The translations under genes were made by a program, and so were the position numbers. The notes below the pieces were generated by a model. That model was given only the letters and a program-made list of their open reading frames with translations, ran no database searches and was not told the origin of the DNA. DNA of 32,180 nucleotides, taken from NCBI GenBank assembly GCA_017541025.1, contig JAFXZY010000030.1, forward strand, positions 1 to 32,180, in the 5' to 3' direction. Below are positions 1-32,180 of this stretch, piece after piece (position 1 is the stretch's first letter; each line of letters opens with the position of its first letter). This DNA comes from Bacteroidaceae bacterium (lineage in GTDB: Bacteria > Bacteroidota > Bacteroidia > Bacteroidales > Bacteroidaceae).

Positions 1-38
1 AAGATTCAAGATTCAGGTTTCGTTATCGTTATCGTTAT
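1..38. repeat. Short tandem repeats at window edge: AAGATTC x2 and CGTTAT x3
   Basis: Positions 1-14 are two copies of AAGATTC and positions 21-38 are three copies of CGTTAT. They lie just beyond the terminator of the minus-strand metalloprotein gene. No gene is visible in positions 1-43. The function is unknown. The array resembles the other 6-8 bp tandem arrays at gene edges in this window, but the left side is cut by the window. Confidence 0.6.
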
Positions 39-43
39 AAAAA

Positions 44-76
44 GAAAAGCCTTGCGGATTCGCAAGGCTTTTTCTT
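44..76 (-). terminator. Rho-independent terminator of the metalloprotein gene
   Basis: A perfect 12-bp inverted repeat (AAAAGCCTTGCG at 45-56, CGCAAGGCTTTT at 61-72) closes a GATT loop. On the minus strand it is followed by a run of T. It begins two bases beyond the stop codon of the gene that ends at 78. T-rich sequence on both sides means it could also stop plus-strand transcription. Confidence 0.9.
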
Positions 77-77
77 T

Positions 78-890
78 TTACTTATCTCCAATAGCATGAA
101 GGTATTCGTTCCAAAGTTCCTCTACGCCATTCTCTGGTTTGTCACCTAGGATATGCTTCATAGCCTTGTCCCACGACCAAGGATTCAGTTCGGCAGCAGA
201 AGCATTGAACTTACGGATAAAGTTCTTGTCCTTGTTCAACTGCAACCAGTACAGGAAGTAACCTGCGACACGGTAACCCTTACGCCATGATTCAGCACGG
301 GGGCGGTCCTTGCTCTTGAAATCCTGCTCAAAGCAACCGCAAGCCAGACGAACAGCATCGGCAGTACCTTCGATGAAGCACCAGTTCTCACCGCCATCCT
401 CGTAGTTACCACAACCCTGAGGATTCAGCTGATAAGCATGGGTCAACTCGTGATACAGCACACCACGGGTCTCGTAATCCAGACGCATGGTATCGTTGTT
501 CTGAAAACTCTTCTCAATCCAGCCGGTAGTATAGCAAACACCTACCATATCTCCGCCACCATACTTCCAGCTGATACCATCTTGATTTACCAGACTGTAA
601 TTGATGGTTTTAATCTTAGGAATGTTCTTGTCTTTGGGACCATAGTACAAAGTCTGCAGTACCCGGCGAGCATTTTCCTGAATATAAGTTGTAGGATTGG
701 GAATAATGCTATGATAAATCTTTGAACCTTCGGTTTGAGGAGCCTCATCGCGGAAAACAACTTCTCCTGGATCGTAGTTCAGCCACTTCTTCTCCACCTT
801 AATTGGCTCATGATACTTGTTAACCTTCAACTGTGCCTTGGCACTCATTGATACAACTGCAAACAGCAGCACGAAAAAAATCTTTTTCAT
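78..890 (-). CDS. Secreted basic secretory protein (BSP) family zinc metalloprotein
   Basis: The product is 270 residues. Residues 1-19 form a Sec signal peptide (MKKIFFVLLF..., cleavage likely after AKA), so it is probably exported. Residues 147-151 are HELTH within YHELTHAYQ, the HExxH zinc-binding motif of the BSP peptidase-like family (plant BSP-like, PF04450). Two nearby GCG/GCF segments contain cysteines that could form disulfides. Homologues are predicted metallopeptidases with unknown substrates. The frame stays open to 929, but the start at 890 is chosen because it opens the signal peptide and because a promoter -7 box (927-934) would overlap a longer coding region. The gene is monocistronic, with its own promoter and a strong terminator. 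Family assignment is from motif and overall similarity; the enzymatic activity is inferred. Confidence 0.85.
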   Translation of the reverse strand: MKKIFFVLLFAVVSMSAKAQLKVNKYHEPIKVEKKWLNYDPGEVVFRDEAPQTEGSKIYHSIIPNPTTYIQENARRVLQTLYYGPKDKNIPKIKTINYSLVNQDGISWKYGGGDMVGVCYTTGWIEKSFQNNDTMRLDYETRGVLYHELTHAYQLNPQGCGNYEDGGENWCFIEGTADAVRLACGCFEQDFKSKDRPRAESWRKGYRVAGYFLYWLQLNKDKNFIRKFNASAAELNPWSWDKAMKHILGDKPENGVEELWNEYLHAIGDK

Positions 891-926
891 ATACCTAAAT
901 ATAAGTGATTTGTTGTTTTTGCCTCG

Positions 927-934
927 CAAAGGTA
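927..934 (-). promoter_or_regulatory. Bacteroidetes -7 promoter box for the BSP-family gene
   Basis: On the minus strand this reads TACCTTTG, an exact match to the Bacteroidetes -7 consensus TAnnTTTG. It lies about 37 bases ahead of the ATG at 890, giving a leader of roughly 30 nt. No clear TTTG -33 box is seen at the usual spacing. Confidence 0.65.
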
Positions 935-998
935 GTATCTTTTTGTTAAAAAGGGAAATTACAACGATGCTTTTATAGTTTATTAAGATAATTATTCG

Positions 999-1006
999 TA
1001 CCTTCG
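999..1006 (+). promoter_or_regulatory. Probable -7 promoter box for queD
   Basis: TACCTTCG differs from TAnnTTTG at one position. It ends 20 bases before the ATG at 1027, so the leader would be very short (about 15 nt). No convincing -33 box is seen. Confidence 0.5.
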
Positions 1007-1026
1007 CAAATAAAATACAAGAAGAT

Positions 1027-1362
1027 ATGTACTACGTAACAAAAAAGATGGAGATTTCCGGCAGTCACTACATCACGCTGGAACGAGGAAGCAAATGTGA
1101 GCGACTGCACGGGCACAACTGGTTGATTACTGTTTACTGTAAAGCCAAAGAACTGAATGAGGACGGCATGGTGGTAGATTTTACCGAGGTGAAACGACTG
1201 GTTCATGGTGCCCTCGACCACCAGGATCTCAACTCCATCTTACCCTTTAACCCAACAGCGGAGAACATCGCCCGCTGGATTTGCGACCGAGTTCCCCACT
1301 GCTATAAGGTAGATGTTCAGGAGAGTTCTGGCAACATCGCTACTTTCGAGCGCGACGAGTAA
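1027..1362 (+). CDS. queD: 6-carboxy-5,6,7,8-tetrahydropterin synthase (QueD/PTPS family)
   Basis: This small cytosolic enzyme of the queuosine/7-deazapurine pathway converts 7,8-dihydroneopterin triphosphate to 6-carboxytetrahydropterin. The 111-residue protein shows the family zinc ligands His14, His28 and His30 (SGSH and LHGHNW) and a cysteine at position 24, where QueD enzymes carry their catalytic Cys. It also has the DHQDLN segment and a C-terminal QESSGN/FE segment with the conserved glutamate. The length is slightly shorter than the usual 115-125 residues, but the core looks complete. No other queuosine genes (queC, queE, queF) are in the window, so QueD rather than a pterin-synthesis PTPS role is inferred from the sequence type. 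It converges on the M3 peptidase gene with a 27-bp gap and no obvious terminator hairpin. Confidence 0.88.
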   Translation: MYYVTKKMEISGSHYITLERGSKCERLHGHNWLITVYCKAKELNEDGMVVDFTEVKRLVHGALDHQDLNSILPFNPTAENIARWICDRVPHCYKVDVQESSGNIATFERDE

Positions 1363-1389
1363 AAACTCTCCCAGACCCACCTACTTATT

Positions 1390-3384
1390 TTATTTCAAGC
1401 CACGACCTTTAAGAAAGGCTGTATTGTCTGGTCGGCGACCGGCAAACTGCTCGAATAGTACCATTGGTTCCTCAGAACCACCTCTTTCCAAGAAGGTCTG
1501 CTTAAACTTCGTGGCCAGTTCTTTGTTCCACACATTACCTGACGCCTCGAAAATTGAGAAGGCATCTTTGTCAAGTACTTCAGCCCACAGATAGCCATAG
1601 TAACCAGCACTATAACCACTCGAGAAAATATGATTGAAATATGTCGTACGATAACGTGGACCTATCTCTGGGATTAGTCCCATCTCGCGACAAACTTTCT
1701 CTTCAAAGGCATCTATTTCGATACCCTCTATGCTTTCCAACTCATGCCACTTCATATCTAAGATAGAGGCGGCACAGAGTTCGGTTGTCATGAACCCCTG
1801 ATTGAACTTTAACGAATTGTTTATCTTCTCCACCAATTCGGCAGGAATCACCTCATTCTTATCATTTACAGCATATTGAGCAAGAAGTTCTGGTTGAAAT
1901 GCCCAGTTCTCGTTGAACTGTGAAAATGTCTCTACAAAATCGCGCGTTACATTGGTTCCGCTAACTGATGGGTAGTTACACTGCGTGAGCAATCCATGCA
2001 AAGCATGACCAAATTCATGGAATACCGTCCCAACCTCATCTATGGTAAGATATTCCTCCAGATTACCTACGTTAACTATGATGGGGCGAACCATCTTACC
2101 CTCGCCATCCACATATTGCTCACGGATGTTGTTCATCCATGCACCACCTCGTTTACTATCCCGAGGCAGATAATCGGTTGTAAAAATTCCCAACAACTGT
2201 CCGTCAGCATCCGTAACCTTATAAGTAGTCACCACTTCGGGATTATACGAAGGAACATCTTTCAATTTCTCCATGTTCACACCATAAAGTGTATTGGCAG
2301 CAACGAAGATTCCCTTTACCACATTCTCCAACTTGAAGTAAGGCTTGGTGAGTTCCTCGTTTAGGTCGTACTTCTGTTTACGTACTCTCTCTGCATAGTA
2401 CCACCAGTCCCAAGGTTCAATCTTACTGCCTGCAGGCAGTTTACCAGCAGCAACATCCTCGTCCATCAGTTTCTGCATATCGTAGACCTCCTCCTTAGCA
2501 CGATTCACTGCAGCTACCATAATATCACTCAGGAAAGCGTCTACCATCTCAGGGTCGTGTGCCATCTTAGGTTCCAGAATGTAAGCAGCAGGATTCTTAT
2601 AGCCCATAATGTGCGCCTTCTCTATACGAAGACGCATGATATCAAGAACAAGCTGGCGGTTATCAAACTCATTGCCGTTATGACCACGCATGGTGTATGC
2701 CTGTAACATTTCCTGACGTAGGGAACGGTCCTCGGTAGTGGTCATGGCATTTGGATAGTCAGAAACGCTGATTCCAAACTTTTCTTTAAAAGCATTGCTT
2801 TCTGATAGAATATTGTTACCCAACTTCTGCGTCTTGCCAGCCATCTCGGTGTTAATTTCACGAAGTCGAGCCTGTTTTTCCTCTGGCAGGCCAACACCGT
2901 TACGTTCGAAAGCCTCGAAGTGCTTCTTCAGTACCATTTGCTGTTCACGTGTAAGCGTACTCTGATCCCCTTTGTAAAGTTTGGCAATACGCTTATAGAG
3001 AGCCTTATTGAACGAAATGTTATCATTGTGCTCTGTGAGTAAAGGAATGGTCTGTTCCATCACAGAATCCAGTTCAGGAGAACGATCAGTCTCGCTCACA
3101 TTATATAAAACGCCCGTAACCTTACGTAAAATACTGCCAGAGAGTTCCAACGGCAATACCGTATTCTCAAAAGTAGGTTCATCTGCATTAGCCACAATAG
3201 CGTCAATCTCATCCTTCTGCTGATCAATACCAGCTTGAATAGCTGGAATGTAGTCTTCGACCTGAATATCCCCGAAAGGAGGTATACCATAAGGAGTATC
3301 CCACTCTATAAGGAAAGGATTTTGGCGACTCGTACAAGACAAAAGCGACATGGCAGCCGTCATGCATAAAATAATTTTCTTCAT
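1390..3384 (-). CDS. M3 family oligopeptidase, predicted lipoprotein (Dcp-like)
   Basis: A 664-residue thermolysin-fold metallopeptidase of family M3 (peptidyl-dipeptidase Dcp / oligopeptidase A type). The active site is HEFGH at residues 456-460 (HEFGHALHG), with Glu485 in RDFVETFSQ as the third zinc ligand. Residues 1-17 are a lipoprotein signal peptide ending in the lipobox SLLSC, with Cys17 as the lipidation site, so the enzyme probably sits in the periplasm on a membrane. M3 enzymes cleave short peptides; a role in peptide nutrition or turnover of signal peptides is inferred. Length matches the family (about 680). A second M3 protein at 10490 lacks a signal sequence, so the two paralogues appear to work in different compartments. 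The start ATG opens directly on the signal peptide. Confidence 0.92.
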   Translation of the reverse strand: MKKIILCMTAAMSLLSCTSRQNPFLIEWDTPYGIPPFGDIQVEDYIPAIQAGIDQQKDEIDAIVANADEPTFENTVLPLELSGSILRKVTGVLYNVSETDRSPELDSVMEQTIPLLTEHNDNISFNKALYKRIAKLYKGDQSTLTREQQMVLKKHFEAFERNGVGLPEEKQARLREINTEMAGKTQKLGNNILSESNAFKEKFGISVSDYPNAMTTTEDRSLRQEMLQAYTMRGHNGNEFDNRQLVLDIMRLRIEKAHIMGYKNPAAYILEPKMAHDPEMVDAFLSDIMVAAVNRAKEEVYDMQKLMDEDVAAGKLPAGSKIEPWDWWYYAERVRKQKYDLNEELTKPYFKLENVVKGIFVAANTLYGVNMEKLKDVPSYNPEVVTTYKVTDADGQLLGIFTTDYLPRDSKRGGAWMNNIREQYVDGEGKMVRPIIVNVGNLEEYLTIDEVGTVFHEFGHALHGLLTQCNYPSVSGTNVTRDFVETFSQFNENWAFQPELLAQYAVNDKNEVIPAELVEKINNSLKFNQGFMTTELCAASILDMKWHELESIEGIEIDAFEEKVCREMGLIPEIGPRYRTTYFNHIFSSGYSAGYYGYLWAEVLDKDAFSIFEASGNVWNKELATKFKQTFLERGGSEEPMVLFEQFAGRRPDNTAFLKGRGLK

Positions 3385-3435
3385 AGACTTATAATTTATT
3401 GTTTTGAATATATTTCTGTGGACAAAAGCTTTTTA

Positions 3436-3474
3436 AAAACAATTCGCCACCTTACATATCTGTAGGTGGCGAAC
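3436..3474 (-). terminator. Probable terminator of the DUF4332-ypfJ unit
   Basis: TTCGCCACC...GGTGGCGAA forms a stem of about 13 bp with one bulged base around a TATC loop (3443-3473). On the minus strand it is followed by a T-rich run. It lies 37 bases after the stop of the metallopeptidase ending at 3511. The remaining 50 bases before the M3 gene must hold that gene's promoter, but no clear consensus is seen. Confidence 0.75.
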
Positions 3475-3510
3475 TACAATTTATAATGGAATAACTTATG
3501 CGAACCAGAA

Positions 3511-4377
3511 TCAGAGCTCTGCGTCACTGCACTCGAAGGTGTTGCCTCGGCGGATATCACCTGTTGTAAGGCCCAGCTTCAGCCACTTCATGCGCTGCTT
3601 GCTGGTGCCATGAGTAAAGGTCTCGGGTTGTGAGTAACCACGTGCCTTCTCCTGCAGATAATTGTCGCCTATCACTTGGGCACAGCGGATGGCTTCTTCC
3701 AGGTCACCGTCCTCTATACTGCCAAACATCTTATTGTCGTGATAAGCCCAAACACCGGCATAGAAGTCGGCCAGCAACTCCAAACGTACGCTTACCTTAT
3801 TGGCATCCGTTGAGTTCATACGCGACATCTGTTCGTGTGCCTTACCCAGCGAACCCAACAGGTATTCCACATGATGTCCTACCTCGTGAGCAATGACGTA
3901 TGCGTAGGCAAAATCGCCATCGGCACCTAACTGCTGCTTCATAGAAGAGAAGAAAGAAAGGTCGATGTACAGGCATTGGTCGGCTGAGCAATAGAAAGGA
4001 CCCATGCTACTCTGTCCGTTACCGCAAGCCGTCTGTACGCTTCCCGTATAAAGCACCATCTTGGGAGGCTCATAGGTACGACCCAGTTTCTTGAACTCCT
4101 CGGTCCACACATCTTCTGTTCCTGCCAGAATCTGCTTTGAGAACTTGGCCAGTTCCTGCTCCTCAGCAGTAAACTCACGCCCGCCCTCGGCCTGTTCGGT
4201 AACATTCATCGCTCCGATGTTGCTGACAATATCGTTCAGATCTATGCTACCTTTGGAAAGGAATGTCATCAAAAGAGCAATAACGATACCACCGATACCC
4301 AAGCCACCCATCTTGGCAGCCGACATACCACGGCGGTCATCAACATTGGTGCTCTCTCTTCGTCCTGTAAGTTTCAT
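3511..4377 (-). CDS. ypfJ: YpfJ-type neutral zinc metallopeptidase
   Basis: The 288-residue protein belongs to the neutral zinc metallopeptidase family PF04228 (YpfJ). Residues 1-22 are polar and charged, followed by one membrane segment at about 25-41 (LGIGGIVIALLMTFL), so the catalytic part is probably anchored and periplasmic. The active-site helix carries HEVGHH at residues 164-169. RLELLADFYAGVWAY (about 198-212) matches the downstream family signature with the likely third zinc ligand. The C-terminal THGTSKQR...WLKLGL segment is typical of the family. Substrates are not known. The start follows the preceding DUF4332 gene by 18 bp, so the two are probably co-transcribed. Confidence 0.9.
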   Translation of the reverse strand: MKLTGRRESTNVDDRRGMSAAKMGGLGIGGIVIALLMTFLSKGSIDLNDIVSNIGAMNVTEQAEGGREFTAEEQELAKFSKQILAGTEDVWTEEFKKLGRTYEPPKMVLYTGSVQTACGNGQSSMGPFYCSADQCLYIDLSFFSSMKQQLGADGDFAYAYVIAHEVGHHVEYLLGSLGKAHEQMSRMNSTDANKVSVRLELLADFYAGVWAYHDNKMFGSIEDGDLEEAIRCAQVIGDNYLQEKARGYSQPETFTHGTSKQRMKWLKLGLTTGDIRRGNTFECSDAEL

Positions 4378-4395
4378 TTGTAAGAGGTTATGCGG

Positions 4396-4803
4396 TTAGT
4401 ATTCCATTACAGCAGGAAGTTCCTTTGCCTGAGCAATCATCTTCTCCACCTCAACGAGAGCGGGAACACGACGAACCAAATGCTTCTGCTCATTTACCTC
4501 CTCCAACTTAGCCTGTAAGTTGGCAGGAACTCGATGCTGCAGTTCCTTTACAGTATCCACGCCAGCAGCTTCCAGCAGTTCAGAAAACTGAGGGCCAACG
4601 CCATTGATACGCATAAGGTCGGTATGATTTGCCCAAGTAAGAATCAACTTTGGCGAAATACCGGTAGCATCAGCCAATTCCTTACGTCCGGCGGGTTTTG
4701 CACATTTCTCCAACAAAGCATCGGTACTCTCAATACCGGCTGCAATTAACTTCTCGGCATATACATTGCCAATACCTTCCACATCAACAATTTTGTAGTT
4801 CAT
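4396..4803 (-). CDS. DUF4332 helix-hairpin-helix protein
   Basis: The 135-residue protein has two helix-hairpin-helix-like repeats: VEGIGNVYAEKLIAAGI near the N-terminus and INGVGPQFSELLEAAGV in the middle. These are the signature of DUF4332 proteins. HhH units usually bind DNA backbone non-specifically, but no function is established for these stand-alone proteins. No signal peptide or membrane segment is present, so it should be cytosolic. It is first in a two-gene unit with the zinc metallopeptidase downstream and has a good promoter at 4856-4888. Confidence 0.82.
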   Translation of the reverse strand: MNYKIVDVEGIGNVYAEKLIAAGIESTDALLEKCAKPAGRKELADATGISPKLILTWANHTDLMRINGVGPQFSELLEAAGVDTVKELQHRVPANLQAKLEEVNEQKHLVRRVPALVEVEKMIAQAKELPAVMEY

Positions 4804-4855
4804 AAGTAATGAGTTTTTAGGGTTTATAATAATGTTTATTCGATTTTTCTGGCTA

Positions 4856-4888
4856 CAAATTTAACAATTTTTCTTTAGACCAAACAAA
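4856..4888 (-). promoter_or_regulatory. Bacteroidetes promoter for the DUF4332-ypfJ unit
   Basis: On the minus strand, TTTG (4885-4888) is followed after 21 nt by TAAATTTG (4856-4863). This matches the -33/-7 consensus TTTG-N19-21-TAnnTTTG. The start codon at 4803 gives a leader of about 48 nt. Confidence 0.7.
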
Positions 4889-4965
4889 AGCAGGCATAAA
4901 TTTTGCCATTTTGGATAAAAAATGTTTTCTCTACCTTACAGAAAAAATAAAAGAAAAAAACCTTC

Positions 4966-5012
4966 AAAAAAAAATGCCAGCTGAAAGTAAACTTTCGCCG
5001 GCTTCTTTTTTG
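4966..5012 (-). terminator. Terminator of the SRP RNA-tRNA-Thr unit
   Basis: The hairpin at 4976-5002 pairs GCCGGC-GAAAG with CTTTC-(A)-GCTGGC, with one bulge and one G-U pair. On the minus strand it is followed by a run of nine T. It starts 18 bases beyond the tRNA-Thr 3' end. T runs on both sides suggest it can act in both directions. The rest of the 557-base stretch 4804-5360 holds the stable RNAs and promoters listed here and no protein gene. Confidence 0.85.
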
Positions 5013-5020
5013 AATTCTTG

Positions 5021-5094
5021 AGCCTCTTGTCGGATTCGAACCAACGACCCCGAGATTACAAATCACGTGCTCTGGCCAACTGAGCTAAAGAGGC
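5021..5094 (-). tRNA. tRNA-Thr (anticodon TGT)
   Basis: The minus strand folds into a 74-nt cloverleaf. The acceptor stem is GCCTCTT/AAGAGGC, the D arm includes AGCTCAGTTGG, the anticodon loop is TTTGTAA with TGT, and the T arm contains GGTTCGAATCC. The anticodon stem CGTGA/TCTCG has a U-U apposition in the middle. CCA is not encoded. The gene starts only 4 nt after the SRP RNA, so both are probably processed from one transcript. Confidence 0.96.
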
Positions 5095-5098
5095 GGGT

Positions 5099-5194
5099 GG
5101 GAAAGCTATCTGCATCGCGCCGCTACAACCGACTACCCTTGCTGCTGTCAGGCCCTGGGGGATTCGTCAGGAGCATGCCGTACAGGACTTTCCC
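5099..5194 (-). ncRNA. ffs: Signal recognition particle RNA (small bacterial 4.5S type)
   Basis: About 96 nt that fold into one long hairpin. The ends GGGAAAG and CTTTCCC pair, CGGCATGC-type sequence near the 5' side faces GCGCGATGCA, and the apical part carries CCCCCAGG ... AGCAAGGG. These match the two sides of the conserved symmetric loop of SRP helix 8 (CAGG and AGCA), where the Ffh M domain binds. The apical loop is not the usual GGAA: the inner segment reads GCC-TGAC-AGC. The RNA works with Ffh (encoded at 16629-17972) to target nascent membrane proteins to FtsY and SecYEG. Exact ends are uncertain by several bases. Confidence 0.85.
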
Positions 5195-5206
5195 GTTTTG
5201 CGGGTG

Positions 5207-5238
5207 CAAAGGTAGATATATTTAGCGGAAAACACAAA
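5207..5238 (-). promoter_or_regulatory. Strong Bacteroidetes promoter for the SRP RNA-tRNA-Thr unit
   Basis: On the minus strand, TTTG (5235-5238) and TACCTTTG (5207-5214) are separated by 20 nt, a full consensus match. The predicted transcription start (about 5200) lies a few bases ahead of the SRP RNA 5' end, which supports the RNA boundary. Confidence 0.85.
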
Positions 5239-5307
5239 TTTTTGCCTTGTTTTTTTTTCTTGCCAAATTTTCTCGCATACACACGTACATAACTCAAATT
5301 TAAATTG

Positions 5308-5315
5308 TATCTTTG
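5308..5315 (+). promoter_or_regulatory. -7 promoter box for the 5361-15093 gene cluster
   Basis: TATCTTTG matches TAnnTTTG exactly and lies 45 bases ahead of the first ATG (5361). No convincing TTTG is present at the -33 position. It is the only good candidate promoter ahead of the plus-strand cluster. Confidence 0.6.
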
Positions 5316-5360
5316 CGCGATATTTGTCAAAAAGGTAATTAAAGATTAATTCAAAGTTAA

Positions 5361-5951
5361 ATGGAAATGAGTGAAAATACGCCACATCCAATAACAATAG
5401 TAAAGAACGCTCAGCAAAAAGCTATCAATATAGGCTTCTGGTGCAGCGTTAGTTTCTTATGTAGCGTACGGGGTATTGCATCTCCCGGCATAGCTACGAT
5501 AGGACATCTTGCCGCAATACTTGCCGTATATAAAATATTGAGGAGCCTTGTAAGATATAGACTGTTCGTAGAAGACATTAAGTTTGGTAAATGCTTACAG
5601 ATGGCATTTCTGATCTGCATCTTTGCAGGTTTGCTGACCAACGTGGTGCAGTACATTTACTTTCAGTTCTTCGACAACGGCTTCTTTCTGTCTTCTTTGG
5701 CAACCATTATGGAATCACCTGAATATCAGCAGATGATTAAGTCGGTTTTCACCGGCATTTCACAGAGCGAACTGAACGCAGCCTTCCAGCAGTTAAACGT
5801 ACCAACGCTGATGACCCAGATTATTTTCATGAATCTTCTGCTGTCTGTACCTGTATCGTTAATTACTGCAGCTTTGGCTGCGTACCCTACCATAAGCAGA
5901 ACAAGCATAAATCAGTCTGAACAAACAATAGAAAAAGAAAAAGAACAATAA
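5361..5951 (+). CDS. DUF4199 integral membrane protein
   Basis: The 196-residue protein has about four hydrophobic segments: roughly residues 24-40, 43-62, 76-100 and 150-172. It ends in a charged tail with a short EKEKE run. Its sequence and position directly ahead of a GT2 glycosyltransferase are typical of Bacteroidetes DUF4199 proteins. No catalytic motif is visible and no function is established. A role beside the neighbouring polyprenyl-phosphate glycosyltransferase is only inferred from conserved adjacency. A second ATG two codons downstream (5367) could be the true start. The gap to the next gene is 2 bp. Confidence 0.8.
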   Translation: MEMSENTPHPITIVKNAQQKAINIGFWCSVSFLCSVRGIASPGIATIGHLAAILAVYKILRSLVRYRLFVEDIKFGKCLQMAFLICIFAGLLTNVVQYIYFQFFDNGFFLSSLATIMESPEYQQMIKSVFTGISQSELNAAFQQLNVPTLMTQIIFMNLLLSVPVSLITAALAAYPTISRTSINQSEQTIEKEKEQ

Positions 5952-5953
5952 CA

Positions 5954-6916
5954 ATGGATATATCTGTTGTAATACCTCTGTTCAATGAAGAGGAATCGCT
6001 ACCCGAGCTTTTTAGCTGGATAAAGAGGGTAATGGACGAGAACCATTTCTGTTACGAAGTTTACTTTGTAAACGATGGTAGCACGGACAACTCCTGGCAA
6101 GTAATTGAACAGCTACGTAAAGAAAATCCCGAGGTAGTGCATGGCATTAAGTTCCGCCGTAACTATGGAAAAAGTCCTGCCCTGTTCTGCGGATTTGACC
6201 GTGTGCAAGGCGATGTGGTTATTACTATGGATGCCGACTTGCAGGATTCACCCGATGAGATTCCAGAACTCTATCGTATGATTAAGGAGGATGGATATGA
6301 CTTGGTAAGCGGGTATAAGATGAACCGAAGCAAGGGTGATCCGCTGTCAAAGACCATTCCGACAAAGCTTTTCAATGCTACAGCACGCAAGGTGAGCGGT
6401 ATACACAATCTGCACGACTTTAACTGCGGCCTGAAAGCATACCGCCGTGATGTGGTGAAGAACATTGAGGTGTATGGCGAGATGCACCGCTACATCCCCT
6501 ATCTGGCCAAGAATGCCGGTTTCTGCAAGATTGGTGAAAAGCGCGTTCACCATCAGAAGAGAAAGTTCGGTAAGTCGAAGTTCATGGGTTGGAACCGCTT
6601 TGTGAACGGATACCTGGATTTGCTGAGCCTTTGGTTCCTGGATAGCTTCGGGTTGAAACCCATGCATGTTTTCGGCTTTGTAGGTACGCTGATGTTTATG
6701 ATAGGTTTTATTGCTGTAATAGTGGTGGGTGCCACTAAGCTATACTGCATAAGCAATGGTATTGCACATCCGTTGGTAACGGACAGTCCTTACTTCTACA
6801 TTGCCCTTACCACCATGATTCTGGGCACTCAGCTCTTTGTGGCAGGGTTTTTAGGTGAACTCATTAGCAGGAATGCGCCTGAACGGAACAATTATCACAT
6901 CGAGAAGGAGATATAA
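5954..6916 (+). CDS. GT2 family glycosyltransferase, GtrB/DPM1-like
   Basis: A 320-residue membrane-bound glycosyltransferase of family 2. The GT-A fold starts at residue 4 (VVIPLFNEEESLPELF), has VNDGSTDNS at about 38-46 and DADLQDSPDEI at about 93-103 with the metal-binding DxD-type motif. GLKAYRRDV is the GtrB/ArnC-like signature, and two C-terminal membrane segments span about 233-258 and 275-303. Such enzymes move a sugar from a nucleotide donor to undecaprenyl phosphate at the inner face of the cytoplasmic membrane, supplying lipid-linked sugar for envelope glycans or protein glycosylation. The exact sugar cannot be read from the sequence. The start is 2 bp after the DUF4199 gene and the stop overlaps the next ATG by one base. 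Confidence 0.9.
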   Translation: MDISVVIPLFNEEESLPELFSWIKRVMDENHFCYEVYFVNDGSTDNSWQVIEQLRKENPEVVHGIKFRRNYGKSPALFCGFDRVQGDVVITMDADLQDSPDEIPELYRMIKEDGYDLVSGYKMNRSKGDPLSKTIPTKLFNATARKVSGIHNLHDFNCGLKAYRRDVVKNIEVYGEMHRYIPYLAKNAGFCKIGEKRVHHQKRKFGKSKFMGWNRFVNGYLDLLSLWFLDSFGLKPMHVFGFVGTLMFMIGFIAVIVVGATKLYCISNGIAHPLVTDSPYFYIALTTMILGTQLFVAGFLGELISRNAPERNNYHIEKEI

Positions 6917-7398
6917 TGAAGCAGGGTAAAGGGTTCATTCTGGCATTTCTGATTACGCTGACTGGTTTGAGCAGTTGCGACTCCATAGACTGTACGTTGG
7001 AGAATACAGTGGTGATGATATCCTATTTCTACCAGAATGGAAAGACAGTAGCTATTAGCGATACACTTACTATTACAAACGCGGATGGCTCGGTAGTTTT
7101 GCTGAACCGCGAACGTGATGTGAGTAAACTTAAACTGTCCCTCAGCTATTTTCTGCCCACAGATACCCTACTGCTGATTATATCGGGCAATGGCTACAAA
7201 GTTACTGATACACTGTGGATAGAGAAGACATCCTATAACCATTTTGAGAGTCCCGACTGCCCTGTGAACATGTTTCACCACATAACAAATATCAGAAGTA
7301 CGCATCTGTTTATAGATTCTGTAACCATAACCCAACCCGACGTCAACTTCGCAGAACATGAAAATCTTCAGATACATCTCTATTCTTCTGCTGATTAG
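6916..7398 (+). CDS. DUF6452 family lipoprotein
   Basis: The 160-residue protein begins with a lipoprotein signal peptide ending at LSSC (Cys about residue 20), so it is predicted to be membrane-anchored in the periplasm or outer membrane. The mature part starts with the CTLENTV segment seen in Bacteroidetes DUF6452 proteins and looks all-beta. No catalytic residues are recognisable and the function is unknown. The last 41 bases overlap the next gene, a DUF6048 protein. This DUF6452-DUF6048 pairing is common in Bacteroidales and suggests the two act together at the outer membrane (inference). Confidence 0.8.
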   Translation: MKQGKGFILAFLITLTGLSSCDSIDCTLENTVVMISYFYQNGKTVAISDTLTITNADGSVVLLNRERDVSKLKLSLSYFLPTDTLLLIISGNGYKVTDTLWIEKTSYNHFESPDCPVNMFHHITNIRSTHLFIDSVTITQPDVNFAEHENLQIHLYSSAD

Positions 7399-8158
7399 TT
7401 TTGTTTCTCCTAATGTTTGGGGGCAGAACAAGAAAAACAACGCACCTAAGGAGAAAGCTCCCCTGCTGAGTGGTGCGGGAGTGGGTATAGACCTCTGCGG
7501 ACTGGCTATGAAGGGTGTAGGTGCCCGATTTGCCAACATGGAAATATGTGGACGTGTGGGACTGAAGGAGAAGTTCTTTCCCATCTTTGAAATAGGTATA
7601 GGCGATTGTACGCGTAACGGAGGAGAAACAACGAACGTATTCAGCACACGTGCCCCTTACTGGCGTATAGGTATGGATTACAACGTGAATAAAAAGGTAA
7701 ACGGTAACCGCTTTCTGGTGGGCTTCCGGTATGGATTCACCAGTTACAAATACGACTTCTATGCTCCAGATTTTGCCGACCCTGTTTACGAAACGGCAAT
7801 GCCTCTGAAACTGGAAGGCCTGAAAGGTAATAATCAGTGGTTGGAACTCTGCGTAGGTTTTGAAACCCGTTTGTGGAGCATTGTGCGTCTAGGCTACAAC
7901 ATCCGTTACAAGACACGTACGCTACAAAGTGTATCAGAGTTGGGAGAGCCATACTTCGTACCTGGCTTCGGTAAGAACGACAACAACACCTTTGGTGGAA
8001 CAGTGTACGTAACATTTGACATTGGAAAATCTGCCAACACAAAGGGCCTGAAGTCGTTGTTTGGCAAACGAAAGAATAAAGAAGAGAATACTAACAAGAA
8101 GGCAGAAACGCCACCTGAAGAAACTGCTCCAAGGGCAGCAAAAAGAAGAGGGAATTGA
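7358..8158 (+). CDS. DUF6048 family predicted outer-membrane beta-barrel protein
   Basis: The 266-residue protein has a signal peptide (MKIFRYISILLLISFVSPNVWG). It continues with alternating amphipathic strands rich in Gly, Tyr and Phe (for example FLVGFRYGFTSYKYDF and RLGYNIRYKTRTL), and ends in TVYVTFDIG followed by a Lys/Glu-rich tail of about 45 residues. This pattern fits a small porin-like barrel with a periplasmic or cytosolic-side tail. The DUF6048 assignment rests on sequence and its pairing with DUF6452. The ligand or cargo is unknown. The start overlaps the preceding gene by 41 bp and the stop overlaps the TTG start of mntP. Confidence 0.78.
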   Translation: MKIFRYISILLLISFVSPNVWGQNKKNNAPKEKAPLLSGAGVGIDLCGLAMKGVGARFANMEICGRVGLKEKFFPIFEIGIGDCTRNGGETTNVFSTRAPYWRIGMDYNVNKKVNGNRFLVGFRYGFTSYKYDFYAPDFADPVYETAMPLKLEGLKGNNQWLELCVGFETRLWSIVRLGYNIRYKTRTLQSVSELGEPYFVPGFGKNDNNTFGGTVYVTFDIGKSANTKGLKSLFGKRKNKEENTNKKAETPPEETAPRAAKRRGN

Positions 8159-8727
8159 TAACAACACTGGAAATATGGCTTTTAGGAGTAGCTTTGGCTA
8201 TGGATTGCTTCTCGGTAAGCATTGCCCAAGGCTTGGCGGCAAAACGAATATTTTGGCCTCCCATGACAGCTTTGGCTCTCTCCTTTGGCATATTCCAGAG
8301 CGGCATGACACTGCTGGGCTATTTGGGCACATCGGTTTTCTGCCATCACTTTCGGCACTTAGACTATTTGGCCGTCATTCTGCTTTTTTATCTGGGAGCG
8401 AAAATGATTTGGGAAGGCTACCGAAGAAAACAAAAAGAAAGCGCCAATATGCTAAAGCCTCTGAATATCATAACACTTTCCGTAGCTACCAGCATAGATG
8501 CCTTAGCTGTAGGCATTTCTTTTGCCTGTCTGCAGGAAGTGACAACAACTGCTGTCCTGCAGGCCTCCGCCATCATTGGTTTATGCTCTACCCTATTCAG
8601 TATTGCAGGCCTGTGGTTAGGTATCAAAGCCAGTCGGCATTTATACATCAAAAGCGAATTATTAGGAGGTATTATCCTCATTTGTATTGGATCAAAAATA
8701 TTATTAGAACACCTATATGAAAACTAA
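8155..8727 (+). CDS. mntP: Manganese efflux pump MntP
   Basis: A 190-residue inner-membrane protein with six predicted helices arranged as two three-helix repeats. Each repeat has the MntP signature: AMDCFSVSIAQG at about residues 16-27 and TSIDALAVGIS in the second half. The conserved aspartates lie inside the membrane and are needed for Mn2+ export. The only in-frame start that keeps the whole first helix is TTG at 8155-8157, preceded by a purine-rich AAGAAGAGG; its last base pairs overlap the upstream stop as TTGA. No manganese riboswitch can precede it because the upstream region is coding. It overlaps apbE by 11 bp. Confidence 0.92.
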   Translation: MITTLEIWLLGVALAMDCFSVSIAQGLAAKRIFWPPMTALALSFGIFQSGMTLLGYLGTSVFCHHFRHLDYLAVILLFYLGAKMIWEGYRRKQKESANMLKPLNIITLSVATSIDALAVGISFACLQEVTTTAVLQASAIIGLCSTLFSIAGLWLGIKASRHLYIKSELLGGIILICIGSKILLEHLYEN

Positions 8728-9778
8728 CAATGTATCCGAAACACCGGCTGAGAACCGGTTCCGACCCTATCACATCGCCATACTGGCATTGTTAATTGTG
8801 GGTACTTTTGTAATAGCACGACGTGAACACGGACCGAAGAATGAGGTTCCGTTCCAGATGGAGGAAGGTTCTGTATTTGGCACTACTTATCATATAAAAT
8901 ACCAATGCGAAAAGGACTTGCACGACAGTATCATTGCTCGATTAAAGGATATAGACCATTCGCTATCTATGTTCAACCCCTCAAGTACTGTCTCATGCAT
9001 AAACAGAGGAGAGAGCATGGAGGCAGACTCACTCATTACTTGCGTTTGGAACATGTCGCAGTCTATCTGTCAGGAAACAGAGGGAGCATTCGACCCAACA
9101 GTAGCTCCGCTTGTTAATATCTGGGGGTTTGGTTTTAAGAAAAGGCAAATCCCTGATAAAGCTATCATAGACAGCCTGCGTGAGTTGGTAGGTTGGCAGC
9201 GAATATCCATTCAGAATGGTCGCTTCTGCAAAGAAGACCCCCGAATGGTGATTGACTTCAGTGCCGTAGCCAAAGGTTTTGGCGTAGATCATGTAGCCAA
9301 TCTTTTCCGCAATATGGGCATTCAGAATTTCATGGTGGAGATAGGCGGTGAAATAGTGGCAAATGGTACTAATCCTAAAGGTGAAGCCTGGCGCATAGGC
9401 ATCAACAAACCTGACGATGACAGTACTGGAACAAATAACGAATTACAGGAGGTGATAGAAGTACACAACGGTGCACTTGCTACCAGTGGAAACTACAGAA
9501 ACTTCTATATGGAAGGCGGACGTAAGATTGCTCACACCATAGATCCCAAAACAGGCTATCCTGCCCAGCAGAGTATCCTGAGCAGTACCGTTAAGGCACC
9601 CTCATGCGCTATGGCTGACGGATACGCCACAGCCTTTATGGTAATGGGAATGGAACGCGCTCAGGAATTTCTAAAGAAACACCCTCAACTTCAGGCTTAC
9701 TTCATCTACGCCGACGAGAACGGCCAGTATCAAACTTGGCATACCCCCCTATTCTACGAAACGGAAAGAAACAAATGA
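8717..9778 (+). CDS. apbE: FAD:protein FMN transferase (ApbE)
   Basis: The 353-residue protein has one N-terminal membrane segment (about residues 19-36, HIAILALLIVGTFVIA), placing the catalytic domain in the periplasm. Family landmarks are GTTYHIKY (about 55-62), SMFNPSSTVSCIN, AFDPTVAPLVNIWGFG, DFSAVAKGFGVDHVA (about 175-189), VEIGGEIVANG, and the C-terminal HTIDPKTGYPA with TVKAPSCAMADGYATA. ApbE uses FAD and Mg2+ to link FMN to a Thr or Ser in target proteins. The NqrB and NqrC subunits encoded at 28475-30550 carry such acceptor motifs and are the obvious clients. The anchor lacks a lipobox Cys, so it is a membrane-spanning rather than a lipoprotein form. The stop overlaps the ATG of the regulator gene as ATGA. 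Confidence 0.94.
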   Translation: MKTNNVSETPAENRFRPYHIAILALLIVGTFVIARREHGPKNEVPFQMEEGSVFGTTYHIKYQCEKDLHDSIIARLKDIDHSLSMFNPSSTVSCINRGESMEADSLITCVWNMSQSICQETEGAFDPTVAPLVNIWGFGFKKRQIPDKAIIDSLRELVGWQRISIQNGRFCKEDPRMVIDFSAVAKGFGVDHVANLFRNMGIQNFMVEIGGEIVANGTNPKGEAWRIGINKPDDDSTGTNNELQEVIEVHNGALATSGNYRNFYMEGGRKIAHTIDPKTGYPAQQSILSSTVKAPSCAMADGYATAFMVMGMERAQEFLKKHPQLQAYFIYADENGQYQTWHTPLFYETERNK

Positions 9779-10467
9779 TAACCTTAACAAAAAAATATGA
9801 GCTACTGACCAAACTTCCGCTGCTGCAAGGACTAAGCGGAAAGGAACTGGCCCACATAGAAAGTGTGATTGGTTTGGAGGTAAATGAGGTACCTTCAATG
9901 AGAAGGCCTCTGATTCGCCAAAACGACCCTTGTACACATCTCATATTTCTGGCTACGGGAACACTGATACGCCAATACCAATCAGACGACGGACTGTTTG
10001 TAACCAAATCCATCATTCAAGCCCCCGCCCTGCTGGAACCTCAAAATTTGTATGGGCTGGACTGTAACTTTAGGTGTTCATACACACCACTTCAGAATGT
10101 CTCCTACATCACTGTAAAAAAGAAAGACGTGATGCAACACCTCATGAAGGTAGAAATCATCAGGATCAATTATTTTAATCTGCTCTCTGCCATTATACAC
10201 AAAAAGGATGCTTTATTGCAACCCATGCGTAACTTAACGGTGAACCAGAAAATTGTGTCTTTCCTGCAAAGGCAGTTTGCCGAATGCGAAGGACAAGGCG
10301 AGATTGCTATTAAAATGACTGACCTTGCCAACTATATTGGCGAGACCCGCTTAAACACATCACGGGCACTGAACCAACTGGCGGAAGAACATATCATAGA
10401 GCTGAAACGCTCGCTGATTGTTATACCAGATGTAAAACTTATAAAGGTTAAAGAGTTAAAAAGTTAA
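9775..10467 (+). CDS. Crp/Fnr family transcriptional regulator
   Basis: A 230-residue cytosolic protein with an N-terminal cyclic-nucleotide-binding-like beta barrel (about 20-120, beginning LPLLQGLSGKELAHIE) and a C-terminal Crp-type winged helix. The recognition region is MTDLANYIGETRLNTSRALNQLAEEHII. No four-cysteine Fnr iron-sulfur cluster is seen, and the effector is unknown. The ATG at 9775 is preferred over an earlier start at 9736 because it gives the ATGA overlap with apbE and a normal family N-terminus. The last codons (KVKELKS, stop) fall inside an 8-bp tandem repeat. Confidence 0.88.
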   Translation: MITLTKKYELLTKLPLLQGLSGKELAHIESVIGLEVNEVPSMRRPLIRQNDPCTHLIFLATGTLIRQYQSDDGLFVTKSIIQAPALLEPQNLYGLDCNFRCSYTPLQNVSYITVKKKDVMQHLMKVEIIRINYFNLLSAIIHKKDALLQPMRNLTVNQKIVSFLQRQFAECEGQGEIAIKMTDLANYIGETRLNTSRALNQLAEEHIIELKRSLIVIPDVKLIKVKELKS

Positions 10468-10470
10468 AAT
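10447..10470 (+). repeat. Octamer array GTTAAARA x3 at the end of the Crp/Fnr gene
   Basis: Three consecutive 8-bp units, GTTAAAGA, GTTAAAAA and GTTAAAAT, cover the last seven codons and the stop codon of the regulator and run into the 22-bp gap before the next gene. The repeat therefore defines the protein's C-terminus (KVKELKS). No hairpin is visible. Confidence 0.7.
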
Positions 10471-10489
10471 AAAATAGAAAAAGCAAAAT

Positions 10490-12946
10490 ATGAACCCATT
10501 GTTCAACAACAACTTCAGTACACTGCATAATACGGCTCCTTTCAGCCAGATTAAACTGGAGCACTTTGAGCCTGCTATTATGGAAGGTATGAGACAGGAA
10601 GACGAAGCTATTCAGGCTATTATATCCAATCCCGAGGAGCCTACATTCCAGAACACCATAGCTCCGCGTACCAGCGAGCTGCTGGACACTGCCACCACCA
10701 TCTTCTTCAACCTGACAAGTGCAAACACAAACGATGAGATGGATGCATTGGCTCAGAAACTTAGTCCACTGCTTACTGAACACGCCAACCGTATTTTGCT
10801 GAACGAGGATCTGTTTAAGCGTGTCAAACATGTGTACGAACATCCAGGCGAACTTACTGTCGAAGAAAAGACGCTTCTGGAAAATGTTTATCAAGGGTTT
10901 CTGCGTCACGGAGCCCGCCTTAGCCCTAAGGACAAGGAACACTTCTCTGCCTTACAAGTGGAACTCGCAACCCTAACCTTGCAGTTCAGCCAGCATGAGT
11001 TGAAGCAGACTAACGCCTTTCAACTTCATATAACCGACAAGGCTCAACTGTCTGGTCTTCCCCAAACAGCTATCGAAGCTGCAGCACAGGCAGCAGAGGA
11101 AAAACAACTTCAGGGATGGCTCATTACGTTGCAATTCCCCAGCTATCAACCCTTCATGACGTATGCCGACAATCGTGAACTGCGCCAACAGCTCTACATG
11201 GCTAAGATGACCATCTGTGCTCATGGAGATGAGTTCGATAATCGCCAGATCGTGCAACGTATTGTTAATGTGCGTCAGGAAATAGCTCAGTTGTTGGGAT
11301 ACCAAACTTATGCCGATTATGTACTGACACGCCGTATGGCACAGGACACCCGACATGTAAACCAACTTATAGACCAACTGCTGAAGGCCTATATGCCTGT
11401 AGCACGTGGAGAATTACGTGAGTTGGAACAGAAGGCACGCCAGATGGAAGGCCCAGACTTCGCCCTTATGCCTTGGGACTGGGCATACTACAGCCACAAG
11501 CTAAAGTTGGAGCGTTACAATCTGGATGCTGAGATGCTACGTCCCTACTTCCCCTTACAGAAGGTACGCGAGGGTATCTTCTCTTTGGCCACCAAACTGT
11601 ATGGTATCACCTTTAAGAAGAATGAAGAGATAGAGGTTTATCACCCTGATGTGGAAGCCTTTGAGGTCTTTGATGCCGACGGTTCTTTCCTGGCTGTACT
11701 CTATGCAGACTTCTTCCCTCGTGAAAGCAAGCAGAGCGGTGCCTGGATGACAAGCTATCTGGAACAGTACACTGATGAAGACGGAAACGACGTTCGACCC
11801 CATGTGAGCATTGTCACCAATTTTACCAAACCCACAGCTGAGCGTCCATCATTACTCACGTTGGGAGAGGTGGAAACTTTCCTGCATGAGTTCGGACACG
11901 CACTACACGGTATGTTCTCTAAAGTGAAATACCAGAGTTTAGGCGGCACCAACGTATTCTGGGACTTTGTGGAACTTCCCTCCCAGTTTATGGAAAACTA
12001 TGCCGTAGAGCCTGAGTTCCTGCACACCTTTGCTTTCCACTACCAAACAGGAGAACCCATTCCAACATCCCTCATTGAGCGTATCCGTAAGAGCAGAAAC
12101 TTCCAATGTGGATATGCCTGTGTGCGTCAGCTTAGCTTCTGTCTGTTGGATATGGCTTACTATACACGCCAGGAATCGTTGCAGGAAGACATCATACAGT
12201 TTGAACGGCAGGCATGGAAACGAGCCCAACTGCTCCCCAGCATAGAAGGAACATGTATGAGCGTTCAGTTTAGCCACATCATGAGCGGAGGCTACGCAGC
12301 AGGCTATTATAGTTATAAATGGGCCGAGGTTCTGGATGCCGATGCTTTCAGTCTTTTCCTCAAGAATGGTATCATGGACCGACAGACTGCACAGCGTTTC
12401 CGTGATGAAGTGCTCTCGAAAGGCGGTACTGAGCCACCTTTTACTCTATACAAGCGCTTCCGTGGTCAGGAGCCTACGATAGACGCTTTGTTACGTCGCA
12501 ACGGTCTGTCTGACACCAAGCAGCATGAGTTGGATATCCGTTACCTGAGAATGGCCCGTATCTGGAGTGAGAACAGTTATTGCCAACGCCGGCAAGTGGG
12601 CGCCTTGGTAGTAAAAGACAAAATGATTATCAGTGATGGCTATAACGGAACCCCTCAGGGATTTGAGAACATTTGTGAAGATGAAAACAATGTAAGCAAA
12701 CCCTATGTACTACATGCAGAAGCCAATGCCATCACCAAAATTGCCAGAAGCGGCAACAACAGTGACGGTTCTACCCTATATGTTACCGACTCGCCCTGCA
12801 TTGAGTGTTCCAAACTCATCATTCAGGCAGGCATAAAGCGAGTTATCTATAATCGAGAATACAGAATTATGGACGGTGTAGATCTGCTACGCCGCGCCGG
12901 CATTGAAGTTATTAATTTACCTATTTCTGACAAGGACAATGAATAA
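10490..12946 (+). CDS. M3 oligopeptidase fused to a dCMP deaminase
   Basis: A single 818-codon frame encodes two complete enzymes. Residues 1 to about 673 are a cytosolic M3 metallopeptidase (no signal peptide) with HEFGHALHG at 466-474 and the FVELPSQ downstream ligand region; its natural C-terminus RRNGL sits at 669-673. Residues about 677-818 are a deoxycytidylate deaminase-type domain (ComEB/dCMP deaminase) with the zinc-binding HAE at 742-744 and PCIEC at 769-773, and the substrate-region signature DGYNGTPQGFEN. The deaminase makes dUMP from dCMP for dTMP synthesis. In related Bacteroidales these are, to my knowledge, separate adjacent genes. Here no stop lies between them, and the first in-frame ATG in the deaminase part (Met688) is already inside its conserved start RYLRMARIW. 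A sequencing error that removed a stop cannot be excluded. The last 8 bp overlap the S41 gene. Confidence 0.88.
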   Translation: MNPLFNNNFSTLHNTAPFSQIKLEHFEPAIMEGMRQEDEAIQAIISNPEEPTFQNTIAPRTSELLDTATTIFFNLTSANTNDEMDALAQKLSPLLTEHANRILLNEDLFKRVKHVYEHPGELTVEEKTLLENVYQGFLRHGARLSPKDKEHFSALQVELATLTLQFSQHELKQTNAFQLHITDKAQLSGLPQTAIEAAAQAAEEKQLQGWLITLQFPSYQPFMTYADNRELRQQLYMAKMTICAHGDEFDNRQIVQRIVNVRQEIAQLLGYQTYADYVLTRRMAQDTRHVNQLIDQLLKAYMPVARGELRELEQKARQMEGPDFALMPWDWAYYSHKLKLERYNLDAEMLRPYFPLQKVREGIFSLATKLYGITFKKNEEIEVYHPDVEAFEVFDADGSFLAVLYADFFPRESKQSGAWMTSYLEQYTDEDGNDVRPHVSIVTNFTKPTAERPSLLTLGEVETFLHEFGHALHGMFSKVKYQSLGGTNVFWDFVELPSQFMENYAVEPEFLHTFAFHYQTGEPIPTSLIERIRKSRNFQCGYACVRQLSFCLLDMAYYTRQESLQEDIIQFERQAWKRAQLLPSIEGTCMSVQFSHIMSGGYAAGYYSYKWAEVLDADAFSLFLKNGIMDRQTAQRFRDEVLSKGGTEPPFTLYKRFRGQEPTIDALLRRNGLSDTKQHELDIRYLRMARIWSENSYCQRRQVGALVVKDKMIISDGYNGTPQGFENICEDENNVSKPYVLHAEANAITKIARSGNNSDGSTLYVTDSPCIECSKLIIQAGIKRVIYNREYRIMDGVDLLRRAGIEVINLPISDKDNE

Positions 12947-14666
12947 GCACCGTCTTACTCCACTTTTAATGGCCATCAGTTTGGTCGTGGGTATCGTTAT
13001 CGGCACATTTTATGCCAGCCACTATTCAGGCAATCGCCTGAACATTATCAACACGGGCAGCAATAAGCTAAACTATCTGCTTCAGCTTATAGACAACCAT
13101 TATGTTGACACGGTAGATATGGCATCACTTGTAGAGGACGCCATGCCTCAGATTCTATCCGAGCTGGACCCTCACAGCAAATATATCAGTGCAAAGGATG
13201 CAGAGGAGGCTGCAGAGGAACTCAAAGGCAGCTTTAGCGGAATAGGTGTAAGCTTTACTATGGAGAAAGACACCGTGAACGTAATGTCTGTCATTCATGG
13301 CGGTCCGGCAGAAAAAGTGGGAATACTGGCAGGAGACCGTATTGTAACAGCCGACAAAATCTCGCTCGTAGGTATGGAAAGTAACGAAGTCATGAAACAT
13401 CTCAAAGGTGAAAAAGGCTCTGACGTTAAACTGGGTATCCGTAGGCATGGTTCAAAGCAAATAAAGTATTTCACCGTTACACGAGGAGATATTCCAGTAA
13501 TAAGTGTAGATGCATCTTACATGATTAATGATAAAACAGGCTACCTTCATATTAAGAACTTTGGTGAACAAACCTATGCTGAGATGCTGGTGGCTCTTGC
13601 CAACCTGAACATAAACGGCATGAAGAACCTTATTCTGGACCTAAGAGGCAATCAGGGTGGCTATATGCATATTGCCATTCAAATGGCTAATGAATTCCTG
13701 AGCAAAAACCAACTGATTGTTTATACTCAGGGCAGGAAGAGTCCACGTGAGGAGTTCCGTTCTGACGGCAGAGGAACTTTCCAGAAACTGCCTCTTGTGG
13801 TTCTGGTGGACGAAATCAGCGCCAGTGCCAGCGAAATATTTGCAGGTGCCATCCAAGATAATGACCGCGGTACCATCATTGGGCGAAGGAGTTTCGGAAA
13901 GGGATTAGTACAACAGCCTTGGGCTCTCCACGATGGCAGCATGATACGCCTGACCATAGCACGTTACTATACCCCAAGTGGACGCTGTATACAGAAGCCA
14001 TACGAAAAGGGACACGGTGAGGAGTATCTGAACGAATTGATTGCCCGTTATGAACGCGGCGAATACTTCTATCAGGACAGCATCCGCCAAGATGGGGAGA
14101 AATACTATACAAACTTAGGACGCGTGGTATATGGTGGCGGTGGCATTACACCTGACATCTTCATCCCAGAGGACACTACAGCCCTTACCTCATATTATAA
14201 AGAGGCAGCCTATACGGGCCTTATCAGGCAGTTTGCCTTTGCCTATACCGACGAGAACAGAGCGCGGCTGAATGCCCTTCCCAACGTAGAGGCAATGGAG
14301 AAGTTCTTACGCAAAGAGAATCTGCTGGAGCGTTTTGCACGCTTTGGAGAGGAACACGACCTAAAGCGCCGCAACCTGATGCTGCAGAAGAGCCGTACGC
14401 TGTTCGAACGTAACATATATGGCTTAATCATCTATAATGCCAAAGAAATGCAAGACTATCTGGAATTTCTCAACGAAGGCGACCCCACTGTGCAACGTGC
14501 CATACAGGTACTTACCGATGGACTCTCCTATCCTGAGGCTCCAGATTCCGAGGAAGATGAAGCCGATAAAAAAGAATTATCTTTAACAAAACACAAATAT
14601 GGAAGTCATACAGAGTTTTACAATCGACCACACACATCTGAAACCAGGTATCTATGTGTCGCGTGA
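12939..14666 (+). CDS. S41 family C-terminal processing protease
   Basis: A 575-residue periplasmic serine protease of the CtpA/Prc type with an N-terminal membrane anchor or uncleaved signal (LTPLLMAISLVVGIVIGTFYA). Residues about 90-170 form a PDZ domain (GIGVSFTMEKD ... GGPAEKVGILAGDRIV). The S41 catalytic dyad is Ser296 in ISASASEIFAGA and Lys321 in RRSFGKGLVQ, spaced 25 residues as in E. coli Prc (Tsp). These enzymes trim or degrade proteins from exposed C-termini. The ATG at 12939 follows AGGA and overlaps the fusion gene by 8 bp; an upstream TTG (12903) would add a poorly hydrophobic lead and is less likely. The last 23 codons run into luxS in another frame, so the tail after ADKKEL is probably non-essential. 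Confidence 0.92.
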   Translation: MNKHRLTPLLMAISLVVGIVIGTFYASHYSGNRLNIINTGSNKLNYLLQLIDNHYVDTVDMASLVEDAMPQILSELDPHSKYISAKDAEEAAEELKGSFSGIGVSFTMEKDTVNVMSVIHGGPAEKVGILAGDRIVTADKISLVGMESNEVMKHLKGEKGSDVKLGIRRHGSKQIKYFTVTRGDIPVISVDASYMINDKTGYLHIKNFGEQTYAEMLVALANLNINGMKNLILDLRGNQGGYMHIAIQMANEFLSKNQLIVYTQGRKSPREEFRSDGRGTFQKLPLVVLVDEISASASEIFAGAIQDNDRGTIIGRRSFGKGLVQQPWALHDGSMIRLTIARYYTPSGRCIQKPYEKGHGEEYLNELIARYERGEYFYQDSIRQDGEKYYTNLGRVVYGGGGITPDIFIPEDTTALTSYYKEAAYTGLIRQFAFAYTDENRARLNALPNVEAMEKFLRKENLLERFARFGEEHDLKRRNLMLQKSRTLFERNIYGLIIYNAKEMQDYLEFLNEGDPTVQRAIQVLTDGLSYPEAPDSEEDEADKKELSLTKHKYGSHTEFYNRPHTSETRYLCVA

Positions 14667-15093
14667 GGACAAGGGATTCACAACGTTTGACCTGCGAATC
14701 ACTGAGCCCAACAAAGAACCTGCTGTAGCTCCTGCCGCTATTCATAGCATGGAACACCTGATGGCCACATGGTTCCGAAACTCGCAGGTTAAGGACGATG
14801 TTGTATATGTAGGCCCAATGGGTTGTCTCACTGGTATGTATATCATCATGACTGGCTCCTACACCGTTGAGGATATGCGCCAACTTACCATTAAGTGCCT
14901 GGAGTGGATACTCACACAGACAGAGGTGCCCGCAACAACACCAGAAACCTGTGGCAACTACCTGCTCCACGACCTTCCCATGTGCCATTGGGAGTGCCGC
15001 CGTTACTTAGATCGTCTGAAGAACTATTTCCACTCAGAATACACTAAACTACAGATTATGCTCAACGATGGACGCATATTTGCGGATGCATAG
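14599..15093 (+). CDS. luxS: S-ribosylhomocysteine lyase LuxS
   Basis: A 164-residue cytosolic metalloenzyme that splits S-ribosylhomocysteine into homocysteine and DPD, the autoinducer-2 precursor, as part of the activated methyl cycle. Metal ligands are His49 and His53 in HSMEH and Cys118 in ETCGNY. Glu52 and Cys76 (GPMGCLTG) are the catalytic residues. Length and motif spacing agree with the family. It is the last gene of the plus-strand cluster, its start lies inside the 3' end of the S41 gene (68-bp overlap), and a terminator follows at 15114-15146. The companion Pfs nucleosidase is not in the window. Confidence 0.96.
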   Translation: MEVIQSFTIDHTHLKPGIYVSREDKGFTTFDLRITEPNKEPAVAPAAIHSMEHLMATWFRNSQVKDDVVYVGPMGCLTGMYIIMTGSYTVEDMRQLTIKCLEWILTQTEVPATTPETCGNYLLHDLPMCHWECRRYLDRLKNYFHSEYTKLQIMLNDGRIFADA

Positions 15094-15113
15094 ATAGAAT
15101 CTGTTTTGTGAGT

Positions 15114-15146
15114 AAAAAAAGCCTTGGGAAAACCAAGGCTTTTGGG
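15114..15146. terminator. Bidirectional terminator between luxS and tRNA-His
   Basis: An 11-bp perfect inverted repeat (AAAAGCCTTGG at 15117-15127, CCAAGGCTTTT at 15133-15143) encloses a GAAAA loop. On the minus strand it is followed by seven T, ending the tRNA-His transcript. On the plus strand a shorter T run would end luxS. Confidence 0.9.
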
Positions 15147-15219
15147 TGACTAGTGGGACTCGAACCCACGACATTCAGAACCACAATCTGACGCTCTAAC
15201 CAACTGAACTATAGTCACC
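15145..15219 (-). tRNA. tRNA-His (anticodon GTG)
   Basis: The minus strand gives a 75-nt tRNA with acceptor stem GTGACTA/TAGTCAC, anticodon stem-loop TCAGA-TTGTGGT-TCTGA and T arm GTGGGTTCGAGTCCCAC. The extra 5' G at position -1 is encoded (15219) and faces C73, the identity feature of tRNA-His. CCA is not encoded. It is a single-gene unit. Confidence 0.96.
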
Positions 15220-15260
15220 ATCTAATAGAGCGCTTGAGAGGTATCTCTCAATTGCGAGTG

Positions 15261-15292
15261 CAAAGGTAGTACAATATTTTGATTCCGCCAAA
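15261..15292 (-). promoter_or_regulatory. Bacteroidetes promoter for tRNA-His
   Basis: On the minus strand, TTTG (15289-15292) and TACCTTTG (15261-15268) are separated by exactly 20 nt, the same arrangement as at the SRP RNA promoter. The predicted start lies about 35 nt ahead of the mature tRNA. Confidence 0.85.
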
Positions 15293-15310
15293 CGATTGGC
15301 TACCTTTTTT

Positions 15311-16183
15311 TCAATAATATAACTTTTGTCCGGCTGCAAGGGTATTCTGCATAAGCATACAGATGGTCATCGGCCCTACTCCACCAGGAACAGGCGTAAT
15401 GTAAGAGCAGAGAGGAGCAACATTATCGAAATCGACATCACCACTCAGACGGAAACCATTTTTACGTGTGGCATCCGGAACACGGGTAGTACCCACATCA
15501 ATAATAGTAGCCCCTGGTTTTACCATATCTGCTGTCACAAAACCAGGTTTTCCAATGGCAGCAATGATAATGTCTGCCTGCAGACACTCTTCCTTGAGTG
15601 TCTTGGAACGACTGTGACAAACGGTAACCGTAGCATCTACGCCCTTCTGCATCATCAGTTGCGACATAGGCTTACCCACAATATTGCTGCGCCCCAGAAT
15701 GACACATTTCTTTCCGTTAGTCTCTACATTGTAGCGACGCAACAACTCCAAAATACCCTTTGGCGTAGCTGAAATAAAGGCAGGCAGACCAATAGCAACA
15801 CGTCCCACATTGATAGGATGGAAACCGTCAACATCCTTACGGTAATCGATGGCCTCTATCACCTTCTGCTCATCAATATGCTTGGGTAAAGGCAACTGGA
15901 CTATGAAGCCGTCTACGTCGGCATCGGAATTTAATTGCGATACACACGAAAGCAGTTCTGCTTCTGATATATTATCCTCAAAACGTAGGAGGGTACTCTT
16001 AAAGCCACAAGCCTCACACGCAAGTACCTTATTCTTTACGTAGGTCTCACTTCCACCATCATGGCCTACCAAAACAGCAGCCAAATGAGGTCGTTTGCCA
16101 CCTGCAGCAACTATAGCTTCAACCTTCTCCTTTATCTCTGCCTTAATAGTAGCAGCAGTCTGTTTTCCATCAATTAGTTCCAT
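15311..16183 (-). CDS. folD: Methylenetetrahydrofolate dehydrogenase/cyclohydrolase FolD
   Basis: A 290-residue bifunctional cytosolic enzyme. It interconverts 5,10-methylene-, 5,10-methenyl- and 10-formyl-tetrahydrofolate using NADP. Family motifs are [14 protein letters not shown] (catalytic Lys in the YxxxK-type motif), [15 protein letters not shown], the Rossmann segment [26 protein letters not shown]-like region and the C-terminal [14 protein letters not shown]. Length is normal. It is downstream of ffh in the same direction, but the heptamer-flanked four-helix-bundle pseudogene now separates the two. No promoter consensus is seen directly ahead of the ATG, so it may depend on read-through from ffh. 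Confidence 0.95.
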
Positions 16184-16192
16184 TTCTTTTCG

Positions 16193-16228
16193 TATTACGG
16201 TTAGCGGTTAGCGGTTAGCGGTTAGCGG
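16193..16228 (+). repeat. Heptamer array TTAGCGG x4 (left arm of the inverted pair)
   Basis: Four perfect TTAGCGG units (16201-16228) follow a degenerate unit (TATTACGG, 16193-16200). The array begins 10 bp ahead of the folD ATG and contains the stop codon and last codons (ANR) of the four-helix-bundle frame, read on the minus strand. It is inverted relative to the array at 16597-16640. Confidence 0.9.
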
Positions 16229-16593
16229 CTTCAAGTTGCTTTTGAAATGATGACCGTAAACCAGATAACTGCTTCCCGATAACATTTATTCTTTCTTTTT
16301 CTTCTGCGAATTCTTTTTCACTGATATATCCTAAATCGAGAGCTATGTCAAGCTGACAAAGTGTTTCGGTTAATGATCCATAAGCGATTTCAAGAAAGCG
16401 AATTTTCTCTTTAACTGATGCGGCCAGATCCTTCTGCAATGTTTGAAGGTACCGACACAACGGCTCTACGAAGTTGGTCGCTCAACGCATATATCTCGCG
16501 ATTAGGAAATTTGTCTATGAAAGAATACACATCCCTAACCAGCAACTTTGCTTCCTTATATCCCCTCAAATCAAAGAATGTAAACTTATCCAT
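16215..16593 (-). pseudogene. Frameshifted four-helix-bundle (23S IVS-type, TIGR02436) protein gene
   Basis: Two overlapping frames together encode one 125-residue four-helix-bundle protein of the 23S rRNA intervening-sequence/Avd-like type. The first part (ATG 16593) reads MDKFTFFDLRGYKEAKLL ... QLRRAVVSVPSNIAEGSGRIS and stops at TAA. The second part continues in the +1 frame as KEKIRFLEIAYGSLTE ... LGYISEKEFAEEKER to the stop at 16215. The conserved NIAEG(S/F)GR and EIAYGSL motifs fall on opposite sides, so a single gene has lost frame (two bases lost or one gained near 16411). The family's function is unclear; relatives occur in 23S rRNA insertions and in diversity-generating retroelements. 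It sits between ffh and folD, framed by inverted heptamer arrays. No rRNA or reverse transcriptase is nearby. Confidence 0.85.
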
Positions 16594-16596
16594 CTT

Positions 16597-16640
16597 CGCT
16601 AACCGCTAACCACTAACCGAGACAACCATTAACCATTAAC
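16597..16640 (-). repeat. Heptamer array GTTAGCG/GTTAATG (right arm of the inverted pair)
   Basis: Read on the minus strand, this is GTTAATG x2, an irregular GTTGTCTCG, GTTAGTG, then GTTAGCG x2, ending 3 bp before the ATG of the four-helix-bundle frame. The GTTAATG units also encode the end of ffh (Val-Asn-Gly-stop). It is the inverted, partly decayed counterpart of the array at 16193-16228. Confidence 0.85.
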
Positions 16641-17972
16641 GGGCATTCTGCCTTTCATCATCTTGGCCATCTGAGCCATTTTGCTGTTATTAGTGACAAG
16701 CTTCATCATTTTACGCGTCTGATCAAACTGCTTAATGAGCTTATTTACCTCCTGAATATTGGTACCAGAACCCTTGGCAAGACGCATACGACGACTGGTA
16801 TTCAAACATTCTGGATTAACACGCTCTTTAGGGGTCATAGAGAGAATGATAGCCTCAATGTTCTTGAAAGCGTTATCATCAATATCAACATCCTTGAGTG
16901 CCTTGCCCACACCAGGAATCATACCAGCAAGATCCTTGAGATTACCCATTTTCTTGATTTGCTGAATCTGAGAATAGAAGTCGTTGAAGTCGAACTGATT
17001 CTTCTGGATCTTCTTCTGCAGGCGACGTGCCTCTTCCTCATCGTACTGCTCTTGGGCACGTTCTACGAGAGATACGATGTCGCCCATACCCAGAATACGA
17101 TCTGCCATACGACTGGGATGGAAGGCATCAATAGCCTCCATCTTCTCACCTGTACCCACAAATTTGATAGGTTTATCTACTACAGTACGGATACTGAGGG
17201 CAGCACCACCACGTGTATCACCATCCAGTTTGGTAAGGATAACACCTGTATAATCAAGACGGTCATTAAATTCCTTGGCCGTGTTTACAGCATCCTGGCC
17301 GGTCATAGCATCAACTACAAAGAGTATTTCATCGGGCTGAACAGCATCACGGATGTCCTGGATCTGCTGCATCAGCTCCTCATCAATAGCCTGACGACCA
17401 GCAGTATCCACTATCAGCACATCATGTGCCTTAGCCTTAGCTTCCTGAATGGCATGACGTGCCACCTCTACTGGATTGGTGGCTCCCATTTCCATATATA
17501 CAGGAACGCCCACCTGCTCACCCAAGACACGCAACTGCTCCATTGCAGCAGGACGGAAGGTATCACAGGCTGCAAGAAGGGGATTCAAATGACGCTTCTC
17601 CTTAAGCATTTTTGCCAATTTACCGCTCATGGTGGTCTTACCGGCACCGTTCAAGCCTGCCATAAGAATAATGGCTGGATGGCCTTTGAGCTGCATGTCG
17701 GTAGTCTCGCCTCCCATAAGGGATGCCAGCTCATCATGCACAATCTTGACCATCAACTGCTGAGGCTTGACAGCCGTGAGCACATTCTGGCCAAGAGCCT
17801 TCTGCTTAACGGTATCGGTAAAGTTCTTGGCTACCTTGTAGTTGACATCGGCATCGAGGAGTGCACGGCGCACATCCTTGAGGGTTTCGGCCACATTGAT
17901 TTCGGTAATTTTACCTTCACCCTTGAGTATCTTAAACGATCTTTCGAGTCTTTCGCTTAAATTTTCAAACAT
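16629..17972 (-). CDS. ffh: Signal recognition particle GTPase Ffh
   Basis: The 447-residue protein binds SRP RNA and signal sequences of nascent chains and delivers ribosomes to FtsY at the membrane. Domain order is an N-terminal helical bundle (1 to about 90), then the GTPase domain with GLNGAGKTT (P-loop, about 108-116), DTAGRQAIDEEL, TKLDGDTRGGAALS and GTGEKMEA. The methionine-rich M domain follows from about 300, with RMRLAKGSGTNIQEVNKLI (RNA-binding helix) near the end. The P-loop has Asn and Ala where Gln and Ser are common (GLQGSGKT), within family variation. The C-terminal PVNG and the stop codon are encoded by the adjacent heptamer array. Its RNA partner lies at 5099-5194. No clear promoter is seen ahead of it. 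Confidence 0.96.
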   Translation of the reverse strand: MFENLSERLERSFKILKGEGKITEINVAETLKDVRRALLDADVNYKVAKNFTDTVKQKALGQNVLTAVKPQQLMVKIVHDELASLMGGETTDMQLKGHPAIILMAGLNGAGKTTMSGKLAKMLKEKRHLNPLLAACDTFRPAAMEQLRVLGEQVGVPVYMEMGATNPVEVARHAIQEAKAKAHDVLIVDTAGRQAIDEELMQQIQDIRDAVQPDEILFVVDAMTGQDAVNTAKEFNDRLDYTGVILTKLDGDTRGGAALSIRTVVDKPIKFVGTGEKMEAIDAFHPSRMADRILGMGDIVSLVERAQEQYDEEEARRLQKKIQKNQFDFNDFYSQIQQIKKMGNLKDLAGMIPGVGKALKDVDIDDNAFKNIEAIILSMTPKERVNPECLNTSRRMRLAKGSGTNIQEVNKLIKQFDQTRKMMKLVTNNSKMAQMAKMMKGRMPVNG

Positions 17973-18006
17973 ATTCTTCTAAACCTTATTTATATATGCT
18001 ATTTCT

Positions 18007-18609
18007 TTACTGTTGTGGTGGCAATTGCAGTATCTGCTCTACAAGAGGAAGAACTACACGGGAAAGTATCTTATCATTAAGAAAATGCTCTCCCTCGAAA
18101 AATCTCATCTGCTCTGTGCCATAGTTCTTTTTAAAATCCGGTTGGCAGTTTACCAACTTATCCTGTGTTCCGAAAAGCCCCCATACCAACTTTTTCTCTT
18201 CTGGAGTAATGTCCAAAAAAGAACACTTCTCTATCTGCTGAAATTGCCGGATAAGCTCTTTATCGACCTTGAAATCACGTGCGCCATCTTGTCGCTTATT
18301 TCTAAACTCACGCCTGCCCATACCACGGAATGTTAGCAGACGAGCCATGTGAAAAGAAGGGTTCACCAAAATGCGAGGAATACCTCTAAGCTGCTCAGCA
18401 TACATTGCACCCATGCTGGTACCCAAAATGAGGTCTGGTTGTTCTGCCTGCACAAATGAAGAAAGCATTTGCTGAGCCTCAAGTGGCATAACCGGTATAT
18501 CCGGACTGACCACAGAGACATCACGGCCATACAGCAGGTTGCGCATTGTAGTAGCAGTCCCTGTGCTACCAGCTGATGCAAATCCGTGTAGATAAATCAC
18601 CTTCATCAT
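18007..18609 (-). CDS. YqiA/YcfP-type alpha/beta hydrolase
   Basis: A 200-residue cytosolic alpha/beta-hydrolase-fold protein of the YqiA (UPF0227) type, starting MMKVIYLHGFASAGSTGTA. The nucleophile elbow is GTSMG (LILGTSMGAMYAEQL), with the acid in GTQDKLVN and the histidine in EGEHFLND near the C-terminus, giving a plausible Ser-Asp-His triad. E. coli YqiA acts as an esterase on short acyl substrates; the physiological substrate here is unknown. The frame is open to 18636, but a -7 promoter box occupies 18634-18641, so the start must be the ATG at 18609 or the next ATG at 18606. It has its own promoter though it follows the rhamnose genes. Confidence 0.8.
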   Translation of the reverse strand: MMKVIYLHGFASAGSTGTATTMRNLLYGRDVSVVSPDIPVMPLEAQQMLSSFVQAEQPDLILGTSMGAMYAEQLRGIPRILVNPSFHMARLLTFRGMGRREFRNKRQDGARDFKVDKELIRQFQQIEKCSFLDITPEEKKLVWGLFGTQDKLVNCQPDFKKNYGTEQMRFFEGEHFLNDKILSRVVLPLVEQILQLPPQQ

Positions 18610-18633
18610 CTCTTGTGCATTTAAAATCGCTCG

Positions 18634-18641
18634 CAAAGGTA
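18634..18641 (-). promoter_or_regulatory. -7 promoter box for the YqiA-like gene
   Basis: On the minus strand this reads TACCTTTG, an exact TAnnTTTG match in the 60-bp gap after rfbD. It decides the downstream start codon. The -33 position holds only a weak match (CTTG). Confidence 0.65.
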
Positions 18642-18669
18642 CAACTTTTTCTCCTAATTGGCAAGACTT

Positions 18670-19638
18670 TTATTTCAGATTACTAATGCAATGCCTTAAG
18701 CTTTCCGTCCAGTAAGGAATGACAACAGAAAAGGTCTGCTTAATCTTTGTCTTGTCCAAAACACTATATGAAGGCCGTTTAACGGGACTGGGAAACTCAT
18801 CTGAATGACAAGGCTGTACATCACAATCTGCCTGTCCCGCATATTCTTGTATCTGTTTGGTAAAATCATACCAGCTGCAGACACCCTCGTTCGAAAAATG
18901 ATAGATTCCATTTTTCTCCCATTGAGCATTGAACATTGAACATTGAACATTGGGCATTTCTTTGTTATAATCCTCAAGGATAACGGAGATGACTTTGGCA
19001 AGGTCATAGGCGTAGGTGGGAGTGCCGACTTGGTCGAAAACAACCTTTAGCTGAGGTTTAGAAGCAGTAAGGTTGAGCATTGTCCTACAGAAGTTTTTGC
19101 CAAACTCGCTGTACAGCCATGCTGTACGAATGATGACGTGCTGACAACCTACTGCCAGAATAGCCTTCTCGCCACACTGTTTGGTCTGACCATATACACC
19201 CGTTGGCGTTCCCTGTTGATCCTCTCTGCATGGAACATTATAAGGTTCCTTACCAAAAACATAATCTGTAGATATGTGTATCAACAGGCCATTAACTTCT
19301 TTCATAGCCAAAGCCAGATTCTCTGGTGCCTTAGCATTAAGTTTCATGGCCAACTCCTGATTCTCTTCTGCAGCATCCACATTAGTATAAGCTGCACAGT
19401 TGATAATAACCTGAATTTGGTTCTGCTCAACCACATTGCGAATAGCGGCAAGGTCAGTTATATCCAGCATAGATGTTTCCGTACAGACATTCTGACCAGC
19501 CAGTTTATGGAGCATAGAGACTGATTCAGGACTGGCATTACACACATCTGTATAGAAAAAATGATGAATGGAGCCTTGGGCAACGATACGCATTTCGTTA
19601 CCCAACTGTCCATTTGCCCCTGTTACAAGAATATTCAT
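18670..19638 (-). CDS. rfbD: dTDP-4-dehydrorhamnose reductase RmlD
   Basis: A 322-residue Rossmann-fold SDR that performs the last step of dTDP-L-rhamnose synthesis: NAD(P)H reduction of dTDP-4-dehydrorhamnose. Visible motifs are GANGQLGNEM at the N-terminus, INCAAYTNVDAAE, STDYVFG (catalytic Thr/Asp), YGQTKQCGE (YxxxK) and the substrate region RTAWLYSEFGKNF. It is longer than the usual 285-300 residues. Part of the excess is a segment PNVQCSMFNAQWE just before GIYHFSNEGVCSWYDF, encoded by a 7-bp tandem array (18920-18954). The array is in frame, so the enzyme may still work. The start is 6 bp after rfbB. Confidence 0.94.
   Translation of the reverse strand: MNILVTGANGQLGNEMRIVAQGSIHHFFYTDVCNASPESVSMLHKLAGQNVCTETSMLDITDLAAIRNVVEQNQIQVIINCAAYTNVDAAEENQELAMKLNAKAPENLALAMKEVNGLLIHISTDYVFGKEPYNVPCREDQQGTPTGVYGQTKQCGEKAILAVGCQHVIIRTAWLYSEFGKNFCRTMLNLTASKPQLKVVFDQVGTPTYAYDLAKVISVILEDYNKEMPNVQCSMFNAQWEKNGIYHFSNEGVCSWYDFTKQIQEYAGQADCDVQPCHSDEFPSPVKRPSYSVLDKTKIKQTFSVVIPYWTESLRHCISNLK
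18920..18954. repeat. Heptamer array CATTGAA x5 inside rfbD
   Basis: Five consecutive 7-bp units, CATTGAG, CATTGAA three times and CATTGGG, lie inside the rfbD coding region. On the coding strand the repeat is TTCAATG and is translated as part of NVQCSMFNAQ. The total of 35 bp with its flanks leaves the reading frame intact. Confidence 0.9.
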
Positions 19639-19644
19639 ACGCTT

Positions 19645-20778
19645 TTAACGGCCTTTATACATGTTTTCGTAATATGACTGATAGTCGCCTGAGGTGACAT
19701 TGTCCAGCCACTCCTCATTGTCGAGATACCACTTAACAGTCTTTTCTATACCTTCCTCGAACTGGAGCGAAGGCTCCCACCCTAACTCCTTCTGCAATTT
19801 AGTGCTGTCTATTGCATAGCGAGCATCATGGCCCAGGCGGTCTGTTACATAAGTGATGAGGTCGAGGTCGGCTCCCTCGGGACGCCCAAGAAGACGGTCC
19901 ACTGTAGCAATGACGGTCTTAATGATATCTATATTTTTCCACTCGTTGAAACCACCAATATTGTAGGTCTCAGCAATGGTGCCATTATGGAAGATGGTAT
20001 CAATGGCACGAGCATGGTCTACTACATAAAGCCAATCGCGAACATTGTCACCCTTACCATAGACAGGAAGGGGCTTGCGATGACGAATGTTATTGATGAA
20101 GAGAGGAATCAACTTCTCAGGAAACTGGTAAGGGCCATAGTTGTTACTACAGTTGGTGACAATGGTAGGCATTCCGTATGTATCATGGAATGCACGGACA
20201 AAATGGTCGGAGCTTGCCTTGGAAGCAGAATAGGGAGAGTGAGGATTGTACTTGGTGGTTTCGTAGAAGAAATCCCTTCCGTATGCCAAATGATGCTCGC
20301 CAGAAGAAGCCTTGGTGGTAAATGGGGGTTCTATTCCTTCAGGATTTGTCATCTCAAGAGCACCATAAACCTCATCAGTTGAAATGTGATAGAAACGTTT
20401 TCCCTCATATTTTTCTGGAAGCGATTCCCAATAGAGCTTGGCTACCTGAAGAAGACTGAGTGTTCCCATCACATTGGTACGTGCAAAAGTAAAGGGATCC
20501 TTAATAGAACGGTCAACGTGTGACTCTGCTGCCAAGTGAATAATACCATCTACTTTTTCATCCTGCATGAGCTGATAGAAAGCATCAAAATCACAGATGT
20601 CCATCTTAACAAACTTATAGTTAGGTCTGTCCTCTATATCCTTAAGATTAGCCAAGTTTCCGGCATACGTCAACTTGTCCAGGTTGATAATATTGTACTG
20701 GGGATATTTGTTGACAAAAAGTCTTACTACGTGGCTACCGATAAAACCGGCTCCTCCTGTGATAACAATATTTTTCAT
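19645..20778 (-). CDS. rfbB: dTDP-glucose 4,6-dehydratase RmlB
   Basis: A 377-residue extended SDR that turns dTDP-glucose into dTDP-4-dehydro-6-deoxyglucose using bound NAD+. It shows the glycine motif GGAGFIGSH at residues 8-16, HLAAESHVDRSI, HISTDEVYGAL (catalytic Thr-Asp-Glu), YSASKASSDHFV (YxxxK), NCSNNYGPYQFPEKLIP and VRDWLYVVDHARA. Length is slightly above the usual 340-360 because of a loop after the TDEVYG motif. It is the third gene in rfbA-rfbC-rfbB-rfbD order, 2 bp after rfbC. Confidence 0.96.
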   Translation of the reverse strand: MKNIVITGGAGFIGSHVVRLFVNKYPQYNIINLDKLTYAGNLANLKDIEDRPNYKFVKMDICDFDAFYQLMQDEKVDGIIHLAAESHVDRSIKDPFTFARTNVMGTLSLLQVAKLYWESLPEKYEGKRFYHISTDEVYGALEMTNPEGIEPPFTTKASSGEHHLAYGRDFFYETTKYNPHSPYSASKASSDHFVRAFHDTYGMPTIVTNCSNNYGPYQFPEKLIPLFINNIRHRKPLPVYGKGDNVRDWLYVVDHARAIDTIFHNGTIAETYNIGGFNEWKNIDIIKTVIATVDRLLGRPEGADLDLITYVTDRLGHDARYAIDSTKLQKELGWEPSLQFEEGIEKTVKWYLDNEEWLDNVTSGDYQSYYENMYKGR

Positions 20779-20780
20779 GT

Positions 20781-21359
20781 TTATTTCATTTTATTTGATT
20801 CAACATTATATTCAAAAGGACTATCAAAATCCTTAAGCAACTCGTGTTTTGTATCTTTCTCGCTCAGAATGGCACTTTCTACAGGTATACGCCAATCTAT
20901 ACCAAGAGACTGGTCTAAAATAGAGATCCCCCCATCTGCCTGAGGAGTATAGAAATTATCGCACTTATACTGAAAAACAGCAGATTCAGAAAGAACGGAA
21001 AAACCGTGGGCAAAGCCTTGAGGAATAAAGAACTGGAGCCTGTTCTGCTCAGAAAGTTCTATAGCTACATGCTGCCCGTAAGTTGGTGAACCTTTACGAA
21101 TGTCCACGGCAACATCCAGAACAGCTCCTTTTACGCAACGCACCAGTTTGCTTTGTGTATAAGGCGGACGTTGGAAATGAAGTCCGCGCATCACACCGTA
21201 AGAACTCATGCTTTCGTTGTCTTGGACAAAACGAATCGATGCCACCTTTTCATCAAACTCTCGTTGGGAGAATGATTCGAAGAAATATCCCCGCGCATCC
21301 TCAAATACTCGTGGTTTAATAACCAGAAGTCCCTGTATAGCTGTTTTTATTACTTCCAT
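20781..21359 (-). CDS. rfbC: dTDP-4-dehydrorhamnose 3,5-epimerase RmlC
   Basis: A 192-residue cupin-fold epimerase that acts between RmlB and RmlD. Diagnostic segments are PRVFEDARGYFFESF, RGLHFQRPPYTQSKLVRCVKGAVLDVAVDIRKGSPTYG-type region with the catalytic His in GLHFQ, IPQGFAHGF and QYKCDNFYTPQADGGI with the catalytic Tyr. Length agrees with the family. It lies 9 bp after rfbA and 2 bp before rfbB, so the four genes are certainly co-transcribed. Confidence 0.96.
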   Translation of the reverse strand: MEVIKTAIQGLLVIKPRVFEDARGYFFESFSQREFDEKVASIRFVQDNESMSSYGVMRGLHFQRPPYTQSKLVRCVKGAVLDVAVDIRKGSPTYGQHVAIELSEQNRLQFFIPQGFAHGFSVLSESAVFQYKCDNFYTPQADGGISILDQSLGIDWRIPVESAILSEKDTKHELLKDFDSPFEYNVESNKMK

Positions 21360-21368
21360 TTCAATATA

Positions 21369-22277
21369 TTAAAAATCAATATTAGGTAGACCCGTCTCCT
21401 TCATCTCATCAATAACCTTTAACAAATACTGCCCATACTGATTCTTAATCATGGGTTGGGCCAGCTGGCGCATACAGTCCTCTGTTATCCACCCTTGACG
21501 ATAGGCAATACCCTCCAGACATGCCACCTTAAGTCCTTGGCGTTTCTCAAGAACCTCGATATAAGTGGATGCTTCACTTAACGAATCATGAGTTCCGGTA
21601 TCCAACCAGGCAAAACCTCTTCCCAAAGGAAGCACTTTAAGTTCGCCTGCAGAAAGGAACTCCTGATTAACAGTCGTAATCTCATACTCACCACGTGCTG
21701 AGGGCTGGATGTGAGAAGCCACGTCCACCACTCTGTTGGGATAGAAATACAAGCCTACCACAGCATAGTTGCTCTTGGGCTTTGCCGGCTTCTCCTCAAT
21801 AGAGAGACAGTTGCCCTTTGCATCAAACTCAGCCACTCCATAGCGCTCTGGATCACTCACCCAATAACCAAATACGGTTGCCTTATGCTCTTCTTCGGCT
21901 GTACGGACTGCCTCCTTAAGCATTCCAGTAAACCCGGAACCGTGAAATATGTTGTCACCCAAAACAAGGCAAACAGAATCATCTCCAATAAAATCCTTAC
22001 CAATGACAAACGCCTGGGCCAAGCCATCTGGGGAAGGTTGCTCAGCATACGAGAAATGCACCCCATAATCCGAGCCATCACCCAAAAGACGCTTGAAGCC
22101 AGGAAGGTCAAAGGGTGTAGAGATGATAAGAATATCCCTGATACCTGCTAACATAAGCACAGATATGGGGTAATAAACCATAGGTTTGTCATATATGGGC
22201 ATCAACTGCTTACTAATTCCCTTTGTAATGGGGTAAAGACGTGTTCCGGACCCTCCGGCTAAAACAATTCCTTTCAT
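21369..22277 (-). CDS. rfbA: Glucose-1-phosphate thymidylyltransferase RmlA
   Basis: A 302-residue nucleotidyltransferase that couples dTTP and glucose-1-phosphate to dTDP-glucose, the committed step of dTDP-L-rhamnose synthesis. The N-terminal signature is [20 protein letters not shown], followed by [18 protein letters not shown]. Also present are [11 protein letters not shown] (metal-binding Asp), [36 protein letters not shown] and [14 protein letters not shown]. Length is typical (about 290-300). It begins 36 bp after the lptD stop codon with no promoter consensus seen between, suggesting transcription from the lptD promoter. Confidence 0.97.
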
Positions 22278-22313
22278 GATATATAATTGTTAAAGTTTTT
22301 GTTATTCTTGTTA

Positions 22314-25202
22314 TTAATACCATTGAATATTTCCACTATACGAACTCTGTTTCTTCCATCTTAAAGCATCAGCCAGCGTTCCGGCTTTACAAGCGAAAGT
22401 AAAGTTATAACTTGTGTATGGGAATATTACCATGCTGGCCGACATTGAAAAACAATGAAGATCCCTACTCAAACTCGCGGTTGTCATACTCAGTTTCTTA
22501 TAATTGAAATCGTAACCTGAGGAGAAATTGATATTCCATCCTTCGGATATTGTCAGATTACCAGAGAAGTTGAGTGTCTGACTAAACTTATATGGATAAC
22601 GCATTCTTTTGGGATTAATGGGAGCCGATGTATCCTCACGCATAGAAATACCATAACTGACTGTAAGGTTCCATGGCATACTAAATTTCAGATAACCGTC
22701 CTCGTCTATTTCTCCTGAACTTTTACCTTCCTTTCCCCCCATTCTACCCTTCCTTCGGTCGGGGTCGACATTCGGCATATCCATTTCGTCCTCATCCTCG
22801 TCTTCTTCATCGTCAACTTCATCATTATCCTGATTTACGTTCACACTTTTCGATTTGTTAAACAGTCCAAGTAACTTTTTGAACGTCTGATTGTTAAACG
22901 TATACGAAAGGTTTTGAGACATACCCTGAAAGCGTCCGAATCGTCCTTGGCTATACTCCGTTTTTTCACCAACCCGTACATTTCCGTTTTCATCAAATTC
23001 GTATGCATAAGTAGCAAACACTGCATTGAGGGAGAAAGTATAGGTTTTCGTCAATTTCAAACGGACACGCATATTCAAATCGCTAAGAGGACGAACCTTT
23101 GCCGCCATATTGTATGACATATTCAGTCCGAACTCATCAATAAGGCTTATCTTCTTAAAGGAGTTTGCAGAATCGCTTTTGGTCCTCAACTTCATTTCCA
23201 CGTTATTAGATATATCAATTGACACATTGCCAGTCATACCTGTACCCACAGTTCCGTATACACCTCCGCTGAAGGGAGAATAGGTGACGGTAGAAACATT
23301 TCCGTTTTTGTCCGTCTTTACATACGAATCATAGAATCCAAAAGCAGGCTTGCTAAAGTCTGGTGCATAAGAGAAACTTATAGTAGGCGTTAAGACATGA
23401 CGGATAGCATAGATTTTCTTACCTCCTGCCCAGGGTAAAGGGTAAAACATACCGTATATCTTGGTATTGGCACTTACAGCCATGTTGAAATTATATACGT
23501 TGTAAAAGCCATATAAGGTGTCTCTTTTTACAGCCTGTTTCTCTTGATCCCAAGATTGCATAACCTTATTAGAATACATACGGTCGGTAAAGTTGAACGA
23601 AGGCGTCACATTAATATACTTAAAAAGGCTAAACGAAGCACTAATAGGAATCTGGTGACGCATACCATTACGCCAATCCCTGATAAGGCTGCTCTTAAAC
23701 AGAAGATTCTCCTTCGTATTAATACTATTGGTAAGGTTACCCGTGTAACTCATAGCAATCTTTTCATACCAGCGCTCTGCTCCTACCATCTTTTTACGTT
23801 TGAAAGGATAGAAACGATTCAGTGAAATGGTAAGGTTTGGAAGCGTAACAGATATAGAACTGTCGCGAACATTCTGGCTCAAGTTGAAGGAACCGCTAAG
23901 GGTAAGGCCAATGTTCGGGAAAGACTTGCTATACGAAAGACTACTGGTTCTGGTGCTCTGTGTATAACTCTCAGGATTGTACATACTGGTGAGGTTGTTA
24001 CGTTCGTAGCTACTTGTAGCAAAGTTAACGCTGGCAGAGAAACTCTGTGAGGGATTAGCCTTAGCGTCTTGGCGATGGGTCCATGTAACCTTAAAACTTT
24101 TACTGGTTACCTCATCGGGGAAATTCTTTTCTCCTTCGTGTGTATATTGATAACTGACATACAGACTTCCATTAAACTTATAACGTTTCTTATAGGTACT
24201 CTGAGCAGAAAGCGACCACGAGCCCTTTGTATAGATGTCGCCTAACAACTTGACATCCACGTAGTCATTAATGGCAAAATAATAACCTCCTTCACGAAGG
24301 TAAAACCCTCGGCTCGTCTCATCACCATAGGTAGGCATAATAAATCCGCTGCTGTACTTTTGCTTGAAAGGGAAGAAGCCGTAAGGAAGAGCCAACGGAA
24401 GGGGGACATCCTCAACTACGACATGCGCTGGTCCAAAAATTACGCTCTTTCCAGGATGCATTTTGGCTCTGGATAATGCCAAATAGAAATGAGGATGTTC
24501 TGCATCACAAGTGGTATACTTACCATGACGGATGTACATAACACCAGAACTGTCACGTTTACCGTCTGTAGTCTGCATGAAGCCTTCACCCTCTTGCGTA
24601 TAGACATTAGATACGAAAGCTTTACGTGTTTTGAAATTATATGCAATCTTATCCGGTTCGTATTCATCGGTTCCCTGCTTGAACAAAGGCTTCCCCTGAA
24701 CAACACCAGTAGAGTCCTTGCGTCCTGCTGCATAAACCAGACTACTGTCAATACTGATATCAATCTCTTCGGCATCCAACTCCAGATTCTGATAATTAAC
24801 TTTACTGTCACCATAAAGATGGGCTCGGGAATTACGGTAGTCAAACACGATAGAGTCTTTGGCTTCATATTTAACTGGCGAGTCAAGTACATTATCGTTT
24901 GCCGAGGTGTCGACTGGGACAGTATCTTTTTGAGTCGTATCTGGCAGAATAGTGAAAGAATACTCTGGCATGGTATCCTTAAGCAAAGAATCAAGTTCCT
25001 CCTTGCTGATATAACGTCCACCTTTTAAAGAATGAACGGGTCGCTTTAATGTGTCCGACCGATTAGGAACCACTGAATCAGGAACTGACAGCGTATCAGA
25101 ATCCTCATCTTCCATATTACCAGAAAAACGGTAATACGGACCAGACGCAAAAGCCATTACGGCTATGCACGCTATAAAAAATGTCAGTACCCTGGTCTTC
25201 AA
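22314..25202 (-). CDS. lptD: LPS assembly outer-membrane protein LptD (Bacteroidetes type)
   Basis: The 962-residue protein has a signal peptide (MKTRVLTFFIACIAVMAFASG). A periplasmic OstA/LptA-like beta-jellyroll domain spans about 110-260 (AHLYGDSKVNYQNLELDAEEIDI, MYIRHGKYTTCDAEHPHFYL). A large C-terminal beta barrel ends in aromatic strands (YSGNIQWY). In Gram-negative bacteria LptD inserts LPS into the outer leaflet. An acidic stretch at about residues 785-800 (Asp/Glu-rich), followed by a Gly/Lys-rich linker, interrupts the barrel and probably forms a surface loop. The divergent sequence limits detail, but order and length fit Bacteroidetes LptD. It heads a unit with the dTDP-rhamnose genes, consistent with an envelope-polysaccharide role. 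Confidence 0.9.
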   Translation of the reverse strand: MKTRVLTFFIACIAVMAFASGPYYRFSGNMEDEDSDTLSVPDSVVPNRSDTLKRPVHSLKGGRYISKEELDSLLKDTMPEYSFTILPDTTQKDTVPVDTSANDNVLDSPVKYEAKDSIVFDYRNSRAHLYGDSKVNYQNLELDAEEIDISIDSSLVYAAGRKDSTGVVQGKPLFKQGTDEYEPDKIAYNFKTRKAFVSNVYTQEGEGFMQTTDGKRDSSGVMYIRHGKYTTCDAEHPHFYLALSRAKMHPGKSVIFGPAHVVVEDVPLPLALPYGFFPFKQKYSSGFIMPTYGDETSRGFYLREGGYYFAINDYVDVKLLGDIYTKGSWSLSAQSTYKKRYKFNGSLYVSYQYTHEGEKNFPDEVTSKSFKVTWTHRQDAKANPSQSFSASVNFATSSYERNNLTSMYNPESYTQSTRTSSLSYSKSFPNIGLTLSGSFNLSQNVRDSSISVTLPNLTISLNRFYPFKRKKMVGAERWYEKIAMSYTGNLTNSINTKENLLFKSSLIRDWRNGMRHQIPISASFSLFKYINVTPSFNFTDRMYSNKVMQSWDQEKQAVKRDTLYGFYNVYNFNMAVSANTKIYGMFYPLPWAGGKKIYAIRHVLTPTISFSYAPDFSKPAFGFYDSYVKTDKNGNVSTVTYSPFSGGVYGTVGTGMTGNVSIDISNNVEMKLRTKSDSANSFKKISLIDEFGLNMSYNMAAKVRPLSDLNMRVRLKLTKTYTFSLNAVFATYAYEFDENGNVRVGEKTEYSQGRFGRFQGMSQNLSYTFNNQTFKKLLGLFNKSKSVNVNQDNDEVDDEEDEDEDEMDMPNVDPDRRKGRMGGKEGKSSGEIDEDGYLKFSMPWNLTVSYGISMREDTSAPINPKRMRYPYKFSQTLNFSGNLTISEGWNINFSSGYDFNYKKLSMTTASLSRDLHCFSMSASMVIFPYTSYNFTFACKAGTLADALRWKKQSSYSGNIQWY

Positions 25203-25228
25203 CTTCCCAAACTATTTGATTCAATTTG

Positions 25229-25236
25229 CAAAGGTA
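25229..25236 (-). promoter_or_regulatory. -7 promoter box for the lptD-rfbACBD unit
   Basis: On the minus strand this reads TACCTTTG, an exact TAnnTTTG match. It lies 27 bases ahead of the lptD ATG at 25202, giving a leader of about 20 nt. No TTTG is found at the -33 distance. Confidence 0.65.
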
Positions 25237-25285
25237 CAAAATAATACTGACACTTCATGAAGGATAAGAGAATATTAAAGTTTTT

Positions 25286-25822
25286 TCACTCGAAACGACA
25301 CTTCCAATCCTCAAAAATCCTCAGCCCGTCCTCTCCGAACTTACCTAAACTGGCAAGTGCTCTTTCAAAAGTTTTCTCCTCATCGAGCTTGGTTTTAGAG
25401 TAAAATTTGTCTGCATAACAGATGATTTGTTCCTCCAAAGTCTCCGGCACATAGTCGTCAGGCGGTAGCGGCAATGCCTGTTGCAGGATGTTCAGGCGTG
25501 TAAGCCCAGTACCGGTATGACGTTCTGCTACTCGCGCATGAGTAGGAAGCCCTTCCTTACGCAGTATTTCTCCACCCAACAAGCCATGTTTGATGTATGG
25601 TTCAGCGCCATAGCAGAAAATAGCCGGTGCATCTACATAAACAATGCCTATGTCGTGCAACATGGCTGCCTCGTAAAGGAACTGACGGTCCAACTGGAAC
25701 TCCGGATGTTTGTCTGCAATTTTCAATGCTCTGTTTGCAACATCACTACTATGCTTTAGCAAAATATCTTCTAGTGCAGGGTTCCCCTCGCAATAACGGT
25801 GTATTAACTCTTCTGGTTTCAT
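25286..25822 (-). CDS. HD-domain phosphohydrolase-like protein
   Basis: A 178-residue cytosolic HD-superfamily protein. The metal-binding set is His24 (LLKHS), His56-Asp57 (MLHDIG), His79 (IKHGLLG), His102 (ERHTG) and a later Asp in YADKF, matching HDIG-type phosphohydrolases. The substrate is unknown; family members act on nucleotides or phosphodiesters. The frame is open upstream to 25870, but the ATG at 25822 is chosen because the segment 25823-25870 is occupied by a consensus promoter (25827-25857) and a hairpin. This leaves essentially no 5' leader. The gene lies between the nqr operon and lptD on the same strand and appears to be its own unit. Confidence 0.82.
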   Translation of the reverse strand: MKPEELIHRYCEGNPALEDILLKHSSDVANRALKIADKHPEFQLDRQFLYEAAMLHDIGIVYVDAPAIFCYGAEPYIKHGLLGGEILRKEGLPTHARVAERHTGTGLTRLNILQQALPLPPDDYVPETLEEQIICYADKFYSKTKLDEEKTFERALASLGKFGEDGLRIFEDWKCRFE

Positions 25823-25826
25823 GGTG

Positions 25827-25857
25827 CAAATATATACAAATAATGGCACATCCCAAA
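25827..25857 (-). promoter_or_regulatory. Consensus promoter directly abutting the HD-gene ATG
   Basis: On the minus strand, TTTG (25854-25857) and TATATTTG (25827-25834) are separated by 19 nt, a full Bacteroidetes consensus. The -7 box ends only 4 bases before the ATG at 25822, so transcription would start at or next to the A of the start codon. Confidence 0.75.
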
Positions 25858-25875
25858 CGGAATGTACCATTATTT
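25838..25875 (-). terminator. Long hairpin at the end of the nqr operon
   Basis: A 17-bp stem (AAATAATGG perfectly pairing with CCATTATTT, then eight more pairs including two G-U) closes a 4-base loop. It starts 17 bases beyond the nqrF stop. The sequence after it on the minus strand is AT-rich but has no true T run, so it may be a weak terminator, a 3'-end stabiliser or an operator. It includes the -33 box of the HD-gene promoter at its apex. Confidence 0.65.
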
Positions 25876-25892
25876 ATGAGTGAATCGGGAAA

Positions 25893-27182
25893 TTAACCAC
25901 CGAAATTATCGAAACGAATCATATCGTCCTCAACACCCAGACTATGCAGCAGGTCGAGAACAGTCTTTGCCATCATTGGAGGACCACAGAGGTAGTACTC
26001 GCAATCTTCTGGAGCCTCATGCTGCTTCAGGTATGTATCGCCCATAACAGGAGCTACGAAGCCTGGAGTATATTTGATACCTGCTGCATCTGCCTTGGGA
26101 TCGGGACGGTCCAAAGCCAGGTGGAAGTGGAAGTTGGGAAAATCCTTTTCCAACTGCAGGAAGTCATCCAAGAAAGGAATCTCCTCCAATGCACGAGCAC
26201 CATAGAAATAGTGCATGGGGCGCTGACGATCTTCATCGCTGACACCATGTCCCTTGAGCATGTGCATAATCTGAGCACGCAGAGGAGCCATACCGGCACC
26301 ACCGCCAACCCAAATCATCTCACGACCAGAACCATATACAGGTCGGAATTCTCCGTAAGGACCGCTCATGATAACCTTGTCGCCGGGCTTCAGACTGAAG
26401 ATGTATGAAGAGGCTATACCGGGATTAACATCCATGAAACCTGTGCCTTGATCCTTTGGCTTGAATGGAGGAGTGGCAATACGTACGTTCAGCGTAATGA
26501 TGTCACCCTCATCAGGATAGTTAGCCATAGAGTAAGCACGGATAGTTTCCTGAGGATTGGTACACTTCAAGGGGAACAGACCGAACTTCTCCCATGCGGG
26601 AAGATAGGTATCGCCAATGAGACTCTTATCGAAGTCCTTGTCGTAATCGATGCAATCAAATGCAGGAATCTTAATCTGTGCGTAAGAGCCGGGCTCGAAG
26701 TCCATGTGCTCGCCAGCAGGCAGAGCTACCTTGTACTCCTTGATGAAGGTTGCAACGTTCTTGTTTCCAATAACGGTACACTCCCATTCCTTAACTCCCA
26801 TTACAGAATCGTCAATCTTAACCTGCAAATCGCCCTTGACCTTGCACTGGCAACCTAAACGCCAGTGATCTTTAATCTGCTTACGGGTGAAATGGCCCTT
26901 CTCGCTGTCTAGAATCTCACCACCGCCTGCAGGAACCTGAAGTTTGCACTGTCCACAAGAGCCCTTACCACCACAGGCACTGGGCAAGAATATGCCTTCC
27001 TGTGACAGCGTACTCAGCAGAGAACTACCTTGACCTACAGAGAGCGTGTCTTTTCCGTTAATTGTAATATTTACATTGCCACTGGGTGACAAATAAGCCT
27101 TAGCTACGAGCAGGATGATGACCAAGGCAATAATGACCACCAGGAATACGCCAATGCTCGCTAAAATCAAATTCATATCCAT
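25893..27182 (-). CDS. nqrF: Na+-translocating NADH:quinone reductase subunit F
   Basis: The 429-residue NADH-oxidising subunit of Na+-NQR at the inner membrane. One N-terminal helix (about residues 8-30) is followed by a 2Fe-2S ferredoxin domain with Cys70, Cys76, Cys79 and Cys111 (ACGGKGSCGQC). An FNR-like FAD domain (AYSMANYPDE) and an NADH-binding domain (WVGGGAGMAPLRAQ, YLCGPPMM) follow, ending DNFGG. Electrons pass from NADH through FAD and the cluster to the NqrD/E iron site. Length is slightly above that of V. cholerae NqrF. It is the last gene of nqrABCDEF, 17 bp after nqrE. Confidence 0.97.
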   Translation of the reverse strand: MDMNLILASIGVFLVVIIALVIILLVAKAYLSPSGNVNITINGKDTLSVGQGSSLLSTLSQEGIFLPSACGGKGSCGQCKLQVPAGGGEILDSEKGHFTRKQIKDHWRLGCQCKVKGDLQVKIDDSVMGVKEWECTVIGNKNVATFIKEYKVALPAGEHMDFEPGSYAQIKIPAFDCIDYDKDFDKSLIGDTYLPAWEKFGLFPLKCTNPQETIRAYSMANYPDEGDIITLNVRIATPPFKPKDQGTGFMDVNPGIASSYIFSLKPGDKVIMSGPYGEFRPVYGSGREMIWVGGGAGMAPLRAQIMHMLKGHGVSDEDRQRPMHYFYGARALEEIPFLDDFLQLEKDFPNFHFHLALDRPDPKADAAGIKYTPGFVAPVMGDTYLKQHEAPEDCEYYLCGPPMMAKTVLDLLHSLGVEDDMIRFDNFGG

Positions 27183-27199
27183 TGTTATTCCTCCTACTT

Positions 27200-27826
27200 T
27201 TAGATGTTAAGACCAGAGAAGCACATGAAAGCAAGTGCCATCAGACCTACGGTAATGAATGTAATACCAAGACCCTGCAAGGGTTTGGGAACATCGGTAT
27301 AAGCCATCTTCTCGCGAATGGCAGCAAGGCCCACAATAGCCAGCAGCCAACCGATACCAGAGCCAAGAGCATAGGCAATAGCATCACCGAAACCGCCAAT
27401 GAACTGAGCATTGGTGGGCTCCATGGTAACACGCTGCTGCATGAACAAGCTGGCACCCATGATGGCGCAGTTCACAGCTATCAAAGGCAGGAAGATACCC
27501 AGAGATGCATAGAGCGAAGGACTGAAGCGTTCCACTATCATCTCCACCAACTGTACCATACCGGCAATAACGGCAATGAACAGGATGAAGGCAAGGAATG
27601 TTAAGTCAACACCTGCCACTATGGCATCAGGACCGAGTACGTAGGTCTGCAAAGCATAATCTACTGGCACTGTGACGAGCAGCACAAAAGTAACTGCAAT
27701 ACCCAAACCAAGGGCTGTCTTCACATTCTTGGATACGGCCAGATAAGAGCACATACCCAGGAAGAAGGCAAATATCATGTTGTCCACAAAGATGGAGCGG
27801 ACAAAGAGACTAATCATGTGTTCCAT
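27200..27826 (-). CDS. nqrE: Na+-translocating NADH:quinone reductase subunit E
   Basis: A 208-residue inner-membrane subunit with six predicted helices, paralogous to NqrD and packed against it. Conserved segments are [30 protein letters not shown]-type region at the N-terminus (including the Cys that helps hold the intramembrane iron centre), [35 protein letters not shown] (second conserved Cys) and LAAIREKM near the end. The ATG at 27826 follows the nqrD stop by one base, which decides it over the longer open frame. Confidence 0.95.
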
Positions 27827-27827
27827 A

Positions 27828-28454
27828 CTACTTCTCCTCCTTATTATAAGCACGATGTGCCCATATTACACAACCTACAATAATCAAACTCATGGCAGGC
27901 ATCACCATCATACCATTGTTCATATAACCTGCATCGTACATGAACTGGGGAATAACGTTAAAACCGAAAAGGGTTCCGAAGCCAAATAGCTCGCGAACGA
28001 AACCAACGACAACCAGAATGGCAGCATAGCCAAGACCATTGCCAATACCATCCAGGAACGAAGGCCAGGGGCTGTTCTGCATAGCAAAAGCCTCAAGACG
28101 GCCCATCAAAATACAGTTGGTGATGATAAGACCTACATAAACACTCAGCTGTACACTTACATCATATACATAAGCTTTAAGCAGCTGACTGACAATCGTC
28201 ACAAGAGCAGCCACAACCACCAACTGTACGATAATACGGATGCGGTTGGGAATAGTCTTGCGCAACAGAGATATAATCACATTAGAGAATGCCGTGATAA
28301 CCGTCACACTCAATCCCATTACTATGGCGGGCTTCAGCTGACTGGTAACAGCCAATGCCGAACAAATACCCAGCACCTGAACGGCAACGGGGTTGTTCAC
28401 ATTAAGGGGGCCTGTGAATGCGGCTTTATTCTCTTCAGAAAACAATTTACTCAT
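27828..28454 (-). CDS. nqrD: Na+-translocating NADH:quinone reductase subunit D
   Basis: A 208-residue six-helix membrane subunit. It begins with a short cytosolic segment ([36 protein letters not shown]-type start with a conserved Cys in the first helix). It contains [20 protein letters not shown] with the second conserved Cys, and the helices around [23 protein letters not shown]. With NqrE it forms the iron site that relays electrons from NqrF to the FMN on NqrC. The stop is TAG, one base before the nqrE start, and the gene follows nqrC by 20 bp. Confidence 0.95.
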
Positions 28455-28474
28455 ATTCTTTTCCTCCTTTTTTC

Positions 28475-29368
28475 TTATTGTTCAACATTGGTTTTTTCAC
28501 ACTCTTCTTTACAGCCCTGACAACCTGTTTCGTTAGGACAGATGCCCTGACATTTTTCCTTGTTCGGACATTCGCCGGTAGCGCCAAGGAAGTCTGTGTA
28601 AGCAGTCAGGCCGTCCTTAACCATTGCAGCCACACCGTTACTGGTGAGGGTAGCACCGGTTACGCCATCCACCTCGTTCTCCTGTTGGGCAGCACCAGCC
28701 TTTACTACTGTAAGAGCAACCTTGCCATCCTCGCCGAAGATGGGCTTGCCAATGAACTGGTCTTGGAACCACTTCTCGCTGATACGGGCTCCCAAGCCAG
28801 CTGTCTCGCTTTCGTGGTAGAAGTAAGTGCCAAGCACTTTATCCTTCGCCTCGTTTACTGCGATATAGCCCCAAAGGCCACCCCAAAGGCCGCGACCTAC
28901 GACAGGAATCACGTAAGCCTTCTCTCCATTGGCAGTAGTACCAGTGAAGACATGCAGCTCACCATTCTTAATAAGAGCGCCATAGCTGGTATTGAACTTA
29001 CCCTCATAAGGTGTCAGTTCACCGTTTTCAAGGACATTATCCTTCACCTTTTCAGCATAGATGGCACCTACATCAACAGTCGCCTTGTCATAGCCAAGAG
29101 CAGAAAGAATCTGTCCCTTGGTATCGTTTGCCACGTTGGCGTCTTGCGTCTCCTTCAAAGCAGAAGCCACAAAAGCCAGCAGGAAGGCAACGATGATAAC
29201 CATTACTGCCGCATAGCAGATAGTATATACATTGCTGTTTGTGTTGATACCCTTCGACTTTACTTCCTTAATTTTGGAAGAGTCGGCGCCGCAGATAGGG
29301 CACTTATCGGGCATTGATGCAGCCTCGAATGTCTGGCCGCATTGTTCGCATATAAATTTCTTTGCCAT
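28475..29368 (-). CDS. nqrC: NqrC with N-terminal rubredoxin-like module and Cys-rich tail
   Basis: The 297-residue subunit carries a covalent FMN in the periplasmic domain of Na+-NQR. The core is normal: a membrane helix (about 47-70) and an FMN-binding domain with GLWGGLWGY, HxSETAGLGARI and the flavinylation motif DGVTGATLTS (234-243, acceptor Thr240). Two parts are extra. Residues 1-34 form a rubredoxin-like zinc/iron ribbon with Cys7, Cys10, Cys23 and Cys26 (CxxC-x12-CxxC, ending CPICGA) on the cytosolic side. Residues 267-290 form a tail with six cysteines (267, 273, 277, 283, 286, 290) expected in the periplasm. Standard NqrC proteins are about 230-260 residues and have neither. The ATG at 29368 is 6 bp after nqrB and starts with the ribbon, so the fusion is not a start-choice artefact. 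Confidence 0.93.
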   Translation of the reverse strand: MAKKFICEQCGQTFEAASMPDKCPICGADSSKIKEVKSKGINTNSNVYTICYAAVMVIIVAFLLAFVASALKETQDANVANDTKGQILSALGYDKATVDVGAIYAEKVKDNVLENGELTPYEGKFNTSYGALIKNGELHVFTGTTANGEKAYVIPVVGRGLWGGLWGYIAVNEAKDKVLGTYFYHESETAGLGARISEKWFQDQFIGKPIFGEDGKVALTVVKAGAAQQENEVDGVTGATLTSNGVAAMVKDGLTAYTDFLGATGECPNKEKCQGICPNETGCQGCKEECEKTNVEQ

Positions 29369-29374
29369 ATCTGT

Positions 29375-30550
29375 TTACTTTTTAGATACGCGTTTAGCAC
29401 GCATGTTAATGTTCTTCTGTACGAAGCAATAGTCGATAAGACTTGCAAAGAGGTTCATCAGCAGAATAGCCAGCATCATACCCTCGGGATAACCGGGGTT
29501 AAGAACACGAACCAACACTGCAATGAAACCGATGAGCAGACCATAGACATACTTACCGCATTCTGTACGACAGCTCGTTACAGGATCTGTTGCCATGAAT
29601 ACAGCACCGAAGGCAAAGCCGCCGATAACCAGCTGCTCGTACCACTGGATCTGCGTCAGGCCTAAAGCCTGCAGAAGATAACCTGTTGCTGCACCACCTA
29701 CGAAGACACTTAACATGGTCTTCCAGCTGGCAATGCCAGTCCACAGCAGTAACAAACCGCCTAATGCAATAGCGATAAAGCTGGTCTCGCCGATACAACC
29801 AGGGATGAGACCTGTAATGGCATTCTGAACAGTATCTGGCGTAAAGCCTGCAAAGCCTGCCTGAGCAGCCTCGCCAAGAGGTGTTGCAGCGGTGTAAGCA
29901 TCTGTAGCCTTATAACCGAGTCCGAAGATTGTATCCTGTGCCACCCATACGGTTGCATCGCCTGTCATGGCAGAAGGATAACTGAAGAACAGAAAAGCAC
30001 GGGTAATAAGAGCAGGATTGAAGATGTTCATACCTGTACCACCAAAAATCTCCTTAGCAAGGATAACGCTAAAGGCAACTGCTATAGCAAGTATCCACAG
30101 TGGGCAAGTAACAGGAACAATCATAGGTATAAGAATACCTGACACAAGAAAACCTTCTTGAATCTCCTCATTTTTCCACTGAGCTACCGTAAACTCAATA
30201 CCAAGACCAACTGCGTAGCTGACAATAATCTTTGGGAGAACGGCCAAGAAGCCGTACCAGAACATGCCCCAGAATGTAGCATCGGCCAAATGACCTGTTG
30301 CCAGAGCATTCTGGTAACCCACATTATACATACCGAAGAGCAAGGCAGGAATCAGAGCAATCACAACGAGACTCATGATACGCTTGCTATCGATAGCATC
30401 GTGGATATTCACGCTTCCTACGCGACTGGTGGTATTGGGGACGAAAGCAAACGTCTCGAAACCGTCCACCAACGAACGGAAGGCATGGAACTTGCCACCC
30501 TCCTCAACGTAGGGATGAATGTTATCGAATAGTTTCTTTATTGGATTCAT
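29375..30550 (-). CDS. nqrB: Na+-translocating NADH:quinone reductase subunit B
   Basis: A 391-residue membrane subunit with about ten helices that carries the main Na+ path, covalent FMN, and riboflavin. Recognisable segments are FVPNTTSRVGSVNIHDAIDSKR, IPMIVPVTCPLWILAIAVAF, KEIFGGTGMNIFNPALITRAFLFF-type region and ATDPVTSCRTECGKYVYGLLIGF. The flavin-attachment region reads DAYTAATPLG (217-226) where the common form is SGAT; Thr223 is the expected acceptor. ApbE encoded at 8717 should attach the FMN. Spacing to nqrA is 48 bp and includes a small tandem repeat. Confidence 0.96.
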   Translation of the reverse strand: MNPIKKLFDNIHPYVEEGGKFHAFRSLVDGFETFAFVPNTTSRVGSVNIHDAIDSKRIMSLVVIALIPALLFGMYNVGYQNALATGHLADATFWGMFWYGFLAVLPKIIVSYAVGLGIEFTVAQWKNEEIQEGFLVSGILIPMIVPVTCPLWILAIAVAFSVILAKEIFGGTGMNIFNPALITRAFLFFSYPSAMTGDATVWVAQDTIFGLGYKATDAYTAATPLGEAAQAGFAGFTPDTVQNAITGLIPGCIGETSFIAIALGGLLLLWTGIASWKTMLSVFVGGAATGYLLQALGLTQIQWYEQLVIGGFAFGAVFMATDPVTSCRTECGKYVYGLLIGFIAVLVRVLNPGYPEGMMLAILLMNLFASLIDYCFVQKNINMRAKRVSKK

Positions 30551-30573
30551 ATTATAAATAATAATGTAATGTC

Positions 30574-30591
30574 GTCAACTTGTCAACTTGT
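30574..30591. repeat. Octamer repeat GTCAACTT x2 between nqrA and nqrB
   Basis: Two perfect 8-bp units plus a partial third lie in the 48-bp gap between the nqrA stop and nqrB start. It is the only unusual element inside the operon's gaps. No hairpin is formed. Too short to assign a role. Confidence 0.6.
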
Positions 30592-30598
30592 AAATATA

Positions 30599-31927
30599 TT
30601 AAGCATTTTCCTTTCTGAGGATGTCTAATCCCTCGCGAACGATGCGCTGCAATTCCAGTTTGCTGCTGTCAACAAACTCGGCAATAGCGAAGTCCTCGGG
30701 AGCAACCTCATAAATACCCAAAGCTTCCTGACGGTCGATATCTCCAGCAATGATAGCTTTCACAAGATAGCCCGCATAGATATCCATCGGAAATACCTTG
30801 TCATACTCACCGCTCATAATCATGTGGCGTTCACCACCCTTGATTCGAGCATCAAGAACATACTCTTTCTTCTTGCCGAAAAGCCAGGAGAAGTAGCTGT
30901 GATGGGTACTGAAAGTGTTGAAACGAGGCATAATCCAACCCAACATCTCGTCGGCATGATCACCTTCGGGAATAACATTCACTTCTGTAGCATGAGCTGC
31001 AAGGAAACCATCGGCAGTAGTTTTGATACCAGTCATCACATTACCGTTGACGATACGACTGCCTTCCATCTTTACATTACCCTCTACCAACGTTGTGAGC
31101 TTCTGACCGACCAGCATTTTGTAATACTTGGGGGAAGTCACTTCACTACCGGCAAGCGCGATAGTACGGGTAAAGTCGACTGTGCCATTCTTCATCAGAC
31201 GACCGACAAAGATTACCTCCTCGGCACCCAGCGTCCAAACCACCTCACCCTTGTTGATGGGAGAAACATTGTTAATCTGGACACCTACATTACCTGCGGG
31301 AGCAGGACCATCGAAAACATTTACCTCACAGTCCTTGGCAGCCGTCAGAGCCTTAGCAGTCTGCTTAGCACTTACGCCCAAATAAACCTTAGCTAATTTG
31401 CTCAGTGCAGTGATACCTGCCTGGAAATCATCTTCCTGGCCTGTCAGGATATACTCAAAATCCTGACTCAGAGGCATACTGTTGAATGCACTTACAAAAA
31501 TTGCCTTAGGAGCGTCTTCGGGATTGGCCACCACATCGTAAGGACGCTGGCGGAAGAATCCGAACAAACCACTCTCCAAAAGCAAAGACTTAACATCGCC
31601 CTTTACATCAAACTGACGAGCTTCCTGTTTGCCATCAGATTGAACGCGGATACTCATTAGCTTACGCCTGTCTCCACGTTCAACAAGAGAAACAGTACCG
31701 CTGACAGGGCTTACAAACTTAACCTCGGGATGCAGTTTATCAACAAACAGCGCATCCCCGACCTTTACGGCATCACCTTCTTTGACTACCACTTTGGGCT
31801 TCAATCCGCAGAAGTCGTCCGGAACAAGTGCATACTCTCCGGGGCAACTGGTGCTAACAGTTTCCTTAGCGGCTTTGCCTTTCAGGTTGATATCCAGGCC
31901 TTTACGTAATTTGATTACTCTTGCCAT
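30599..31927 (-). CDS. nqrA: Na+-translocating NADH:quinone reductase subunit A
   Basis: A 442-residue cytosolic-side subunit of Na+-NQR, membrane-associated without helices, that contributes to quinone reduction. The N-terminus MARVIKLRKGLDINLKG matches the family. Further segments are SPVSGTVSLVERGDRRKLMSI (barrel-sandwich), FFRQRPYDVVANPEDAPKAIFVSAFNSMPL-type region, and PRFNTFSTHHSYFSWLF. It is the first gene of the operon nqrABCDEF and has a consensus promoter at 31965-31996. Start choice is supported by the leader of about 30 nt. Confidence 0.97.
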   Translation of the reverse strand: MARVIKLRKGLDINLKGKAAKETVSTSCPGEYALVPDDFCGLKPKVVVKEGDAVKVGDALFVDKLHPEVKFVSPVSGTVSLVERGDRRKLMSIRVQSDGKQEARQFDVKGDVKSLLLESGLFGFFRQRPYDVVANPEDAPKAIFVSAFNSMPLSQDFEYILTGQEDDFQAGITALSKLAKVYLGVSAKQTAKALTAAKDCEVNVFDGPAPAGNVGVQINNVSPINKGEVVWTLGAEEVIFVGRLMKNGTVDFTRTIALAGSEVTSPKYYKMLVGQKLTTLVEGNVKMEGSRIVNGNVMTGIKTTADGFLAAHATEVNVIPEGDHADEMLGWIMPRFNTFSTHHSYFSWLFGKKKEYVLDARIKGGERHMIMSGEYDKVFPMDIYAGYLVKAIIAGDIDRQEALGIYEVAPEDFAIAEFVDSSKLELQRIVREGLDILRKENA

Positions 31928-31964
31928 ATTTAATAATAATAAAATATATTTTATTTTGCGGGTG

Positions 31965-31996
31965 CAAAGTTACGAATAAGTGAGAGATTATCCAAA
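31965..31996 (-). promoter_or_regulatory. Promoter of the nqrABCDEF operon
   Basis: On the minus strand, TTTG (31993-31996) and TAACTTTG (31965-31972) are separated by 20 nt, a full consensus. The nqrA ATG lies 37 bases beyond the -7 box. Confidence 0.82.
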
Positions 31997-32039
31997 TTTA
32001 TTTGAGATAATCCGAACGAGAGTATCTTCGACCGAAGGT

Positions 32040-32073
32040 CAAAGTTACTATGTTTGCATTCGAAAATACCAAA
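32040..32073 (-). promoter_or_regulatory. Possible second upstream nqr promoter
   Basis: A further TAACTTTG (32040-32047, minus strand) is preceded by TTTG at 32070-32073, with a 22-nt spacer that is slightly long. It would give a leader of about 105 nt. The -7 box sequence is identical to that of the proximal promoter. Confidence 0.4.
32049..32056 (+). promoter_or_regulatory. Divergent -7 box for a plus-strand gene beyond the window
   Basis: TATGTTTG matches TAnnTTTG, and TTCG at 32027-32030 is a weak -33 candidate at 18 nt. It lies back to back with the minus-strand box at 32040-32047. No start codon for a convincing gene follows within the window. Confidence 0.4.
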
Positions 32074-32109
32074 AGTCAATTAAAGAAGCGTCAAATCTGA
32101 GAATTATTC

Positions 32110-32172
32110 CGCACCGTGAGGTGCAGAGAACCTCTCCGCTACGCTTCAAGAACCTCAGCATCTCGCGGTGCG
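32110..32172. repeat. Palindromic segment with 11-bp inverted ends
   Basis: CGCACCGTGAG (32110-32120) and CTCGCGGTGCG (32162-32172) are inverted copies with one mismatch. The left end alone also forms a 5-bp hairpin GCACC-GTGA-GGTGC, and GAACCTC occurs twice inside (32128-32134 and 32150-32156). It could be a repeat element, part of a structured RNA transcribed from 32049, or the tail of a minus-strand frame entering from beyond the window. No gene is recognised in 31997-32180. Confidence 0.5.
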
Positions 32173-32180
32173 TGAAAAGG

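Follow-up and report, generated by a model that had tools for sequence, protein, structure and literature searches.

A gene of the four-helix-bundle family TIGR02436 (S23p, or IVP), lying between ffh and folD and framed by short tandem arrays in opposite orientation, raises the question of how a free-standing member of this family came to occupy an intergenic space, and what part the arrays play in it. In the initial annotation of the window (the whole stretch of 32,180 nucleotides that was analysed), the arrays were taken as a possible footprint of a small mobile unit. The features of the locus are collected in Table 1.

Table 1. Features of the ffh-folD locus in the window
Feature	Position	Strand	Basis
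Downstream arm, CGGTTAG x4.4 on the + strand	16198..16228	-	TRF
Four-helix-bundle (TIGR02436 / S23p) coding region, frameshifted	16248..16560	-	profile match
Upstream arm, CGCTAAC x3.3 on the + strand	16597..16619	-	TRF
AACCATT x2.4, outer portion of the upstream array	16624..16640	-	TRF
ffh, upstream neighbour, same sense as the four-helix gene	16629..17972	-	
folD, downstream neighbour, same sense as the four-helix gene	15311..16183	-	

The upstream arm stands directly before the start codon and is an inverted copy of the downstream arm: the two are 23 nt long, 96% complementary and spaced 376 nt apart, which gives an arm score of 20 in the inverted-match scoring used for all loci. The annotated heptamer arrays are therefore real, and so is their overlap with stop codons, as the AACCATT array holds the last codons and the stop of ffh (16629 onwards) and the CGGTTAG array the stop codon of the C-terminal four-helix frame (16215-16217). 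The gene said to lie between them was confirmed as a family match, but not as an intact gene: the TIGR02436 profile matches the minus strand in two pieces, 16402-16560 with 54.7 bits and 16248-16421 with 44.8 bits, both above the curated cut-off of 24 but in different frames. This split means that the gene copy is frameshifted or that the assembly contains an error; the window copy is thus broken or mis-assembled. The element consists of an S23p ORF enclosed by complementary ends and, being placed between ffh and folD, lies outside any 23S rRNA gene. Elsewhere in the window, one-sided short octamer arrays are found at or near gene junctions, at 30574-30591 (GTCAACTT) and 10434-10469 (AAAAGTTA); the former is of the AAGTTGAC type, which serves as arms in sister genomes.

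Framing was scored as the best ungapped inverted match between the 250 bp upstream and the 250 bp downstream of the domain, and a locus was regarded as framed at an arm score of 14 or more. In the same-genus sample, inverted short arrays framed 64 of 72 TIGR02436 genes, with a median score of 21. This sample comprises 66 sister-genome loci and the six of the window's genome; 25 weak matches (E 8e-9 to 1e-5, frames of 185-271 aa) were excluded, and weak matches in G015:C1 and G011:C6 were retained. Random segment pairs from the same regions reached 14 once in 1653 trials, which was also their highest value (median 8), and the flanks of other ORFs did so in 5 of 244 cases. Pairing left and right flanks taken from different family loci brought 28 of 854 combinations to 14, hence the arms of a locus match each other and do not simply reflect general composition. 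As regards other cargo, one of the five framed ORFs from outside the family, at L061, sits by its coordinates between two gene-less hairpins.

The five further gene sites of the window's genome, one of which has an internal stop, all carry inverted arrays (arm scores 14-31), each with a different unit: GGTTATG, an AACGTC type, GGTTAGA, GAGAATT and ATTTACC. Outside the genus, 63 of 80 loci from named genomes scored 14 or more (nearly all Bacteroidales by name, with one labelled Synergistaceae and one 'bacterium P3'), as did 13 of 14 plasmid loci, hand-picked from 41 matching records (eleven cyanobacterial, together with Riemerella, Azospirillum and Gemmatirosa). Of ten loci scored among 16 genomes of other families of the order, five reached the threshold. 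The family was found in 88 of 118 sampled genomes of the phylum, and 12 of the 30 best-scoring loci of this wider sample reached 14, so that the array pattern is weaker or more decayed there. No clear arm pair was found at 25 of the 152 loci of the two main samples and at 18 of the 30 phylum loci. Family genes without clear arms (scores 7-10) include L037, L096, L147, L184 and L208, among other loci. Phage records gave no match to the protein of L001, another copy from the window's own genome.

The elements are roughly 430-500 bp in size and share a simple plan. Among the 268 arms measured, a period of 7 (209 arms) is far more frequent than one of 8 (48 arms), and the number of units per arm peaks at 4.0-4.5 (median 4.1 upstream and 4.3 downstream). 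They fit closely between neighbouring genes: in 85 of 123 cases the left arm begins at most 15 nt from the end of the upstream stop codon, and in 66 of 110 the next ATG falls in the interval between 5 nt ahead of and 25 nt beyond the end of the right arm. The arms enclose a single ORF, usually of about 105-145 aa, which encodes the four-helix protein; no transposase or recombinase gene is present inside the element, and no recombinase, nuclease or reverse transcriptase would fit within the unit. Two candidate regularities were abandoned. Purine richness of the upstream arm exceeded 0.5 in 46/64, 51/63 and 10/13 elements and was dropped as a rule, and the idea that the ORF serves as template for the arms proved too weak (271 own-array 7-mers against a mean of 229.7, with 54 of 2000 permutations as high). 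Several elements and gene-less hairpins have a small G+C-rich near-palindrome of the GGCTACGCC type on the inner side of their arrays (at about L051:5254-5270, L052:3737-3810, L302:1264-1280 and L166:1740-1760), and downstream of the gene at L059:2431-2592 there are four repeats of a compound unit of ~47 bp, made of a heptamer array and a small hairpin.

The genes ffh and folD are adjacent in sister genomes. Over 25 loci, the stop-to-start gap between them measures 445 bp in the window's genome; it is 1-59 bp in 14 sister genomes, and five others, with 127-317 bp, lack the family gene on the contigs concerned; at two of the remaining five loci, 46 and 67 bp separate the end of the ffh match from folD. 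In the genus, G005:C104 and G008 also form a filled/empty pair, with flanks about 90% identical. Cyanobacterial plasmids provide five filled/empty sites (A, B, C, E and F), with flanks up to 97.6% identical. Site A is filled in Trichormus ATCC 29413 pC and Scytonema NIES-4073 and empty in Aulosira NIES-50, N. linckia NIES-25 and N. carneum NIES-2107 (97.3-97.6% identical), where the genes are 13 bp apart; the insertion is accompanied by a duplicated GTAA, which includes the stop codon, and Nostoc C052 has a truncated remnant. At site C, pNsp_a of Nostoc ATCC 53789 is filled, five relatives are empty and TTCTA is duplicated. A clear duplication is not visible at sites B, E and F, and at site E the insertion falls within the 3' end of the gene upstream. 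Target duplication was read at these five plasmid sites, as the intergenic sequence of Bacteroidales is too diverged for it.

Of the two outcomes that would have refuted the initial annotation neither came about: inverted short arrays are enriched around other family members, and empty sites exist among relatives. The short gaps in relatives also bear out its view of the segment as inserted into the ffh-folD pair. Its suggestion that the arrays are the footprint and the ends of a small mobile unit gains from the enrichment and the empty sites; recognition of these ends by a mobility machinery is a weaker point, with no recombinase gene in the element and a duplication at two of the five plasmid sites.

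The annotated plasmid copies adjoin protein genes. Among the annotated cyanobacterial copies, two lie between cas6 and cas4, one between cas10 and cmr3, and one two genes from a TrbI/VirB10 gene; the three within cas operons (L268, L269 and L270) comprise gene and arrays. In the part of PMC3936711 that deals with them, 18 IVP genes are recorded in cas loci, one of them between cmr3 and cmr2, and are listed among CRISPR-Cas-associated functions. The copy between cas10 and cmr3 resembles these genes, and the inverted arrays around it suggest an ordinary insertion.

The repeat unit is the same in both arms of a locus and different among loci, and it follows the protein. Unit similarity correlates with protein identity (Mantel r 0.41, with none of 500 permutations as high), climbing from 0.008 below 30% protein identity to 0.33-0.44 above 70%. 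This test covered those 123 of 152 elements that had an arm score of 14 or more and at least 95 residues, with homologous-flank pairs excluded; of the 152 loci, 90 stand alone and 62 group into 25 clusters of orthologous sites. Some sites are occupied by distant family members in different species, e.g. one common to G005:C104 and G010:C101, where the two proteins are 22% identical.

These observations bear on the possibility that the arrays are pre-existing landing sites and that the gene inserts into the middle of a heptamer array or hairpin. Heptamer arrays are indeed frequent between genes (65 of period 7 in 316 kb of the window's genome), and at some orthologous sites (L177, L162 and L061) a hairpin or a one-sided array of another unit replaces the gene; in the ffh-folD gap of G005 and G008, too, a one-sided array or a gene-less hairpin stands in its place. 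However, several empty sites are free of any array (plasmid sites A, B, C and F, L331 and L332 at site E, and G008 compared with G005:C104), the unit follows the lineage of the protein even where sites are not homologous, and the swapped flanks of different loci seldom match. We therefore regard landing sites as an unlikely origin of the arrays.

The searched loci also contained 29 short hairpins in which the inverted arrays enclose no gene. For the 22 found in the genus, unit similarity to gene copies of the same genome was 0.43, compared with 0.07 for other genomes (none of 2000 label permutations was as high), and ten had a same-genome match above 0.3, several of them close to such a copy; since the test draws on regions around the gene, part of this signal may reflect local copying. 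At site D of the Nostoc plasmids, the hairpins share the arm type and differ in their loops. The polarity of gene-less hairpins was discarded as a character, for it is meaningless in a hairpin that reads alike from both strands. Hairpins with nine-base repeats, of the CACGAATT type and TGCAACATT, were also encountered without the family gene (L085:9505-9581, L086:597-718 and 5400-5481, L087:265-551) and are possibly another class of array-ended element.

Array density rises with the copy number of the gene. Over 14 genomes of the genus, Spearman's coefficient was 0.65 (p 0.013), with copy numbers assigned from the same-genus search and four genomes of other families (G026, G031, G032, G039) kept outside the correlation; G000 was represented by its gene-bearing contigs, with arrays less than 600 bp from the gene excluded, and G005 was omitted because its sampled contigs are tiny, with 18% GC. 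There are exceptions: G002 and G013 have 2.5 and 4.0 arrays per 100 kb with 4-5 copies, and G006 has 6.4 without a strong copy. Samples of 62-100 kb from genus genomes lacking a strong copy were, in three of four cases, free of intergenic arrays with a 7-8 bp unit at a distance from the gene. In G005, the first four contigs (L295-L298) are 2-3 kb long with 18% GC and look foreign to that genome.

At some orthologous sites the two arms differ together in their unit, as with GATTAAA in G013 and GATTAGG in G008; the proteins at such sites are 48-78% identical. The 14 site pairs considered for joint change were picked by eye, and the arms had been selected by similarity. Replication slippage and template switching are known processes, and the arrays could be their by-products: slippage would create the tandem repeats, template switching at hairpins would make the arms alike, and the presence of the gene would be accidental. 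A concerted change of both arms is what these processes would give, and they may help to keep the arms alike. As a full account of the arrays we consider them very improbable, given that family genes are framed so much more often than other ORFs of the same regions, that a period of 7-8 dominates, and that arrays were absent from most of the sampled genus genomes that lack a strong copy.

Most elements are read in the sense of their neighbours. With the orientation of the upstream and downstream genes expressed relative to the four-helix gene, the counts are 55 ++, 7 +-, 4 -+ and 1 -- for the genus loci (n=67) and 45 ++, 19 +-, 8 -- and 4 -+ for the named set (n=76). This bias suggests tolerance or selection at the RNA level; antisense copies exist, in two plasmid records as well, therefore the sense orientation is not obligatory. 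The arrays might be an RNA-processing or regulatory device only, either an RNase III stem or a site for S23p on its own message, with the gene spreading by general recombination. The bias itself and the position between stop and start codons are in line with this, as is the predicted RNA of the window element, in which the arms pair around the ORF (z -4.5 in the folding computation). So is the published excision of a 23S rRNA intervening sequence (IVS) by RNase III, as described in the relevant section of PMC4990558. On the other hand, the insertions are compact, array-bounded and placed between conserved genes, gene-less hairpins with the same arms occur, and a few copies run antisense to their neighbours. 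An exclusively RNA-based role is thus, in our opinion, a minority prospect, although a more serious one than landing sites.

What the protein might contribute can be judged from its relatives. The AlphaFold2 model of L001, which stood in for the broken window copy, has four long helices (pLDDT 94.4), and its sequence matches 2gsc with an E value of 5e-19. This structure and another solved relative, 2rld, contain five chains each, and the S23p protein of Xanthomonas is presented in PMC4990558, in the passage on its structure, as a homopentameric ring; one of the two five-chain structures is of this protein. The same article, where it treats the Coxiella IVS, notes no sign of S23p production in vivo and deems the RNA the more relevant part. 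In the elements described here, selection on the four-helix ORF is purifying (15 of 20 pairs yielded a dN/dS value, within 0.01-0.11, with dS saturated in several), a point in favour of the protein in these elements.

Based on these observations, we suggest that the window segment is probably a frameshifted copy of a small mobile element composed of an array, an S23p/IVP ORF and an inverted array; for the pairing of the arms, the action of the ring and an enzyme in trans we infer the following steps. The element would comprise a left array of ~4 heptamers or octamers, a single S23p/IVP ORF and an inverted right array. The arms of the transcript would form a stem of ~28 bp whose loop holds the ORF, an arrangement known from 23S rRNA intervening sequences, and an RNase III-type enzyme might cut this stem out, so that the operon would tolerate the element. 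The five-membered S23p ring may grip the tandem repeats and thereby define the ends. Five contacts of such a ring would span four spacings, which is proposed as the reason why arms have about four units, and the grip would hold the two arms to one repeat and link that repeat to the protein. Strand transfer would be carried out by some enzyme acting in trans, and the short gene-less hairpins with the same repeats would be non-autonomous relatives. Weighing against this reading are the lack of a recombinase gene, the plasmid sites where no duplication could be made out, the antisense copies, the loci with no clear arms, the genomes in which array density and copy number diverge, the many copies that keep an orthologous site across species, the Coxiella result, and the seldom paired heptamers of Nostoc PCC 7120 discussed below.

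The closest known counterparts are the IVSs of 23S rRNA. As set out in the sections of PMC4990558 that concern them, they carry an S23p ORF, measure 428-444 nt in one case, and have complementary ends that form a 28-bp stem removed by RNase III; one IVS has three tandem heptamers and a degenerate fourth immediately ahead of the start codon of S23p, in a number that varies among strains. The same sections cite earlier proposals in which IVSs figure as mobile elements or as what transposition has left behind. The elements studied here share with IVSs the protein family, a similar size and complementary ends, and the tandem heptamers recall those reported in that one IVS arm. Unlike IVSs, they are found between protein-coding genes and mostly share their orientation, are present in several copies per genome and have units that vary by locus.

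With the heptameric intergenic repeats of other bacteria the elements have in common the tandem heptamers between genes. In the portions of PMC4692102 that bear on this, Rehm et al. describe GGGAATC in Xanthomonas, mostly as four units and with 70 and 75 inverted pairs in two genomes, and GGGGA(C/T)T in Nostoc, where the heptamers of PCC 7120 are seldom paired and none is on plasmids; the same portions state that the repeats are generally not found with mobile elements. TAACTGA repeats occur in Beggiatoaceae, Cyanobacteria and some Bacteroidetes, and some loci have array-free relatives, according to the corresponding part of PMC4679880. The terms 'S23' and 'four helix' are absent from the main texts of PMC4692102 and PMC4679880.

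Miniature inverted-repeat transposable elements (MITEs) and insertion sequences resemble the present elements in their inverted ends, their presence or absence at intergenic sites and their short gene-less relatives. They differ in that the ends here are locus-variable tandem arrays, no transposase gene is carried and a target duplication was seen at two of five sites. Diversity-generating retroelements are a further point of comparison, as their Avd accessory proteins have a four-helix-bundle ring fold. A plasmid avd gene matches the family weakly (E 9e-4); unlike those retroelements, the element described here is too small to hold a reverse transcriptase. A literature search, with bioRxiv and most subscription journals outside its scope, returned no publication connecting heptamer arrays with free-standing S23p genes. 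The S23p intervening sequence itself is already known; what is new here is to see it as an intercistronic mobile unit.

Going beyond the window, we tentatively put forward a class of mobile elements whose ends are tandem arrays read by an internally encoded five-fold ring. Recognition by counting repeats would let the end code drift to new heptamers, the protein and both arms changing together, and the IVSs of 23S rRNA, the heptamer repeats seen in cyanobacteria, xanthomonads and Beggiatoaceae, and IVP genes within cas operons would all be its products. So wide a generalization is a conceivable outcome, on which we would place less than even chances.

The mobile-element reading of the window segment joins three puzzles, i.e. 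the purpose of the S23p/IVP family, the origin of intergenic heptamers and the spread of 23S rRNA IVSs. It predicts that each S23p protein favours its own repeat, and it cautions that some operons, those of CRISPR included, may be carrying their IVP gene as a passenger. A gene as common as this one in the sampled genomes of the phylum probably belongs to a mobile unit without a known mobility enzyme.
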